Origin: Luteibacter sp. OK325
GTDB taxonomy: Bacteria > Pseudomonadota > Gammaproteobacteria > Xanthomonadales > Rhodanobacteraceae
Length of the DNA: 64,000 nt
Reading direction: 5' to 3'
Assembly (NCBI RefSeq): GCF_003050935.1
Contig: NZ_QAOX01000001.1
Location: 186,001 to 250,000, forward strand
Shown: positions 1 through 64,000 of the stretch, in pieces
How positions within the stretch are numbered: position 1 is the first letter of the stretch
Layout: every line of letters starts with the position of its first letter
Position numbers and translations under genes: made by a program
Notes under the pieces: model-generated
Databases searched by the model: none
What the model saw: the letters and a program-made list of their open reading frames with translations, nothing else
What the model was told of the DNA's origin: nothing

Positions 1-267
1 GGATGGCGCGACCTGCGGGCCGCCCATCACGCTGATACCGACCGCGTCGAATCGATCACCCTCGATCGCGGCCAGCGTGGCCCCGATGAGGTCGCGATCG
101 ACGTTGCCGTCGATGATCTGGCTATGCCCGTTGCGATCCAACGAGGCCGCCAGGTTGAGCAGCGCAAGCGGGAAGCGCGCGCTCGAACGCGATGTGATCG
201 TCGGGTTGATCAGCAACGTCCGTGGCGAACGCCCCGTGTCGGGCGTCGATGTGTCGGATAGGCTCAC
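1..267 (-). CDS. B12-binding radical SAM protein, N-terminal part (runs off the window)
   Basis: Only the first 89 codons are present; the rest lies left of base 1. The start is a GTG at 267 whose GTGA overlaps the stop of the upstream methyltransferase, so the two are translationally coupled. The visible protein has the opening of a cobalamin-binding Rossmann domain: residues 18-36 read LLINPTITSRSSARFPLAL, followed by a leucine-rich helix, a strand ending IIDGN, and later VGISVMGGPQ. This order is typical of B12-dependent radical SAM enzymes (BchE/HpnJ-like). The CxxxCxxC cluster motif would lie outside the window, so the radical SAM assignment is family inference. It is the last visible gene of the polysaccharide operon and probably acts with the two methyltransferases and the amidohydrolase. 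Confidence 0.7.
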   Translation of the reverse strand, partial: MSLSDTSTPDTGRSPRTLLINPTITSRSSARFPLALLNLAASLDRNGHSQIIDGNVDRDLIGATLAAIEGDRFDAVGISVMGGPQVAPS

Positions 268-971
268 GCGATACGCCTCAGCTGGAAGACCAGGGCCACG
301 GGAAGTTCGAGGGCCATCGGGTCGAAATGCGCACCGACGGGGATATCGGCAGGATCGAGCATCGGTTCTTCCACGCGTTCGATGGCCAGGCCGAGCGTCG
401 CGCAGGCCGCATGCCAGTGGCTGTAGAGATGCCGAGTATGGCGCACCGCGTAGCTCCGGCCGCCCGCTCGAAAGTCGCGCTGCCAGCCCAGTGCGTGCCC
501 GATGGGGTGCACATCGCTGCAGAGGATGCGGCCGCCAGGACGGGTGGCCCGGCGCAGATCCGCCAGTGCGGGAGCCAGCGTTTCGAGATGCCCGATGGTC
601 AGGCCGCATATCGTCAGGTCCGCCAGCGAACCGGGCACGGGCATGGCGGCAAGGTCGCCCTGGCGCAGCTCGACACGCCCTTCGGCGATGTATCCGTCCA
701 GCGCCTCGCGCGCCCGACCGAGCATGTCGGGGGAGAGGTCGACGCCGGTCACGCGCGACGCGTCGCGGCGCAAGGCATGCAATAGATAGCGTCCGCTACC
801 GCAGCCGGCGTCGAGCACGTGCCGACCTCGCAGGGCCTCGGGCATCAGGGCCAGCATCGCACGCTCCTCGGCCATCATCACCGGGTTGTGCGCGTGTGCG
901 GGGTAGTCGGACGACCACAGCGCATAGGCTGCGAGGGGCTCCAGTACCGGCAAAGGGGACGTCAGTGACAC
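264..971 (-). CDS. Class I SAM-dependent methyltransferase
   Basis: A 235-residue cytosolic methyltransferase. Motif I is VLDAGCGSGRYLL (about residues 48-60), then VTGVDLSPDMLGRA for ribose binding, and RPGGRILCSD as the later strand. It most resembles the UbiE/methyltransf_11 group; the substrate cannot be read from the sequence. The start overlaps the end of the upstream amidohydrolase by 10 bp and its stop overlaps the GTG of the radical SAM gene, so it sits in a translationally coupled chain. With the second methyltransferase at 2199-3029 it suggests modification of a small molecule or of a sugar of the neighbouring polysaccharide. Confidence 0.85.
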   Translation of the reverse strand: MSLTSPLPVLEPLAAYALWSSDYPAHAHNPVMMAEERAMLALMPEALRGRHVLDAGCGSGRYLLHALRRDASRVTGVDLSPDMLGRAREALDGYIAEGRVELRQGDLAAMPVPGSLADLTICGLTIGHLETLAPALADLRRATRPGGRILCSDVHPIGHALGWQRDFRAGGRSYAVRHTRHLYSHWHAACATLGLAIERVEEPMLDPADIPVGAHFDPMALELPVALVFQLRRIA

Positions 972-2194
972 CGGGCCTCCATGGCGAGATCGATCTCGCT
1001 TTCGTCATGAGAAAAGGAAACCTCGAGACCGGGCTCGAGCGCGAACACCGCGGGTTCGGCCAGCGAACGCGCGATCAGCTTCGGGCGGCCGTCCAGTTGC
1101 ACCGCGATGGTGTCCACGCCGGCGGCGGCGAACCAGTCGGCGAAGTCGGGATCGGCGATGCGCGGCACGCCTTCGCGCACGACCGCGCGGATGTCGCTAC
1201 GTGTCAGACCGACCAGGCTGTCCGCGGCCAGGCCCTCGCGATCCCGCACGATCAGCAGGTCAGCCGGTGCGCCGGCGGCCAGGCCGCCGCGCAGGCCGAG
1301 GCGGAAGATGCGAGCCGCTTGTGTCGTGACGAGAGCGAGCAGCGCCGTGCTCGACAATTCACCTCGCGCCGCGACATCGCTCAGCTCATCGAGCAGGTCG
1401 CGACGACCGCTGAGCCGCGAGTCGCTACCCAGCGCCAGGCAACCTGCCGCGTACAACCGGCGCGGGTCGAGCGTGCGTCCGAGCAGGGCGCGGTTGCTGC
1501 CGGGACACCAGACCACGGCAGCGCCACGGGCGATGACACGTTCGATATCGGCGGCGTCAAGACCGACGCCATGGATCAATACCGTATTGCTGCCGAGGCA
1601 GCCGAGCGCGTCCAGGCGCGCCAGCTCCGCGGCGGCCACCGCGTCAGTGCCTTCGGCAAGATGGATCATCCAGGGGCGGTCCGCAGGCGTCGAATGGTAG
1701 CTCGCGCTCACCGGCGGCCCGAATTCCGGACCATCGAGCGCGTAACTCCAGCCGTGGTCGCGGAGCAACGCCACCGGGAAGTCATCCTCATCGAGCGCCG
1801 CGTGCCAGGGGTCGTGGTGGACCACGCAGGTGGTCCCGGCGAGCAGGTTCTTCAGCGCGCCATGGCGAAGACGGACCGACTTCGGGACCCGCAGGGCGGC
1901 GGCGACATCGGCGTCGTGGAAATGCTGCTGGAAGGCATCTATCCAGGCGTAGCTGTTCGGAAAAGGCTCGGCACGGCGCAGCGGAGGCACGGCGTTAACC
2001 TGTAGATGCTCATGCGCGTTGATCAGCCCCGGCAAGATCCGGTGATCGCGCACGTCGACAGGGAAAGCGTTAGCTGCGGACGACGATGCGACGCGCCCGC
2101 CGCGGAGATTCAGCGGCGCGCGCGACGCACCCTGAGGCAGCATCGTCACTCCGCCTACCAGGGTCGAATCCGTCGAGGTAAGTCGCGCGGACAT
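962..2194 (-). CDS. Amidohydrolase-superfamily protein (ATZ/TRZ/cytosine deaminase-like)
   Basis: A 410-residue metal-dependent hydrolase. The family hallmarks are visible in order: ILPGLINAHEHL with the first metal-binding His pair (HxH) near residue 58, HLAEGTD near 180, LIHGVGLD near 210, and ALGSDSRLSG with the catalytic Asp near 260. A C-terminal beta-sandwich segment (GLAAGAPADLLIVRDREG) completes the usual composite domain. Members deaminate or hydrolyse C-N bonds of small ring compounds; the substrate here is unknown. The gene lies 4 bp from the upstream methyltransferase and overlaps the downstream one, so it belongs to the polysaccharide transcript although such an enzyme has no standard role in polysaccharide assembly. 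Confidence 0.8.
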   Translation of the reverse strand: MSARLTSTDSTLVGGVTMLPQGASRAPLNLRGGRVASSSAANAFPVDVRDHRILPGLINAHEHLQVNAVPPLRRAEPFPNSYAWIDAFQQHFHDADVAAALRVPKSVRLRHGALKNLLAGTTCVVHHDPWHAALDEDDFPVALLRDHGWSYALDGPEFGPPVSASYHSTPADRPWMIHLAEGTDAVAAAELARLDALGCLGSNTVLIHGVGLDAADIERVIARGAAVVWCPGSNRALLGRTLDPRRLYAAGCLALGSDSRLSGRRDLLDELSDVAARGELSSTALLALVTTQAARIFRLGLRGGLAAGAPADLLIVRDREGLAADSLVGLTRSDIRAVVREGVPRIADPDFADWFAAAGVDTIAVQLDGRPKLIARSLAEPAVFALEPGLEVSFSHDESEIDLAMEARCH

Positions 2195-2198
2195 GGCG

Positions 2199-3029
2199 TC
2201 AGCGCCGGTGCATCACGATCAGGAAGTGATCGCCCATGTCGCGCAGCAGCGGCAGCTTGCCGAAGCGGTCATCCAGCCGGCCCAGGCGCTCGTACCAGCC
2301 CGGCCGCCGTTCGTAGCGATCGACCATGTACGGCGGCGGCATGAACAGGCTCAGCGCGCTGTAGCCCGCCAGCCGGAACTGGCCGGCGAAGGCACGGTAG
2401 AACTCGCGCGGCAGGTAGTACTTCGTCCAGATGGTATGGCGGTTCATGCCCACCGCCGTGGCCCCACGTGCGCCACGCACCGCCGCGCGACGGAACCGGC
2501 CGCGCAAGGCGTAGTGCGCCGCTTCCCAGGGGCAGATGCGACCCATCACCGAGAAAACCATCACCCCGCCAGGCCGCAGAAGCCGCGCGCACTGGTCGGC
2601 CACGTCTTTCAGGTCCGGCGCGCAGTTGAGCGGTCCGAAATTGGAGTAGATGCCGTCGAAACTGCCGTCGAGTCGACCGAGCTCCTGCACGCCGAGGTGC
2701 CTGGCCTGGAGGCGCCCGCCCAGCGAGACGTCGCCGGCGCGGGACAAGGTGCGCGCGACCATGGAGGGCGACCAGTCCGTCGCGACGACGTTGTAGCCGC
2801 GCCGCGCGAATTCGGCCGCGTCGATACCGGTACCGCAGCCGAGGTCGAGCAGGCGCGAGCCGGCGCCCAGCTCGGCCACCACGGTATCCCACAGCGTCTG
2901 GCGCATGCGCTGGATCAGCGCGTTGTTGCCGCGCGGGCCATCGTAGTCGGCGGCGACGCTGTCGAACGCCCGCTGCGTGTCGAGCAGACGCGCGTCGTCG
3001 ATCGGTTCAGGCGTCGGTTGAGCACTCAT
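2199..3029 (-). CDS. Class I SAM-dependent methyltransferase
   Basis: A 276-residue methyltransferase with a clear SAM-binding motif, LLDLGCGTGIDAAEFA (about residues 60-75), then VVATDWSPSMV and LLRPGGVMVFSVMG. The C-terminal third, rich in aromatic and basic residues (YYLPREFYRAF, PPPYMVDRYER), is typical of methyltransferases acting on lipid or glycan acceptors, but the acceptor is not identifiable. It follows the Wzz-like gene by 24 bp and precedes the amidohydrolase by 4 bp. It differs in length and sequence from the methyltransferase at 264-971, so the two are not a recent duplication. Confidence 0.85.
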   Translation of the reverse strand: MSAQPTPEPIDDARLLDTQRAFDSVAADYDGPRGNNALIQRMRQTLWDTVVAELGAGSRLLDLGCGTGIDAAEFARRGYNVVATDWSPSMVARTLSRAGDVSLGGRLQARHLGVQELGRLDGSFDGIYSNFGPLNCAPDLKDVADQCARLLRPGGVMVFSVMGRICPWEAAHYALRGRFRRAAVRGARGATAVGMNRHTIWTKYYLPREFYRAFAGQFRLAGYSALSLFMPPPYMVDRYERRPGWYERLGRLDDRFGKLPLLRDMGDHFLIVMHRR

Positions 3030-3053
3030 ATCGGTCGTTTCCGGGGGTTCGGA

Positions 3054-3890
3054 TCAGTGAGTGCCGAGCGGGCGCGCTTTGGTTGAACGACGCCGTAGCG
3101 CATTGCGTCCGATCGCCGCCACGCCGGCAAGGAACAGGCCGAACACGATGCCGATCCCGATGCTGAGGACGCTGTTGGGAAAGGCACGGTATTCGGGCAC
3201 GTACACCGGCCACGGCATGGAGGTCTCATAGGTGTAGTTGGGTGCAAGGCGCACGACCAGCTCGCTACGCGCCTGCTGCAGCGCGCGGATGTCTTCGTTC
3301 TTGCTGGCAAGCAGGACGCCGGCAAGCGCCGCGGCCGCGTGGTCGGCGGATTCGGTGCCGCTTGTCAGGCGGACGCGGTCGGCAAGCGCGATGCGCAGGT
3401 TGCTGTCCAGCTCATCCAGGCGATCGTTGGCCAGCTTCAGCGGCAGCGCATCGAGTCGCTGGTGTACCGCCTGCAGCTGGGTGAGCGTGGCCCTGGCGAG
3501 CTCATTCGCCTGGCGTGCCGAATAGGCGCGGATGGTGAGCTTGAAGAGATTGGCAAACGGGTTGGGATCGATCTTGAGGCTTCTGCGATACAGCCGCGCC
3601 TCGGCCGAGTCCGGTACGAGCCCCAGGCTGCGGACCACATCGTCCTGGAACGGCACGGTCTGCACGCGCGCAATCACGCGAAGCAGTGGCTCGACCTTGG
3701 GGTCCTGGCCGACCGGCGCGGATCCCACCTGACCGATCTGGATCCACGCGGTGGCTTCCCACTGGCTCCTCGCCGTGGATACCCAGGCAAACGTAAGCCC
3801 GAGCACCACGACGAGCACGGCGACAAACCAGCGCCATTCGCGTCGGAAGATGTGCCACAGGTCGATCAGGTAGATCTCGTTTTGTTCCAT
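3054..3890 (-). CDS. Wzz/chain-length determinant family protein
   Basis: A 278-residue inner-membrane polysaccharide co-polymerase. The topology is characteristic: a short cytoplasmic N-terminus with IYLIDLWHIFRREWR, TM1 at about residues 20-40, a long periplasmic region rich in Arg and Ala (coiled-coil-like LKLANDRLDELDSNLR), and TM2 at about 245-265 (VLSIGIGIVFGLFLAGVAA). It has no cytoplasmic BY-kinase domain, so it is a PCP1- or PCP2b-like protein. It presumably sets chain length together with the polymerase gene just upstream, with which it overlaps by 25 bp. Confidence 0.85.
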   Translation of the reverse strand: MEQNEIYLIDLWHIFRREWRWFVAVLVVVLGLTFAWVSTARSQWEATAWIQIGQVGSAPVGQDPKVEPLLRVIARVQTVPFQDDVVRSLGLVPDSAEARLYRRSLKIDPNPFANLFKLTIRAYSARQANELARATLTQLQAVHQRLDALPLKLANDRLDELDSNLRIALADRVRLTSGTESADHAAAALAGVLLASKNEDIRALQQARSELVVRLAPNYTYETSMPWPVYVPEYRAFPNSVLSIGIGIVFGLFLAGVAAIGRNALRRRSTKARPLGTH

Positions 3891-5038
3891 GCGTGAGGCT
3901 CGTTGGGAAGGTGAATGGCGACGCCGTCACGCCGGCTCGGCAGCAAGGCCGCGAAGAGCTGCATGAGCAGGCACAGAACGATGAAAGCCGCGTTGGTCCA
4001 GATGAAGGCCTGCGGCGCGAAGGGCGACATCAGGCTGACATAGGCCACGCGCAGGAAAATCAGCAACGAAAACAGCGACACCGAGGCACGGAGCCGGCGC
4101 ACGCTCCATAGCAACAGGGCATAGAGAAGGATCATCGAGAGCACGGCGCCCCAGGGACCGAAGGCGAGCAGGAAGGGGAGAAACTCCGTGCCCACGTTGA
4201 TGTTCGGCGCATCGAAGGGAATGTCCGCTGCGGCGGTGACCGTCGGGCCGCTGAGCGGGACGAGCTGGCCGACAAGGATGCTCGCGTTGGCGTAGCCCTT
4301 CGTCACCATCGATGCGAAGTTGTAAGGTCCGGCGCTCACATACAGGGCCAGCCATTTGATGCCCTGGGGCGAGGCACGATACAGCGCGCTGAATGGCAGG
4401 TTCACGTTGTCCAGCGAACCCGAGCGAACGGCGCCCAGCACCGAGAACACGGTGGCCCCGATCACGCCGATCACGCTGACCGACTTCCACGGCAACGGCC
4501 GGTGTGGGTCGCGGCGAAACAGGATGACCAGGGCGAAGGAGAACAGCGCCGCGAAGATCCGGTTGCGGTCGATCACCAGCACAGGGAACACCAGGCCCAC
4601 CGTGATGAGCACGTTGCGCAGGCCACGGTAGCGCGTGCAGAGCAATCCGATCGGCGGGAGGGTCCAGCACAGCGACGAGATATGTCGCACGTGTTCGCGC
4701 CCAGGCTCCATCGTCGCGTAGGAAGCCGGATTGTCCAGCAAGGGCACCGGGAACAGCGTCAGGTCCAGACCACAGAAGACGATGACCACCGCAGCGAATA
4801 TCAGCGCAACGAAGGCCTCGCGGCTCCCCGTGTAGTCGTGGGCGCGGAAACGGGCGATCGAAGGCAGGCGGATACCCGCAAAGGCGTCGAAGAGGATGAT
4901 GCCGACCGCGCCCACCACCAGCAGCAGCATGCCCTCCACATAGCCGGCCGGAAGATCGTAGGCAAGCAAGGTCAGCCCGCACGCAAAAAGGAGGGGCCAG
5001 GCGATATAGGTTGCAGGCTGGCGCAGGAATCGCTTCAT
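3866..5038 (-). CDS. Wzy-like oligosaccharide repeat-unit polymerase
   Basis: A 390-residue integral membrane protein with about 10 hydrophobic helices and a large hydrophilic loop in the middle, the pattern of O-antigen/EpsG-type polymerases. The start chosen is the ATG at 5038, whose ATGA overlaps the stop of the glycosyltransferase; a longer frame to 5218 lies inside that gene and lacks membrane character. Sequence in this family is too divergent for motif-level assignment, so the call rests on topology and on its neighbours: flippase, glycosyltransferase and Wzz. The periplasmic loop near residues 255-290 (ASPQGIKWLALYVSAG, then ADIPFDAPNINVG) may be the catalytic face. Confidence 0.75.
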   Translation of the reverse strand: MKRFLRQPATYIAWPLLFACGLTLLAYDLPAGYVEGMLLLVVGAVGIILFDAFAGIRLPSIARFRAHDYTGSREAFVALIFAAVVIVFCGLDLTLFPVPLLDNPASYATMEPGREHVRHISSLCWTLPPIGLLCTRYRGLRNVLITVGLVFPVLVIDRNRIFAALFSFALVILFRRDPHRPLPWKSVSVIGVIGATVFSVLGAVRSGSLDNVNLPFSALYRASPQGIKWLALYVSAGPYNFASMVTKGYANASILVGQLVPLSGPTVTAAADIPFDAPNINVGTEFLPFLLAFGPWGAVLSMILLYALLLWSVRRLRASVSLFSLLIFLRVAYVSLMSPFAPQAFIWTNAAFIVLCLLMQLFAALLPSRRDGVAIHLPNEPHAWNKTRST

Positions 5039-5979
5039 ACGCCCTCCGCGTGGCGGTGCGCGGTGCGCAGGCGCAGCTTCGACAGGGCAAGCAGGGAGAC
5101 GTAGGCGGCCAGATGCAGCGCCACGCGCGAGTGGCGCTTCTGCAGGAAGGCGATCTTTGCGCTGATGTATTGCGCCTGCGCACGCAACAGCGTGCGATAC
5201 GGCTCGTCGAACAGGCACAGGCGACTCATCGCCACCTCGCGCGATTCGGCCAGGTTCACGATGCGCGTGGCGGTATGCCGTGTCTTGCTGAAATTGGCAC
5301 CATGCAGCCGGTAAGCGCAGACGGTGACGTCGATGAAACCCAGCGCATCGCGCGCGGCCAGGCGAAGGAACATGTCCCAGTCGTCGATGCGCAGGCCCTC
5401 GGTCCAGCGCGCGACGGTCTCCAGCACGCTCTTGCGCAGCAGGGTGACCGGACCACCGATGGCCCAGTGACCGATCACGGCGCGACGAATGCCGTCGCTC
5501 GAATCATACAGGCGCTTGTCGGCACCATGCAGGTCGCACATGCCGCTGTCGTAGAGGCGGTTGCCGTCGCCGTCGATCACGATCGAATCGCCGATGACGG
5601 CGCCCTTGTGCCTGTGCGACATCAGGTAGCGCACTTGTGCCTCGAGGCCGCCGGGCAAGAGGTAGTCATCGCTGGCGCCGATACGAAGGAACTCGCCATG
5701 CGAGCGCGCCGCCAGCTCGTTGAGCGTCGCGGCGATCCCACGGTTCTCGCGCCGCACGAACTCCACCGCTATCTCGGCACCGTGCACGGCGACCCAGTGT
5801 GCGATGCGCTCGGCCGTATGGTCCGTGGAGCCGTCGTCGATGATGACGATCTCCTTGGCCGGGTAAGGATCCTCCAGGACGCTATCCAGGCAGCGCTCGA
5901 CAAAACCTTCATGATTGAAGGCGGGGATCAGTACCGATACCAGCGGGGAGCGCACTGCCTCGTTCAGTTCGCCCGTCAT
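5035..5979 (-). CDS. Glycosyltransferase family 2
   Basis: A 314-residue GT-A-fold glycosyltransferase. VSVLIPAFNHEGFVERCLDS opens the nucleotide-binding fold, IVIIDDGSTDHT carries the first conserved Asp pair, and GEFLRIGASDDYLLPGG carries the DXD-like metal site. A downstream DDWDMFLRLAA is the usual acceptor-side acidic motif. Donor and acceptor are unknown; by context it adds a sugar to the lipid-linked repeat unit in the cytoplasm. The ATG at 5979 gives a 4-bp ATGA overlap with the flippase stop, and its own stop overlaps the polymerase start in the same way. It is the only glycosyltransferase visible in this operon, so others must lie elsewhere. Confidence 0.88.
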   Translation of the reverse strand: MTGELNEAVRSPLVSVLIPAFNHEGFVERCLDSVLEDPYPAKEIVIIDDGSTDHTAERIAHWVAVHGAEIAVEFVRRENRGIAATLNELAARSHGEFLRIGASDDYLLPGGLEAQVRYLMSHRHKGAVIGDSIVIDGDGNRLYDSGMCDLHGADKRLYDSSDGIRRAVIGHWAIGGPVTLLRKSVLETVARWTEGLRIDDWDMFLRLAARDALGFIDVTVCAYRLHGANFSKTRHTATRIVNLAESREVAMSRLCLFDEPYRTLLRAQAQYISAKIAFLQKRHSRVALHLAAYVSLLALSKLRLRTAHRHAEGV

Positions 5980-7232
5980 GTGCGTAACCCTCCGAGGTAA
6001 TGGCGAACCACCAGCACGTTGAAAAGCAGGTAGCCGACGTAGTTGATGGCGAAGGCGTACATGGCGCCGACCAGGCCGAAATGTGCCGTGCACACATAGA
6101 CAAGCAGCAGGTAGGTCACGCCGAAGGCGATCTCGGAGGCCACGAACAGACGGGTCATCGCCTTGGCCAGCATCACGTAGGAGAGGACGAAGGAAGCGAT
6201 CTTGACCACGTCACCGACCAGCTGCGGCGCATAGAGATCGTCGGCCGTGGTGAAGTCCGTGCTGAAGAGCATCCGTGTCACCCATCCGCGTGCCACGTAC
6301 ACCAGCGCGGCCAGCACGAGCACGGCAGGAAGGATGTGCCGGTAAGCGTTGCGCAGCTCGCCGACCAGTGCCCCACGCTCGCTGATCGAAGCGAGTTTGG
6401 GCAGGTAATAGATGTTTATCGCCGCGGTAAGGAACAGCAGGTAGGCATCCGACACCTTGCTGACGGCCTGCCAGTTGCCGACCTGTTGCCAGCCGAACTG
6501 GAGCGCGAGGTGGTCGCGTACGGCGATGTTCACCAGCGGCGGAAGCAAGGCCGAACTGATCGTCATCAACGAGAAAGCGGCAAGCCGGCCGTTCATCTCG
6601 CGATCGAAGCGAAGCCGCGGCAGGCTCTGGCGAAAGTACGGGCTGCGCCACCACGAGGGCAGCGCCACGGCCAGCCATGCCAGCTGACCGAGTACGAGGG
6701 CGAGCAAGGCGCCGTAGAGCTGGAAGCGACTGGCCAGCCACGCAGCCATGGCGATACCGAGCACCGAACCGATCACCTGGATGAAAGCCAGTCGCCGCAC
6801 GTCCATGAAGCCGTTGATCACAGCCAGCACATAGTTCACCGCGGCGATGCCCAGCTGGGCCAGTGCAAGCACGCGGATGAGGCTCTCGAAGCTAGCGTCG
6901 CCGAGGATCCAGATCGCGAGCTGCCGGCTGAAGACCAGTGCGGCAAGCCCCATCAGGCAGGACGCGCACAGCGCGTATGAAAGTGCCGCGGCGAGCAGGC
7001 GCGAAAGACGCGGCGGGTCGCCGCGATACTCGGCCACGTACTTGACGATGCCAGCGCTGATGCCTCCACCGGCGAGCACGGCCAGCAGCGACATAAGGCT
7101 CATGAACTGCCCCAGCCGGCCGACGCCTTCGGGCCCGGCGAACCATGCCACCAGCTTGATCACGACCAGGCCGGCCAGCAGCCGCGCGGCTGTGCCTATG
7201 GCTGAGTAGAAGCCGGCGCGAGCCAGGTTCAT
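5976..7232 (-). CDS. WzxE-like lipid-linked oligosaccharide flippase
   Basis: A 418-residue MOP-superfamily flippase with about 12 membrane segments. The N-terminus ([20 protein letters not shown], then [11 protein letters not shown]) and the segment [26 protein letters not shown] match the pattern I recall for the enterobacterial common antigen flippase WzxE rather than generic RfbX proteins. It would move the undecaprenyl-linked repeat unit across the inner membrane. It overlaps the aminotransferase stop by 4 bp. WzxE partners act on units containing Fuc4NAc; here the neighbours indicate a 3-amino- or 4-amino-6-deoxyhexose, which fits an amino-sugar-containing unit. Confidence 0.88.
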
Positions 7233-8341
7233 GCCGGTGCGCCGAAGCTCATGCAGGCCGCGATAACGCGTTCCACCGCCTCGTCGCCGAGCGTCGGTCC
7301 GATCGGAAGGCTGAGTACCTCGTCGTGCAGGCGCTCCGTCAGCGGCAGGCTCACTGCATCGGCTACGGCGTAGGCCGGTTGCCGGTACGGAGCCACGGGG
7401 TAGTGAACCTGGCTATGGATGCCCTGCGCCAGCAGGTGCGCCTGCAGCGCGTCGCGACGGGCACTGCGGACCACGAACAGGTGCCAGGCGTGGCGCTCGT
7501 CGCTGTGAAGCGTCGGCACGAGGATGTCCGGATGATGGATGGCCGCGAGGTAGCGCCGGGCGATCGCCCGGCGGCGAGCGACATCCGCGTCCACGTACGG
7601 CAGCTTCACGCGCAACATCGCCGCCTGCATCTCGTCCAGGCGAGAGTTCACGCCCTGGTAGAGGTGCCGGTACTTTTCCAGCGAACCATAGTTGCGCAGC
7701 GCGGCCACGCGTCCGGCCAGTTCGGCGTCGGCGGTGACGACCGCGCCGCCATCGCCCAGCGCGCCCAGGTTCTTCGCGGGAAAGAAGCTGAAGGCCGCGG
7801 CGTCGCCGAAGGCGCCCGCACGGCGCCCTGACCAAGTGGCGCCGTGCGCCTGGGCCGCGTCCTCGATCACCAGCAGCTCATGCCGATGGGCGATGGCCGT
7901 GAGTGCATGCATATCGGCCAGTTGACCGTACAGGTGCACCGGCATGATCGCGCGTGTTCGTGGCCCGATGGCCGCCTCGACGCGCGCCGGATCGAGATTG
8001 AAGGTGGACAGCTCCGGCTCCACGGCGACGGGTACCAGTCCGCTCTGTGTGATCGCGAGGAAGCTCGCGATAAACGTGTTGCCGGGCACGATGACCTCGT
8101 CCCCGTCGGCCAGCCTGCCCAACGATTTGTACGCGCGCAGGATCAGCGACAGCGCGTCCAGTCCGTTGCCGACACCGACGGCGTGGGGCAGGCCGCACCA
8201 TTGAGCGAACTCCCGCTCGAAGGCTTCCACTTCCGGGCCGAGCACATACCAGCCGGAGTCGATGACGCGTGCCGCCGCCGCCTTCAGCTCATCGGCGTGG
8301 CGGGCATTGATGGCACGCACATCGAGGAACGGCAGGTCCAT
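7229..8341 (-). CDS. DegT/DnrJ/EryC1-type sugar aminotransferase (FdtB/QdtB-like)
   Basis: A 370-residue PLP enzyme that transaminates nucleotide-linked keto sugars. Visible motifs are [13 protein letters not shown] (cofactor phosphate region, about residues 58-70), [11 protein letters not shown] with the ring-stacking Asp, and [18 protein letters not shown] with the Schiff-base Lys near residue 185. The start is the ATG at 8341 ([15 protein letters not shown]), 13 bp after the isomerase gene; a longer frame to 8386 would overlap that gene. Next to an FdtA-like isomerase the most likely product is dTDP-3-amino-3,6-dideoxyhexose. RffA/WecE-type 4-amination is the alternative. Confidence 0.88.
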
Positions 8342-8354
8342 TACGCTGCCTTCG

Positions 8355-8780
8355 TCACAGGGCAACCCCTTCCAAATAACGTTCACCGTGTACTTCGCGC
8401 AGGAACTGCGCGTAGTCGGTGATGTAGTCGGCCGGGTCGTAGAACTGGTCGGCCAGGACCATCAGCACGCAGTCGTCGCTGAAGTCGTAGAGCTCACGCC
8501 AGACCATGCTACCGAGCAGCAGCCCTTGGGTGGGATCGTCGAGTACGACCGTCGCCGGGCCGCTGCCATCATCGAGCAACAGCGTGACCGAGCCACGAAC
8601 CGGCACCGCCAGTTGGGTGAGGTGGCGATGGGCATGTTGCCCGCGGTGTACATCCGGGGTGTTGGCAAAGATGTAGTAGACCCGCCGGATTTCGAACGGC
8701 ACGTTCCGGTTCTGCTCCAGGGAAACGAGCATGCCCCGGCTATCGCCGTGCTTCTGTAACTGGATTCGCTCGATTTCCAT
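8355..8780 (-). CDS. dTDP-4-keto-6-deoxyhexose 3,4-ketoisomerase (FdtA/QdtA, WxcM-like)
   Basis: A 141-residue single cupin domain. It starts [20 protein letters not shown] and continues [18 protein letters not shown], with the His cluster ([10 protein letters not shown]) that forms the catalytic centre in FdtA/QdtA enzymes, then SVTLLLDDG, typical of the WxcM-like C-terminal cupin. It isomerises dTDP-4-keto-6-deoxyglucose to the 3-keto sugar that the adjacent aminotransferase then aminates. It is the first gene of the minus-strand operon, with a divergent regulatory region carrying a nested inverted repeat at 8823-8883. FdtA (galacto product) and QdtA (gluco product) cannot be separated by eye. 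Confidence 0.9.
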
Positions 8781-8822
8781 GGGATCAGCCAGGCACTGTT
8801 TCGTTGATGGCGTCGTACGAAG

Positions 8823-8883
8823 TTGAGTGCCGGCCCTGTCGCCAAAGGTTGCGGCAACCTTCCGCCGCCTGCACGGCACTCAA
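8823..8883. promoter_or_regulatory. Nested perfect inverted repeats in the polysaccharide/cytochrome divergent region
   Basis: The outer arms TTGAGTGCCG (8823-8832) and CGGCACTCAA (8874-8883) are perfect reverse complements. Inside them AAGGTTG (8845-8851) and CAACCTT (8855-8861) pair around a 3-base loop. The structure lies in the 137-bp gap between the first gene of the polysaccharide operon and the cytochrome b561 gene. It could be an operator or a cruciform; no terminator T-tract is present. Confidence 0.5.
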
Positions 8884-8917
8884 TCGCATTGGCAGCGATG
8901 CGAAGGGCAGCTCGGGC

Positions 8918-9526
8918 ATGGGACTGAATCCACTGACGCCGTTGAAAGGCGGCTCCTTGAGGGGCAAGCCGGCGAGGAGCACGGGCCAGGTGGCCCTGAC
9001 CCCCTTGCCGCGACGGCTGCGCGTACTGCACTGGCTCACGGTGATCTGCGTGGTGATGGCAGCCGCCTTCATCCTCACCCGCGACCAGCTCGATGGGCGC
9101 AACGTGCGCCTGTGGTTGCTCGAGGGGCATCGCCATTTCGGCCTGTTCGTACTGGCGCTGTTCGCCGTCCGCGTCTTCGTCCGCCTGCGGGTCGGCAAAC
9201 TGTCCCCATCCGGCGAATCGCCCTGGCCGATGCGCGCCGCCGCCGGGCTGACCCATATCGCCCTCTACGCCCTGCTGGTCACCCTGCCCCTGCTCGGCTG
9301 GGCGCTGAGCAGCGCGGAAGGAAAGCCCGTGCATCTGTTCGGCGTCACGCTGCCCAACTTCGTCGCCGCCGACGAGGATCTCGCCGACACCCTGCAGACC
9401 TGGCACCTCAATGCGGCCTGGGTGCTGCTGGGACTGGTATGCCTGCATATCGCCGCCGCGCTCTGGCACCACTTCGTCATGCGCGACGGCGTGCTCCGCC
9501 GGATGTGGCCCAAACGCCGTCGCTGA
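8918..9526 (+). CDS. Cytochrome b561 family protein
   Basis: A 202-residue inner-membrane dihaem cytochrome b. Four membrane segments are visible (about residues 35-55, 70-90, 125-145, 165-190), with candidate haem-ligand histidines in RVLHWLT, GHRHFG, AGLTHIALY and CLHIAAALWHH. It would pass electrons between quinol and periplasmic cytochromes. The ATG at 8918 follows an AAGGG ribosome site; a longer frame from 8804 is rejected because the added part is hydrophilic and covers the inverted repeats. It heads a plus-strand cluster with two cytochrome c proteins, which suggests one electron-transfer chain. Confidence 0.85.
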   Translation: MGLNPLTPLKGGSLRGKPARSTGQVALTPLPRRLRVLHWLTVICVVMAAAFILTRDQLDGRNVRLWLLEGHRHFGLFVLALFAVRVFVRLRVGKLSPSGESPWPMRAAAGLTHIALYALLVTLPLLGWALSSAEGKPVHLFGVTLPNFVAADEDLADTLQTWHLNAAWVLLGLVCLHIAAALWHHFVMRDGVLRRMWPKRRR

Positions 9527-9549
9527 CCACACGAAAACAAGGAACTGTC

Positions 9550-10893
9550 ATGTTGTCCCACCTGATCCGACGCGTCACCCGCCGGGCGCGGCCTGCACAC
9601 CTGGGCTGGGCCGTCGCGGCGCTGCTGATGTTCGCCAGCACGTCGGTACAAGCGATTCCCGCCTACGCACGACAGACCGGCTCGGCCTGCGCCGATTGCC
9701 ACGCCGGCTCCTATGGCCCGCAGCTGACGCCCTACGGCATGCGCTTCAAGCTCAACGGCTATACCGATACGGACGGCAAGGGCTTCAAGATCCCGGTCTC
9801 GGGCCAGTTGACCGAAACGCACACGAATCCGGCGACGGGTAAGAGCACGACGGACCTCACCGAAGGTGACCTCTACCTCGCGGGCCGTCTTACCGACCAG
9901 ATCGGTGGCTTCGTAAAGGTCGAGGCCGATCGCACGGGAAAGAACACCTACAACACGCGACTGAGCAATGTGGACCTGCGCTTCGTCGCCAAGGAGCTGA
10001 AACTCGGCGGCAAGGACCTGACCCTCGGCGTGAGCGTGAACAACAGCCCCGGCTTCCAGGATCCGATCGCGGCCTTGCCCAACGCGTCGTTCATCTCACC
10101 GATAGGCGTCACCGGCACGTTCCTCAGCCAGGCCGCCCCCAACGGACCGACCAACCGTGTCATCGGCGCGACGATGTACGCCCTCTACGACAAGAACTGG
10201 TATGGCGAAGTAGGAACTTACCGTTCGCTACCGACGTCGACGCAGGATCACCTCGGTTACAACATCGCCAGCGACCCGGGCACGTTGCACGACACCGGCT
10301 ATTTCCGCTTCGCGTACATGAAGGACATGAAGAAACAGTTCTTCTCCGCAGGCGTCGTGGCATTGACGACGCATCGATCGCTGCCGCGATCCGGGCCCAG
10401 TGACGACCTCACCGATCTCGGTTACGACCTCACTTACCAGTACCTGGGCAACCGCGAGCACATTCTCCAGCTGAGCTACGTCAACATCCTTGAACAGCGG
10501 AAATATGGCGCGGACCTGTTCGGACCGGGTGGCGTGGCCGCGCCGGACCGCGGCGATGTGCACGACCAGACGCTCACGGCCACCTACACGTTCCACCAGA
10601 CCTACAGCCTCTCGGTTTCGCACCTGATCAGTTCCGGTAACCACGACGAGGTGCGCTACCCACCCTTCGGTGATCCGAACGCCACGTCCAACATCGTCAC
10701 GCTGTTCTGGGCACCGTTCGGCAAGGACGATTCGTACACCACCATCGCCAACCTCAAGCTGGCCGCCACCTGGTATCGCATCACGCGGTTCAACGGTCGC
10801 AATGACAACATCTTCGGCGCTCCCCCCGGCGTCCGACCAACCAATGCAGGAGATCTGAATGCTTTCTCCCTTTCCGCCAGCCTCGCGTTCTGA
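9550..10893 (+). CDS. Cyc2-like outer-membrane monohaem cytochrome c/beta-barrel fusion
   Basis: A 447-residue secreted protein: basic N-terminus, hydrophobic core (WAVAALLMFASTSVQA), cleavage near residue 37, then IPAYARQTGSACADCHAG with a single haem-binding CxxCH at about residues 47-51. The rest (about 370 residues) alternates polar and hydrophobic residues and ends SLSASLAF with a terminal Phe, the signature of an outer-membrane beta barrel. A monohaem N-terminus fused to a porin-like barrel is the architecture of Cyc2 iron-oxidising conduits and of a broad family of uncharacterised relatives. It starts 23 bp after cytochrome b561 and overlaps the following cytochrome c by 35 bp. Metal oxidation is only one possible role. 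Confidence 0.7.
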   Translation: MLSHLIRRVTRRARPAHLGWAVAALLMFASTSVQAIPAYARQTGSACADCHAGSYGPQLTPYGMRFKLNGYTDTDGKGFKIPVSGQLTETHTNPATGKSTTDLTEGDLYLAGRLTDQIGGFVKVEADRTGKNTYNTRLSNVDLRFVAKELKLGGKDLTLGVSVNNSPGFQDPIAALPNASFISPIGVTGTFLSQAAPNGPTNRVIGATMYALYDKNWYGEVGTYRSLPTSTQDHLGYNIASDPGTLHDTGYFRFAYMKDMKKQFFSAGVVALTTHRSLPRSGPSDDLTDLGYDLTYQYLGNREHILQLSYVNILEQRKYGADLFGPGGVAAPDRGDVHDQTLTATYTFHQTYSLSVSHLISSGNHDEVRYPPFGDPNATSNIVTLFWAPFGKDDSYTTIANLKLAATWYRITRFNGRNDNIFGAPPGVRPTNAGDLNAFSLSASLAF

Positions 10894-11287
10894 GGCTCAC
10901 CGGGGCCGGTGGCTGCACGGCGTTGCCGTGGCCGGGTTGATCGTCGGCTGGCTCGCGGCATCCCCAGCCGTCCGCGCCGGTGACGCATCCGCCGGCGCCG
11001 ATGTCTTCAAATCCGAATGCGCCGAATGCCATGCCGTGAAGGAGGGTCGCAACAAGAAGGGCCCCAGCCTCTTCGGTATCGTCGGGCGCCAGTCGGGCAG
11101 CATCGCCGACTACAACTATTCCGATGCGCTCAAGCAGGCGCAGTGGACGTGGACCCAGGACAAACTTCACTGGTACCTGTCGCAACCTGCCAAAACAGCT
11201 AATCCCGGGACGAAGATGAAATACGATGGCCTCACTGACGCGAAGCAGCTGGACGATCTTTTGTCTTACCTGAGCAGCGTTCACTGA
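10859..11287 (+). CDS. Class I cytochrome c, periplasmic
   Basis: A 142-residue protein with a signal segment (VAVAGLIVGWLAASPAVRA, cleaved near residue 40) and a cytochrome c domain: CAECHA at about residues 54-58 binds haem, GPSLFGIVGRQSG is the loop typical of mitochondrial-type cytochrome c, and GTKMKY carries the distal Met ligand. The mature protein of about 100 residues fits a soluble electron shuttle. Its start overlaps the end of the barrel-cytochrome gene by 35 bp, which implies coupled translation and a shared pathway: inner-membrane b561, this shuttle, then the outer-membrane cytochrome. Confidence 0.9.
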   Translation: MLSPFPPASRSEAHRGRWLHGVAVAGLIVGWLAASPAVRAGDASAGADVFKSECAECHAVKEGRNKKGPSLFGIVGRQSGSIADYNYSDALKQAQWTWTQDKLHWYLSQPAKTANPGTKMKYDGLTDAKQLDDLLSYLSSVH

Positions 11288-11308
11288 AGACATCCGAATG
11301 ACGACGTG

Positions 11309-12085
11309 ATGCGGCAAAGCCACCCCGGGTCCATACACAGGGGTACCCCGTCGGCATGGTGGCTCGCCACCGTGCCGACGCGTTCGTGTGCCCGGCGCGC
11401 CTGCCTGGTCGCCCTGCTGCTGGGGGGCTCTTCCGGCGTACTGCACGCCCAGTCGTCGAGCTTTGGCGGCGTCGTGGCGGTCAGCAACCAACTCGTCGAT
11501 CGCGGCCTCGCTGTCACCCCGAAGACCCCCGTCGTCCAGGGCGCCCTGACCTGGACCACGCCCTCGGGCTGGTCGCTCGGCCTTTCGGCCAGCAGCGAAA
11601 CGCGCTCGCCCGGACAAATCGTGGAGGCCCTGGCGCAGGCCTCGTATGCCTGGTCCCTGTCCAGCGACTGGCAGATGCAGTCGGGCCTTCTCTATTACCG
11701 CTACGGCAACGACTCCCACTGGCGCATCTACGACCGCGTGGAGCTGGCTGCCAACTGGATCTACCGTGATGTCCTCACCCTGGGCGTCTCCGCGGCCCAG
11801 CTCATCCATACGGGCGGTCGCGGGCCGCGCGGGGCCGCCGATATTGGCTTTCGCTGGCCGCTGGTGTGGAACCTGTCGGTGTCGGCAGGCGTCGGCACGG
11901 CCCAATACCTCATTCCCCCTTACGAGCGCGATTACCCGCGTTACCAGTACGGGCATGCGGGCCTGGTGTGGGAGAATGAGGGCTGGCGGGTCGAGCTCAA
12001 TCACATCATGACCGAGCACGCACCCCGGCCGCGTGGGTCTCCCGCCGTCTCACCGTGGAATGCGACTGTCTCGCGGAGGTTCTGA
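11309..12085 (+). CDS. TorF-family putative porin
   Basis: A 258-residue exported protein. After a signal segment (CLVALLLGGSSGVLHAQ) it runs as amphipathic beta strands and ends NATVSRRF with a terminal Phe, as in outer-membrane barrels. The opening GGVVAVSNQLVDRGLAVTPK and the segment VELAANWIYRDVLTLGVS resemble the TorF/Gcw_chp family of small barrels. Function in this family is unknown. It starts 21 bp after the cytochrome c gene and probably belongs to the same transcript. GTG at 11306 immediately precedes the ATG; ATG at 11309 is preferred. Confidence 0.7.
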   Translation: MRQSHPGSIHRGTPSAWWLATVPTRSCARRACLVALLLGGSSGVLHAQSSSFGGVVAVSNQLVDRGLAVTPKTPVVQGALTWTTPSGWSLGLSASSETRSPGQIVEALAQASYAWSLSSDWQMQSGLLYYRYGNDSHWRIYDRVELAANWIYRDVLTLGVSAAQLIHTGGRGPRGAADIGFRWPLVWNLSVSAGVGTAQYLIPPYERDYPRYQYGHAGLVWENEGWRVELNHIMTEHAPRPRGSPAVSPWNATVSRRF

Positions 12086-12151
12086 GCCGGAGCAACCTTT
12101 CCCCTCGAAAGGGGTACTCACGCTGGTCTCCCGACTTGCTGCAACCAACCC

Positions 12152-12736
12152 ATGAATGACGCGGACACCGACGCCGACTCCACCGATCGCCTCCTGCTGC
12201 AACGCATGGCGGCGGGCGACCGCACGGCACTCAGCGTGCTTTACCGCAGCTACCACGGGCGGTTGAGCCGTTTCCTGTCGCGTCTGACCCGACGCGCGGA
12301 CATCATCGAGGAAGTCATCAACGACTGCCTGTGGATCACCTGGCAGAAAGCCGGGAGCTTCCACGGTGACTCGCGCGTTTCCACCTGGATCATGGGCATC
12401 GCTTACCGCTGCGGCCTCAAGGCGTTGCGTCAGCACGGCAGCGAACCGGTCGACGAGGATTCAATTCCCGAAGACCGTATTCCCTCCCACGACCCCGACG
12501 AAGACCGCGAACTGCGCGACTGGCTGGGCAAGGGGATGGATCGTCTCACCGCGGATCAGCGGGTCGTGATCGAACTTGTCTACGGCGTCGGCCACACCCT
12601 GGACGACGTCGCCGTCATCATGCAGTGCCCGGTTGGCACGGTGAAAGCACGCCTGTTCCACGCGCGGGTGAAACTGCGCAACGTGCTCCCGGGGCTGGCC
12701 GGTGCCACATCCGTTTCGAGGGAGAATGTGCCATGA
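12152..12736 (+). CDS. ECF-subfamily RNA polymerase sigma factor
   Basis: A 194-residue extracytoplasmic-function sigma factor. Region 2 spans about residues 12-80 (LYRSYHGRLSRFLSRL, EEVINDCLWITWQ, STWIMGIAYRCGLKAL) and region 4 about 120-170 (RLTADQRVVIELVYGVGHTL, then VGTVKARLFHARVKL, the recognition helix). Its stop overlaps the anti-sigma start (ATGA), so the two are made together. The 66-bp leader upstream contains a CCCCTCGAAAGGGG stem but no promoter I can assign with confidence. The neighbouring subtilase is the likely output or sensor. Confidence 0.92.
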   Translation: MNDADTDADSTDRLLLQRMAAGDRTALSVLYRSYHGRLSRFLSRLTRRADIIEEVINDCLWITWQKAGSFHGDSRVSTWIMGIAYRCGLKALRQHGSEPVDEDSIPEDRIPSHDPDEDRELRDWLGKGMDRLTADQRVVIELVYGVGHTLDDVAVIMQCPVGTVKARLFHARVKLRNVLPGLAGATSVSRENVP

Positions 12737-13374
12737 GGATGCCGACGGATACCGGCCGTGAATGTGGTCGCGCCTGGGAAGCCATGCCCTGGGTGCTCCA
12801 GGACAGTGCGCCGCAAGAGCAGACCGAGTGGCTGATGAGCCATCTGGCCGAATGCGATGGCTGCCGCGCGGAGTTCGAGCAACAGAAACGCCTGCGCCTG
12901 GCAATGTCGCTGCCGGCGGATGTGTCCATCGACCCCGAACTCGGCCTGCGCCGCCTGCTCGCCCGCATCGACGCCCCGGTGCTGGTGACCGCGCCTTCGC
13001 GCGCCACCGGCGGCAGCTGGCTGACCCGTGCGCTCGTGGCTGCCGTGCTCATCCAGGCGGTCGGGCTAGGCACGCTGGGCGCCAGGTTCCTCGCGGAAGG
13101 CACGGCTCAGCCTGCTGCCTATCGCACACTGAGCCAGGACGCCGCTCCCGTGCCGGCGGGCGCCATCCATGTCGTTCTCGATAACAGCATGAAGGTGGCC
13201 GACTGGAACACGCTGCTGCGTTCGATGCAGCTGCAGGTGGTCGGTGGGCCGAACGACGTTGGCGCATATACCGTGATTCCTGCCGGCGGTGCCGCGGCAT
13301 CGACCAAGACCGTGCAGCGCCTTCGCGCCGCGCATGGTGTTCGCCTCGCCGAGCCGGTGAACGCCAATCCATGA
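12733..13374 (+). CDS. Zinc-finger anti-sigma factor with a propeptide-like periplasmic end
   Basis: A 213-residue membrane anti-sigma factor. The N-terminal zf-HC2 part has HLAECDGCRAEF (about residues 36-47), the HxxxCxxC zinc motif, and an earlier Cys near residue 10. One membrane helix (ALVAAVLIQAVGLGTLGARF) lies at about 100-120. The periplasmic C-terminus holds MQLQVVGGPNDVGAYTVIP and ends RLRAAHGVRLAEP, a pattern resembling subtilisin propeptides (inhibitor I9) more than usual anti-sigma tails. The ATG at 12733 and the stop at 13374 each overlap their neighbour by 4 bp. It should hold the sigma factor at the membrane until released. Confidence 0.85.
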   Translation: MRMPTDTGRECGRAWEAMPWVLQDSAPQEQTEWLMSHLAECDGCRAEFEQQKRLRLAMSLPADVSIDPELGLRRLLARIDAPVLVTAPSRATGGSWLTRALVAAVLIQAVGLGTLGARFLAEGTAQPAAYRTLSQDAAPVPAGAIHVVLDNSMKVADWNTLLRSMQLQVVGGPNDVGAYTVIPAGGAAASTKTVQRLRAAHGVRLAEPVNANP

Positions 13375-14669
13375 AGATCGGGGCCGCCACCCTGCTGGTT
13401 CTGCTTGCAACGTTGGCGGCCTGCGCCCCTGCGCGCTCGATTCCGTCCGTGGAATCCAGCGCAAGCGCCACACCGGCCAGCGCGGTCACGCGCATGGACA
13501 GCCGTCGTGACATCGTGCTCGCCGTGGCCAATCCCCTCACACCGGCCGCCACGCACGCAGGCTCCAGCCTGCTCGGCTACGCGCCGTCCGCGCACTACGG
13601 CGCAGGCCAGCGGGCGATCTCCGAGCTCGCGGATCTGAAACAGCGCTACGGCCTGCAGGAAGTCAGTGGCTGGCCGATCAAGGCCCTCGACCTCTACTGC
13701 GTCGTGCTCCATCCGGCTCCGGGCATCGATCGCGACGAGCTGATCGCGGCCCTGCAGAAGGACGAACGCGTGCAGCTTGCGCAGCCGCTGCAGGACTATT
13801 CCGTGTACTCGGCCGACACCGCCGACGCGCACAAATACAACGATCCCTACGCCGACCTGCAGCGCGGGTTCGTCGAAACCGACGCCGCCCTCGCGCACAA
13901 CTCGAGCCAGGGCGAAGGCGTCCGCGTCGCCATCGTCGATACCGGCGTGGACATGAGCCACCCTGACCTGCAGGGGCATATCGGCGACGCACGCAACGTC
14001 GTCGACGACGATGCCTCCGCCTTCGACAAAGACAGCCATGGCACCGAAGTCGCCGGCATCATCGCGGCCATAGGAGACAACCACCAGGGCATGGTCGGCA
14101 TGGCACCCAAGGCCAGGCTGAGTGTCTACAAGGCCTGCTGGTATCCGGCTGGCGCCCAGGGCGGCGCCCGTTGCAACTCGTTTACCCTGGCCAAGGCGCT
14201 TGCCGCGGTGAACGATACCGACGCGCGCATCGTCAATCTCAGCCTCGGCGGTCCCGCCGATCCACTGCTCAGCAAACTGCTCGCCAAGATCCTCAGCGAA
14301 GGTCGCATCGTCATCACCGCCATGCCGCCGGACGGCAAGCTAAGCGGCTTCCCCGACGGGGCGCCCGGCGTCATCGTGGTCCGTACCAGCGCGACCACGC
14401 CCGCTCCGCCCGGGGTGGTCAGCGCGCCGGGAAACGACATCCTGACCACCCAGCCCGGCGGCGGCTACGATTTCACCTCCGGCTCCTCGATGGCCACTGC
14501 CCACGTGAGTGGCATCGTGGCCCTGATGCTCTCGCTGACCCCCGGTCTCGACCCGGCGTCGATCCACGCGATCCTGCTGAGCACCAGCGCGCAGAAGAAA
14601 GGAATGCTCGAAGTGAATGCCGCGGGGGCTGTCGCCGCCGTGAAAAAGACCGCCAGAACGGCCCGCTGA
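13371..14669 (+). CDS. S8-family serine peptidase (subtilase), predicted lipoprotein
   Basis: A 432-residue exported peptidase. The signal ends LLATLAACAP, with Cys near residue 18 in a lipobox-like context. The catalytic triad is visible: Asp in VAIVDTGVDMSHPDL (about residue 189), His in SHGTEVAGIIAA (about 224) and Ser in GSSMATAHVSG (about 374). A propeptide-like region precedes it (DELIAALQKDERVQLAQP), similar in pattern to the end of the anti-sigma factor encoded just upstream. The 4-bp overlap with that gene makes a sigma/anti-sigma/protease unit. Proteolytic signalling is plausible; the natural substrate is unknown. Confidence 0.9.
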   Translation: MKIGAATLLVLLATLAACAPARSIPSVESSASATPASAVTRMDSRRDIVLAVANPLTPAATHAGSSLLGYAPSAHYGAGQRAISELADLKQRYGLQEVSGWPIKALDLYCVVLHPAPGIDRDELIAALQKDERVQLAQPLQDYSVYSADTADAHKYNDPYADLQRGFVETDAALAHNSSQGEGVRVAIVDTGVDMSHPDLQGHIGDARNVVDDDASAFDKDSHGTEVAGIIAAIGDNHQGMVGMAPKARLSVYKACWYPAGAQGGARCNSFTLAKALAAVNDTDARIVNLSLGGPADPLLSKLLAKILSEGRIVITAMPPDGKLSGFPDGAPGVIVVRTSATTPAPPGVVSAPGNDILTTQPGGGYDFTSGSSMATAHVSGIVALMLSLTPGLDPASIHAILLSTSAQKKGMLEVNAAGAVAAVKKTARTAR

Positions 14670-14723
14670 ACCGCCTGCGGGCGCCTGGCCACGCCGCCGC
14701 CCCGGATCGCGTAAAATCGCCCC

Positions 14724-15710
14724 ATGCGTATCGGCCCCTACTCCATCGCGCCCGGCGTGGTGCTCGCACCCATGGCTGGCGTGACCGACAAGCCCTTTCG
14801 CCTCCTCTGCAAGCGCATGGGGGCGGGCCTGGCCGTGTCCGAGATGACCACCGCCGACCCGCGCCTGTGGAATACGACCAAGTCGCTGCGCCGCATGGAT
14901 CACGACGGTGAGCCCGAGCCGGTCAGCGTGCAGATTGCCGGCTACGACCCCGGCATGCTTGCCGAGGCGGCGAAGTACAACGCGGACAACGGTGCGCAGA
15001 TCGTCGACATCAACATGGGTTGCCCGGCGAAGAAAGTCTGCAACGTATGGTCGGGCTCAGCGCTCCTGCAGGACGAACCCCTGGTGGCGCGCATCCTCTC
15101 CGCCGTGGTCAAGGCGGTGGACATCCCCGTCACGCTGAAGATCCGCACCGGCTGGGATCGCGACAACCGCAATGCCCTGACCATCGCGCGTATCGCCGAG
15201 GACGCCGGCATCGCCGCGCTCGCCGTGCACGGCCGCACGCGTGCCGACAAATATGAAGGTGACGCCGAGTACGCGACCATCGCCGCGGTCAAGGCCAGTG
15301 TGCGCATCCCGGTGATGGCCAACGGCGACGTCGTCACACCCGAGAAAGCGCGTGAGGTCCTCGCGGCCACCGGCGCCGACGCCATCATGGTCGGTCGCGG
15401 TGCGCAGGGACGACCGTGGATTTTCCGCGAGATCGCGCATTTCCTCGAGACAGGCCATCACCTCGCCGAGCCCACGCCCACCGAGGTACGCGACATCCTG
15501 TGCGGTCACCTCGACCACCTCTACGCGTTCTACGGCGAGAAGATGGGCGTGCGCATCGCACGCAAGCACCTGGGCTGGTACGCGAAGGACCGCCCGGAGA
15601 ACGCCGCCTTCCGCGATGTCGTCAATCGCGCCGAAGATGCCACCACGCAGACGCGCCTCACCCGCGACTACTTCGACGCCCTCGAAGCCGGCGTATCCCT
15701 CGCCGCCTGA
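14724..15710 (+). CDS. dusB: tRNA-dihydrouridine synthase B
   Basis: A 328-residue flavoenzyme that reduces uridines in the tRNA D-loop. It has the N-terminal FMN TIM barrel (LAPMAGVTDKPFRLLCKRMG), DINMGCPAKKVCNVWSGSAL with the catalytic Cys near residue 100, VHGRTRADKYEGDA, and IMVGRGAQGRPWIF, followed by the helical DusB domain (HYAxR-like RIARKHLGWYAK). Length and motifs match DusB rather than DusA or DusC. In many gammaproteobacteria dusB is followed by fis; here it is followed by a repeat array and the convergent dctA. The last codons through the stop are partly duplicated just after the gene. Confidence 0.95.
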   Translation: MRIGPYSIAPGVVLAPMAGVTDKPFRLLCKRMGAGLAVSEMTTADPRLWNTTKSLRRMDHDGEPEPVSVQIAGYDPGMLAEAAKYNADNGAQIVDINMGCPAKKVCNVWSGSALLQDEPLVARILSAVVKAVDIPVTLKIRTGWDRDNRNALTIARIAEDAGIAALAVHGRTRADKYEGDAEYATIAAVKASVRIPVMANGDVVTPEKAREVLAATGADAIMVGRGAQGRPWIFREIAHFLETGHHLAEPTPTEVRDILCGHLDHLYAFYGEKMGVRIARKHLGWYAKDRPENAAFRDVVNRAEDATTQTRLTRDYFDALEAGVSLAA

Positions 15711-15722
15711 TCCCTCGCCGCC

Positions 15723-15807
15723 TGATCCCTGTGGGAGCCTGATCCCTGTGGGAGCCTGATCCCTGTGGGAGCTTGATCCCTGTGGGAGCCTGATTCCTGT
15801 GGGAGCC
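15723..15807. repeat. Five tandem 17-bp repeats ending in the REP head
   Basis: Five near-identical copies of TGATCCCTGTGGGAGCC start at 15723, 15740, 15757, 15774 and 15791, with single-base changes in copies 3 and 5. The array is preceded by a 15-bp unit, TGATCCCTCGCCGCC, that copies the end of dusB with its stop codon. The last copy runs directly into a complete REP palindrome. Confidence 0.95.
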
Positions 15808-15893
15808 GATTCATCGGCGATCCCGCGGCAGCGGGCCAGCAGTGAGGCAAGCTCCCATCGCCGCTGAAGCGGCTCCCACAGGAGCAGCAATTA
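15798..15893. repeat. Inverted REP pair between dusB and dctA
   Basis: GTGGGAGCCGATTCATCGGC followed by GAT lies at about 15799-15821 and its inverted partner (CGCCGCTGAAGCGGCTCCCA core) at about 15866-15891. The pair separates convergent genes and may act as a transcript end. It is one of 16 REP sites in this window. Confidence 0.85.
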
Positions 15894-17186
15894 CGCCGCT
15901 GCAAGAACCGCTTTCAATTTCTCACGGTCCAGTTCCTTCTCCCACGCGCACACCACGATGGCCGCAACACCGTTGCCGACCAGGTTGGTCATGGCCAGGC
16001 CCGTGCCAAGGAAGCGATGGATACCAAGGATCAGCACCATCCCTGCCACAGGCACCACCGGCACCACGCTAAGCGTCGAGGCAAGCATCACCAGCGCGGC
16101 GCCGGCGACACCGCTGGCACCCTTGGAGGTCAGCATGCCGACGATGGCCACGGTGATCTGCTGCTCGATCGTCAGGTCGATGTTCAGCGCCTGGGCGATG
16201 AACAGGATCGCCATGGTCAGGTAGATGTTGGTGCCGTCGAGATTGAACGAGTAGCCAGTCGGCACGACCAGGCCAACCGTTTCCTTCGGGCACCCCAGCT
16301 CCTCCATCTTGCGCATCAACGGCGCCAGCACGACCTCCGAGGAGCTCGTGCCCAGCACGATAAGCAGTTCGTCGCGGATATAGGCACAGAAACGCAGGAT
16401 GCTGAAGCCCGCGATGCGCGCGACGATACCCAGCACCAGCACGACGAAGATCACGCAGACCAGGTAGAAGCTGCCGATCAGTTCCATCAGCGGTACCAGC
16501 GACACCACGCCATACTTGCCGATGGTGAAGGCCATGGCGCCGAAGGCACCGATGGACGACACCGCGGTGATGTAATGGACGATCTTGAAGAACACCTGCG
16601 CACCGGCCTCGATCACGTCGTAGACGGGCTTGCCGCGATCACCCGTGGCCGCCAGTGCGCAGCCGAACAGCACCGAGATGAGCAGGATCGAAAGCACGTC
16701 ACCCTTGGCGAACGCGCTGATGAAGGTGTTCGGGATGATCGCAAGCAGGAACTCGATCGACTCGATGTTATGACCCTGGGCCACGAGATTGCCGATCTCG
16801 CCGGACTTCAGCGTGGTGGGGTCCACATTGAAGCCCGTACCCGGATGGAAGATGTGTCCGGCGACGAGGCCGAAGAACAGCGCCACCGTCGAGATCATCT
16901 CGAAATAGAGCAACGCCTTGCCGCCCACCCGGCCAACCTTGCGCATGTCGCGCATGCCGGCGATGCCGGTCACCACGGTGCAGAAGATGATCGGGCCGAT
17001 CACCATCTTGATCAGCGCAATGAAGGCGTCGCCGAGCGGTTTCATCTTCACCGCGTACGCGGGCGACAGGTAACCGAGAATCACGCCGATCACCACCGCG
17101 ACCAGCACCTGGATATAGAGCTGCCGGTAGAAGGGCTTGCGCGGCTTCGGCGTCGGGAGCGTGCTGGCGATGCTGGGTAGTGACAT
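15891..17186 (-). CDS. dctA: C4-dicarboxylate/proton (or sodium) symporter DctA
   Basis: A 431-residue inner-membrane symporter of the dicarboxylate/amino acid:cation symporter family. It opens [19 protein letters not shown], has [21 protein letters not shown], the serine-rich re-entrant loop [18 protein letters not shown], and the substrate/cation motif [19 protein letters not shown], all typical of DctA. The ATG at 17186 lies 8 bp after ligI, so it ends the gal-lig operon. In that setting it may import a pathway acid such as pyrone dicarboxylate or 4-oxalomesaconate, or oxaloacetate-type end products, rather than only succinate. Confidence 0.92.
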
Positions 17187-17194
17187 GAGTGTGC

Positions 17195-18070
17195 TCAGGT
17201 GAAGTCGTACAGGCGCGCGGGATTGTCGACCAGGAGACGCTTGCGCAGCGACTCGTCCGGGCAGAAGCGGAACATCAGGTCGACCAGACCGCCATCGTTG
17301 GGCATGTCCCTGGAGATATTCGGATGCGGGAAGTCCGTTCCCCACAGCACGCGATCCGGCGCGGCTTCGATAAGGGTGCGGGCGAACGGGATGGCGTCGT
17401 CGAACGGACGCTTGCCGACCGAGACGCGCTCCGCGCCGCATACCTTGACCCAGGCCAGGGGATTGTCGCGCATCAGCGCCACGAGCAGGCGGAATGGTTC
17501 CTGTTCGACGCCTTGCGCCGCCTGGACACGCCCCATGTGATCGATCACGAAGGGCACGCGGATCTTCCCGAGCACATCCTGGAGCTCGACGATGTCGTTG
17601 GCGTCCAGGTGCAGCACCACGTGCCAGCCCATTTCCGCCACGCGATCCAGCACGCGCCAGAACACGCGCATGTCCGGACGACCGCCGAGGTGTTGCACGA
17701 AGTTGAAACGCACCGCGCGAACGCCGCCGGCGTCCAGTTCGGCCAGACCCGCCTCGTCGATGCCGTCGTCGACGATGGCCACGCCCCGGTAGCGGCCCTG
17801 GCCGCGGGCGATGGCGTCGAGCATCGCGGTGTTATCGGTACCGTGACAGCTCGCCTGGACGATCACGCCGCGGTCGAAGCCGAGGAAGTCGTGCAGTGCC
17901 ACCAGGTGTTCGTAAGGCGCATCCGGCGGCGTGTAGCTGCGGTCGGCCGCGTAAGGAAAGCGATCGGCAGGACCGAAGACGTGGCAGTGCGCGTCGCAGG
18001 ACTGCGGTGGCATCTGCTGTTCGGGCTTGGTGGGGTTCGGATCGGGCGGGAGGCAGGATTTCATGTTCAT
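17195..18070 (-). CDS. ligI: 2-pyrone-4,6-dicarboxylate hydrolase (LigI-like amidohydrolase)
   Basis: A 291-residue amidohydrolase-superfamily TIM barrel. [17 protein letters not shown] gives the HxH metal site and the FGP-FPY signature of pyrone-dicarboxylate hydrolases; [19 protein letters not shown] and WGTDFPHPN supply the later His and catalytic Asp. It opens the lactone of 2-pyrone-4,6-dicarboxylate to 4-oxalomesaconate in the protocatechuate 4,5-cleavage and gallate routes. It overlaps ligK by 4 bp and is followed after 8 bp by dctA. Sulfomuconolactone hydrolases are related, but the neighbours favour LigI. Confidence 0.85.
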
Positions 18071-18759
18071 TCGTTCGGCAGGTCGTCGACGTAGCGCAGG
18101 CCGGCTTCGGCAAGACGCTGGCGCATGTCGTAGATATCGAGACCGAGTTCGCCTTCGGCCAGACGCGCGCGTTTGGCTTCCTCGTTGAGCACGCGCTTGC
18201 GCGAAGCGGCGATGGCCGCATCGACGGTCGCGAAGGGAACGACGACGATGCCGTCGTCGTCGGCGACGATCGCGTCGCCCGGCTTGATGTACTGGCCGCC
18301 GATGACGACGGGAACGTTGACCGAGCCCAGCGTCGCCTTGACCGTACCGCGCGCATGCACGGCGCGTGACCAGACAGGAAAACCCATCCGTCGCAACTCG
18401 GCGGTATCGCGTACGCCGGCGTCGATGATCAGGCCGGCCACGCCCCGCGCCATGAGCGAGGTGGCAAGCAGGTCACCGAACATGCCGTCGTCGTTCTCGG
18501 TGGTGCAGGCGACCACGAGGACGTCGCCCGGCCGGCACTGCTCCACGGCGACATGGAGCATCCAGTTATCGCCAGGCTGGGCGAGGACGGTGACCGCGCT
18601 GCCCGCGATCGCCACGTCCTGCTGGATGGCCCGGATCGGCGGTTGCAGCAATCCGGTGCGGCCCTGGGCCTCGTGCACCGTAGCCACGCCCATCGCCGCA
18701 AGCGTAGCGGCCTGGTCGTCGTTGATCGCCGGACGGTTACGTACGACCACCCCGATCAT
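18067..18759 (-). CDS. ligK: 4-carboxy-4-hydroxy-2-oxoadipate aldolase / oxaloacetate decarboxylase
   Basis: A 230-residue RraA-like class II aldolase. GDVLVVACTTENDDGMFGDLLATS and GLIIDAGVRDTAELRRMGFPVW carry the Arg and Asp residues typical of the LigK/GalC/HMG-aldolase group, and GDAIVADDDGIVVVPF is the family's C-terminal core. It cleaves 4-carboxy-4-hydroxy-2-oxoadipate to pyruvate and oxaloacetate, the last step of the pathway encoded by the genes upstream. It overlaps galB and ligI by 4 bp on each side, so it is made within one translationally coupled block. Also called galC or proA. Confidence 0.9.
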   Translation of the reverse strand: MIGVVVRNRPAINDDQAATLAAMGVATVHEAQGRTGLLQPPIRAIQQDVAIAGSAVTVLAQPGDNWMLHVAVEQCRPGDVLVVACTTENDDGMFGDLLATSLMARGVAGLIIDAGVRDTAELRRMGFPVWSRAVHARGTVKATLGSVNVPVVIGGQYIKPGDAIVADDDGIVVVPFATVDAAIAASRKRVLNEEAKRARLAEGELGLDIYDMRQRLAEAGLRYVDDLPNE

Positions 18760-19478
18760 GCGAGGGTGCCCTGGGTCACGTGCGGGAAGACGCGCTGGAA
18801 CGCTTCCGCATAGGTGATCTTGAAGTCCGAGTTACGTGACGCCTGTGCACCGCGCTGCAAGCCGACGCGCGTGTAGTACTCCCACAGGTGTTCCTGGGCG
18901 CGCATGGTCTCGAAAGCCGCGCGTTTCTTTTCCCACACCGGAGTGATGTCGAGGAACAGTTCCGGCTTCCACTCGCACTGCTCGGGCTGGTGCGGTTCGA
19001 AAAGGAAAACCGGCGGTGCACCAATCACCGGCACCGCCGGCTCGTGACCATGCGCCTGTGCCACCACGCGCGCTTCCTGGGCGATGTGCGTGGCCAGCGG
19101 GTGGTCGAAGTTGTAGGGATCCTTCAGCGAGTGACTCAGCACGAAGGAGGGACGCAGCTCACGGTAGATCTTCGCCAGGTGAAAAACCACATCCAGGTCG
19201 GCGCGCATCGGGTAGTCGCCGATATCGAGGAACTCGACGCTGGCACCGAGGATGCCGGCCGCTTCTTCGGCTTCGGCGCGGCGATCGGTCTTCACACGGT
19301 CCATGGTCATGCCGGGCTGGCGCCACAGCTTGGCGGATTCCCCGCGTTCGCCGTAGGAAAGGCAGACGATATGCACGCGCCAACCTTGTGCGGCATGCAG
19401 CGCGATGGCGCCACCGGCGCGCCAGACGAAGTCGGCGGAGTGGGCGCTCACGATGAGCGCGGTCTTCGTATCGGACAT
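18756..19478 (-). CDS. galB: 4-oxalomesaconate hydratase (GalB, PIG-L family)
   Basis: A 240-residue protein of the LmbE/PIG-L zinc-hydrolase fold. VSAHSADFVWRAGGAIALHA holds the N-terminal AHxxD zinc site, SYGERGES follows, and HSLKDPYNFDHPLATH supplies the later His residues. Most of the family are deacetylases, but GalB of Pseudomonas putida is a hydratase, and the combination with galD, ligK and ligI identifies this one. It hydrates the enol form of 4-oxalomesaconate to 4-carboxy-4-hydroxy-2-oxoadipate. It follows galD by 24 bp and overlaps ligK by 4 bp. Confidence 0.88.
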   Translation of the reverse strand: MSDTKTALIVSAHSADFVWRAGGAIALHAAQGWRVHIVCLSYGERGESAKLWRQPGMTMDRVKTDRRAEAEEAAGILGASVEFLDIGDYPMRADLDVVFHLAKIYRELRPSFVLSHSLKDPYNFDHPLATHIAQEARVVAQAHGHEPAVPVIGAPPVFLFEPHQPEQCEWKPELFLDITPVWEKKRAAFETMRAQEHLWEYYTRVGLQRGAQASRNSDFKITYAEAFQRVFPHVTQGTLA

Positions 19479-19502
19479 GGGTTTACTGCTCCAGGGGGGA
19501 GA

Positions 19503-20585
19503 TCAGGCGGCGGGGCCGCGCCAGATCGAGGGGGAGATGGGTACGCTGCCGCGCATCAGCAGCCGGGCGGTACGCAGCAAGGCCGCGCGGATCACGCGCG
19601 TGCCGTCGAGGCCAACCTCGACGCTGAATTCGCCGCTCGGGTGCTCGATCGACAGCGAGCGCGTATCGCCTTCGCCGGCGACCGCGAGGTCGTGGGCGAC
19701 CGTGCCGGGCAGCACCGCTGCCGTGGCGACCGTCACGGCGCCGAGCACGCCGATCGAGCTGTGGCAGTCGTGCGGAATGAAGGTGCGCGTGCTTATCGCG
19801 CCGCCCGCGCGGGGTGCGGAGACGAGGGTGATTTTCGGGATCGGCTTCTTGCTCACGTCGCCAAGATTCATCAGCGGGCCCGCCTGCAGGCGCAAGGCCT
19901 CGATGCGAGCCTTCAGCGCCGTATCGGCATCGAGCGCTTCCGGCCGCTCGTCACCGCGCACACCGAGATCGCTCGCCGCGATGATCATCACCGGCATGCC
20001 GTTGTCGATCAGGGTCACCGCCACGCCGTCGATGATGTCGCGCAGGTTGCCTGTCGGCAGCAGGCTTCCGCTGACCGATCCTTCGGTATCCAGGAAGCCG
20101 CAGCTCACCGGAGCCGCCGGTCGCGGCACGCCGTCGATGCGCGCGTTGCCGTCGTACACGGGGCGACCGAAAGGCGTCTCGATGGTGATCTCGGCGATGA
20201 CGCCGGTATTCACCGTACGCACGCGGCGCGTGGTGCTGCCATGGTCACCGGCGAGCAGCCCGGCCTCGATAGCGGCAGGCAGTGCCGCGGCGAGCATGTT
20301 CCCGCAATTCGGCGTGGTATCGACGGTGGCATCGGCGATGCCGACCTGGGCAAACAGGAAGTCGAGATCGGCGGCTCCGTCCTCCGGAAGCGAGAGGACG
20401 CCGGCCTTGCTGGTCAGGGTGCGCGCGCCACCGAGTCCGTCGATCTGGCGTTCGTCGGGAGATCCCATGACCGCAAGGATCACCGCGTCGCGGGTGGCCT
20501 TGTCCCCGGGAAGATCGCTGGCGAGAAAAAATGGCCCCTTCGAGGTGCCACCACGCATGTACCAGCAGGGAATCTCATGAGCCAT
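19503..20585 (-). CDS. galD: 4-oxalomesaconate tautomerase (GalD, PrpF family)
   Basis: A 360-residue PrpF-like isomerase of the diaminopimelate epimerase fold. IPCWYMRGGTSKGPFF is the family signature, QIDGLGGARTLTSK follows, VDTTPNCGNMLAA carries the conserved Cys, and HDCHSSIGVLGAV the matching site in the second half. GalD converts the keto and enol forms of 4-oxalomesaconate, which GalB then hydrates. The ATG at 20585 (MAHEIPCW) is preceded by a GGTGA ribosome site; a GTG at 20597 is an alternative. It is the first gene of the gal-lig-dctA operon, with a candidate operator at 20666-20683. Confidence 0.88.
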   Translation of the reverse strand: MAHEIPCWYMRGGTSKGPFFLASDLPGDKATRDAVILAVMGSPDERQIDGLGGARTLTSKAGVLSLPEDGAADLDFLFAQVGIADATVDTTPNCGNMLAAALPAAIEAGLLAGDHGSTTRRVRTVNTGVIAEITIETPFGRPVYDGNARIDGVPRPAAPVSCGFLDTEGSVSGSLLPTGNLRDIIDGVAVTLIDNGMPVMIIAASDLGVRGDERPEALDADTALKARIEALRLQAGPLMNLGDVSKKPIPKITLVSAPRAGGAISTRTFIPHDCHSSIGVLGAVTVATAAVLPGTVAHDLAVAGEGDTRSLSIEHPSGEFSVEVGLDGTRVIRAALLRTARLLMRGSVPISPSIWRGPAA

Positions 20586-20665
20586 CGTTATCACCACGGT
20601 CTTGAACCGGGACGATGGTCCTCGCGGCAGGCAAGGCGAACAACGCGATGCACCACTTATCTGCT

Positions 20666-20683
20666 ATGCACAATCCTCATGAC
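20666..20683. promoter_or_regulatory. Candidate GalR-type operator upstream of galD
   Basis: The 18-mer reads ATGCACAAT-CC-TCATGAC. The same pattern with AT in place of CC occurs in inverted orientation upstream of the porin gene at 24023-24040. Each copy has the ATG-N9-CAT symmetry expected of a LysR-type site, and a further shared segment (AACAACGCGATG) lies between each copy and its gene. Confidence 0.55.
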
Positions 20684-20728
20684 CGAGCACCCGGATTGCA
20701 TTTGATGCAACGCACCAACGCCCCCCTT

Positions 20729-20752
20729 GTGGGAGCCGCTTCAGCGGCGAAG
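20729..20752. repeat. Single REP element
   Basis: TGTGGGAGCCGCTTCAGCGG with CGAAG following; the GCCGCT/AGCGGC arms form a hairpin. It lies between the gal promoter region and the first MITE-like element. Confidence 0.85.
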
Positions 20753-20823
20753 CTCTTGGCTCTTCGCGAAGTTTCGGGGGCGGGCTCGCCTTCGGCCTCG
20801 TTTTCACGCTCGCGGTGCTTCGC

Positions 20824-21060
20824 AAGAGCCGGCGGGTATCACCCTCGGGGCCACGACTGCAGCGACCCGCTAGGGAGGGCCGCAAGAGCGGCCGTTTACT
20901 TACTGCCCTACGGGCCGGGTCGGCGCCCCACCGGAGGTTTTCGACGCGACTCCTGTCGCGCGAAAACGGCCGGCCATCCATGGCCGACCCCCTGCGGGCT
21001 TTTTCCGGTGGCACGCCTCGCCTCCGCTACCGGCCCCGAGGGTGATACCCGCCGGCTCTT
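20824..21060 (+). mobile_element. MITE-like element 1 (237 bp, 29-bp perfect terminal inverted repeats)
   Basis: The ends 20824-20852 and 21032-21060 are perfect reverse complements over 29 bp (AAGAGCCGGCGGG-TAT-CACCC... inward). The interior carries short hairpins, including GGCCGGCCATCC/ATGGCC near 20970-20985. There is no convincing reading frame. Similarity to the inverted second element extends left of the repeat to about 20780. A non-autonomous transposable element or a large structured repeat are both possible. Confidence 0.75.
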
Positions 21061-21135
21061 CCGAGTACTGAGGTTCGTGGGGTCGAGCGCACCGCTCGCT
21101 ATCCGACAGGCGACCGTTTCTTTCGCATACGTCAT

Positions 21136-21177
21136 GCATCGTGCATCGTGCATCGTGCGGCAGGCGGCAGGCGGCAG
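21136..21177. repeat. Two adjacent heptanucleotide microsatellites
   Basis: GCATCGT is repeated three times (21136-21156) and is followed almost directly by nearly three copies of CGGCAGG (21158-21177). They lie in the spacer between the two MITE-like elements and have no coding context. Confidence 0.9.
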
Positions 21178-21267
21178 CGAGTAAGCATGCGGCGACATCG
21201 CACGCGTCGCCAGTGACCCCTCAGCACTGACAGCAGGGCACGCTCCGCAATCAACCTCGTCGTTGGG

Positions 21268-21518
21268 AAGAGCCGGCGGGGCCAGTGCCACCCTCGGGGC
21301 CGGTAGCGCAGGCGAGGGCTTCGACTGGATAAGGCCCGCAGGGGGCCGGCCATGGATGGCCGGTCGTTTTCGCGCGACAGGATGCCGCGTCGAAAACCCC
21401 CAGGCGGAGCCCGACCCGGCCCGAAGGGCAATAGATAAACGGCCGCTTTTGGGCGGCCCTTCCTGTTCGGGTCGCCGCAGTCGTGGCCCCGAGGGTGGCA
21501 CTGGCCCCGCCGGCTCTT
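21268..21518 (-). mobile_element. MITE-like element 2 (251 bp, 34-bp perfect terminal inverted repeats)
   Basis: The ends 21268-21301 and 21485-21518 are perfect reverse complements over 34 bp. Read on the minus strand, the interior closely matches element 1 (shared blocks include GTTTTCGACGCG, CCTGTCGCGCGAAAACG and CCGGCCATCCATGGCCG). Its terminal repeats differ from those of element 1 by a small insertion (GGCCAGTGC in place of TAT) that is present in both ends. Similarity continues past 21518 to about 21562. Confidence 0.75.
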
Positions 21519-21575
21519 GCGACGCACCGCGAGCCCAAACGCGAGGCCGAAGGCGAGCCCGCAATCCGCCGAATG

Positions 21576-22499
21576 CTATTCCACCGGATCTAACCGACCC
21601 TCGGCAATCAACTCATCGACCAGCACCAGGGTGCGCTCGGTAATCGTGCTCATCGGGCGCTGAGTCGGCGTGGCCACGACCAGACGCGTCACGATGCTCG
21701 GCATCACGATCGGCACCGCGCGCAGGTGATGCTCACCGCGTCGTGCCAGCAGCGCATTGCGCGAGAGTACGCCGTACCCCACGCCACGCTCCACGAGGTC
21801 CAGCAGCGAGCGCACGGCGTCGATCTCGAGGCGGATGTCCAGCGAGACACCGTAGCGTGCGGCGTCGGCTTCGATCAGCTGGCGCACCGAATGCAGGGGC
21901 GAGGGAATGATCAGGGGATACTGGCCAAGCGTCCCCAACGGCACGGCGTCGGGTAGCGTACGTCCGTCGCGCGTGCTGCCGATCAGGTAGAGCTCTTCGG
22001 AATGCACGTGGCGGAAGCGCATGTTCGCGTTCACCGCGGGGTTGTACAGGAGCGCGCAGTCGAGGCGGCCCAGCTGCAGCCATTCCAGCAGGCTCGCGCT
22101 CAACGCCTCGACCACGCTGATCTGCGCGGCAGGGTAGCGTTCGCGAAAGCGCATCACCAGTTCGACCGTCAGCAGCGAGCCCACGCTGGGCGGCACGCCG
22201 ATGGCGAGCTTGCCTGCCTGCACCCCGCGGGCCTGCCCGAGCTGCAGCCGCGCCACTTCCACCTGCCGAAGGATACCCCGCCCGTGCTCGACCAGCTCGC
22301 GGCCCGCTTCGGTGGCGACGACGCCGCGACCGTTGCGCTCCAGCAGGTGCGTGCCCAGCTCCATCTCGAGCTGGCGCACCTGGCGGCTGAGCAGCGACTG
22401 GGAGACATCCAGCGTCGCCGCGGCACGCGTAAGGCTGCCGAACTCGACGATGCGGATGAAGCTCTGCAGGTGTTTCAGGTCCAAGGTTGCGTCGCGCAC
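21576..22499 (-). CDS. LysR-family transcriptional regulator (GalR-like by context)
   Basis: A 307-residue LTTR. The N-terminal winged helix is clear (LKHLQSFIRIVEFGSLTRAA, then LDVSQSLLSRQVRQLE), followed by the LysR substrate domain (GKLAIGVPPSVG, RLDCALLYNP, LVERGVGYGVLSRNAL). The start is GTG at 22499. It lies 49 bp after the porin on the same strand and upstream of the galD operon, with the two MITE-like elements in between. By position it is the likely regulator of both units; the shared 18-bp site upstream of galD and of the porin supports this. The effector would be a pathway acid. Confidence 0.88.
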   Translation of the reverse strand: MRDATLDLKHLQSFIRIVEFGSLTRAAATLDVSQSLLSRQVRQLEMELGTHLLERNGRGVVATEAGRELVEHGRGILRQVEVARLQLGQARGVQAGKLAIGVPPSVGSLLTVELVMRFRERYPAAQISVVEALSASLLEWLQLGRLDCALLYNPAVNANMRFRHVHSEELYLIGSTRDGRTLPDAVPLGTLGQYPLIIPSPLHSVRQLIEADAARYGVSLDIRLEIDAVRSLLDLVERGVGYGVLSRNALLARRGEHHLRAVPIVMPSIVTRLVVATPTQRPMSTITERTLVLVDELIAEGRLDPVE

Positions 22500-22548
22500 C
22501 GGCTGTCCAGGGTGATCCGATTATGGCGCGAATGCGGCGGGAGCAGCG

Positions 22549-23898
22549 TCACTGGCTACCCGGGCCACCCATGTTCACCATGACCCGCAGGCCGATGACG
22601 ATGGCGTTGGCCGGCACGCGCTTCACGCCCACCGTGTTGCCGAGGATGTCCGGGTGCACGATGTACTGCAGGTTCGGCACCAGGCTGACCACGGGGAACA
22701 GCTTGTAGCTGTAGTTGAGCTCGGTCATCCATTCGTTGCGGGTGAAGTGGTCGTTGGTGCCGCTGTCCTTGTGGATCACGTCGTCTTCGTAGCCGATGGC
22801 CTTGCGGCTGAAGCGGAACAGCGTGCCCTGGAAGCCCAGCGAATCCGTCGGGCGGGCCGCGGACAGGCCGGTCCACAGCAGGCCGAAGGTGGACTGCAGC
22901 GTGTAGTTCTCGGCATTGTCGAGCGGGCCGGTCAGCGAACCGAATACCGCGAGATTGCGCGTATTGGTGTTCGGATCCGGCTTCCAGACCACCTTGTCGG
23001 CGAGCACATAGACACCATACCGGCCGCCATCGTAGCTACGTGCGGTGCCACCGACGAGACCGCGATGCAGGCCCTTCGTATTGAGTTCCGGATCGGTGAA
23101 GTCGGCGGAGTTGTACCAGCCACCGATCTTCAGGTGCTTCGGATAGGGATCGTTGGCGAAGCTGGTTTCGTAACCGGCTTCCACCGGGATCATCACGCCG
23201 GTGGCATTGTTGAAGCCCCAGTTGAGACCGTTGTTGTTACGGCGGTCGGGATTGATCTCGAACGCGCCGATCGACAGGTAACGCGCGTCCGGCTGGTACT
23301 TCACGCGTGCACCCCAGTTCACATAGGGAAAGCCGCTGAAGCCACCGGAGGTGTTGGTGAGCTGGTACGGGCAATCCGGCGCACTGACGAAACGGCAACC
23401 GTAAGTGGAGCGCGCGAACTGCCAGGTCGCGTTGAGTCGGCCGGCGAGCACGTTGATGTGGCTGTCGGAGAACTGCTGTTCCCAGCTCAGCTGCGCGAGC
23501 TCCCACTGGCGTTTCGGGTACCAGTAACCCTGGATCTTCTGCAGCACGCCGATGTCATTGGCCGCCACGCTCTGGCCGTAATAGCGGGCGAAGGTGATGT
23601 GCATCTTGCCACCGTCGATGCCGGCCAGCTTGCCCATGTCCAGATCCGCACCACCGACCACGCCGCCGCCGTTGGTCGCGCCAAGGCGCTCGCCGCCACG
23701 CACGCTACCGGCCCAGTCGTTGGCCCAGACGAAGCGCAAGGCGATGCCGTCGTCACGCAGGCGATCCACGGGACCACGGGTGTCCTTGGGCTTCTCCGGT
23801 GTCGTCTGGCGAGGTTCCTGTGCGTCCGGGGTCGTCTGCGCCACGGCAGCCGAAGTGGCGAGAGCGAACAATGCGGCGATGGCGAAACGATGGATCAT
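22549..23898 (-). CDS. OprB-type carbohydrate-selective porin family protein
   Basis: A 449-residue outer-membrane protein with a signal peptide (MIHRFAIAALFALATSAAVA, cleaved near residue 21). The barrel shows alternating aromatic strands and the family's VWANDWAGSVRGG opening, INVLAGRLNATWQFARS, YVNWGARVKYQPDARYLSIG, and a C-terminal IGLRVMVNMGG. Family members pass sugars or small acids. It precedes the LysR gene in the same direction and carries the same upstream operator as galD, so it probably admits the aromatic-derived acids used by that operon rather than a sugar. Confidence 0.8.
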   Translation of the reverse strand: MIHRFAIAALFALATSAAVAQTTPDAQEPRQTTPEKPKDTRGPVDRLRDDGIALRFVWANDWAGSVRGGERLGATNGGGVVGGADLDMGKLAGIDGGKMHITFARYYGQSVAANDIGVLQKIQGYWYPKRQWELAQLSWEQQFSDSHINVLAGRLNATWQFARSTYGCRFVSAPDCPYQLTNTSGGFSGFPYVNWGARVKYQPDARYLSIGAFEINPDRRNNNGLNWGFNNATGVMIPVEAGYETSFANDPYPKHLKIGGWYNSADFTDPELNTKGLHRGLVGGTARSYDGGRYGVYVLADKVVWKPDPNTNTRNLAVFGSLTGPLDNAENYTLQSTFGLLWTGLSAARPTDSLGFQGTLFRFSRKAIGYEDDVIHKDSGTNDHFTRNEWMTELNYSYKLFPVVSLVPNLQYIVHPDILGNTVGVKRVPANAIVIGLRVMVNMGGPGSQ

Positions 23899-24022
23899 GG
23901 ATTGAAGCCCCCTGGAGCCGCCGAAGGATGGCGGAGCGGGGGCGATGCTGTCGGCCCGGGGGCCGCAGAACAACGCGATGGGGCAACTATCAGGTATGCG
24001 TAGAACGCATGACTTGCGTTAC

Positions 24023-24040
24023 GTCATGAATATTGTGCAT
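24023..24040. promoter_or_regulatory. Candidate GalR-type operator upstream of the porin
   Basis: On the minus strand the site reads ATGCACAAT-AT-TCATGAC, matching 16 of 18 bases of the site upstream of galD at 20666-20683. The 330-bp gap between the porin and the fdhF-like gene otherwise holds only a partial REP head (GTGGGAG, near 24076) and no gene that I can see. Confidence 0.55.
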
Positions 24041-24228
24041 TGCAGCAACGGGACCGATGCTCCGATGAGCGCCCTGTGGGAGTCAGGCAGGGCGTGATTG
24101 CGGCAGAGGCACATATGCCGCGACACGCAAGGATTCTGCCAGTCCGCCGACAACGGACGGCACATCGCGCGATTAATAACGCCGTCCCGTTTAGGATTGG
24201 CACAGGTGTCAGATCACGAGGCGAACCC

Positions 24229-26563
<2,335 letters not shown>

Positions 26564-26574
<11 letters not shown>

Positions 26575-27532
26575 TCGGGATCTACCGAAAGGATGTGCGA
26601 CGCGGCCCGTGCTCCGCGTGGAGCGCGGGGTCGCGACGCCGGACGACGACCGCCTTGCCGAGGAAGTGCCGATCGCGATGCACTTCGACGGCGAGCCGTT
26701 CGCGGTGATGATGGCAACGCCGACCGACCTCGAAGACTTCGCGCGCGGGTTCGCCCTCACCGAGGGTCGCGTCGGTTCGGTCGCGGAAATCGAGCGGATC
26801 GATGTGCAGGAAGTCCTCGAAGGCATCACCGTAAACATCCGTACGTCGAAGACCTGTAGGAGCCGCTTCAGCGGCGAAGGCAGCTCGCCTCAGGCTTCAA
26901 CGGAAGGCTCCGCGGGGATCGCCGATGAAATCGGCTCCTACAAGAGCACTGACGATGAAATCGGCTCCTACAAGAGCACTGACGATGAATTCGGCTCCTA
27001 CAAAGGCATCGCCGGCGGAGCCGGCTCCCCCAAAGAGCGGCTGTTGCCCGGTCGCAGCGGGTGCGGCATTTGCGGCAGCCGCGAGCTGGAGGATGTGGTG
27101 CGTCATCCCGATCCCGTGGGCATGGGTCCGACGATCGGCGTCGACGCCATCGAGCGGGCGCTGGAATCGCTGCGCGCATCGCAGCCGATCAACGCCTTTA
27201 CCGGCTCCGTCCACGCGGCGGCATGGGCGCTACCCGATGGCGCCCTCACCTGCGTTCGCGAGGATGTCGGCCGGCACAATGCGCTGGACAAACTCATCGG
27301 CGCGATGAGTACAGCGCAGATCGATGCTAACGACGGGTTCGTCGTGATCACCAGCCGCGCGAGCTATGAGATGGTCACCAAGGCGGCGGTTGCCGGCATC
27401 ACCATCGTCGTCGCGATATCGGCACCGACGGCGCTGGCCGTGCATCTTGCCGCCGATTGTGGACTTACCCTGATCGGGTTTGCGCGGCCGGGGCGGTTCA
27501 ATGTTTATAGCCGGCCGCAGCGGATTATCTGA
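26564..27532 (+). CDS. fdhD: FdhD sulfurtransferase with an in-frame REP-derived insertion
   Basis: A 322-residue protein, about 55 longer than usual FdhD. FdhD passes sulfur from a cysteine desulfurase to the Mo cofactor of formate-dehydrogenase-type enzymes. Conserved parts are [20 protein letters not shown] (about residues 34-53), [22 protein letters not shown] with the reactive CxxC at C167/C170, and [18 protein letters not shown]. Residues 98-156 are encoded by a REP array (26855-27031) that includes a 30-bp tandem repeat read as [10 protein letters not shown]. The insertion keeps the frame and sits just before the CxxC loop. The gene overlaps the molybdoenzyme gene upstream. Confidence 0.9.
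26855..27032. repeat. REP array inside fdhD
   Basis: It begins with a full REP (TGTAGGAGCCGCTTCAGCGG, then CGAAGG at 26855-26880). From 26924 come two exact 30-bp copies starting GATGAAATCGGCTCCTACAA, at 26924 and 26954, a diverged third at 26984 and a fragment of a fourth at about 27014. Each copy holds an inverted REP head (GGCTCCTAC). All units stay in the fdhD reading frame. Confidence 0.92.
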
Positions 27533-27540
27533 GCCGGGGA

Positions 27541-27565
27541 ATCGCCGCTGAAGCGGCTCCCACAT
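27541..27565. repeat. Single REP element after fdhD
   Basis: ATCGCCGCTGAAGCGGCTCC with CACAT following lies between the convergent fdhD and the 111-residue gene, and may serve both as a transcript end. Confidence 0.85.
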
Positions 27566-27573
27566 TACCTCGG

Positions 27574-27909
27574 TCAGCGGCGGCGGCGCAGGCTGTCTTT
27601 TACGTCGACATCGAAGCGAACGGTGGTCGCCACGGTATCGTGTCCAGGGATGTCGAACACGAGGCCATCCTTGCTCGGCAGGCGCGACTGCAAGGCGGAT
27701 AATTCGCTCATCGGCACCTTGAGTCGCCATTCGTGGGCGTTGCCCTCGAGCGTGCACGAGCCGCCCCCGGTGGCGTCCACCGAGTAGCGCATGACGAACG
27801 CCTTGCCGAAGGCGGTCGAGCCGAGCAGGGCCACATTCCCGAGCAGTTCGCCCAGTTCGTCCTCGTCGATCCGCACGCGAACTGTATCGTTCTCCAGCTG
27901 TACCCTCAT
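27574..27909 (-). CDS. Hypothetical protein in molybdenum cofactor cluster
   Basis: A 111-residue soluble protein that I do not recognise. It starts MRVQLENDTVRVRIDEDELGE, alternates beta strands with charged turns, has no signal peptide, membrane segment or cysteine pair, and ends basic (DSLRRRR). The single Cys is in GGGSCTLEG. The ATG at 27909 gives a 4-bp overlap with mobA; an in-frame ATG at 27927 lies deeper inside mobA. Its place as third gene of moeA-mobA suggests a link to cofactor handling or to the molybdoenzyme encoded opposite, but nothing in the sequence proves this. Confidence 0.7.
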   Translation of the reverse strand: MRVQLENDTVRVRIDEDELGELLGNVALLGSTAFGKAFVMRYSVDATGGGSCTLEGNAHEWRLKVPMSELSALQSRLPSKDGLVFDIPGHDTVATTVRFDVDVKDSLRRRR

Positions 27910-28439
27910 GCGTTCGCCTCGCGCCATTCGTCAGGGGTGTTGCAGTTGGCCAGAAGGAGCGGATCCAATCCGTCCAGGGCCAGTGTGGTCGTGCCGATCC
28001 GTGTCTGCAAGGCGGAGACCGAACAATCCCGACCGATCTGCGTCATCAATATCGCTAGTGCATCACGCGTTGCGGCGTCGAGGGTGAGCCGCATCGGCAG
28101 TGGATGTCCCGCCCATCGCGTGGCCCGCAGGGAGCGATGCGATAACAAGGGCCCGAGCACGGCGTGACCCAGCCGGGGCATATCCACCGGCACGACCAGC
28201 ACCTCGGCGTCGGGGAGGACCCGGGCAGCGCTGGTCATGCCTCCGACCGGGCCGGCCTCCGGCCAGCGGTCGGGAATGCCGCCAGGACGCGAACCACTCA
28301 CCGCGACCAGTTCGGCACCCATGCCGCGGAGGATACGCGCGGTGCGGTCGAGCATGCTCAGGCCATGGATCGTCATCAGCGCCTTGTCCTCGCCCATGCG
28401 CGAGGACAAGCCACCAGCGAGGATGAGGCCGATGATCAT
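27906..28439 (-). CDS. mobA: Molybdenum cofactor guanylyltransferase MobA
   Basis: A 177-residue nucleotidyltransferase. It starts MIIGLILAGGLSSRMGEDKA, the GTP-binding signature LAGGxSxRMGxDKA. VPVDMPRL carries the Mg-binding Asp and LANCNTPDE is the usual C-terminal motif. MobA joins GMP to Mo-molybdopterin to make the guanine dinucleotide form needed by the YdeP-type enzyme encoded nearby. The ATG at 28439 overlaps the moeA stop by 4 bp, and its own stop overlaps the small downstream gene. Confidence 0.92.
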   Translation of the reverse strand: MIIGLILAGGLSSRMGEDKALMTIHGLSMLDRTARILRGMGAELVAVSGSRPGGIPDRWPEAGPVGGMTSAARVLPDAEVLVVPVDMPRLGHAVLGPLLSHRSLRATRWAGHPLPMRLTLDAATRDALAILMTQIGRDCSVSALQTRIGTTTLALDGLDPLLLANCNTPDEWREANA

Positions 28440-29632
28440 GAGGCGTCCGCCGGATCCAGCGGCCATGCATCGACCGATGTCCCGTAGGCTTCCTGTGCCG
28501 ACAACCAGACGTTCGCGAGCGTATACGGCAGGATGCGATAGGCCGCCTGCGCGGGCGTCATGTGCGCCGTCGGCAAACCCGTCTCATCGCGGGCAAGCTG
28601 GCCCAGGGCAAAATGCTGCATGCCTTCGCGCACCGCCGGCGGAGACACGAGGCGCGTGCGTGTGGGTCGTTCCGGGGGCAAACCCGCCATGGCCCGGAGC
28701 ACTGGCGCGACGAAAAAACGATAGCCCACGGCCACGGCGATGGGGTTACCCGGCAGGGCAATAACGAGGGGACCGTTCTCGAAACGCGCGGCGAGCAGCG
28801 GCTTGCCCGGCCGCATCGCGACCTTGTGGAAGAGTTCGCGGGCGCCCAGTGAGGCGAGTGCCGCGGGCACGAAGTCGAATCGGCCCGCCGATACGGCCCC
28901 TGTGGTGACGATCAGGTCGGCGCGGCGCGCCAACGCGTCCCGGATCGCAAGGTGGAATGTGTCGCCCTGGTCGGGCACCCGCGTACGCCCGATGGCGTCG
29001 ACACCCCAGCGGGACAGGCTCGCGGCAAGAAAGGGTCCGTTGGAATCGTGGATGCCGGCCAGTGGCAACGGGCCGCCTGCATTCAGTTCGCTGCCGGTAT
29101 TGATGATGGCCACGCGGGGGCGTCGCACGACATCCAGATGATCCAGCCCCAGTGCGGCAAGCAACATCACGGCCGCCGCGTCGATACGCCGCGCGAGGTG
29201 CAACGCGATGTCGCCTGCTTCGAGATCACTACCGGCACGACGTACGTTCTGGCCGCGACGTTCGTCCGCTACAAAGCGCACACGATCGCCATGGCGCTCG
29301 GTACGTTCCACCGGTACGACGGTATCGAAGCCGGCAGGCATGCGCGCACCCGTGGCGATCTCGCAGGCCTCGGCCTCGGGATAGTCGTAGGTATCGTCGC
29401 CGGCCGCATGCATGGCGGCTACGACATAGGCCGAATCGGCGGGGATCGTCTCCCCTTGCGCACGAACGGCATAGCCGTCCATCGCGGCGTTATCAAAGCC
29501 CGGCAAGGCATCGGGGCTGACGATGTCACGTGCCAGGAAGCGTCCTGGCGCGGCGTCGATGCCGACACGCTCGCTATCGAGCGCGACGGCTTCGCCTAGT
29601 AACAGCGCCAGTGCATCGGGATAGGAAATCAT
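28436..29632 (-). CDS. moeA: Molybdopterin molybdenumtransferase MoeA
   Basis: A 398-residue enzyme that inserts molybdenum into adenylylated molybdopterin. Visible are LPGFDNAAMDGYAV (about residues 42-55), PVERTERHGDRV, RPRVAIINTGSEL, the MoCF-binding core IHDSNGPFLAASL and VTTGAVSAG, HKVAMRPGKPLLAA and ALPGNPIAVAV. These cover domains I-IV of MoeA. The ATG at 29632 is chosen; a frame running to 29788 reads through a REP array and cannot be coding. It is the first gene of moeA-mobA-small ORF, convergent with the molybdoenzyme and fdhD. Confidence 0.93.
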   Translation of the reverse strand: MISYPDALALLLGEAVALDSERVGIDAAPGRFLARDIVSPDALPGFDNAAMDGYAVRAQGETIPADSAYVVAAMHAAGDDTYDYPEAEACEIATGARMPAGFDTVVPVERTERHGDRVRFVADERRGQNVRRAGSDLEAGDIALHLARRIDAAAVMLLAALGLDHLDVVRRPRVAIINTGSELNAGGPLPLAGIHDSNGPFLAASLSRWGVDAIGRTRVPDQGDTFHLAIRDALARRADLIVTTGAVSAGRFDFVPAALASLGARELFHKVAMRPGKPLLAARFENGPLVIALPGNPIAVAVGYRFFVAPVLRAMAGLPPERPTRTRLVSPPAVREGMQHFALGQLARDETGLPTAHMTPAQAAYRILPYTLANVWLSAQEAYGTSVDAWPLDPADAS

Positions 29633-29662
29633 GGGTGGAGCGTAACCCGGCGATGGGTCGCC

Positions 29663-29840
29663 GTGTAGGAGCCGCGTCGGCGGCGACCGATCGGTGTCGC
29701 GAGCACCCATCGCCGACGAATCGGCTCCCACAAAAGCCATCGGCTCCCACAAAAGCGGCTGGCTCCCACAAAGACAGCCGGCTCCCACAAGACACCCGGA
29801 CCGGCCGGGAACCCTGTGGGAGCCGCTTCAGCGGCGATGC
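29663..29840. repeat. REP cluster with repeated heads between moeA and the EF-G gene
   Basis: A REP pair (about 29664-29738) is followed by the inverted REP head GGCTCCCACAA repeated near 29742, 29760 and 29780, then a full REP ending near 29838. The heads are spaced 18-20 bp apart, a tandem pattern like that after dusB. Confidence 0.88.
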
Positions 29841-29849
29841 TTCACCGCA

Positions 29850-31925
29850 TCACGCCAACTTGCGCGAAGCCTCCTGCACGGCCGCGGGACGGTAGGCATG
29901 GAAGGCCACCGTCGCCGAGGCGCGGCCCTGGCTCAGGGAACGCAAGGCCGTGCTGTAGCCCTCAAGCTGGGCAAGCGGAACATCGGCCTCGATCTCCGTG
30001 CGTTCCTGCGTGTCGGTCAGGTTCACGATCTGCCCGCCACGACGCTGCAGGTCACCCAGCAGATCGCCCACCGCCGAACCCGGCGAACTCACCGAGACGC
30101 GCATCACCGGTTCCAGCAGCACGGTACCCGTGGCTTCGAGCGCAGCCTTCACGCCGATCTGCGCGGCACGATGGAACGCCATCTCGTTCGAATCCACGGC
30201 ATGCGCCTGGCCATCCGTCACCACGACATGCGCACCGACCACCGGGTAACCGCGCGGGCCTTCGATCAAGGCCGACAGGACACCCTTCTCCACCGCCGGC
30301 TGGAACTGCTTGGGAATCACGCCACCGGTGGTCTTGTCCTCGAAGCGGTTCGAGTCCTCACCCGTGGGGGTGACCGAAAGCACCACGCGTGCGTACTGAC
30401 CACTGCCACCCGTCTGCTTGGCAACCTTGCCTTCCATCGAACCCGACGCCGAAGCCGGGGTTTCCTGGTAAGCCACGCGCGGCGAACCGGTGCGCACCTG
30501 CACACCCCACTCGCGGCGCAGGCGTTCCACCATCACTTCGAGATGGAGTTCGCCCATGCCCCAGACCAGCGTTTCGCCGGTGTCCGGATCGGTCCCCACG
30601 CGGAAGGACGGGTCCTCCTGCGCAAGACGAGCGAGCCCGTTGCCGAGCTTGAGCAGGTCGGCCGAGCGTTCCGGCGAAAGCCGCCACGACAGCACCGCCG
30701 GTTGCGCCTGGATGGTTTCCAGACGCAGCGGATGATGCGAGTCGGCCAGCGTTTCGCCCGTGGCGACGTCCTTCCAGCCGGCGATCGCAACGATGTCGCC
30801 TGCCTCCGCAGCCTCGACCGCTTCGGTATCTTCGGCGCGCACGACGGCAAGGCGGCCAACGCGCTGCACGCGATCGGTCCCGCTACGCCAGACGGCATCG
30901 CCCACATGGAGGCGACCCGAGTACACACGCACGAACGCCAGCGGCCCATGCGCCTGGTTAACCACCTTGAAGACCAGCGCAGCCAGCGGCGCGTTCGCAT
31001 CGGGCGCAATCATCACGTCGCCGCTGTCGGTATGTGCGACGACGGCGGGACGATCCAGCGGCGACGGCAGGTAGGCGACGAAGGCATCAAGCAAAGGCTC
31101 AATACCGACGTTACGGAACGCCGAGCCCGGTAGTACCGGCGAACCGGCGCGAGCCAGCGTGCCGCGACGCAGGGCAGCAGTCAGCGCAGCCGCATCGATC
31201 GGCTGATCGGCGAGCCACAGCTCGGCCAGCACCTCGTCGCGGTCAGCCACGGCGGCGACGAGCTCGGCACGCGCGCCCGCATGGATCGCATGCTCGGCGT
31301 CGTCCCAGGGGTGGATACTCGGCGTACCGGCATCGTCGAATCGCCAGGTCCGCTCGCCAACGAGGTCGACCAGGCCCGTCATATGCTCGCCTTCGATGAC
31401 CGGGCGGGCGACCACCCACGGATTGGCGCCGAGCTTGTCACGCATCTGCGCGACGACGGCATCGAAGTCCGCACCGGGGCGATCCATCTTGTTGATGAAG
31501 GCCATGAGCGGCACGCCGTGTCGACGCGCCTGGTGCCAGACGGTTTCCGATTGCGGCTGCACGCCGGCGACGCCGGAGAACACCGTCACCGCGCCATCGA
31601 GCACACGCAGCGAACGCTCCACCTCGATGGCAAAGTCAATGTGACCAGGCGTATCGATAAGGGTCAGCCGATGCGGCTGGCCGCCTTCGGGCGTCCAGTT
31701 CGCGCGCACGGCCGCGGCGCCGATCGTGATGCCACGCTCGCGCTCGAGTTCCATGTGATCGGTGGTGGTGGCGCCGTCGTGCACCTCGCCGGTGCGATGG
31801 ATCGTACCGGTCTTGTAGAGCAGGCGTTCGGTGAGCGTGGTCTTGCCGGCATCGACGTGCGCAATGATGCCGAGGTTGCGCCAACGGTCGACGGGAATGG
31901 TGGTTTCGCGCGTGGTGGTACTCAT
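29850..31925 (-). CDS. Elongation factor G, second-type paralogue
   Basis: A 691-residue translational GTPase. G1 is AHVDAGKTTLTE (about residues 21-32), G2 RERGITIGAAA, G3 LIDTPGHIDFA, G4 AFINKMDRPGAD, followed by EF-G domains II-V (SGRLHVGDAVWRSG, GMGELHLEVMVERLRREWGV, RGYPVVGAHVVVTDGQAHAVDS). It is a stand-alone gene, not in the str operon with rpsL, rpsG and tuf. This suggests an accessory EF-G (FusA2-like), possibly specialised for stress or ribosome recycling. Tetracycline-protection proteins are related, but domain II and the overall match favour EF-G. Confidence 0.9.
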   Translation of the reverse strand: MSTTTRETTIPVDRWRNLGIIAHVDAGKTTLTERLLYKTGTIHRTGEVHDGATTTDHMELERERGITIGAAAVRANWTPEGGQPHRLTLIDTPGHIDFAIEVERSLRVLDGAVTVFSGVAGVQPQSETVWHQARRHGVPLMAFINKMDRPGADFDAVVAQMRDKLGANPWVVARPVIEGEHMTGLVDLVGERTWRFDDAGTPSIHPWDDAEHAIHAGARAELVAAVADRDEVLAELWLADQPIDAAALTAALRRGTLARAGSPVLPGSAFRNVGIEPLLDAFVAYLPSPLDRPAVVAHTDSGDVMIAPDANAPLAALVFKVVNQAHGPLAFVRVYSGRLHVGDAVWRSGTDRVQRVGRLAVVRAEDTEAVEAAEAGDIVAIAGWKDVATGETLADSHHPLRLETIQAQPAVLSWRLSPERSADLLKLGNGLARLAQEDPSFRVGTDPDTGETLVWGMGELHLEVMVERLRREWGVQVRTGSPRVAYQETPASASGSMEGKVAKQTGGSGQYARVVLSVTPTGEDSNRFEDKTTGGVIPKQFQPAVEKGVLSALIEGPRGYPVVGAHVVVTDGQAHAVDSNEMAFHRAAQIGVKAALEATGTVLLEPVMRVSVSSPGSAVGDLLGDLQRRGGQIVNLTDTQERTEIEADVPLAQLEGYSTALRSLSQGRASATVAFHAYRPAAVQEASRKLA

Positions 31926-32088
31926 GGCTAACGGTTCCTGATGGGGTCGCCAGGGGCTCGATGGTTCGTCGAGCGAGGCACTCCCCGATCCTGTTACCGC
32001 CGCCCCTGGCTGAGCGGGACGGTCAGGATCGAGGGTCGCGGCTGTTCTTCATGACACGCTGCTCCGGTGTGGACTGGCAGATTCGAGA

Positions 32089-32116
32089 CAAAAAAAAGCA
32101 CCCTTTCGGGTGCTTG
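32089..32116 (-). terminator. Rho-independent terminator on the minus strand
   Basis: On the minus strand GCACCCGAAAGGGTGC forms a 6-bp stem with a tight loop and is followed by eight T residues. It faces a region with no annotated upstream minus-strand gene, so it implies a short unassigned transcript from the right. Confidence 0.75.
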
Positions 32117-32142
32117 TCGTGTTCTTCGAGGCCGGCGCGCCG

Positions 32143-32244
32143 TTACGTGAACGACGCTCCGCCGTGCATGGGACGCGCGCACCCGCGACGCACCCATGGG
32201 GCGATCGGTGTGACGAACATCAAATCATGCTTGCAGCGGAACAT
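32143..32244 (-). CDS. Candidate 33-residue small protein or leader peptide
   Basis: The ATG at 32244 opens 33 codons ending in TAA at 32143, 27 bp before the intrinsic terminator at 32089-32116. The peptide begins MFRCKHDLMFVTPIAPW, has two Cys and several Pro and basic residues, and matches no family I know. A weak AGAGA ribosome site lies upstream. A possible promoter (TTGAAA at 32349-32354, TAACTT at 32327-32332 on the minus strand, 16-bp spacing) would give a transcript of about 230 nt. It could equally be a non-coding RNA; coding status rests only on this arrangement. Confidence 0.35.
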   Translation of the reverse strand: MFRCKHDLMFVTPIAPWVRRGCARPMHGGASFT

Positions 32245-32370
32245 GGCTGGGCTCTCTTGGTGAGGGGCAGGATGCTACGCCCCGCCGGTGATGGCCGGCA
32301 AGGGCATCGAGTCTTCGCTGGGCCCTAAGTTAGGGAGGGTTCGGCGTGTTTCAAGGGGACGCTTCGCAGG

Positions 32371-32436
32371 GATCGCCGCTGAAGCGGCTCCCACAGAGGT
32401 GCAGGGCTCCTTGTGGGAGCCGATTCATCGGCGATG
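32371..32436. repeat. Inverted REP pair upstream of the aldo/keto reductase
   Basis: GATCGCCGCTGAAGCGGCTC lies at 32371-32396 and TGTGGGAGCCGATTCATCGG at 32412-32436. The 613-bp gap around it (31926-32538) also holds the small ORF, its terminator and, at 32509-32520, a perfect palindrome ACTTCCGGAAGT close to the reductase start. Confidence 0.85.
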
Positions 32437-32538
32437 GACGCGCGGGACGAAGCCCTGGATGCCAGAAATTAAGGAAGTTTCATTTCCCACATGCCTTTTA
32501 GGGATCACACTTCCGGAAGTCCCCATCGGAGTATCCCC

Positions 32539-33519
32539 ATGCGCTACGTGAAACTCGGCCGCACCGGCCTCGACATCTCCCCGCTGGTCCTGGGTTGCAT
32601 GACTTACGGTGTACCCGATCGTGGAAACCACGAGTGGACCCTGGACGAAGAAACCAGCCGACCGTTCATCCGGAAGGCCCTCGATCTGGGCATCAACTTC
32701 TTCGATACCGCCAATGCCTACTCCGACGGCACGTCGGAAGAGATCGTCGGCCGCGCGCTGAAGGATTTCGCACGGCGCGATGAAGTCGTGATCGCCACGA
32801 AGACCTTCTTCCACTGGCGCAAGGGACCGAACGGCGGTGGCCTTTCGCGCAAGGCGATCTTCCATTCGGTGGACGACAGCCTCACGCGCCTGGGTACCGA
32901 CTACATCGACCTGCTGCAGATCCATCGTTTCGATCACACCACGCCCGTGGAGGAAACGCTCGAAGCCCTGCACGACGTGGTGAAGGCGGGCAAGGCGCGC
33001 TACCTCGGCGCATCGTCCATGTTCGCCTGGCAGTTCGCAAAAATGGTCTACACCTCGCGCCTGCATGGCTGGACCGAATTCGTCAGCATGCAGGACCACT
33101 ACAACCTCCTGCAGCGCGAGGAAGAGCGCGAGATGATTCCCTTCTGCGAAGACCAGAACATCGCCGTGCTGCCATGGAGTCCGCTTGCACGTGGCCGCCT
33201 CACGCGCGACTGGGACCAGAGCAGCACGCGGCAGGAGAGCGATGTCTTTGGAAGCACGTTGTACAACGCCACCGAGGATTCAGACCGTGCGATTGTCGAA
33301 GCGGTGAAGAAGGTCGCCGAACAGCGCGGGGTGCCGCGCGCCCAGGTTGCGCTGTCGTGGGTGGCGCATCGTTCGGGCGTGACCGCACCGATCGTCGGTG
33401 CCTCGAAGCCACATCATCTGGACGATGCCGTCGCCGCGATCGACCTCATTCTGTCCGACGACGAGACGGCGACCCTGGAAAAGGCCTATGGACCCCACCC
33501 CTTCGTAGGCTTCGAGTAG
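32539..33519 (+). CDS. Aldo/keto reductase
   Basis: A 326-residue NADPH-dependent reductase with the AKR TIM barrel. The tetrad is visible: Asp and Tyr in FFDTANAYSDGTSEE, Lys in VIATKTFFHWRKG and His in LLQIHRFDHTTP. The cofactor loop near the C-terminus is APIVGASKPHHLDDAV. The ATG at 32539 follows a GGAGTA ribosome site. Overall pattern is that of YajO/Tas-like AKRs that act on aldehydes and quinones; the physiological substrate is unknown. The palindrome ACTTCCGGAAGT at 32509-32520 just upstream may be an operator. Confidence 0.92.
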   Translation: MRYVKLGRTGLDISPLVLGCMTYGVPDRGNHEWTLDEETSRPFIRKALDLGINFFDTANAYSDGTSEEIVGRALKDFARRDEVVIATKTFFHWRKGPNGGGLSRKAIFHSVDDSLTRLGTDYIDLLQIHRFDHTTPVEETLEALHDVVKAGKARYLGASSMFAWQFAKMVYTSRLHGWTEFVSMQDHYNLLQREEEREMIPFCEDQNIAVLPWSPLARGRLTRDWDQSSTRQESDVFGSTLYNATEDSDRAIVEAVKKVAEQRGVPRAQVALSWVAHRSGVTAPIVGASKPHHLDDAVAAIDLILSDDETATLEKAYGPHPFVGFE

Positions 33520-33529
33520 CCCCGTCTTC

Positions 33530-33554
33530 TGTAGGAGCCGATTCATCGGCGATG
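33530..33554. repeat. Single REP element after the aldo/keto reductase
   Basis: TGTAGGAGCCGATTCATCGG with CGATG following; it lies 11 bp after the reductase stop and upstream of the MarR promoter. Confidence 0.85.
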
Positions 33555-33585
33555 GCCGCGGCAACGGCCGCCAGTTCGGGGGTGC

Positions 33586-33615
33586 TTGACACATGTGTGT
33601 ATGCACGGTCATGAT
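33586..33615 (+). promoter_or_regulatory. Promoter and operator of the MarR gene
   Basis: TTGACA (33586-33591) and a CATGAT -10-like box (33610-33615) are spaced by 18 bp. Between them lies ATGTGTGTATGCAC (33593-33606), whose exact reverse complement occurs upstream of the SDR gene. The predicted start of transcription falls at or next to the ATG at 33622, so the mRNA may be leaderless. Confidence 0.6.
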
Positions 33616-33621
33616 GCCCCC

Positions 33622-34047
33622 ATGGCAACCCGTAATGACTTCTGCAACTGCTTCGCGGCCCGCCAGGCCGCGCGGGCGTTGACACGCTCCTATGAGCGTC
33701 ATCTGGCCCCCGCCGGCCTCACCAGCTCACAGTTTTCCATCCTGGTGGCCGTTGAAGACCGTCCGGGTATTGGCATGCGCGAGCTGGCCGATGAGATGGT
33801 CATGGATCGGACGAGCCTCGTGCGCGCTCTGAAACCCCTTCAGCGCGATGGCTTCATCGCGGTGGCGGCCTCGGCCGAGGACACGCGCCAGAACGTTTAC
33901 GTACTCACCCCTGCGGGTCTGGCCAAGTCGGCCCAGGCCGGCGAGCTTTGGGCCCAGGCCCAGGCGGAGTTCGTCTCGAAGTTCGGTGGCGAGTCCGCCG
34001 CCGAGGCGGCGCGCGAAGCGTTTCATCGCATGGGCCAGATGGGCTGA
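33622..34047 (+). CDS. MarR-family transcriptional regulator
   Basis: A 141-residue winged-helix regulator. LTSSQFSILVAVEDRPGIGMRELADEMVMDRTSLVRALKPLQRDGFI spans the helix-turn-helix and the wing follows in AEDTRQNVYVLTPAG. Two Cys (FCNCFAARQ) near the N-terminus, at about residues 8 and 10, recall thiol-sensing members of the family. The ATG at 33622 is preferred over upstream starts because those overlap the promoter. It sits just before the SDR gene, with which it shares a 14-bp operator, so it probably represses itself and the SDR gene, relieved by an electrophile or oxidant (inference). Confidence 0.88.
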   Translation: MATRNDFCNCFAARQAARALTRSYERHLAPAGLTSSQFSILVAVEDRPGIGMRELADEMVMDRTSLVRALKPLQRDGFIAVAASAEDTRQNVYVLTPAGLAKSAQAGELWAQAQAEFVSKFGGESAAEAAREAFHRMGQMG

Positions 34048-34065
34048 CTTTTTTTGTTCGCAATA

Positions 34066-34079
34066 GTGCATACACACAT
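34066..34079. promoter_or_regulatory. MarR operator copy upstream of the SDR gene
   Basis: GTGCATACACACAT is the exact reverse complement of ATGTGTGTATGCAC at 33593-33606 in the MarR promoter. It ends 20 bp before the SDR start codon. Confidence 0.65.
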
Positions 34080-34098
34080 ACTTCAAGGGATCAAAGTC

Positions 34099-34911
34099 AT
34101 GAGCAACAATTCTCTCGGCACGGCCCTGGTCACAGGCGCTTCCTCCGGCATCGGCGCCGTCTACGCCGACCGCCTTGCCCGTCGTGGTTACGACCTCGTG
34201 CTGGTCGCGCGCAGCAAGGACAAGCTCGACGCTCTCGCCAAGCACATCACGACCACCACCGGCCGGCATGTCAGCATCGTCGCGGCCGACCTGACGCTCG
34301 ATGCGGATCTTCGTCGCGTCGAGCAGGTCATCAGAGAAACATCGAACCTCACCCTGCTGGTCAACAATGCCGGCGTCGGTGCGACAGCGCCTCTCCTGCA
34401 GGCCGACATTGCCAGGATGACCGACCTCATCGCCCTCAATGTGACGGCACCGACGCGCCTGGCCTATCAGGTCGTTCCGGGCTTCGTTGCGCGCGGCAAG
34501 GGCGCCGTCATCAACATTGCGTCCATCGTCGCGATCGCGCCGGAGCTGCTCAATGGTGTGTACGGCGGCAGCAAGGCGTTTGTGCTGGCCCTGAGCCAGT
34601 CGATGCATCACGAACTCGCCGACAAGGGCGTCAAGGTGCAGGCGGTGTTGCCGGGTGCGACCGCGACCGATTTCTGGCCCGTCGCCGGCACGGCAGTAGA
34701 GAACCTGCCGAAGGATTGGGTGATGAGCGCCGAGGACATGGTCGACGCGTCGCTGGCGGGTTTCGATGCGGGTGAGCTGGTGACGATTCCTTCGGTGGAG
34801 ACGACGGCGCTGGTGGATGCGTTGGAATCGGCGCGTCGTGCGCTGTTTCCGGAGCTGTCGAAGTCGGTGCCTGCGTCGCGTTATGGGGTGAAGGCCAGGG
34901 TTGCTGCGTAA
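34099..34911 (+). CDS. Short-chain dehydrogenase/reductase
   Basis: A 270-residue NAD(P)-dependent oxidoreductase. The cofactor site is ALVTGASSGIGAVYADRL (about residues 9-26), followed by LVNNAGVGA, the catalytic Ser in NIASIVAIAPE and the YxxxK pair in VYGGSKAFVLAL. RSKDKL after the second strand suggests NADPH preference. The ATG at 34099 has an AAGGGA ribosome site. It lies 51 bp downstream of the MarR gene and carries that regulator's probable operator. The substrate is unknown. Confidence 0.9.
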   Translation: MSNNSLGTALVTGASSGIGAVYADRLARRGYDLVLVARSKDKLDALAKHITTTTGRHVSIVAADLTLDADLRRVEQVIRETSNLTLLVNNAGVGATAPLLQADIARMTDLIALNVTAPTRLAYQVVPGFVARGKGAVINIASIVAIAPELLNGVYGGSKAFVLALSQSMHHELADKGVKVQAVLPGATATDFWPVAGTAVENLPKDWVMSAEDMVDASLAGFDAGELVTIPSVETTALVDALESARRALFPELSKSVPASRYGVKARVAA

Positions 34912-34923
34912 GCGCCAGCACCC

Positions 34924-35032
34924 AATCGCCGCTGAAGCGGCTCCCACAGAAAGCAGGCCCCGATACGCGGCAAGCTCTGTAGGAGCCGCTTCATCGGCGA
35001 TGCTCCGTGTGGGAGCCGCTTCAGCGGCGAAC
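34924..35032. repeat. Three REP elements between the SDR and GT1 genes
   Basis: One inverted (34924-34949) and two direct copies (about 34979-35003 and 35008-35032) separate convergent genes. Both sequence classes are present: GCCGCTTCAGCGGC and the hybrid GCCGCTTCATCGGC. Confidence 0.88.
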
Positions 35033-35045
35033 CCGCGCAGCGGGC

Positions 35046-36335
35046 CTAGGTCCGTGGACGCCGCGCAATCGCCTGCTCAATGACATCCGCGGCGACATGC
35101 GCACCGTCTTCTGCGCGGATCGCCGCGGCGGCGCGCTGGGCTCGCACTGCGACGCCCTCGTCCATCAATAGGGCACACAGTTTCTCCGCAGCCAGGTCGG
35201 CGCGATAACGCGATGCGGGCAACACGTCGCCGACCCCAAGTCGAACGACACGCGCCGCGTTATCCGGCTGGTCGAAGCCATGGGGCACGACCAGTTCCGG
35301 GCAGCCTGCACGCAAGGCTTCCTGCGTCGTGCCGACGCCACCGTGATGCACCACCGCTGCGGCGCGCGCGAACAGCGCGCCATGTGGCGCGTACTCCGCC
35401 GCGACAATACCTGCGGGCAGCACGACCGGCAGGCGCGCACGCATTTCAGGCGATCCCGTCAGCAGCACGGCGCGTCGACCCAACGCGGCGGCAGCGGCCA
35501 TGCTCTCGCGAAGGAAGGTCTCGCCGGCATGCACCGCCGCCGAGCCCAGCGTGAATACGAGCGGGGCCTCACCGGCGTTGAGAAAAGCAGTCAGTTCGAG
35601 CGGCAACACGTCCCCGGATGGCGCGTAGCGGCAATAGCCTGTGACCACGCTATGCGCGGGCGCGTCCTTCGGCGGGCGCCCGAGCAGCGGCGAGTACATG
35701 GCCAACACGCCATCCCGAGCGTGTTGGCCGCGATGAAACGGGTCGCCCCACACAGATACGGGAGCAAGCCCCAACGACTGCCGGAAGCTGCGCACCGCCT
35801 TCGTCCAGGGCGATGTCACCGTCTCGCCAATGCGCCGTACCCAGGCGCCTCGCCTGGGCGACGAACGCAGGAATCGATCCAGCCAGTCGATGCCCGTGGC
35901 CGGAGGATCGAATGCCGAGAGGAATACGGCGGGGGACAACGCCGCCGATAGCCAGGCAATCCGCCGGGTTTCGCCAAGGATTTGCCCGGCAAAGGCGAGC
36001 GTGGAGGTGACGATCGCGTCGGCGTCGACACAGACGGGCGCCAGCGCCGCATAACTGCTTGCCACATCGGCAGCGGCGAGGTCGCGGACAACGAAGCGCG
36101 GTCCGCGCCAGGGATGGAAGGCACGCGCGGCGAACGCGGCCTTGTCTTCGGGCTCGGCGATGCCGCTGGCCAGCACGAAGTCGAGGCCCGCCTCCAATAC
36201 GGCATCGCGATGGATGCCGTGGGCGCCGATCGTCACCCGATACCCCCGTTCCCGCAGTTGCCGCCCCACCGCCAGGAAAGGGAAGAGGTCGCCCTGCGAT
36301 CCGACGGTCGCCATCACGATGTGCCTTCCGCTCAT
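35046..36335 (-). CDS. GT1-family glycosyltransferase (MGT/UGT-like)
   Basis: A 429-residue GT-B glycosyltransferase. The N-terminal half starts IVMATVGSQGDLFPFLAVG, the signature of macrolide/sterol/rhamnolipid glucosyltransferases, and the C-terminal half has PLVFTLGSAAVHAGETF, then the donor-binding ALFARAAAVVHHGGVGTTQEALRAG and VVPHGFDQPDNA. It would glycosylate a hydrophobic small molecule or lipid using a nucleotide sugar. The ATG at 36335 has a GGGGAG ribosome site. It is a single gene, divergent from metE and its riboswitch, with no obvious partner. Confidence 0.88.
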   Translation of the reverse strand: MSGRHIVMATVGSQGDLFPFLAVGRQLRERGYRVTIGAHGIHRDAVLEAGLDFVLASGIAEPEDKAAFAARAFHPWRGPRFVVRDLAAADVASSYAALAPVCVDADAIVTSTLAFAGQILGETRRIAWLSAALSPAVFLSAFDPPATGIDWLDRFLRSSPRRGAWVRRIGETVTSPWTKAVRSFRQSLGLAPVSVWGDPFHRGQHARDGVLAMYSPLLGRPPKDAPAHSVVTGYCRYAPSGDVLPLELTAFLNAGEAPLVFTLGSAAVHAGETFLRESMAAAAALGRRAVLLTGSPEMRARLPVVLPAGIVAAEYAPHGALFARAAAVVHHGGVGTTQEALRAGCPELVVPHGFDQPDNAARVVRLGVGDVLPASRYRADLAAEKLCALLMDEGVAVRAQRAAAAIRAEDGAHVAADVIEQAIARRPRT

Positions 36336-36449
36336 GCAGCGCTCCCCGGGTGTCGGCACATGTTCGCCGCCCGGATGTCGACACGATGCATCGCCGTCGA
36401 TTGACTTCGGGCGTCCATACGGCTAATTTTCCGCCGGTCAGCGGTCTTT

Positions 36450-36473
36450 ATCTCTTTATGCGAATAGAAAGAT
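36450..36473. promoter_or_regulatory. 24-bp palindromic operator upstream of metE
   Basis: The half sites are ATCTCTTTAT and ATAGAAAGAT around a 4-bp centre. The same 24-bp layout occurs upstream of metK (39374-39397) and metF (61295-61318), and in degenerate form upstream of ahcY. It lies directly before the presumed start of the riboswitch transcript. Confidence 0.65.
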
Positions 36474-36479
36474 AAAGCT

Positions 36480-36636
36480 AAGAGGGAAGCCGGTGGGAAT
36501 CCGGCGCTGCCCCGCAGCGGTATGTGGAGACGAGTCCGTCACAGGCACTGGATCGATCGGGATCCGGGAAGCGACGGACAAGGCGGCACCAGTCCGGTGC
36601 CACATCCACGAGCCCGAAGACCTGCCGCCGACCGGA
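36480..36636 (+). ncRNA. Cobalamin riboswitch in the metE leader
   Basis: The conserved core is present in order: GAGGGAAGCCGGTGGGAATC with CCGGC closing the stem, CTGCCCCGCAGCGGTA, the CAGGCACTGG segment, GGGAAGCGACGGACAAG, and the B12 box AGCCCGAAGACCTGCC at 36611-36626. It precedes the B12-independent methionine synthase, the usual target in organisms that also have B12 enzymes. Cobalamin should shut metE off. Confidence 0.93.
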
Positions 36637-36810
36637 ACGAGCGCGCCGTCATGGGTGCGAACGGTCCGTCCGACCTGGATGTCGTCCCGCGAGGGGCGGC
36701 TCCGGTTCGCCCGCGGGGGCGAAGGTCGACGGCTAGCCACATGACGCCCTTCGGCCCGCCGTGCTCCGTCGCGACGGCACGCGTGCGTCGGCGACCAGCC
36801 GCCCTTCCCT

Positions 36811-36829
36811 CCTCTTTGCCACGAAGAGG
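36811..36829 (+). promoter_or_regulatory. Hairpin covering the metE ribosome binding site
   Basis: CCTCTT (36811-36816) pairs with AAGAGG (36824-36829) across a 7-base loop. The 3' arm is the Shine-Dalgarno sequence of metE, 8 bp before its ATG. This is a plausible expression platform for the upstream riboswitch, acting on translation. Confidence 0.5.
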
Positions 36830-36837
36830 AATCATCC

Positions 36838-39129
36838 ATGCCACACGTAACCTACCCGGGCTTCCCCCGCATCGGCCGACGCCGCGAACTCAAGCGCGCC
36901 CTCGAGAGCCACTGGAAGGGAGAAAGCCACGCCGACGAACTGCTCGCCGTCGCCCGTGAACTGCGCCAGCGTCACTGGAAGCTTGCCCGCGACGCCGGAG
37001 CCGACAGCGTCCCGGTCAACGACTTCTCACTCTACGACCACGTGCTCGACGCCGCCGTGCTGGTCGACGCCATTCCCGAGCGCTACCGCGGGCTTACCGG
37101 GCGCGATGCCCTGGCCGGCTATTTCGCCATGGCCCGCGGCCACCAGGACGGCGATGTCGATCTGCATGCCCTGGAAATGACCAAGTGGTTCGACACGAAC
37201 TATCACTACATCGTGCCGGAGCTCGAGGCCGGACAGCGCTTCGTCGCGCGCCCGGACAAAGTCGTCGCCGAGTATCGCGAGGCCGTCGCGGCGGGTCACA
37301 TCGCGCGCCCGGTGCTGTTGGGACCGGTAAGTTTCCTGCGCCTGTCGAAGACCGTGGACGGCAGCGACCCGCTCGCCCTCCTCGATACCTTGCTGCCCGC
37401 ATGGCTCGACGTCGTCGACGCCCTGGCCGGGGCGGGTGCGGACTGGGTCCAGGTGGACGAACCCACCCTCGTGCTCGACCTGGACGCGGACTGGCGCGAC
37501 GCGTTCCGGCGAGCGTATGCCGCCATCGCGGCGCACGGTCGCGTTCGTGTGCTGCTGGCCACCTACTTCGGTGAGCTTGGCGCCAACCTTGAACTGACCA
37601 CGTCGCTCCCGGTCGCTGGCCTGCACGTCGATCTCGCGCGCGCTCCCGACCAGCTGGATGCGGTACTCGACGCCCTCCCTGCCGATCGCGTGCTTTCCGC
37701 CGGCCTGCTCGATGGCCGCAACATCTGGCTGAGCGATCCAGCGACCATCCTTCCCCGCGTGGATCGCCTGCTCGCCCGCCTGGGCAACGATCGCCTGTGG
37801 CTCTCGACGTCGTGCTCGCTCCTGCATGTGCCGATTGACGTTTCCGAAGAGAAGCACCTGCCATCGCACCTCGCCGGGTGGTTGTCGTTTGCCCGACAGA
37901 AGATCGCCGAACTGCGCCGTTACGCCGACGCCGTTGTCGGCAATGAAACGGCACGCAAGGCGCTGACCCGCCAGCATGAGATCGTTGCCGGCCGCCAGGC
38001 CTCCGGTGACGTCGTCCGTGCCGATGTACGCACCCGAGTTCGCCAGCTCACGCCGCAGTTCGGGCAGCGTCGTTCCGCTTTTGCGTTCCGCGCCGCCGTA
38101 CAGCGCGAGCGTTTCGGCCTGCCCGACCTGCCGACAACGACGATCGGTTCGTTCCCGCAGACCAGTGACCTGCGTATCGCGCGTGCGGCGCATCGTTCGG
38201 GCAAACTGGACGATGACGCTTACGCCAGCATCCTGCGTGACGAGGTGCGTCGCGTGGTGCGTTTCCAGGAAGATGCCGGCATCGACGTGCTGGTGCACGG
38301 CGAGCCCGAACGCAATGACATGGTCGAGTACTTCGGCGAGCAGCTGAGCGGCTATGCGTTCACGTCGCTCGGCTGGGTGCAGAGCTACGGTTCACGCTGC
38401 GTCAAACCGCCGATCATCTACGGTGACGTCGCGCGTCCCGCGCCGATGACGGTAGCGTGGTCGGCCTATGCCCAGTCGCTCACCGAGAGACCCATGAAGG
38501 GCATGCTCACCGGCCCGGTGACCATGCTGCAGTGGTCCTTCGTCCGCGACGATCTTGCCCGTTCCGAAGTCTGCCGACAGATTGCGCTCGCCCTGCGCGA
38601 CGAAGTACACGACCTGGAGAAAGCCGGGATCGGTATCGTCCAGATCGACGAACCGGCCCTGCGCGAGGGCCTGCCCCTGCGTCGTGCCGACTGGGACGCT
38701 TACCTGGCCTGGGCGGTCGACGCCTTCCGCATTACCGCTGGCGGGGTCAGCGATGCCACCCAGGTGCACACCCACATGTGCTACTCGGAGTTCAACGACA
38801 TCATCGAGGCCGTCGCCGCGATGGACGCCGATGTCATCTCGATCGAGACCAGTCGCTCACGCATGGAGCTGCTCGACGCCTTCACCCGCTTCCAGTACCC
38901 CAACGGTATCGGGCCGGGCGTCTACGACATCCACTCGCCCCGAGTGCCGACCGAGGTCGAAATGGCCGCCTTGCTGGCTCGTGCCCTCCAGGTCCTCCGC
39001 CCCGACCAGCTCTGGGTGAACCCAGACTGCGGGCTGAAGACCCGAGGCTGGGCGGAGGTGTCCGTTGCCTTGAAGAGCATGGTGGCGGTGGCAAAGGCGG
39101 CCCGGGAGCGCCTCACCGCCGCGGTCTGA
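36838..39129 (+). CDS. metE: Cobalamin-independent methionine synthase MetE
   Basis: A 763-residue enzyme, full length for MetE, that methylates homocysteine from 5-methyltetrahydropteroyltriglutamate. The N-terminal barrel begins PGFPRIGRRRELKRALESHW, and the catalytic barrel has GSFPQTSDLR, CVKPPIIYGDV, GMLTGPVTMLQWSF and IGIVQIDEPALREG. Zinc ligands are in VHTHMCYSEF and VNPDCGLKTR. It is preceded by a cobalamin riboswitch, a candidate repressor palindrome and an SD-covering hairpin, so expression should fall when B12 or SAM-cycle metabolites are plentiful. metK follows after a REP pair. Confidence 0.97.
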   Translation: MPHVTYPGFPRIGRRRELKRALESHWKGESHADELLAVARELRQRHWKLARDAGADSVPVNDFSLYDHVLDAAVLVDAIPERYRGLTGRDALAGYFAMARGHQDGDVDLHALEMTKWFDTNYHYIVPELEAGQRFVARPDKVVAEYREAVAAGHIARPVLLGPVSFLRLSKTVDGSDPLALLDTLLPAWLDVVDALAGAGADWVQVDEPTLVLDLDADWRDAFRRAYAAIAAHGRVRVLLATYFGELGANLELTTSLPVAGLHVDLARAPDQLDAVLDALPADRVLSAGLLDGRNIWLSDPATILPRVDRLLARLGNDRLWLSTSCSLLHVPIDVSEEKHLPSHLAGWLSFARQKIAELRRYADAVVGNETARKALTRQHEIVAGRQASGDVVRADVRTRVRQLTPQFGQRRSAFAFRAAVQRERFGLPDLPTTTIGSFPQTSDLRIARAAHRSGKLDDDAYASILRDEVRRVVRFQEDAGIDVLVHGEPERNDMVEYFGEQLSGYAFTSLGWVQSYGSRCVKPPIIYGDVARPAPMTVAWSAYAQSLTERPMKGMLTGPVTMLQWSFVRDDLARSEVCRQIALALRDEVHDLEKAGIGIVQIDEPALREGLPLRRADWDAYLAWAVDAFRITAGGVSDATQVHTHMCYSEFNDIIEAVAAMDADVISIETSRSRMELLDAFTRFQYPNGIGPGVYDIHSPRVPTEVEMAALLARALQVLRPDQLWVNPDCGLKTRGWAEVSVALKSMVAVAKAARERLTAAV

Positions 39130-39149
39130 TCCCGAAGACTGTGCTTGTT

Positions 39150-39239
39150 TTGGGAGCCGCTTCAGCGGCGAAAGGGTGCTCGCCCCGGAGCCCGGAGCCC
39201 GGCTTCCGCCGGGTATCGCGGCTGAAGCGGCTCCCACAC
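39150..39239. repeat. Inverted REP pair between metE and metK
   Basis: GGGAGCCGCTTCAGCGGCGA at about 39151-39171 and its inverted partner ending GGCTCCCACA near 39239. Between them the motif GGAGCCC is repeated twice. Confidence 0.85.
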
Positions 39240-39373
39240 TTAATGCCTGAGGTCAGCCTGGCGCAGGGCAACCCTGCCCCGGGAGCCTGAACATCCATGC
39301 AATCGTCACCCCCCGGGCGTACCCTTCCCCCTGCAAACCCGGCAAAGGCCGTGTATCATGGCGCGCCCCATTC

Positions 39374-39397
39374 ATCTCTTTATCCGTAAAGAAGGAT
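39374..39397. promoter_or_regulatory. 24-bp palindromic operator and promoter of metK
   Basis: The site has half ATCTCTTTAT at the left and ends AAAGAAGGAT; its last base begins a TATATA -10-like box (39397-39402). The predicted transcript would begin at about 39409, the metK ATG itself. Confidence 0.6.
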
Positions 39398-39408
39398 ATA
39401 TACCCTCG

Positions 39409-40629
39409 ATGAGCAACTTCCTCTTCACCTCCGAGTCGGTCTCCGAAGGCCATCCGGACAAAATCGCCGACCAGATCTCGGACGCCGTTCTGGACGCCAT
39501 CCTGGCCCAGGATCCGCGTGCCCGCGTGGCCTGCGAGACGCTGGTGAAGACCGGCGTTGCCATCGTCGCGGGTGAAATCACCACCAGTGCGTGGATCGAC
39601 CTCGAAGCGCTCACCCGCAAGGTCATCCTCGACATCGGCTACAACTCGTCGGAAGTCGGCTTCGACGGCGAGACCTGCGGCGTGCTGAACCTCATCGGCA
39701 AGCAGTCCCCGGACATCAACCAGGGCGTGGACCGCAAGAAGCCGGAAGAACAGGGCGCTGGCGACCAGGGCCTGATGTTCGGCTACGCAACGAACGAGAC
39801 CAGCGAATACATGCCGGCGGCGATCCACTACGCCCATCGCCTCGTCGAGCAGCAGACCAAGGTCCGCAAGAAGAAGAACTCGCCGCTGCCGTGGCTGCGC
39901 CCGGACGCGAAGAGCCAGGTCACCCTGCGCTACGAGGATGGCGTAGCCGTTGCCATCGACGCCGTCGTGCTCTCGACCCAGCACGATCCGGACGTGAAGC
40001 AGAAGGACCTCATCGAAGGCGTGCGCGAGCTGATCCTCAAGCCCGTGCTGCCGGCGAAGCTGCTGCACAAGGGCACCAAGTTCCACATCAACCCGACCGG
40101 CAAGTTCGTCATCGGTGGCCCGGTGGGCGATTGCGGCCTGACCGGCCGCAAGATCATCGTCGACACCTACGGCGGCTGGGCCCGTCACGGCGGTGGCGCG
40201 TTCTCGGGCAAGGATCCGTCCAAGGTCGACCGTTCGGCTGCTTATGCCGCGCGTTACGTCGCCAAGAACATCGTCGCGGCCGGCCTTGCCGACCGTTGCG
40301 AAATCCAGGTCAGCTACGCCATCGGCGTCGCCGAGCCGACCTCGATCTCGGTGACCACCTTCGGCACCGGCAAGATTGCCGACGAGAAGATCGAGAAGCT
40401 GATCCGCAAGCACTTCGACCTGCGCCCGTTCGGCATCATCAAGATGCTCGACCTCGTGCACCCGATGTACCAGCAGACCGCTTCGAACGGTCACTTCGGT
40501 CGCAAGCCCTACGATGTCACCGACAAGAACGGCAACACGTTCACGGCGTTCTCGTGGGAGAAGACGGACAAGGCCGAGATCCTGCGCGATGCCGCCGGCC
40601 TCGGCGTGAAGGCTGCTCGCAGCAAGTAA
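39409..40629 (+). CDS. metK: S-adenosylmethionine synthetase MetK
   Basis: A 406-residue enzyme that makes SAM from methionine and ATP. It has [13 protein letters not shown] (ATP site, about residues 11-23), [12 protein letters not shown] (about 118-129) and [15 protein letters not shown] (P-loop-like, about 265-280). The start at 39409 ([10 protein letters not shown]) is chosen on family length; an in-frame ATG at 39358 would put the operator and -10 box inside the gene. No ribosome site lies at normal distance, which agrees with a leaderless transcript. An intrinsic terminator follows at 40648-40680. Confidence 0.97.
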
Positions 40630-40647
40630 GCGATTTGCACGACGCAA

Positions 40648-40680
40648 GAAAAAAGGGGCGCCTCAGGGCGCCCCTTTTTG
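40648..40680 (+). terminator. Intrinsic terminator of metK
   Basis: GGGGCGCC and GGCGCCCC form a strong stem around TCAG and are followed by T5, with A6 on the other side, so it could also stop the minus-strand gene at 40763. Confidence 0.92.
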
Positions 40681-40707
40681 TTGCCCCTTCTCGCTACACC
40701 GCTACCC

Positions 40708-40732
40708 TGTAGGAGCCGATTCATCGGCGATA
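40708..40732. repeat. Single REP element after metK
   Basis: TGTAGGAGCCGATTCATCGG with CGATA following, between the metK terminator and the convergent YcxB-like gene. Confidence 0.85.
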
Positions 40733-40762
40733 GGGTCCTCGCGACAAACGCACAAACCACGC

Positions 40763-41128
40763 TCAGCCCGACACCCGCGACGCAGCAAACCAGCTCCTGA
40801 CATCGGCAACTACCGCCGCGCGGTGCGACCCGTCGACAAAAGCCCGCTGCGGAACAACCATCGCATTCCCATTGTCGCCGACGATGAGCAATCCCTCCGG
40901 CGTCTCTGCAAGACCGCGGATCTCCTTCCAGGGCTTCGACCCTGACTTGCTTCCAATCGTGCTGGACCATCCCTCCGGAGTCAGCTGCAGCATCCGCTCC
41001 TGCGGCTTGAACATGAGCTGGGGAAATGCCGCGAGGCAGGCAACGACGATGGGCAGCAAGATGACAAACCACAAAGCGATCGACGCACGATGTCCATGGT
41101 CGTCATAAGCCCCCTCAACAGACAGCAT
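40763..41128 (-). CDS. YcxB-like protein with a short N-terminus
   Basis: A 121-residue membrane-anchored protein. One hydrophobic helix (ALWFVILLPIVVACLAAF, about residues 18-35) precedes a soluble domain with LTPEGWSSTIGSKSGSKPW, EIRGLAETPEGLLIVG and VPQRAF, the pattern of the YcxB-like C-terminal domain. Typical relatives have a longer N-terminus with two helices, so this may be a shortened form. The frame stays open upstream to 41284, but that extension is basic and unlike the family. Function is unknown in this family. Confidence 0.6.
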   Translation of the reverse strand: MLSVEGAYDDHGHRASIALWFVILLPIVVACLAAFPQLMFKPQERMLQLTPEGWSSTIGSKSGSKPWKEIRGLAETPEGLLIVGDNGNAMVVPQRAFVDGSHRAAVVADVRSWFAASRVSG

Positions 41129-41244
41129 CGTACCCGGCGCTAGCCCGCGACCACCAGATCGCCCGTGGAAGCCACTTACCCACGGATGTGATGGACGAAT
41201 CATCACCTGTGGCACAGTGCGGTAAATCCGTCTGGAGCAGCCCC

Positions 41245-42180
41245 ATGGTTCGCTTTTTATGCGCCGCGATAGTTCTTGCTGCACTTAGCCTTCCAGCGAT
41301 AGCCGATGTCAGGCCGTTTCCGGCTTCCTTCCGTGTCCAGGACATCCATACCGACGGTGCCACCATCCATGTCCGCGTTGGCGGCAAAGGTCCGGCCGTC
41401 GTGCTGCTGCACGGCTTCGGCGATACCGGCGACATGTGGGCGCCGCTTGCCGGCAACCTGGCCCAGGACCACACCGTCGTCGTACCCGATCTCAGGGGCA
41501 TGGGCCTGTCGTCGCATCCGGACGGTGGCTACGACAAGAAGACCCAGGCGGGGGACATACGCGCGGTCCTTAGCCAGCTTGGCATCGACCGTGCCGTGGT
41601 CGTCGGCCATGATATCGGCACCATGGTGGCCTATGCGTACGCAGCCCGTTACCCGGACAAGACGGTGCGCCTGGTCGTGATGGATGCGCCCGTCCCCGGC
41701 ATCCCTCCCTGGGACCAGATCGTGCGCTCGCCTCTTCTTTGGCACTTCGATTTCGGCGGTCCGGACATGGAGCGCCTGGTCGCGGGGCGCGAGCGAATCT
41801 ACCTGGATCGATTCTGGAACGAGTTTGCCGGGGACCCCAGCAAGATCGACGAGGGCACGCGACAGCACTATGCCGACATCTATGCCCGCCCGGGCGCGAT
41901 GCACTCAGCGTTCGCCCAGTTCCGCGCTATTCGCCAGGATGCCGACATCAACCAGGCTTCGTTGGCCACCAAACTGACCATGCCTGTGCTCGCCATCGGC
42001 GGAGAGAAGTCGTTTGGGGCTAACGAGGCCCTCGTCATGCGCAATGCCGCGGGGAACGTCACGGGTCTGGTCATTCCCGGCGCAGGCCATTGGCTGATGG
42101 AAGAAGCGACGGACACCACGGTAGCCGCCATACGGAGTTTCGTCGACGGTAAGCCGGTCGTCGGAGCGATGGTGCCGTGA
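41245..42180 (+). CDS. Exported alpha/beta hydrolase, epoxide hydrolase-like
   Basis: A 311-residue hydrolase with a signal peptide (FLCAAIVLAALSLPAIA, cleaved near residue 20). HGFGDTGDMW gives the oxyanion hole, VVVGHDIGTMVAYAYA the nucleophile elbow with Asp, as in epoxide hydrolases and dehalogenases rather than Ser esterases, and IPGAGHWLMEE the catalytic His. The cap domain lies at about residues 155-240. Periplasmic location is unusual for dehalogenases. The start at 41245 places the signal peptide at the N-terminus; no operon partner is evident. Confidence 0.85.
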   Translation: MVRFLCAAIVLAALSLPAIADVRPFPASFRVQDIHTDGATIHVRVGGKGPAVVLLHGFGDTGDMWAPLAGNLAQDHTVVVPDLRGMGLSSHPDGGYDKKTQAGDIRAVLSQLGIDRAVVVGHDIGTMVAYAYAARYPDKTVRLVVMDAPVPGIPPWDQIVRSPLLWHFDFGGPDMERLVAGRERIYLDRFWNEFAGDPSKIDEGTRQHYADIYARPGAMHSAFAQFRAIRQDADINQASLATKLTMPVLAIGGEKSFGANEALVMRNAAGNVTGLVIPGAGHWLMEEATDTTVAAIRSFVDGKPVVGAMVP

Positions 42181-42282
42181 ACTGAGGGCCCGTGAGGGCC
42201 GACATTTCAAGGCACCACCTTATGGTCACAGCCATTTCATGGCCCGGGTGCGACATCTGAGGCTCGTCTACGGAGAGCCACC

Positions 42283-42810
42283 ATGTCACGCACCCTGCCC
42301 CGCCTCATGGCCACTGCCTTCCTCGTCGCCGCCATGCCCATGGCCGCGTTCGCCCAGCACACCGACTCCAAGGGTGGCACGCCGACCGACGCCGGCTTCG
42401 TCACCAACGCCAGCGGTGCGGGCGCTGCTGAGATCGAGGCCGGACAGCTGGCCGAGACCAACGCCGGCTCGGACAAGGTGAAGGCCTTTGCCCGGCAGAT
42501 CGTCGCCGATCACACCAAGGCGGGCGAGGAACTAAAGAGCCTCGCCGCGGGTGACCGCGGATACGCGCTCGCCGATTCGCCGCCGCCGGCGAGCCAGAAA
42601 GACATCAACGCGCTGAAGATGCTCAACGGGGCGGCATTCGACAAGGAGTTTGCCAAGGTGATGGTGGCCGATCACCAGAAGGCTGTTGCGATGTTCGAGG
42701 TGGAAGCGGAGAAGGGCTCGAACAAGGAGCTGCAGGCGTTTGCCACGAAGACGCTGCCTACGCTGAAGGAGCATTTGAAGATGGCGCGGGCTTTGAACGG
42801 CGGAAAGTGA
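42283..42810 (+). CDS. DUF4142 (ferritin-like) exported protein
   Basis: A 175-residue protein with a signal peptide (LMATAFLVAAMPMAAFA, cleaved near residue 25) and a four-helix DUF4142 domain: GAAEIEAGQLAETNAGSDKV, FARQIVADHTKAGEEL, FDKEFAKVMVADHQKAV and LQAFATKTLPTLKEHLKMA. Such proteins are periplasmic, often stress-induced, and of unknown activity. It is monocistronic, with a REP pair after its stop. The 102-bp upstream gap shows no clear operator. Confidence 0.85.
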   Translation: MSRTLPRLMATAFLVAAMPMAAFAQHTDSKGGTPTDAGFVTNASGAGAAEIEAGQLAETNAGSDKVKAFARQIVADHTKAGEELKSLAAGDRGYALADSPPPASQKDINALKMLNGAAFDKEFAKVMVADHQKAVAMFEVEAEKGSNKELQAFATKTLPTLKEHLKMARALNGGK

Positions 42811-42821
42811 TCGCGGGCACC

Positions 42822-42889
42822 CATCGCCGCTGAAGCGGCTCCCACATAAAGCAGACTCTGCTCGGTGTGGGAGCCGCTTCAGCGGCGAT
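42822..42889. repeat. Inverted REP pair after the DUF4142 gene
   Basis: ATCGCCGCTGAAGCGGCTCC at about 42823-42846 and GTGGGAGCCGCTTCAGCGGC at about 42866-42888, 20 bp apart, between convergent genes. Confidence 0.88.
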
Positions 42890-42891
42890 AG

Positions 42892-43269
42892 CTACGGAGC
42901 GTTACGCCGAACGAAGCCACGCAATGTCAGCCCCGGCGAGGTCACGAATTCAACCGGCCGCGGCATGCCTTCGTCCGCCGCGACGAAGACGAACGAATCA
43001 CCGTCCAGTTCGTAGATCGCCGGCAACAGCTTGCCCGTGTCATCGCCCATGCTGTCGATCCAGGTGATCGAACGCGGCGTGGTGGTCGGGTCGAAGATGA
43101 AGCGCCCTGCGAGCAGCAATTCGCCCGTGGGCAGGTGGACGGCGAAGGTATCGCCTTCGATGGTGGTGATCGCGCCGTTGCCGCCGTGGACATCCGGGGG
43201 ATCGATGACGCCGTTCTCTTCGAAACGGGTTTGGGTCCAGGTGCCCTGGAGGCGTTGAAGGTCGTCCAT
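42892..43269 (-). CDS. Conserved hypothetical protein (TIGR03067-like lipocalin fold)
   Basis: A 125-residue soluble protein. It starts MDDLQRLQGTWTQTRFEENG, the opening of the TIGR03067 group, followed by alternating strands (GAITTIEGDTFAVHLPTGEL, TTTPRSITWIDSMG, LPAIYELDGDSFVFVAADEG) as in a small barrel. No catalytic motif is visible. The ATG at 43269 is used because residues before it come from REP sequence. Role unknown. Confidence 0.7.
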   Translation of the reverse strand: MDDLQRLQGTWTQTRFEENGVIDPPDVHGGNGAITTIEGDTFAVHLPTGELLLAGRFIFDPTTTPRSITWIDSMGDDTGKLLPAIYELDGDSFVFVAADEGMPRPVEFVTSPGLTLRGFVRRNAP

Positions 43270-43299
43270 GGTATTTCCTGATGGTTTTGGCCAGTACCC

Positions 43300-43386
43300 A
43301 TTCGCCGATGAATCGGCTCCCACAAAAAAACCGGCTCCCACAATGAGAGGGACTCGCTCTGTGTGGGAGCCGATTCATCGGCGATG
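43300..43386. repeat. REP pair with an extra head, before the hypothetical gene
   Basis: An inverted copy (43300-43325) is followed by a second REP head (CCGGCTCCCACA, 43331-43342) and by a direct copy (43360-43386). It lies after the xylH stop. Confidence 0.88.
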
Positions 43387-43415
43387 CTTTGGGTAAGCGG
43401 CGATGCCCGACGCAA

Positions 43416-44561
43416 TCAACCGTTGCGGTTGGAGCCGGAAAGTACGTCGACCCACACGGCGAGGACGAGGATCACGCCCTTGATGATCATCTGCCAGGAG
43501 TTGTCGACGTCCATCAACTGCATGCCGTTGTCGAGGCTGGCCATGACCAGCGCGCCGATGAGCGCGCCGTAGACCGTACCCGACCCACCGCGCATGGAGG
43601 TGCCGCCGATGAAGCAGGCCGAGATCGCGTCGAGCTCGCCGCCGGTACCGGCGGAGGGCGACCCCGAACCGGTACGTGCCACGGTGATGATGCCGGCGAA
43701 GGCGCACATCAGGCCCATGATCGCGAACACGACGAGTTTGACGCGTGCCACGTTCACGCCGGAAAGGCGCGTGGCTTCCATGTTGCCGCCCACCGCGTAG
43801 ATGTGACGGCCGAACACGGTCTGCGTGGAGACGTAGGTGAACACGGCAAGCAGGCCGAGCAGGATCATCACCGGAATGGGAATGCCGTTGGCGTCGTTGA
43901 GCATGCGCACGAAGCCGAAGATGAACGCACCGATCGCCACGATCTTCGCCACGTCGATCCACACGGCGGCTTGCTGCAAACCAAGCTTGGTGCGGCGCAC
44001 GCGACGGCGCGCGGTCAGGGCGACCATGGCCAGGAAGATCAGCCCGCCGATCCATCTCGACACGTCAGGCGGGACGAAGCCCTGCCCGATCGCGATGAGA
44101 TTGTCCGGCGCGGGAGCGATGGTGGAGCTGCCAGTGATGAAGAGCACGATGCCGCGAAAGGCGAGCATGCCGCCCAGGCCGACGATGAATGACGGCACGC
44201 GCATCTTGGTGACGATGTAGCCGTTGACCGCGCCGATCAGCAGGCCGAGCACCAGCACCGCCCCGATGGCGGTCCACGTGCCCCAGCCCTGGTTCACGGT
44301 GAGGATGGCGACCACGCCGCCAAGCAGACCAAGTTGCGAGCCGATCGACAGATCGATTTCGCCGGCAATGATGACGAAGACCATGCCGCAGGCGAGCATG
44401 CCGGTGATCGCCATCTGTCGGAACAGATTAGACAGATTGCCCGGTGTGACGAAGGCCGCATCGGTCTTGATGTGGAAGAACACCCAGATGATCGCGACGG
44501 CGATGAGCAGCGCGAGGATCTTGTAACGGACGAACAGTTGCTGGATTTGCTGCGACTGCAT
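43416..44561 (-). CDS. xylH: D-xylose ABC transporter permease XylH
   Basis: A 381-residue inner-membrane permease of the ribose/xylose type with about 10 helices. GMVFVIIAGEIDLSIGSQLGL, VPSFIVGLGGMLAFRG and FIGGTSMRGGSGTVYGAL are the family signatures, and the ending VILVLAVWVDVLSG is typical of XylH. It works with XylG and XylF to import xylose. It is the last gene of the xylABFGH operon, 39 bp after xylG. Confidence 0.95.
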   Translation of the reverse strand: MQSQQIQQLFVRYKILALLIAVAIIWVFFHIKTDAAFVTPGNLSNLFRQMAITGMLACGMVFVIIAGEIDLSIGSQLGLLGGVVAILTVNQGWGTWTAIGAVLVLGLLIGAVNGYIVTKMRVPSFIVGLGGMLAFRGIVLFITGSSTIAPAPDNLIAIGQGFVPPDVSRWIGGLIFLAMVALTARRRVRRTKLGLQQAAVWIDVAKIVAIGAFIFGFVRMLNDANGIPIPVMILLGLLAVFTYVSTQTVFGRHIYAVGGNMEATRLSGVNVARVKLVVFAIMGLMCAFAGIITVARTGSGSPSAGTGGELDAISACFIGGTSMRGGSGTVYGALIGALVMASLDNGMQLMDVDNSWQMIIKGVILVLAVWVDVLSGSNRNG

Positions 44562-44600
44562 GGAGGAGCTTCCCTGGTAACGCGTGAAAAGGTTTGAGGA

Positions 44601-46148
44601 TCAGGCCGCGTGTGCGGGCCCCTCGGCGGCATGCGAAATAGCGGCGGCGAGCACCTGCTCCTGCGTCAGGCCGACATTCTTGAAGTCGCCACGCAGCTTA
44701 CCCTCGCCGACGACCAGGACGCGATCGCTCACGCCGAGCACCTCGGGCATTTCCGAGGACACCATGATGATCGCGACGCCCTTGGCGGCCAGCTCGAACA
44801 TGAGTTTATAGATGTCGTACTTGGAGCCGACATCGACGCCGCGGGTGGGCTCGTCGAGGATCAGCACCTTGGGACCGGGCAGCAGCATCTTGGTCAGCAC
44901 CGCCTTCTGCTGGTTGCCACCGGACAGGCCCATGATGGCGAGCTCCGGGCTTGCTGTCTTGACGCGCAGCCGCTTGATCTCGGCTTCGACCACCTGCAGC
45001 TCGGCCTGACGATCGATCTGGCCCGCGTGCGCGTAATGCGACAGCGTGGCGAGCGTGATGTTGTCGCCCACACCAAGCAACGGGACGATGCCCTGGCGCT
45101 TGCGGTCTTCCGGTACAAGCGAGAGGCCGGCCTTGATCGCCTGCTCGGGGCTCTTGATCTTGATCGACTTGCCTTCGAGGACGAGTTCGGCCTCGTAACG
45201 ACCCGGATAGGCGCCGAAGATCGCGGAGACGAGCTCGGTACGGCCGGCGCCCACGAGACCGGCGATGCCGAGGATTTCACCCCGCCGAAGCTGGAAGGAA
45301 ATATCGTCCACACGCTTGCGGTTCGGGTTGGCGAGGTCCCAGCAGGTGACGTGCCTGGCTTCGAAGATCACCTCACCAATGTCGTGGTCCACCTTCGGGA
45401 ACAGGTTCTCGATATCCCGGCCGACCATCGCGGTGATGATCGAATGCGTGGTCATCTCGCTCATCGGTTTGGTGACGATGTGCTTGCCGTCCCGGATCAC
45501 GGTGACGGTATCGCAGACGCGCGCCACTTCCTCGAGCTTGTGCGAGATGTACACGCAAGCCACACCATCATGCTTGAGGTCCTCGATGATCGCCAACAGC
45601 GTGTCGGTCTCGGAGGAAGTCAGCGATGAGGAGGGCTCGTCGAGGATGAGCAGACGTGCATTCTTGGCCAGCGCCTTGGCGATCTCGAACAGCTGCTGGT
45701 AGCCGCCGCCGTAGTTCATCACAGGTGCCGCGACGTTGACGTCCTTCAGCTTGAGCCGGGCGAGCAATGCATCGGCTTTCGCATACATCGCGTCGTAATC
45801 CATCACACCGCCGAACTTGCGGATCTCGTTGCCGAGAAAAATATTCTCGGCAACGGAGAGCTGCGGAACCAGCATCAGCTCCTGGTGGATGATGACAATG
45901 CCGGCCGCCTCGCTGTCACGCACGGATGCCGCGCGCAGGGGCTTGCCGTCAAAAAGAATCTCGCCTTCCCAGGTACCGTAGGGATACACACCGGACAGGA
46001 CTTTCATCAGGGTCGACTTGCCGGCGCCATTCTCACCGCACAGGCCGACGCACTCGCCCGGCCGGACAGCCAGGTCGATGCCATTGAGCGCGCGCACGCC
46101 GGAAAATTCCTTGACGATGTTGCGCATCTCGAACAGGTATTCGCTCAC
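44601..46148 (-). CDS. xylG: D-xylose ABC transporter ATP-binding protein XylG
   Basis: A 515-residue twin ATPase. The first domain has [17 protein letters not shown] (about residues 37-53), a divergent signature [16 protein letters not shown] and [15 protein letters not shown]. The second has the degenerate Walker A of this family ([16 protein letters not shown]), signature [15 protein letters not shown] and [15 protein letters not shown]. The start chosen is GTG at 46148, with AAGGAA upstream; TTG at 46151 is possible. It couples ATP hydrolysis to xylose import through XylH and lies between xylF and xylH. Confidence 0.94.
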
Positions 46149-46219
46149 CAATATTTCCTTTAGCAGGGCGACGCCCCGCCGTGAGGCGGGGGCGTCGCCG
46201 ATCTTACGCTAACACTAGC

Positions 46220-47233
46220 TTACGGGCCGACCTGGGCCTGCGTGTAGAAACCGTCCTTCACCACGAGGTCGACGTTCTGCTTGGTCAGCAGGGTCGGGGT
46301 GAGCAGGATGGTGTTGATGTCGCCCTTGCCGTTGTTCATCTTGGAGGTGAACTGCGGCGTCTTACCCTGGGCAAGGTCGATCGCCAGGTTGGCGGCATCG
46401 GTGGCGATCGTCTTGATCGGCTTGTAGACCGTCATCGTCTGCGTGCCAGCCTTGATGCGCTTGATCGCGGCCAGATCGGCATCCTGGCCCGACACGGCGA
46501 CCTTACCGGCCAGCTTCTGGCCGGTAAGCGCGGCGATGGCGCCGCCGGCCGTGCCGTCGTTCGAGGCAACGATGCCCTGGATGTTGTTCTTGTTCGCGGT
46601 GAGCGCGTTCTCGATGATCGACTGGGCGTTCGAGGCGAGCCACTCGTTGGTCCATTGCTGGCCGACGATTTTGATGTCGCCCTTGTCGACCAGCGGCTTG
46701 AGGACCTTCATCTGGCCTTCGCGGAGGATCTTGGCGTTGTTGTCGGTCGGGGCGCCGCCGAGCAGGAAGTAATTGCCCTTCGGTGCGGCATTGACCACGC
46801 CCTGAGCCTGCATCTGGCCGACCTTGTCGTTGTCGAACGAGATGTAGGCGTCGACGTCGGCGTTGAGGATCAGGCGATCGTACGAAATCACCTTGATACC
46901 TGCCTTCTTCGCCTCGTTGACGACCGTGGTCAGCGTCTTGGCGTTGAACGGCACGATGACGATGACGTCGACCTTGCGGGCGATCAGACCTTCGATCTGC
47001 GAGATCTGCTTCTGCTCGTTGGCATCGGCCGACTGAACCGAGATGGTGCCACCCTTGGCTTCGACGGCGGCCTTGAAGTAGTCGCGGTCCTTGGTCCAGC
47101 GCTCGACGCGCAGATCGTCGATGGAGAAGCCAATGACCGGCTTTTCCTTGCTGGCATGCGCCTGCGGAGCGGCGAATACGCCTGCGGCGACCATCGATAC
47201 GGCGAGGACCGTGTATAGAGCCTTCTGCTTCAT
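46220..47233 (-). CDS. xylF: D-xylose periplasmic binding protein XylF
   Basis: A 337-residue secreted binding protein. The signal peptide (LYTVLAVSMVAAGVFAAPQAHA) ends near residue 27; KPVIGFSIDDLRVERWTKDRDYF, then NEQKQISQIEGLIARKVDVIVIVP and GIVASNDGTAGGAIAAL match XylF/RbsB-type proteins. It delivers xylose to XylGH. It follows xylB by 29 bp and precedes xylG by 71 bp. Confidence 0.95.
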   Translation of the reverse strand: MKQKALYTVLAVSMVAAGVFAAPQAHASKEKPVIGFSIDDLRVERWTKDRDYFKAAVEAKGGTISVQSADANEQKQISQIEGLIARKVDVIVIVPFNAKTLTTVVNEAKKAGIKVISYDRLILNADVDAYISFDNDKVGQMQAQGVVNAAPKGNYFLLGGAPTDNNAKILREGQMKVLKPLVDKGDIKIVGQQWTNEWLASNAQSIIENALTANKNNIQGIVASNDGTAGGAIAALTGQKLAGKVAVSGQDADLAAIKRIKAGTQTMTVYKPIKTIATDAANLAIDLAQGKTPQFTSKMNNGKGDINTILLTPTLLTKQNVDLVVKDGFYTQAQVGP

Positions 47234-47262
47234 GCTTATCTCCGTGCTTTATGGAACGCCCG

Positions 47263-48780
47263 TCAGGAAGGGCGGAAATCGTCGCCGCGAACGGCGTCGG
47301 TAGTCAGGGACTTCAACTGTTCGTAGGTACGGCGGAACAGAGGGTGGCGCGTTTGCAGGAAATAAGCATGACGCGCTGCATCGGGCTCGTAGGTCGCCGT
47401 CACGGCAGGCATCGGACAGACCTGTTCCAGCGTGGCCTGCGGGTCCACGGCGAGGCGGGCCAGACGCGCCGCGCCGAGCGCCGGACCGACTTCACCTCCG
47501 CTGCGCAGGACCAGGCGCTTGCCGAGGATGTCGGCCAGCATGCGGATCCAGTAGGCGCTGCGTGAACCACCGCCGATAACCGTGATCTCTTCGGCAACCA
47601 GGCCGGTGGATTCCACCGCGAGCAACCCATCCAGAAGGCCGAGGCCAACGCCTTCAAGCGTGGCATTGGCCAGATCGGCGCGATCGGTGTCCGGACCCAG
47701 GCCGGTGAAGGAACCGCGTGCGTGGGCGTCGTTGTGCGGCGTGCGTTCCCCCGTGAGGTACGGCAGGAATATCGGACCGTCGGGCTTGAGGCCACGGGCT
47801 TCGGCCTCGGCGAGCAGGGCCGGTACGTCTTTCTGGCCGGTCAGGCGAGCGGTGAAATCCAGGCAGCTGGCGGCATTGAGCATGACCGACATGAGATGCC
47901 AGGTATCGGGCAAGGCATGGCAGAAGCTATGCACGGCCTGCTCCGGACTCGAGCGAAAGCCATCGGAGACCGCGAAGTAAACGCCGGACGTGCCCAGCGA
48001 CAGCATGGCTTGTCCGTCACGGACGATGCCGACTCCGACCGCCCCCGCCGCGTTGTCACCACCGCCGGCCGCCACCGGCACCGTATCCATGCCCCAGCGC
48101 TCGGCCAGCTCCTTGCGCAACCGACCGGCGGGCTGGCTGCCTTCGAACACCTGCGGCATGTGCGACCGGTCGAGTCCCGTGGCCGCGAGCATGGCATCGC
48201 TCCACTGGCGTTTTGCAACGTCCAGCCAGAGTGTGCCGGCAGCGTCCGAGGCGTCGGTCATGTATTCGCCGGTGAGCAGGAGGCGAAGGTAGTCCTTCGG
48301 CAGCAGCACCTTGGCGACGCGGCTGAACACCTCCGGCTCGTGCTTGCGTACCCAGGCCAGCTTAGGCGCGGTGAACCCGGGCATGGCGAGGTTGCCGGTG
48401 ATCTCGCGGAAACCGGGCACCTTCTCCAGCTCCGCGCATTCGACGTCCGAGCGGCCGTCGTTCCAGAGGATGGCTGGCCGCAGGATGTTGTCGGACTTGT
48501 CGAGCAGCGTCGCTCCGTGCATCTGCCCCGAGAGGCCGATGCCCGCCACGCGGCGGGCATCGGTTCCCTTGAGAACATCCGCAACAGCGGCCTCGGTCGC
48601 CGCCCACCAGGTCGCGGGGTCCTGTTCGGACCAACGCGCCCTGGGATGCGAGACCTCGAGCGGACTGGTGGCGCTGGCGCGCACCTCTCCCGCGTCGTCG
48701 ACGAGCACCGCCTTGACGGAGGAGGTGCCGAGATCGATACCGAGGTACATGCGTGCCGAAGCGTCCATGTCGGGTTTCAT
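47263..48780 (-). CDS. xylB: Xylulokinase XylB
   Basis: A 505-residue FGGY-family kinase that phosphorylates D-xylulose. MYLGIDLGTSSVKAVLVDDAG is the phosphate-1 motif, GLSGQMHGATLLD follows (substrate contact), GGGDNAAGAVGVGIV and LSLGTSGVYFAVS form phosphate-2, and EITVIGGGSRSAYW the adenosine site. The ATG at 48780 lies one base after the xylA stop, so the two are coupled; MKPDMDASARMYLG is slightly longer at the N-terminus than most. Confidence 0.95.
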   Translation of the reverse strand: MKPDMDASARMYLGIDLGTSSVKAVLVDDAGEVRASATSPLEVSHPRARWSEQDPATWWAATEAAVADVLKGTDARRVAGIGLSGQMHGATLLDKSDNILRPAILWNDGRSDVECAELEKVPGFREITGNLAMPGFTAPKLAWVRKHEPEVFSRVAKVLLPKDYLRLLLTGEYMTDASDAAGTLWLDVAKRQWSDAMLAATGLDRSHMPQVFEGSQPAGRLRKELAERWGMDTVPVAAGGGDNAAGAVGVGIVRDGQAMLSLGTSGVYFAVSDGFRSSPEQAVHSFCHALPDTWHLMSVMLNAASCLDFTARLTGQKDVPALLAEAEARGLKPDGPIFLPYLTGERTPHNDAHARGSFTGLGPDTDRADLANATLEGVGLGLLDGLLAVESTGLVAEEITVIGGGSRSAYWIRMLADILGKRLVLRSGGEVGPALGAARLARLAVDPQATLEQVCPMPAVTATYEPDAARHAYFLQTRHPLFRRTYEQLKSLTTDAVRGDDFRPS

Positions 48781-48781
48781 A

Positions 48782-50098
48782 TCACCCATAGATATAGCGG
48801 TTCACGATGTTTTCCAGCAACTCCTGGCCGCCCGAAACATGCTTCGGATGGATGTCGCGGGAGATTGCCTCGTCCGAAAGCGAAGCCAGCGTGAAGCCAC
48901 CTTGCAGGATCTTGCTACCGAAGTCCGCGTCCCAGCCGGCGTAACGCTTTGCCTTGAAGTCGGCCAGCGCATCGCGCTCGATCATCTTCGCCGCCCGCTC
49001 CAGGCTGAGCGCCAGCGCGTCGATGGCACCAATGTGACCGTGGAAGAGGTCTTCCGGCGCGCTGCTCTGGCGGCGGACCTTGGTGTCGAAGTTGTAGCCA
49101 CCCGTGGTGAAACCGCCGGCCTTGAGGATCTCGTAGGTGACCAGGGTCAGCTCTTCGACGCTGTTCGGGAACTGGTCGGTGTCCCAACCGTTCTGCGGAT
49201 CGCCGCGGTTGGCATCGATCGAGCCGAACAGGCCCAGCGCGATCGACGTGGCGACCTCATGCTGGAACGAGTGGCCGGCGAGCGTGGCGTGGTTGGCCTC
49301 GAGATTGGTCCTGACCTCGTTCTCGAGACCGAAGTCCTTGAGGAAGCCGTAGACCGTGGCGCTGTCGTAGTCGTACTGGTGCTTGGTCGGCTCCTGCGGC
49401 TTGGGCTCGATCAGGATCGTGCCCTTGAAGCCGAGCTTGTGCTTGTGCTCCACCACCATCTGGAAGAAACGGCCGAGCTGGTTGCGCTCGCGCTTGAGAT
49501 CCGTGTTGAGCAGGGTTTCGTAGCCTTCACGGCCACCCCAGAGAACATAATTCGCGCCGCCGAGGCGATGCGTGGCTTCCATGGCGTGACGCACCTGGGT
49601 CGCCGCATAGGCGAACACTTCCGGCTGCGGGTTGGTGGCCGCGCCGGCGGCATAGCGCGGGTTGCTGAATACGTTGGCCGTGCCCCAGAGCAGCTTCACA
49701 CCGGTCTCGGCCTGCTTCTTCTCGAGCACGTCGACCATGGCGGCGAAATTGTTCTTGTACTCGGCCAGGTTCGCGCCTTCCGGGGACACGTCGGTGTCAT
49801 GGAAGGTGTAGAACGGCGTGCCCAGGCGGCTGAAAAAATCGAACGCCGCGTCGGCCTTTTCGCGGGCCTTTTCCATCGGGTCGCCGGCGGTGTGCCACGG
49901 GCGGTCGAAGGTGCCGGCGCCGAACACGTCCGAACCCGGCCAGACGAAGGTATGCCAGTAGCAAACGGCCAGACGCAGGTGCTCGGCCATGCTCTTGCCC
50001 AGAACCTGCTTGCCGGCATCGTAGTGGTGGAATGCCAGCGGATTGTTCGAGCCGGCGCCTTCGAAGGCGATCTTGGGGATGTTGGAAAAGTACGACAT
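48782..50098 (-). CDS. xylA: Xylose isomerase XylA
   Basis: A 438-residue class II xylose isomerase that converts D-xylose to D-xylulose. The start at 50098 ([14 protein letters not shown]) matches the family; longer frames reach into the promoter. Key parts: [29 protein letters not shown] with the catalytic His/Asp, [35 protein letters not shown] and [20 protein letters not shown] for the two metal sites. It is the first gene of xylABFGH, divergent from xylR across a 154-bp promoter region. Confidence 0.96.
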
Positions 50099-50252
50099 AA
50101 CAATTCCTTGACGAACGTGGGGACGAATTCCAACGATGCTGACGAGCAGGGGGTATGCGGCGCAATTGCGATTTCCCTCGCCGTTCCCGTTGTTTTCTTT
50201 GCCGCGGTGCGTCATGACCCGTTTAACGCGTGGCGTGGTAATTTCCCCGGCC

Positions 50253-51431
50253 ATGGCACCCCATCGCATCGCCCTTCTATTCAACGCGAACAAGGTTTAT
50301 GACCGCCAGGTCATCGCCGGCATTGGGCATTACCTCAACAGCACCCGCGTCGAGTGGGATCTCTTCATGGAAGAAGATTTCCGCAGCCGCATGCGCGACA
50401 TCAGCCAGTTCCGCGGCGACGGCGTCATCGCCGACTTCGACGATCCCGAAGCGCCCGAGGCGCTGAGCGGGCTGCATATCCCCGTGGTGGCCATCGGCGG
50501 CTCCTACCACGACCCGGCGAACTACCCGGCCGAAGTGCCCTATATCGCCACCGACAACGCGCGGCTGATTCGCCTCGCCTACGACCACCTGATCGAGCAG
50601 GGGCTCACCCGGTTCGCCTTCTACGGCCTGCCGCCGCATCCCACCAGCCGCTGGGCCCACGAACGCGAGCACGCGTTCCGCGCCATCGTGGATGAGGAGT
50701 CGGTGGAAGGCATGGTCTACCAGGGCTCGCCGACCAGTGCCGGCGGTTGGGGGCAGGCCGTCGAGGAACTGGTGACCTGGCTGGCCGAACTGCCCAAGCC
50801 GATCGGCATCGTCGCCGTGACCGATGCGCGCGCCCGCCAGTTGCTGCAGGCCTGTGTGATGGGCGGCATCGCGGTCCCGGAACAGATCGCCATCGTCGGC
50901 ATCGACAACGATCCGATGGCCCAGCTGCTCACCCGCATTCCGCTCACCTCGGTCATCCAGGGCGCGGAGGAAATGGGACGCACGGCCGCTCACCTTCTGC
51001 ACCAGATGCTGCGCGGCATGGATTGCGCCGGCACGCGTGTGCTGGTGCCGCCGGTCGGCATCAACGTGCAGGCGTCGAGCAAGTTCCATCCGATACGCAG
51101 CCCGCACGTGATGCGCGCCAGCCACTACATTCGCCAGTACGGTTGCCTCGGCATCAAGACCGAACAGGTGGCCGATTACGTCGGCGTGTCGCGCACGGTG
51201 CTCGAAGAACACTTCAAACGCGAGCTCAAGCAGACCGTGCACCAGGTGATTCTCACGCACAAGCTCGACACCGCGTGCGACCTCATCGCCAACTCGGATG
51301 TACCGCTCGCCGACATCGCGCTGCGCTGCGGCTTCACCTCACTGCAATACATGTATGCGGTATTCCGGCGCGAGTACGACTGTACGCCACGCCAATACCT
51401 CGACCTCCATCGCAAGACGGCGGCAACCTGA
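50253..51431 (+). CDS. xylR: XylR, AraC-family xylose regulator
   Basis: A 392-residue regulator with a LacI-like sugar-binding N-terminus ([51 protein letters not shown]) and a C-terminal AraC helix-turn-helix pair ([20 protein letters not shown], then [20 protein letters not shown]). Domain order and length match E. coli XylR. The start at 50253 is chosen to fit that length; in-frame starts at 50136 and 50214 extend into the promoter. It should activate xylA and itself from the shared region 50099-50252 in response to xylose. I could not define a site there. Confidence 0.93.
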
Positions 51432-51458
51432 TCGTTGCCCGCAGGGACCGCACCATCC

Positions 51459-52502
51459 ATGCCTGTATCCAATGCCACCGCCTGGGGCCAGTTTCCCGAC
51501 GGCCGACCGCTCCACCGCTGGACCCTGCGCAACGCACGCGATGCGCAGATCGACATCACCGATCTCGGTGGCACCCTGCTCTCCTGGCAGTCGCCCGATC
51601 GCCAGGGTCGCGTGGGCGAGGTATTGCTCGGCCATGCCACGGCGCAGCAGTACATCGAATCGAACGCGTACATGGGCGCCATCGTCGGCCGCTGGGCGAA
51701 CCGCATTCGCGGCGGCCGTTTTCGACTCGATGGCATTGACTACAAGGTGGATCGCAACGATGGTGGCAACCACCTGCACGGTGGACACTACGGCTTCCAT
51801 TTGCAGCGCTGGGATGTGGAACCGGACGGCGAGTCGCTGGTGATGCGCCTGGTCTCACCTGAAGGCGACGGCGGCTTTCCCGGCGAGGTGCATGTGGAAC
51901 TCCGCTACCGGTTCGACGACGACGGCACGCTGGACCTGCAATACAAAGCAACCTCCGATGCGCCGACCCCGCTGAGTCTTACCGCACATCCCTATTTCAA
52001 TCTCAACGACCGCCGTCCGGATGTCCGCGATCACGTGATCCGGATCGACGCGGACGAGTTCCTTGCCATCGATGCGGGGGCGATTCCCGTCGGCCGCCAG
52101 CATGTGGCGGGCACGGCGTTCGATTTTCGCGACGCGGCGCCGATAGGCTCGCGGCTGCACTGGCCCGATCCGCAACTGCGCCTGGTCGGCGGTTTCGACC
52201 ACTGTTATATCCCGCGCGGGCCGACGGGTTCGGCGCTGCGACCGGTCGCCGTCATTACCGAACCATCCAGCGGCCGTCGCCTGAGTGTCGAGACCGACCG
52301 GCCGGGACTGCAGTTCTACAGCGGGCAGAAGCTCACCGGCCAGCCCAGCCGCGGCGAAGATCCCTACGGCCCGTTCGCCGGCTTTGCGCTCGAGGCTCAG
52401 GCCTTCCCCGACCAGATCAACGGCCCCGAGGCCGAAGGCGCGATCCTGCGACCCGGTGTCACGTGGCGCCAGCACACGCGCTACAGGGTGGATACCGCCT
52501 GA
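51459..52502 (+). CDS. galM: Aldose 1-epimerase (mutarotase)
   Basis: A 347-residue mutarotase. DITDLGGTLLSWQSPDRQG, then YMGAIVGRWANRI, GGNHLHGGHYGF with a catalytic His, SLTAHPYFNLND with the second His, and FALEAQAFPDQIN with the catalytic Glu, cover the galactose-mutarotase fold. It starts 27 bp after xylR on the same strand, so it probably belongs to the xylose regulon and interconverts anomers of xylose or related sugars. No signal peptide is seen. Confidence 0.93.
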   Translation: MPVSNATAWGQFPDGRPLHRWTLRNARDAQIDITDLGGTLLSWQSPDRQGRVGEVLLGHATAQQYIESNAYMGAIVGRWANRIRGGRFRLDGIDYKVDRNDGGNHLHGGHYGFHLQRWDVEPDGESLVMRLVSPEGDGGFPGEVHVELRYRFDDDGTLDLQYKATSDAPTPLSLTAHPYFNLNDRRPDVRDHVIRIDADEFLAIDAGAIPVGRQHVAGTAFDFRDAAPIGSRLHWPDPQLRLVGGFDHCYIPRGPTGSALRPVAVITEPSSGRRLSVETDRPGLQFYSGQKLTGQPSRGEDPYGPFAGFALEAQAFPDQINGPEAEGAILRPGVTWRQHTRYRVDTA

Positions 52503-52534
52503 TCATGGCGGCCCCGCCTGGGGACCCGGCTCTC

Positions 52535-52617
52535 CGTGGGAGCCGATTCATCGGCGATGGGTGCTCGCCGCTGCCTGGCCCGCTGCCGCGGGATCGCCGA
52601 TAAATCGGCTCCTACAA
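52535..52617. repeat. Inverted REP pair between galM and uup
   Basis: GTGGGAGCCGATTCATCGGC at 52536-52555 and an inverted copy with a GCCGATAAATCGGC stem at about 52596-52615, ending 38 bp before uup. Confidence 0.85.
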
Positions 52618-52654
52618 GAGCCTGAAGGGCCCCCCGGGCGGGTAGAATGGGCGG

Positions 52655-54535
52655 ATGTCCCTTATCCAACTCCTCAATGTCGACTACAGCGTCGGCGGCC
52701 CGCTCCTGCTCGAACAGGTCAATCTTTCCCTCGATGCCGGCGAGCGTGTCTGCATCGTCGGGCGCAACGGCGCCGGAAAGTCCACCCTGCTCAAGCTGAT
52801 CGCCGGCGAAATCCATGCCGACGACGGCGAGATCCGCCTGCAGGGCGGCACGCGGATCGCCCGCCTGACCCAGGAAGTGCCGCAGGACACCACCGGCAGC
52901 GTTTTCGACGTGGTGGCCGATGGCCTGGGCGAGTTGGGTCATCTGCTCGCCCGCTACCATCACGCGCTGGAAGAAGGCGACATGGACGCACTGGGCGAAG
53001 TCCAGACGAAGATCGAAACACTGAACGCCTGGGACCTCGAGTCCCGCGTGGAGCAGGTGATCGAGCGACTCGAGCTGCCAGCCGATACCGATTTCGCCGA
53101 CCTCTCAGGCGGCATGAAGCGTCGTGTATTGCTCGGCCAGGCGCTGGTACGCGATCCCAACCTGCTCCTGCTCGACGAGCCGACCAACCACCTCGACATC
53201 GAGGCGATCGCCTGGCTCGAAACTTTCCTGAAGAATTTCAGCGGCAGCATCGTCTTCATCACCCATGACCGCAGCTTCCTGCGTTCGCTGGCCACGCGCA
53301 TCGTCGAGATCGACCGCGGCAACGTCACCAGCTGGCCGGGCGACTACGACAACTACCTGCGCCGCCGCGAAGAGCGCCTCCATGCGGAAGCGCAGGCCGT
53401 CGCGCATTTCGATCGCAAACTGGCCCAGGAAGAAGTCTGGATCCGCCAGGGTATCAAGGCACGACGCACTCGCAACGAAGGCCGCGTGCGCGCACTCAAG
53501 GCGCTGCGCAACGAGCGCGCCGAACGCCGCGAACAGTCTGGCACGGCCAAGATCACGCTTGCCGTCGCGCAGGCGGGCGGGCGCAAGGTCGTCGATGCCA
53601 AGCACATCACCCAGGCCTACGGCGGCCGTACGCTACTCGGCGACATCTCGACCACGATCATGCGCGGCGATCGCGTCGGCATCATGGGCCCGAACGGCGC
53701 AGGCAAGTCCACGCTGCTGAAGATCCTGCTTGCCGAGCTCAAGCCGCAACAGGGTGAAGTCACCCTCGGCACCGGCCTGCAGATCGCCTACTTCGACCAG
53801 CACCGCTCCACGCTGGACGACAGCATGAACGCGCTGGACAACGTGGCCGAGGGCCGCGAGTACATCGAGCTCAACGGCCAGCGCAAGCACATCATCGGCT
53901 ACCTGCAGGACTTCCTGTTCTCGCCGGAACGTGCGCGTGCGCCGATCACCCGTCTCTCCGGCGGCGAGCGCAACCGATTGCTGCTGGCCAAGCTGTTCGC
54001 CCAGCCATCCAACCTGCTGGTCATGGATGAGCCGACCAACGATCTCGACGTGGAAACGCTGGAGCTGCTCGAAGAGCTCCTTGGCGACTACACCGGTACG
54101 CTGCTGCTGGTGTCCCATGACCGCGACTTCATCGACAACGTGGTGACCAGCACCCTGGTGCTCGAGGGCGACGGCCAGGTCGGCGAGTACATCGGCGGCT
54201 ACACCGAGTGGCTGCGCCAGAAGCCGATCATCGCTGCGGCGCGTGCGTCGAATGCAAAAACCAACGTGGCACCTGCCGCAGTGGCGGCTCCGGCACCGGC
54301 ACCCGCCTCGGCGCCGAAGAAAAAGTTGTCGTTCAAGGAACAACGCGAGCTGGACCTGCTGCCAGCGAAGCTCGAGGAACTCGAGACGGAAATCGCCAGG
54401 CGCACCGCGGCGATGAACGATCCGAAGTACTTCCAGCAGGATGCTGCGGCGATTACGCGTGGCAACGAGGAACTGGCGAAGGTACAGGCCGAACTGGATA
54501 CCGCGTTCGCGCGGTGGGGAGAGCTGGAAGGGTGA
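52655..54535 (+). CDS. uup: ABC-F family ATPase Uup
   Basis: A 626-residue soluble twin ATPase without membrane segments. Walker A motifs [16 protein letters not shown] (about residues 36-51) and [17 protein letters not shown] (about 346-362), signatures LSGGMKRRVLLGQAL and LSGGERNRLLLAKLF, and linker RRREERLHAEAQAVAHFDRK between them fit ABC-F proteins. A Pro/Ala stretch (APAAVAAPAPAPASAP) leads to a C-terminal coiled coil (about 560-626) that marks Uup. It binds ribosomes and branched DNA in other species. It is monocistronic. Confidence 0.93.
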   Translation: MSLIQLLNVDYSVGGPLLLEQVNLSLDAGERVCIVGRNGAGKSTLLKLIAGEIHADDGEIRLQGGTRIARLTQEVPQDTTGSVFDVVADGLGELGHLLARYHHALEEGDMDALGEVQTKIETLNAWDLESRVEQVIERLELPADTDFADLSGGMKRRVLLGQALVRDPNLLLLDEPTNHLDIEAIAWLETFLKNFSGSIVFITHDRSFLRSLATRIVEIDRGNVTSWPGDYDNYLRRREERLHAEAQAVAHFDRKLAQEEVWIRQGIKARRTRNEGRVRALKALRNERAERREQSGTAKITLAVAQAGGRKVVDAKHITQAYGGRTLLGDISTTIMRGDRVGIMGPNGAGKSTLLKILLAELKPQQGEVTLGTGLQIAYFDQHRSTLDDSMNALDNVAEGREYIELNGQRKHIIGYLQDFLFSPERARAPITRLSGGERNRLLLAKLFAQPSNLLVMDEPTNDLDVETLELLEELLGDYTGTLLLVSHDRDFIDNVVTSTLVLEGDGQVGEYIGGYTEWLRQKPIIAAARASNAKTNVAPAAVAAPAPAPASAPKKKLSFKEQRELDLLPAKLEELETEIARRTAAMNDPKYFQQDAAAITRGNEELAKVQAELDTAFARWGELEG

Positions 54536-54563
54536 TCGGGCGACATACGTGATCGCGAGCACC

Positions 54564-54650
54564 CTTCGCCGATAAATCGGCTCCCACATAAAGCCCGGCT
54601 CGCCCGCGACCGCAAGCGGCCTTTTGTGGGAGCCGCTTCAGCGGCGATGC
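54564..54650. repeat. Inverted REP pair between uup and the chemoreceptor
   Basis: An inverted copy (about 54565-54588, GCCGATAAATCGGC stem) and a direct copy (54624-54649, GCCGCTTCAGCGGC stem) lie between convergent genes. Confidence 0.88.
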
Positions 54651-54656
54651 TCCTGC

Positions 54657-56639
54657 TTACAGCCGAAACACCTCGACCACCCGCGCCAGCTCACCCGCCT
54701 GATCTTCCAGGCTCTTCGCCGCCGCAGCCGCCTCTTCCACCAGTGCCGAATTCTGTTGGGTCGAATCATCCATGCGTGACACGGCATGATTGATCCTTCC
54801 GATCTGTTCGGATTGCTCGTTCGTCGCCCGGCTGATGTTGCCCATCAGGTCGGCCACGTCGCGAATGCGACCGAGCACGGTGGCCATATTGCGGCCCGCT
54901 TCGGTCACCAGGCCGTGGCCAGCGTCCACCTGCTCCACCGATTCAGTGATCAGCGATTCGATTTCCTTCGCCGCCGTGGCGCTGCGATGGGCCAGGTTGC
55001 GTACCTCCTCCGCCACCACCGCAAAGCCCCTGCCCTGCTCGCCCGCGCGCGCCGCTTCGACAGCCGCGTTCAGCGCCAGGATGTTGGTCTGGAAGGCGAT
55101 GCCGTTGATGATGCCGATCACGTCGGCGATGCGTTGGGCCGAGGTCTGGATGCCGTTCATGGCCTCGACCGCTTCCTGCATCGCACCGGCCTCCTGCTGC
55201 ACGGCAACGCTGGCATGCTCGGCCAGCGTGCTTGCACGCGCCGCGTTGGTCGCGTTGTCACGCACGGTACGCGTCAGCTCGTCGAGGCTCGACGCCGTCA
55301 TCTGCAGCTCGTGCGCCTGGGTTTCGGTACGCGTCGACAGGTCGGCGTTACCTGCCGCGATTTCCGACGTGCTTCCCGTCATGCTTGCCGTAGCCTTGCG
55401 CACGGACCGGGCGATATCGCCAAGGCCGTCGCCGATGCCGTCGATGGAACGCATTAACTGGCCGATCTCATCGCCGCGCGTGGACTCCAGCCGCGCCGTG
55501 AGATCGCCCTCGGCCAGGCGCCTGGCCGCCTCGACCGCGTGCGACAACGGCCGCGTGATGCGCGCACGGATCGCAACGAAGAGCAGCATGCAAAGCACCG
55601 CGACCATGCCGACGGCGGTGCCGACCGCGACCATGCGCAGATGCCTCACCGGGCCATACAGCTCATCCATGTCCACCGTGCCGGCGACCAGCCAGCTCCA
55701 GGCGGGATCGGTGGCGTAAATGGCGAGGCGGTTCACCGTGTGACCGTCCACGCTCGCGCTGTAATGCAGCTCTCCGTGCTTGCCGGACAACATGCGGCCG
55801 AACACAGGCTGGCCATCGACATCCATCATCTTGAGGGCGGCGCCGTCGGCCCTCATCGCGGCATCCTTTGTCATCGGATCGACGATGAACGTGCCATAGC
55901 GCTTGCCGGCGCTGGCGTCGATCACCGAGTAGTAGCCGCTCTGGCCAATCCGTATGGCGGCGATTTCCTGGGAGAGATTGGCCATCTCGCTGGTGATCTC
56001 GACGCCGACGAACCAGGCGCCGACTACGTTGCCCGAGGCGTCATGGATCTGCTCGTAGCGCGTGATATAGGGGCGGTCGAACAGGACGGCGGGACCGCCG
56101 TACGATTTGTTGGACAACAGCTGCGGAAAGGCCGGGTGGGCGTGGTCGATGGACGTGCCGACCGCGCGCGAGCCGTCTTCCTTCTTGAGCGAGGTGGTCA
56201 CCCGGATGAAGTCCGGCCCGTCACGGACGAACAGCGTCGCGACAACGTGTGCACGCGCGGAGAACTCGTCCACCTGGGTGAAGTCGCCATTGAGCGCCTT
56301 GCCGTCATGCAACAGGGTGGGCACGGTGTGGCCGCTCATCATCACTCGGTGCTTGTCGTCCACTGTGAACGTGCCGGGGTAATAGCTCTTGAACAGGCCG
56401 AGGAAGCGATCCGACTCGGCCAGCAACGCACCACTGAAGGTATTCACCGTGGCGATGATGGCGCGGTTGCCCCGTTCGAGATCGTCGCGTGCACGCGTCT
56501 CGAGCTCGTGCGAGACCATGGTGGTCACGACGATGGTCAGCACCGCGACACCGACGGCTACGATGCCGACCACGAGCAGCGTAAGGCGGGCGCCCACGCT
56601 CATGCTGCGCGCCGTGGCGCGATTGACGATGCTGTTCAT
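54657..56639 (-). CDS. Methyl-accepting chemotaxis protein with Cache sensor
   Basis: A 660-residue chemoreceptor. TM1 ([20 protein letters not shown]) lies at about residues 19-40 and TM2 ([19 protein letters not shown]) near 335-355; between them is a periplasmic domain with [24 protein letters not shown], the pattern of a Cache_3-type sensor. HAMP follows (about 355-410) and the signalling hairpin tip is [23 protein letters not shown]. No C-terminal CheR-binding pentapeptide is seen. The ligand is unknown; Cache_3 domains often bind small carboxylates. It is monocistronic, downstream of the ppc terminator. Confidence 0.93.
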
Positions 56640-56745
56640 ACGGTGCCTTTGCGAAGTCCTCGGGCATCCCTTGCGGATGCCCTTACACCGGCGTTGTCGG
56701 CAGACTTCAGGGGGACTTTAGGCCCGAAGCGGATTCTCTTTGCGC

Positions 56746-56774
56746 GATGAGACGGCGAAAGCCGCCGTCTCATC
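56746..56774 (-). terminator. Probable terminator after ppc
   Basis: GATGAGACGGC and GCCGTCTCATC form a perfect 11-bp stem with a 7-base loop, 19 bp after the ppc stop on the minus strand. A T-tract is lacking, so it may work with another signal, but it separates ppc from the downstream chemoreceptor gene. Confidence 0.65.
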
Positions 56775-56792
56775 GACTTTTACGGCAGTGGC

Positions 56793-59516
56793 TCAGCCGG
56801 TGTTCTGCAGGCCCTGGGATACGCCGTTGACGCAGGCCACGAGGGCATTGAGCAGCGCGTCATCCTTGCCGCCCGTCGCGCGCCAGCGCTTGAGCAGGTC
56901 GACCTGGAGCAGGCTCATCGGATCGACGTACGGGTTGCGCAGGCGGATCGAGGTGGCAAGGCGCGGGTCGCCGGCCAGCAGTTCATCGGCGCCCTTGAGC
57001 TTCAGCACCCAGGCCACGGTCCGTTCGAACTCGGCGCGGACCATGGGGAAGAAGCGCTCATGCAGCGGCCCGGCAAGTTTCGAGAACGCTTCGGCGATGT
57101 CGATGTCGGCCTTCGCCAGCACCATTTCCACGTCGTCCAGCATCGTCGACACGAACGGCCATTCGCGTGCCATGTGCACGAGGTGTTCCTCACCGCATTC
57201 TTTCGCCACGACTTCCAGGGCGCTACCCAACCCGTACCAGCCGGTAAGCACGGCGCGGCACTGCGTCCAGGAGAACACCCAGGGAATCGCACGGAGATCT
57301 TCCACGCCCTTCATGCTGCGGCGGCGCGCCGGGCGCGATCCCAGGGTCATGCGCTCGATCACGTCGATGGGCGTGGCACCACGGAAATAGTCGACGAAGC
57401 CTTCGGTATCGACGAAGGCGCGGTACGCCTTGCGACTCTCCGCGGAAAGCTTCGCCATGGTGTCCTTCCAGGCCTCTTCGCGCACTTCCACCTCGCGCGG
57501 GCGCAGCGAAGCGCGCATCACCGCACCCAGCGTCTGCTCGAGATTGCGCACGGCGAGCGCGCGGATGCCGTACTTGCGGTGGATCACTTCGCCTTGCTCG
57601 GTCACGCGCAGCACACCGCCGACCGAACCGCGCGGCGAAGCCATCAGGGCCGGCGTGATGCGTGAACCGCCGCGACTGGCCGAGCCACCGCGACCATGGA
57701 AGAACGCAACGCGAATACCCGCCTTCGCCGCCACGTCGAGAAGATCGACCTGGGCCCGCTGCAGGCTCCACTTCGAGGCCAGGGTGCCGCCGTCCTTGCC
57801 GCTGTCCGAATAGCCGAGCATCACCCACTGGCGATCGCCGCGCGCTTTCAGGTGCTCCCGGTACACCGGATCGTCGAGCAATGCCTGCAAGGTCTCCGCG
57901 CCGCCGGCGAGATCGTCGATGGTCTCGAACAGGGGAGCGACATCGAGCGGCACGCGACCGTCTTCGACCAGGCCTCCCCGACGCGCGAGCGCCAGTACGG
58001 CAAGCACGTCGGCCGCGCTCTCGGCCATGCTGATGATGTATAGCCCCGTCGCTTCCTGGCCGTAACGCTTGCGCGAATCGGCCAGCGTGGCGAACACCTC
58101 GCGCAACATCGTCGCCGCCTCGTGGTCGTCGCCAGCGACGAAGTTGCGCTCACCCGCCGCATACGGACGCAGCGTCTTCACGCGCGTTGGCGTGTCGTGA
58201 TTGGCGAACTCCGCGTCATCGAGCAAGGCGGACAATGCTTCGTCGTGAATGCGCGCGTCCTGGCGTACATCCAGGCGCGCCAGATGAAATCCGAACGTGC
58301 GTGCGCGCCAGAGAAGACGGCCGACGGCGTAGGCGCCGGCATGCTTGCCACCATGGGCAACGAGGCTTTTTTCGATCAGCCCGATGTCATCGATGAACTG
58401 GTCGGCGGAGGCATAGGCCCCGGTCTGCTCGTGCAGTGTGGCTTCGAGCCGCGCAGCAACGAACTTGAGGAAGCTTCGGTACGGCATGTCCGCATGGCGC
58501 GGACGGATGCGCGCCGCAGCGTCGGGGAGTTCTTCGTGGTAGCGCTCCAGGCGGCGCACGAGCCGATCGTCGAGCGCCACCCGGTCGTCGGTCTGGCTGA
58601 GCAGCCGGCCCAGTTCCGCCGTGTCGTCGAGGTAACGTTCGAGCACCAGCGAACGCTGCGCACCGAGTGTCGCTGCGATGGTCTCCGCGTTAACGTTCGG
58701 ATTGCCGTCCATGTCGCCACCTACCCAGGTGGCGAAACGCAGCAGACGCGGAATGGTCACGCCTTCGCCGTAGGTTTCCGCGATGGCCTGCTCCAGCGCC
58801 TCGTACAGCGCCGGAAGCACGCGGTAGATCGGCCGCGCGATGTAGAAACCCACGTGATCGAATTCGTCCTGCACACTCGGCCGCACCGGCGAGGCCTCGG
58901 CGGTCTGCCAACCGGCCGACAGTGCCATGAGGATGCGCGCGTCGTCGTCGCGCAGTTCCTGCGGTGTGCGCGTCGGGTCGAACTCGTCGACCAGGGCGCG
59001 CACGATCTCCTGCTCTTTCTCCAGCAACGAGCGGCGCACCGCTTCGGTCGGGTGCGCGGTGAACACGGGCTCGACATCGAGACGGCCGAGCAGCGCGGTG
59101 AGTTCGTCGCGGCTGACCCCGTCCTTCTTGAGGCGGGCGAGCACGGCAGCCAGCGACTCCGGCTGCGGCGCGCCACCCTCCCGCTGGTAGTCGCGACGGC
59201 GGCGAATGCGATGGACGCGTTCGGCGGTGTTCACGGCCTGGAAATAGGTGGCAAAGGCGCGGGCCAACGACTCGGCGTCGGCCGCTTCCAGGCCGGTCAG
59301 CGGCTCGGCGAGCGCATCCACGGCGGCGCCACTGCGCCGGCGGTGGATCGCGGTCGTTCGCACGTGCTCCACGCGCTCGTAGAAGGCCTGGCCGCCCTGC
59401 TCGGCGAGCATCTGGCCGACCAGGGTGCCGAGGCGGCGTACGTCCTCGCGCAGGGGGCCGTCGTGGGGCAGGAATTCGGGATCGCGGGCGGCTTCCATCG
59501 GGCTCTCTGCAGTCAT
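56793..59516 (-). CDS. ppc: Phosphoenolpyruvate carboxylase
   Basis: A 907-residue anaplerotic enzyme that makes oxaloacetate from PEP and bicarbonate. [18 protein letters not shown] holds the catalytic His (about residue 150), [12 protein letters not shown] follows, [13 protein letters not shown] and [16 protein letters not shown] carry the Lys and Arg of the active site, and the C-terminus ends VSQGLQNTG, the conserved tail. The start at 59516 gives full length; MEAARDPEF six residues later is an alternative. It is divergent from ahcY, with 175 bp between them. Confidence 0.96.
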
Positions 59517-59549
59517 CGGAACCCCGAGAGTACCTAAAAAAGTGTGTTC

Positions 59550-59573
59550 ATCCCTGCATCCGGATTCCGCGAT
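59550..59573. promoter_or_regulatory. Degenerate 24-bp palindrome and promoter of ahcY
   Basis: The block ATCCCTGCAT-CCGG-ATTCCGCGAT keeps the outer ATC/GAT and inner AT/AT positions of the metE, metK and metF sites (15 of 24 bases match the metF copy). Its last base begins the -10-like box TACAAT (59573-59578), the same offset as in metK and metF. Confidence 0.4.
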
Positions 59574-59593
59574 ACAATGGGAGACCGTTTTGC

Positions 59594-59670
59594 CCGCCGA
59601 GGGGCGCTGCGACCATGGGGTCTCCCATAGGCCAGGCTCGGCGCGGCCTCCTGTACAACGGCGCCCCCGT
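59594..59670 (+). ncRNA. SAH riboswitch in the ahcY leader
   Basis: The S-adenosylhomocysteine riboswitch core is recognisable: GCCGAGGGGCGCTGCGACC (59596-59614), then GGCCAGGCTCGGC and CAACGGCGCCCCCG. GCCGAG pairs with CTCGGC (P1) and GGGGCGC (59601-59607) with GCGCCCC (59661-59667) for the pseudoknot. SAH binding should turn on ahcY, whose product removes SAH. Confidence 0.92.
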
Positions 59671-59691
59671 AACCAATCGGAGCTACGCCCC

Positions 59692-61122
<1,431 letters not shown>

Positions 61123-61146
61123 TCGATGGCTTCATAGCAACACCGG

Positions 61147-61174
61147 AAAGGCGCCCCTCGGGCGCCTTTTTTTG
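61147..61174 (+). terminator. Intrinsic terminator of ahcY
   Basis: AAAGGCGCCC and GGGCGCCTTT form a 10-bp stem around CTC, followed by further T residues to 61173. Confidence 0.92.
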
Positions 61175-61191
61175 TTTATGACGCCCGCTTT

Positions 61192-61264
61192 GTGTGGGAG
61201 CCGCTTCAGCGGCGATAGCCAGATCAGCGCAAGGACCCATTCGCCGCTGAAGCGGCTCCCACAT
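61192..61264. repeat. Inverted REP pair between ahcY and metF
   Basis: A direct copy (61194-61216) and an inverted copy (61240-61264) of the GCCGCTTCAGCGGC type, 24 bp apart, upstream of the metF operator. Confidence 0.88.
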
Positions 61265-61294
61265 GGAACAGCAGGCTGCTTGCAGCATTCAGCC

Positions 61295-61318
61295 ATCTTT
61301 CCATCTGGATGGAAAGAT
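61295..61318. promoter_or_regulatory. 24-bp palindromic operator upstream of metF
   Basis: This is the cleanest copy: ATCTTTCCATC-TG-GATGGAAAGAT is symmetrical except at the centre. Its last base begins a TATATA -10-like box (61318-61323), and the metF ATG follows 29 bp later. Confidence 0.7.
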
Positions 61319-61352
61319 ATATACTCAGGCCATCGTTCCGGGAACCGCACCC

Positions 61353-62183
61353 ATGCCCGCCATTAGTTTCGAGTTTTTCCCGCCCAAGACCGACGAGCAG
61401 CGCGCCCAGCTCGACACGACCGTCGGCCGGCTGAAGAAACACACGCCGGACTACGTCTCGGTGACTTTCGGTGCGGGCGGTTCGACGCTGAGCTACACCG
61501 ACGAAACCGTAAAACGGCTGCGCGCCGAGCACGGCCTTTCCGTGGCGCCTCACCTGTCCTGCATGGGTGGCACCCGCGCCGAAATCGCCGCCTTGCTCGA
61601 CCTGTACAAGGCCACCGATTGCCGGCGCATCGTCGCCCTCCGCGGCGACCTCCCTTCGGGCATGGCCTCGCCAGGCGACTTCCGCTACGCAGCGGAACTG
61701 GTCGCCTTCATCCGCGAGCACAGCGGCAACCACTTCCACATCGAAGTGGCCGCCTATCCGGAAACCCATCCACAAGCCGAGAACGCGCTGGTCGACCTGC
61801 GCCACTTCAAGGCCAAGGTGGACGCCGGTGCCGATGGCGCGATCACCCAGTACTTCTTCAATCCGGACGCTTATTTCCGCTTCGTCGACGACGTGACCCG
61901 CCTGGGCGTGAAGGTTCCGATCGTGCCCGGCATCATGCCGATCGCGAACTTCGCCCAGCTTCGCCGGTTCTCCGAGCAGTGCGGCGCGGAGATTCCCCGC
62001 TGGATCGTCAAGCGCATGCAGGCGCACGGCGACGATGCCGCCGCCGTGCGCGACCTCGGTGCCGACGTGGTGGCCGAACTCTGCCAGCGTCTGCTCGACG
62101 GCGGCGCCCCTGGCCTGCACTTCTATACGATCAACCGGGCCAAGGCGACCATCGGCGTGCTGGAGCGGCTCGCGGCTCGCTAA
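61353..62183 (+). CDS. metF: 5,10-methylenetetrahydrofolate reductase MetF
   Basis: A 276-residue FAD enzyme that makes 5-methyl-THF for methionine synthesis. ISFEFFPPKTDEQRAQL starts the barrel with the conserved Glu and PPK, VSVTFGAGGST follows, SCMGGTRAEI, VALRGDLP, VDAGADGAITQYFFN and PGIMPI complete the family pattern. The start at 61353 is the only one consistent with the FEFFPPK position. Under the same candidate operator as metE, metK and possibly ahcY, it supplies the methyl group that MetE uses. Confidence 0.95.
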   Translation: MPAISFEFFPPKTDEQRAQLDTTVGRLKKHTPDYVSVTFGAGGSTLSYTDETVKRLRAEHGLSVAPHLSCMGGTRAEIAALLDLYKATDCRRIVALRGDLPSGMASPGDFRYAAELVAFIREHSGNHFHIEVAAYPETHPQAENALVDLRHFKAKVDAGADGAITQYFFNPDAYFRFVDDVTRLGVKVPIVPGIMPIANFAQLRRFSEQCGAEIPRWIVKRMQAHGDDAAAVRDLGADVVAELCQRLLDGGAPGLHFYTINRAKATIGVLERLAAR

Positions 62184-62245
62184 ACGTGCGCGCCGTCACT
62201 CTCCGCTGAAGCGCGTACGCGGATGATGGCGCACCGCCGCCACGC

Positions 62246-62764
62246 ATGACGCCTTTCGTGAAACGTGCCCTCGTCCTGTTGCTGCTGCTGATCGCCCTTC
62301 CTGCCGCCGCGCAGACGACGATCCACCGATGCGTCGGCACGGACGGCCGCCCCGTGTTCACCGACCGGCAGTGCACGAGCATCGGCGCGACCTCGCTCAT
62401 GCCACCGGCGCTTCCCGCGACCAGTTCCAGCTCCCCCGACGCGCCGGCCGGCCCCAGCACCGGCCTGCTCTGCGCGAAAGACGTGGCCGGGCTGCGCGAG
62501 GGCATCGCCCAGGCCTTCGCCAACCGCGACGCCAATCGCATCGGTGGGCTGATCCTCTGGAACGGCTATGGCAGCGGTGGCGCGGTGGAGAACATCCGCA
62601 ACATGGAGACGCTGGTCCACCAGCCCCTGCTGGCGGTGGAGGGCAATGAAGCCGGGGGCCTCGACGCCGTGACCTCCGGGCCCGGCAACGAGGCCGCCAC
62701 CCGGCGCGCCCATTTCAGCGTGGTGCGGGACTCCGGCTGCCTCTGGCTGCGCCCACCAGCCTGA
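62246..62764 (+). CDS. DUF4124-like exported protein
   Basis: A 172-residue protein with a signal peptide (RALVLLLLLIALPAAA, cleaved near residue 22). TTIHRCVGTDGRPVFTDRQC is the opening of DUF4124 domains, with its two Cys. A Ser/Pro/Ala linker (about residues 60-75) leads to a second part with CAKDVAGLREGIAQAFANRD that I do not recognise; it ends in a Cys-containing strand. Function is unknown. It lies between metF and ilvE on the same strand, 62 and 84 bp away. Confidence 0.7.
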   Translation: MTPFVKRALVLLLLLIALPAAAQTTIHRCVGTDGRPVFTDRQCTSIGATSLMPPALPATSSSSPDAPAGPSTGLLCAKDVAGLREGIAQAFANRDANRIGGLILWNGYGSGGAVENIRNMETLVHQPLLAVEGNEAGGLDAVTSGPGNEAATRRAHFSVVRDSGCLWLRPPA

Positions 62765-62848
62765 CCCTGGCGGTGCGCCTTGACGCGTCGCGCCATGGCC
62801 TGACTGGCGCCGCGCGTTATCATGGGCGGTCCCCTGGAGAGCGAACCC

Positions 62849-63763
62849 ATGCAGAACTACCCCGATTGGATCTGGCAGAACGGGCAGATCAAGCCCTGGC
62901 GCGATGCCACCGTCCACGTCATGTCGCATGCGCTGCACTACGGATCCTCGGTGTTCGAGGGCATCCGCAGCTATGAGACACCGGAAGGCGCGGCCATCTT
63001 CCGCCTCACCGACCACCTCAAGCGCCTGTACATGTCGGCGAAGATCTACGACATCGAGATCCCCTACTCCATCGACGAACTCGCCGCGGCCTGTCGCGAC
63101 GTGGTCAAGAAGAACGACCTCAAGGCGGCTTACCTGCGTCCGGTCGCATTCCGTGGCCTGGGTGGCTTCGGTCTCTCGGCCGAATGCCCGACCGACGTGG
63201 CCGTGGCCACCTGGCCGATGGGCCCCTACCTCGGACCCGAGGCGCTGGAAAACGGCATCGACGCCTGCGTGTCCAGCTGGCAGCGTTTCGCGCCGAACAC
63301 CATTCCCGCGGGCGCCAAGGCCGGCGGTAACTACCTCTCCGGCCAGCTGATCGCGCGTGAAGCGCGTCGTCTCGGCTTCGGCGAAGGCATCGCGCTGGCC
63401 TCGACCGGCCTGCTCAGCGAAGGCGCCGGCGAGAACCTGTTCCTCGTGTTCGACGGCGTGCTGCATACGCCGCCGGCCAGCGCGTCGATCCTCACCGGCA
63501 TCACCCGCCACACGTTGATGACCCTCGCCCGCGAGGACGGCATCGAAGTCGTGGAGCGTGACCTGCCACGCGAATACCTGTATCTCGCCGACGAAATCCT
63601 GATGTGCGGCACGGCGGCGGAAGTCACGCCGATTCGCGCGGTCGACGGCAAGCAGATCGGTAATGGCAAGGGTGGCCCGATCACCCGTCGCCTACAGGAG
63701 CTTTACTTCGGCCTGTTCAGCGGGAAGACCGCGGACCGTTGGGGTTGGCTCGAGGCGCTCTGA
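62849..63763 (+). CDS. ilvE: Branched-chain amino acid aminotransferase
   Basis: A 304-residue fold-type IV PLP enzyme. VHVMSHALHYGSSVFEGIRSY is the N-terminal signature, IPAGAKAGGNYLSGQLI carries the PLP-binding Lys (about residue 157), LSEGAGENLFLVFDGVL and DEILMCGTAAEVTPI are the class IV motifs. It transfers amino groups between glutamate and Leu, Ile and Val. The start at 62849 (MQNYPDWIW) has a GGAGAG ribosome site. A REP pair follows its stop. Confidence 0.95.
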   Translation: MQNYPDWIWQNGQIKPWRDATVHVMSHALHYGSSVFEGIRSYETPEGAAIFRLTDHLKRLYMSAKIYDIEIPYSIDELAAACRDVVKKNDLKAAYLRPVAFRGLGGFGLSAECPTDVAVATWPMGPYLGPEALENGIDACVSSWQRFAPNTIPAGAKAGGNYLSGQLIAREARRLGFGEGIALASTGLLSEGAGENLFLVFDGVLHTPPASASILTGITRHTLMTLAREDGIEVVERDLPREYLYLADEILMCGTAAEVTPIRAVDGKQIGNGKGGPITRRLQELYFGLFSGKTADRWGWLEAL

Positions 63764-63771
63764 GCAAGAAG

Positions 63772-63840
63772 CATCGCCGCTGAAGCGGCTCCCACAGGGG
63801 GCATGGTCGCTTCCTGTAGGAGCCGATTCATCGGCGATGC
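63772..63840. repeat. Inverted REP pair after ilvE
   Basis: An inverted copy (63773-63797) of the CTTCAG type and a direct copy (63815-63839) of the ATTCAT type between convergent genes. Confidence 0.88.
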
Positions 63841-63852
63841 TCTTAGAGCAAC

Positions 63853-64000
63853 TTAATTGCAGAACCCGTTCGGATACGACGACGAGCGATACGCATACAG
63901 CCAGCTCGTCTTGCCGCCATCGTTGGCGATATTCCAGTTGTTGCCGATCGAACCGATCGCCGTGTTCAGCGTCTGCGAACGCGTCAGCACCGGCGTGGTG
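63853..64000 (-). CDS. C-terminal end of an unidentified protein (cut by window edge)
   Basis: The stop TAA is at 63853 and 49 codons are open to the window edge. The visible end is polar and rich in Ser, Asn and Gly (TAIGSIGNNWNIANDGGKTS, then WLYAYRSSSYPNGFCN) with a Cys next to last, consistent with the end of a secreted protein. I cannot assign a family. Confidence 0.55.
   Translation of the reverse strand, partial: TTPVLTRSQTLNTAIGSIGNNWNIANDGGKTSWLYAYRSSSYPNGFCN

What the first reader, a model, noticed from the sequence alone, without database searches (positions are those of the whole stretch)
26855..27032. REP array inserted in frame inside fdhD, encoding a repetitive peptide next to the catalytic CxxC
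FdhD is about 55 residues longer than usual. Residues 98-156 are encoded by a REP element plus a 30-bp tandem repeat ([10 protein letters not shown], twice exact, then diverged). Flanking FdhD sequence resumes exactly and the frame is kept, because the unit is a multiple of three and the reading frame avoids the TAG in TGTAGGAGC. REP elements are by definition extragenic; one that has become coding, and expanded, in an essential accessory protein of a molybdoenzyme is unusual. It could lengthen a loop before C167/C170 without loss of function, or mark a gene under decay.
Basis: partly seen in the sequence, partly recalled or inferred. Interest (0 to 1): 0.75.

Follow-up and report, generated by a model that had tools for sequence, protein, structure and literature searches.

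The report
Mobile DNA repeats inside fdhD
A short mobile palindromic repeat that normally sits between genes has landed, in frame, in a floppy loop of the formate-dehydrogenase helper protein FdhD of a Luteibacter bacterium and then multiplied there; some relatives carry other repeat types in the same loop, so this looks like a repeat-prone spot in a working gene and not a decaying one.

Summary
The fdhD frame is open, and 26855-27028 holds a REP doublet (two oppositely oriented GTAG-type REPs), a 30-bp tandem repeat and a further REP, all translated, just before the CxxC motif. The REP core occurs 1,089 times in this Luteibacter genome (control 2), which has one RAYT-like gene followed by a similar REP array.

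The gene is not decaying: the FdhD body shows dN/dS 0.044 and 0.061 against the two nearest species, which share the in-frame doublet but not the 30-bp expansion. The insert lies in the CxxC loop, disordered in the prediction and, by the literature, in E. coli FdhD.

New here: perfect REPs occur in this loop in 6 of 23 Luteibacter genomes, with four stem types, each present in other copies in its own genome; on the fdhD tree presence needs at least four changes. The loop is a recurrent capture site, or an old insertion rewritten by resident REPs. FdhE in the same genome also carries an in-frame REP array, and four other genes clearly hold interior REPs in 1.65 Mb surveyed.

Coding REPs are already described (PMC3733652; Rickettsia RPEs), with one same-site precedent in Xanthomonas recB. 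This is a well-documented new case of a known kind.

The parts
26609..27532 (+). fdhD (FdhD/NarQ family, PF02634); GTG start at 26609 chosen by codon bias, not proven
26855..26877 (+). REP1, TGTAGGAGCCGCTTCAGCGGCGA, read as C-R-S-R-F-S-G
   Evidence: its stem type is the commonest in the surveyed 1.65 Mb
26878..26918 (+). Spacer of the REP doublet; 26-31% different between the three species while the arms differ by 4-11%
26919..26942 (-). REP2, inverted, closes the doublet; read within A-D-E-I-G-S-Y
26924..27003 (+). 30-bp tandem repeat ([10 protein letters not shown] twice exact, then DEFGSYK); each unit is 19 bp of REP2 plus 11 bp; absent from the two nearest species
27008..27028 (-). REP4, inverted, GGCTCCGCC stem type
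27062..27073 (+). CxxC codons (C166, C169 of P0001), intact
24040..26574 (+). Upstream formate dehydrogenase / molybdopterin oxidoreductase-like ORF, unbroken; ends 34 nt before the chosen fdhD start; family named by reading, not tested

Best explanation
A RAYT-mobilised REP doublet (a REPIN) inserted in frame into the disordered loop that precedes the CxxC motif of FdhD in the ancestor of the window strain and two sister species. It was tolerated because the loop takes widely different lengths and sequences. In the window strain the right-hand REP then expanded by tandem duplication with the genome's commonest same-strand REP spacing, 30 bp, which is ten codons, and gained one more REP. FdhD is functional and simply carries a longer, variable loop. 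In other Luteibacter lineages the same loop took up REPs of a locally resident type independently. Shown: REP identity, frame, sharing by three species, selection on the body, predicted disorder of the loop, presence of the same stem types elsewhere in the genomes concerned. Inferred: RAYT as mover, replication slippage as expander, neutrality of the extra peptide, independence of the insertions.
For: REP copy number 1,089 with control 2; one Y1_Tnp/RAYT-like gene in the genome followed downstream by a REP doublet and a roughly 30-bp tandem REP array. Shared in-frame doublet in G009 and G019, which form a 100/100 clade with the window. Body dN/dS 0.044, 0.061 and 0.038 against insert 0.29, 0.51 and 0.66 in the three pairs. 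AlphaFold pLDDT under 50 for residues 105-169, with 229 of 321 residues at 90 or more (alignment of P0001 with 39 of the 68 loci). Literature passages place CxxC on a disordered loop of FdhD. Same-strand REP spacing in 1.65 Mb is commonest at 30 bp (9 of 42 pairs). Four stem types in the loop, each with further copies in its own genome: CTTCAG in the window genome (91 in 1.65 Mb; not counted separately in G009 and G019); CCATGG 49 exact copies in G002; GGCTTGCC in G013, 13 of the 21 genus-wide matches at up to one mismatch, the fdhD copy included; ACCCTGT the commonest of the 100 REPs listed for G021, 28 of 100. Presence on the fdhD tree needs at least 4 changes and the bearers do not form one clade.
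Against: RAYT activity is inferred from neighbourhood only, and the array lies on one side of the gene. The insert counts rest on 31 codons and three non-independent pairs. Some REP-free loops look like faint REP relics to the eye (G018, G005, G022, G004), so the independent-insertion count may be too high. G002 and G021 lie in a clade with weak inner support. REP abundance does not predict the trait: G004, G022 and G008 have 200-368 REPs and no perfect one in fdhD, G013 has 14 and does. No sequencing reads or other strains of this species could be checked, so the repeat number could be wrong in the assembly.
Confidence: 0.82

Rival explanations
1. One ancestral REP insertion in the fdhD loop of the genus, never lost as a site, whose arms are rewritten by gene conversion or RAYT-guided replacement from the resident REP pool of each genome, so that stem types differ between lineages.
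For: REP arms in the three clade-A species change less than synonymous sites: same-amino-acid codons changed 0 of 16, 2 of 14 and 2 of 14 in the arms against 85 of 214, 88 of 219 and 96 of 216 in the body (Fisher p 0.0004, 0.04, 0.02; the pairs share data). Possible eroded REPs in G022 and G004 beside the intact one in G002.
Against: Sister loops of G005 and G018 show no REP-like match at all, and none of the 17 Luteibacter loops without a perfect REP scores above the best background windows (12). G013 holds very few REPs of any kind (14), so a donor pool is small there.
Confidence: 0.3
2. The hairpin is kept for a job in the fdhD mRNA or DNA (translation pausing, mRNA stability), and the peptide is a by-product.
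For: Arms conserved beyond synonymous expectation; the segment folds better than shuffles, z -2.54, 3 of 200 shuffles as good.
Against: REP sequence is self-complementary wherever it lands; most Luteibacter fdhD genes do without it (17 of 23 lack a perfect REP).
Confidence: 0.08
3. The repeat peptide tunes FdhD function, for example reach or contact of the CxxC loop with the cysteine desulfurase.
For: Position next to CxxC; the loop is the sulfur-transfer loop in E. coli by the literature.
Against: Insert dN/dS far above the body; unrelated non-REP inserts in G010 and G003 (loops of 168 and 117 nt); the published role of the cysteines is itself disputed.
Confidence: 0.08
4. Gene decay or assembly artefact.
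For: None found beyond a tandem repeat being a place where assemblies can err.
Against: Body dN/dS 0.044 and 0.061; residues invariant among the 40 aligned sequences are by definition kept here, the first cysteine among them; shared doublet in two other genomes.
Confidence: 0.03

Closest known systems
Intragenic GTAG-type REPs (BMC Genomics 2013, PMC3733652; passages, section 15 and the first of two parts of section 17 seen)
   Same: Same element class; dimers and clusters inside known proteins, read as 20 to 82 residues; different REPs at about the same site in recB of X. campestris and X. oryzae
   Different: Different genus and gene; here four REP stem types at one loop across one genus, a 30-bp expansion, and selection measured on the host gene
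Rickettsia palindromic elements (RPE) in coding genes
   Same: Short palindromic repeats kept in unrelated proteins
   Different: By PMC3733652 the R. conorii intragenic repeats are of the CGTC type (RPE-4, RPE-6) or the longer RPE-1; here a GTAG REP with a RAYT-like gene in the genome. The original RPE papers were not read
REPINs and RAYTs (PLoS Genet 2011, PMC3116915; seen in a search listing only)
   Same: Inverted REP pairs dispersed in the genome together with a RAYT
   Different: This copy is coding; that REPINs are mainly extragenic is recalled, not read here

Membership tests
GTAG REP family | GTAG tetranucleotide at one end of the palindrome | tested here: met
   TGTAGGAGCC at 26855
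GTAG REP family | Palindromic stem with short loop | tested here: met
   GCCGC TTCA GCGGC; score 14
GTAG REP family | High copy number dispersed in the genome, mostly between genes | tested here: met
   1,089 places; in 1.65 Mb 21 of 229 copies inside called genes against 198 expected (home-made gene caller)
GTAG REP family | Frequent oppositely oriented dimers | tested here: met
   44 of 106 neighbouring pairs are +/-
REPIN/RAYT system | RAYT gene in the genome with REPs of the same family beside it | tested here: met
   L179, PF01797 E 2.5e-9, REP array on its downstream side only in the stretch shown; named from the Y1_Tnp profile, no RAYT-specific model was run
REPIN/RAYT system | RAYT moves the REP | not testable with these tools
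   Needs bench work
FdhD/NarQ protein family | Pfam profile match over both halves and CxxC | tested here: met
   243.8 bits, two stretches; closest solved structure by sequence 4pde
Pseudogene | Relaxed selection on the gene | tested here: not met
   Body dN/dS 0.044 and 0.061

The most novel reading that the evidence does not exclude
The FdhD CxxC loop is a standing docking site for REPs in Luteibacter: REP arms that land there are actively renewed from the genome's own REP pool, giving a protein loop whose DNA evolves in concert with a thousand intergenic repeats and whose length varies by 10-codon steps.
Probability: 0.15. Interest if true: 0.65.

Novelty: new member of a known kind. Interest (0 to 1): 0.42.

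Why it matters
It gives a countable case of an extragenic mobile repeat becoming protein sequence in a conserved enzyme-maturation gene, in several lineages of one genus and with different repeat types. That makes it testable whether REPs prefer certain loops, whether coding REPs are refreshed by conversion, and whether such inserts are neutral. It also warns that FdhD and FdhE of REP-rich Luteibacter may look split or too long in annotation.

Tried and rejected
Gene decay was rejected on dN/dS. Spread of one REP-bearing fdhD allele by transfer was rejected because the bearers are not one clade on the fdhD-body tree (AU test; the group was chosen after seeing the data, so its p value is not to be taken at face value). 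A conserved non-REP domain was rejected: most of the 38 other FdhD loci in the alignment have a short loop. A REP in the loop outside Luteibacter: 65 of the 68 loci could be scanned; four hits, of which three are Luteibacter already counted and one, a Rhodanobacter (L124), looks like a chance match in ordinary FdhD sequence. The first gene caller was poorly trained and its scores were discarded; (3 of 120 REPs inside genes on C1, narrower REP pattern) and replace it. The successor is home-made and sees only genes whose frame stays open, so REPs that broke genes are not counted. C1:475639 in a secretin-like gene is probably a chance match. Comparison with relatives without the insert was made only for FdhD and FdhE, not for the other genes with REPs. 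The FdhE comparison used 12 of 13 genomes (L225 was missed by my pattern). Strain-to-strain repeat variation could not be examined: one genome per species is held.

Full report
What is there. The window lies in a 4.94-Mb genome; the nearest named relatives found with its FdhD are Luteibacter. fdhD runs from about 26609 to 27532 behind a formate-dehydrogenase-like ORF. Between the N-terminal part and the CxxC motif it carries a REP doublet (26855-26877 and 26919-26942, opposite strands), a 30-bp tandem repeat (26924-27003) and one more inverted REP (27008-27028), all in frame. The TAG in TGTAGGAGC is out of frame (ACC TGT AGG AGC).

It is a REP, not a look-alike. The core occurs at 1,089 places at up to two mismatches against 2 for the reversed pattern. 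With the pattern GGAGCCG-N6-CGGCGA, 7 of 22 other Luteibacter genomes have 166 to 799 copies, 3 have 13 to 40 and 12 have 9 or fewer. The window genome has one RAYT-like gene, with a REP doublet and a roughly 30-bp tandem REP array just downstream. In 1.65 Mb surveyed the commonest same-strand spacing is 30 bp, 9 of 42 pairs, so the fdhD period is one the genome uses elsewhere.

Coding REPs in this genome. In C1:1-850000 and C2:1-800000 a home-made caller placed 21 of 229 REP copies (116 clusters) inside genes against 198 expected from coding density. They fall in 12 genes. REPs well inside a gene are in seven: fdhD, fdhE, a phosphopantetheinyl transferase, a GH35 beta-galactosidase, a phytase-like esterase, a large NRPS-like gene and a doubtful secretin-like one (the NRPS and secretin names are my reading, not a search). 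In the other five the REP lies near a called gene end. So coding REPs are uncommon but not unique here.

Sharing and recurrence. G009 and G019, the nearest species (100/100), share the in-frame doublet without the 30-bp expansion. A perfect REP (score 14) lies in the same loop in 6 of 23 Luteibacter genomes; 0 of 350 windows of 120 nt elsewhere in the same 28 genes (5 outgroup genes included) and 0 of 5,600 shuffled loops reach it, the best being 12 and 13. Stem types differ: CTTCAG (window and G009; in G019 that REP has a mismatch and the perfect match is its second REP), CCATGG (G002), ACCCTGT (G021), GGCTTGCC (G013). Each has further copies in its own genome: 49 exact CCATGG copies in G002, though a minority type there, 13 matches in G013 out of 21 in the genus, and 28 of the 100 REPs listed, of 528, in G021. 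Presence needs at least four changes on the fdhD tree. Against counting four insertions: some loops look like eroded REPs, and G004, G022 and G008 have 200-368 REPs but no perfect one in fdhD, while G013 has only 14 and does.

FdhE. 13 of 23 Luteibacter genomes have a match to FdhE_N. The window genome's FdhE also holds an in-frame REP-derived array (four six-residue units of the PVGANT kind and a REP), splitting its Pfam match; G009 has a shorter, diverged one and G019 none, among 12 aligned. Whether two formate-dehydrogenase helpers being hit is more than coincidence I cannot say.

Selection and structure. Body dN/dS is 0.044, 0.061 and 0.038 in the three pairs of clade A; the 31-codon insert gives 0.29, 0.51 and 0.66. 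The REP arms are more conserved than synonymous sites (same-amino-acid codons changed 0 of 16, 2 of 14, 2 of 14, against 85 of 214, 88 of 219 and 96 of 216 in the body; p 0.0004, 0.04, 0.02, not independent), which hints at renewal or structure. AlphaFold gives residues 105-169, which include the CxxC, pLDDT below 50 with a confident core. Passages of two papers (PMC6239281, 12 of 51 places shown; PMC10609526) place the CxxC on a disordered loop of FdhD, and the first reports the cysteines not essential for activity.

Literature. PMC3733652 (passages, section 15 and the first of two parts of section 17 seen) already describes intragenic GTAG REPs, suggests they may be neutral in loops, and notes different REPs at about the same site in recB of two Xanthomonas. 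Searches for REP with Luteibacter (2 papers, seen as listings with the start of the abstract, neither apparently on this) and for fdhD with extragenic palindromic (none) gave no report of this case in the held library; on coding palindromes were seen as listings only (apart from PMC3733652), with 20 of 50 papers shown.

Verdict. A real, in-frame, expanded REP array in a fdhD under purifying selection; a new and unusually well-replicated case of a known phenomenon.

Noticed in passing
G000:C2:151465-152478 (L187:11465-12478, - strand): FdhE with an in-frame REP-derived array (four PVGANT-type units plus VGADSSAK); a shorter one in G009, none in G019.
   Followed up: partly
L179:1390-1875 (G000:C3, - strand): The genome's single Y1_Tnp/RAYT-like gene, followed by a REP doublet and a roughly 30-bp tandem REP array.
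   Followed up: partly
G000:C2:21639-22931 (L181:1639-2931, - strand): Gene with no Pfam hit, ending in four REPs at exact 30-bp spacing, read as VGAASAAN/VGADSSAN.
   Followed up: no
G000:C2:38252-44926; C2:141517-142263; C2:650039-651991; C1:250744-252354: REPs in an open frame inside an NRPS-like gene, a phosphopantetheinyl transferase, a GH35 beta-galactosidase and a phytase-like esterase.
   Followed up: partly
window 29722-29790: 19-bp tandem repeat (CGGCTCCCACAAAAGCAGC, 3.6 copies) resembling REP tails, upstream of a moeA-like gene (named by reading).
   Followed up: no
window 15695-15807: 15-bp and 17-bp tandem repeats (the latter GCCTGATCCCTGTGGGA, 5.2 copies, 95% matches).
   Followed up: no
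L020 and L008 (G010, G003) fdhD loop: Long alanine-rich non-REP inserts in the same FdhD loop; loop length varies from 57 to 225 nt in the genus.
   Followed up: partly
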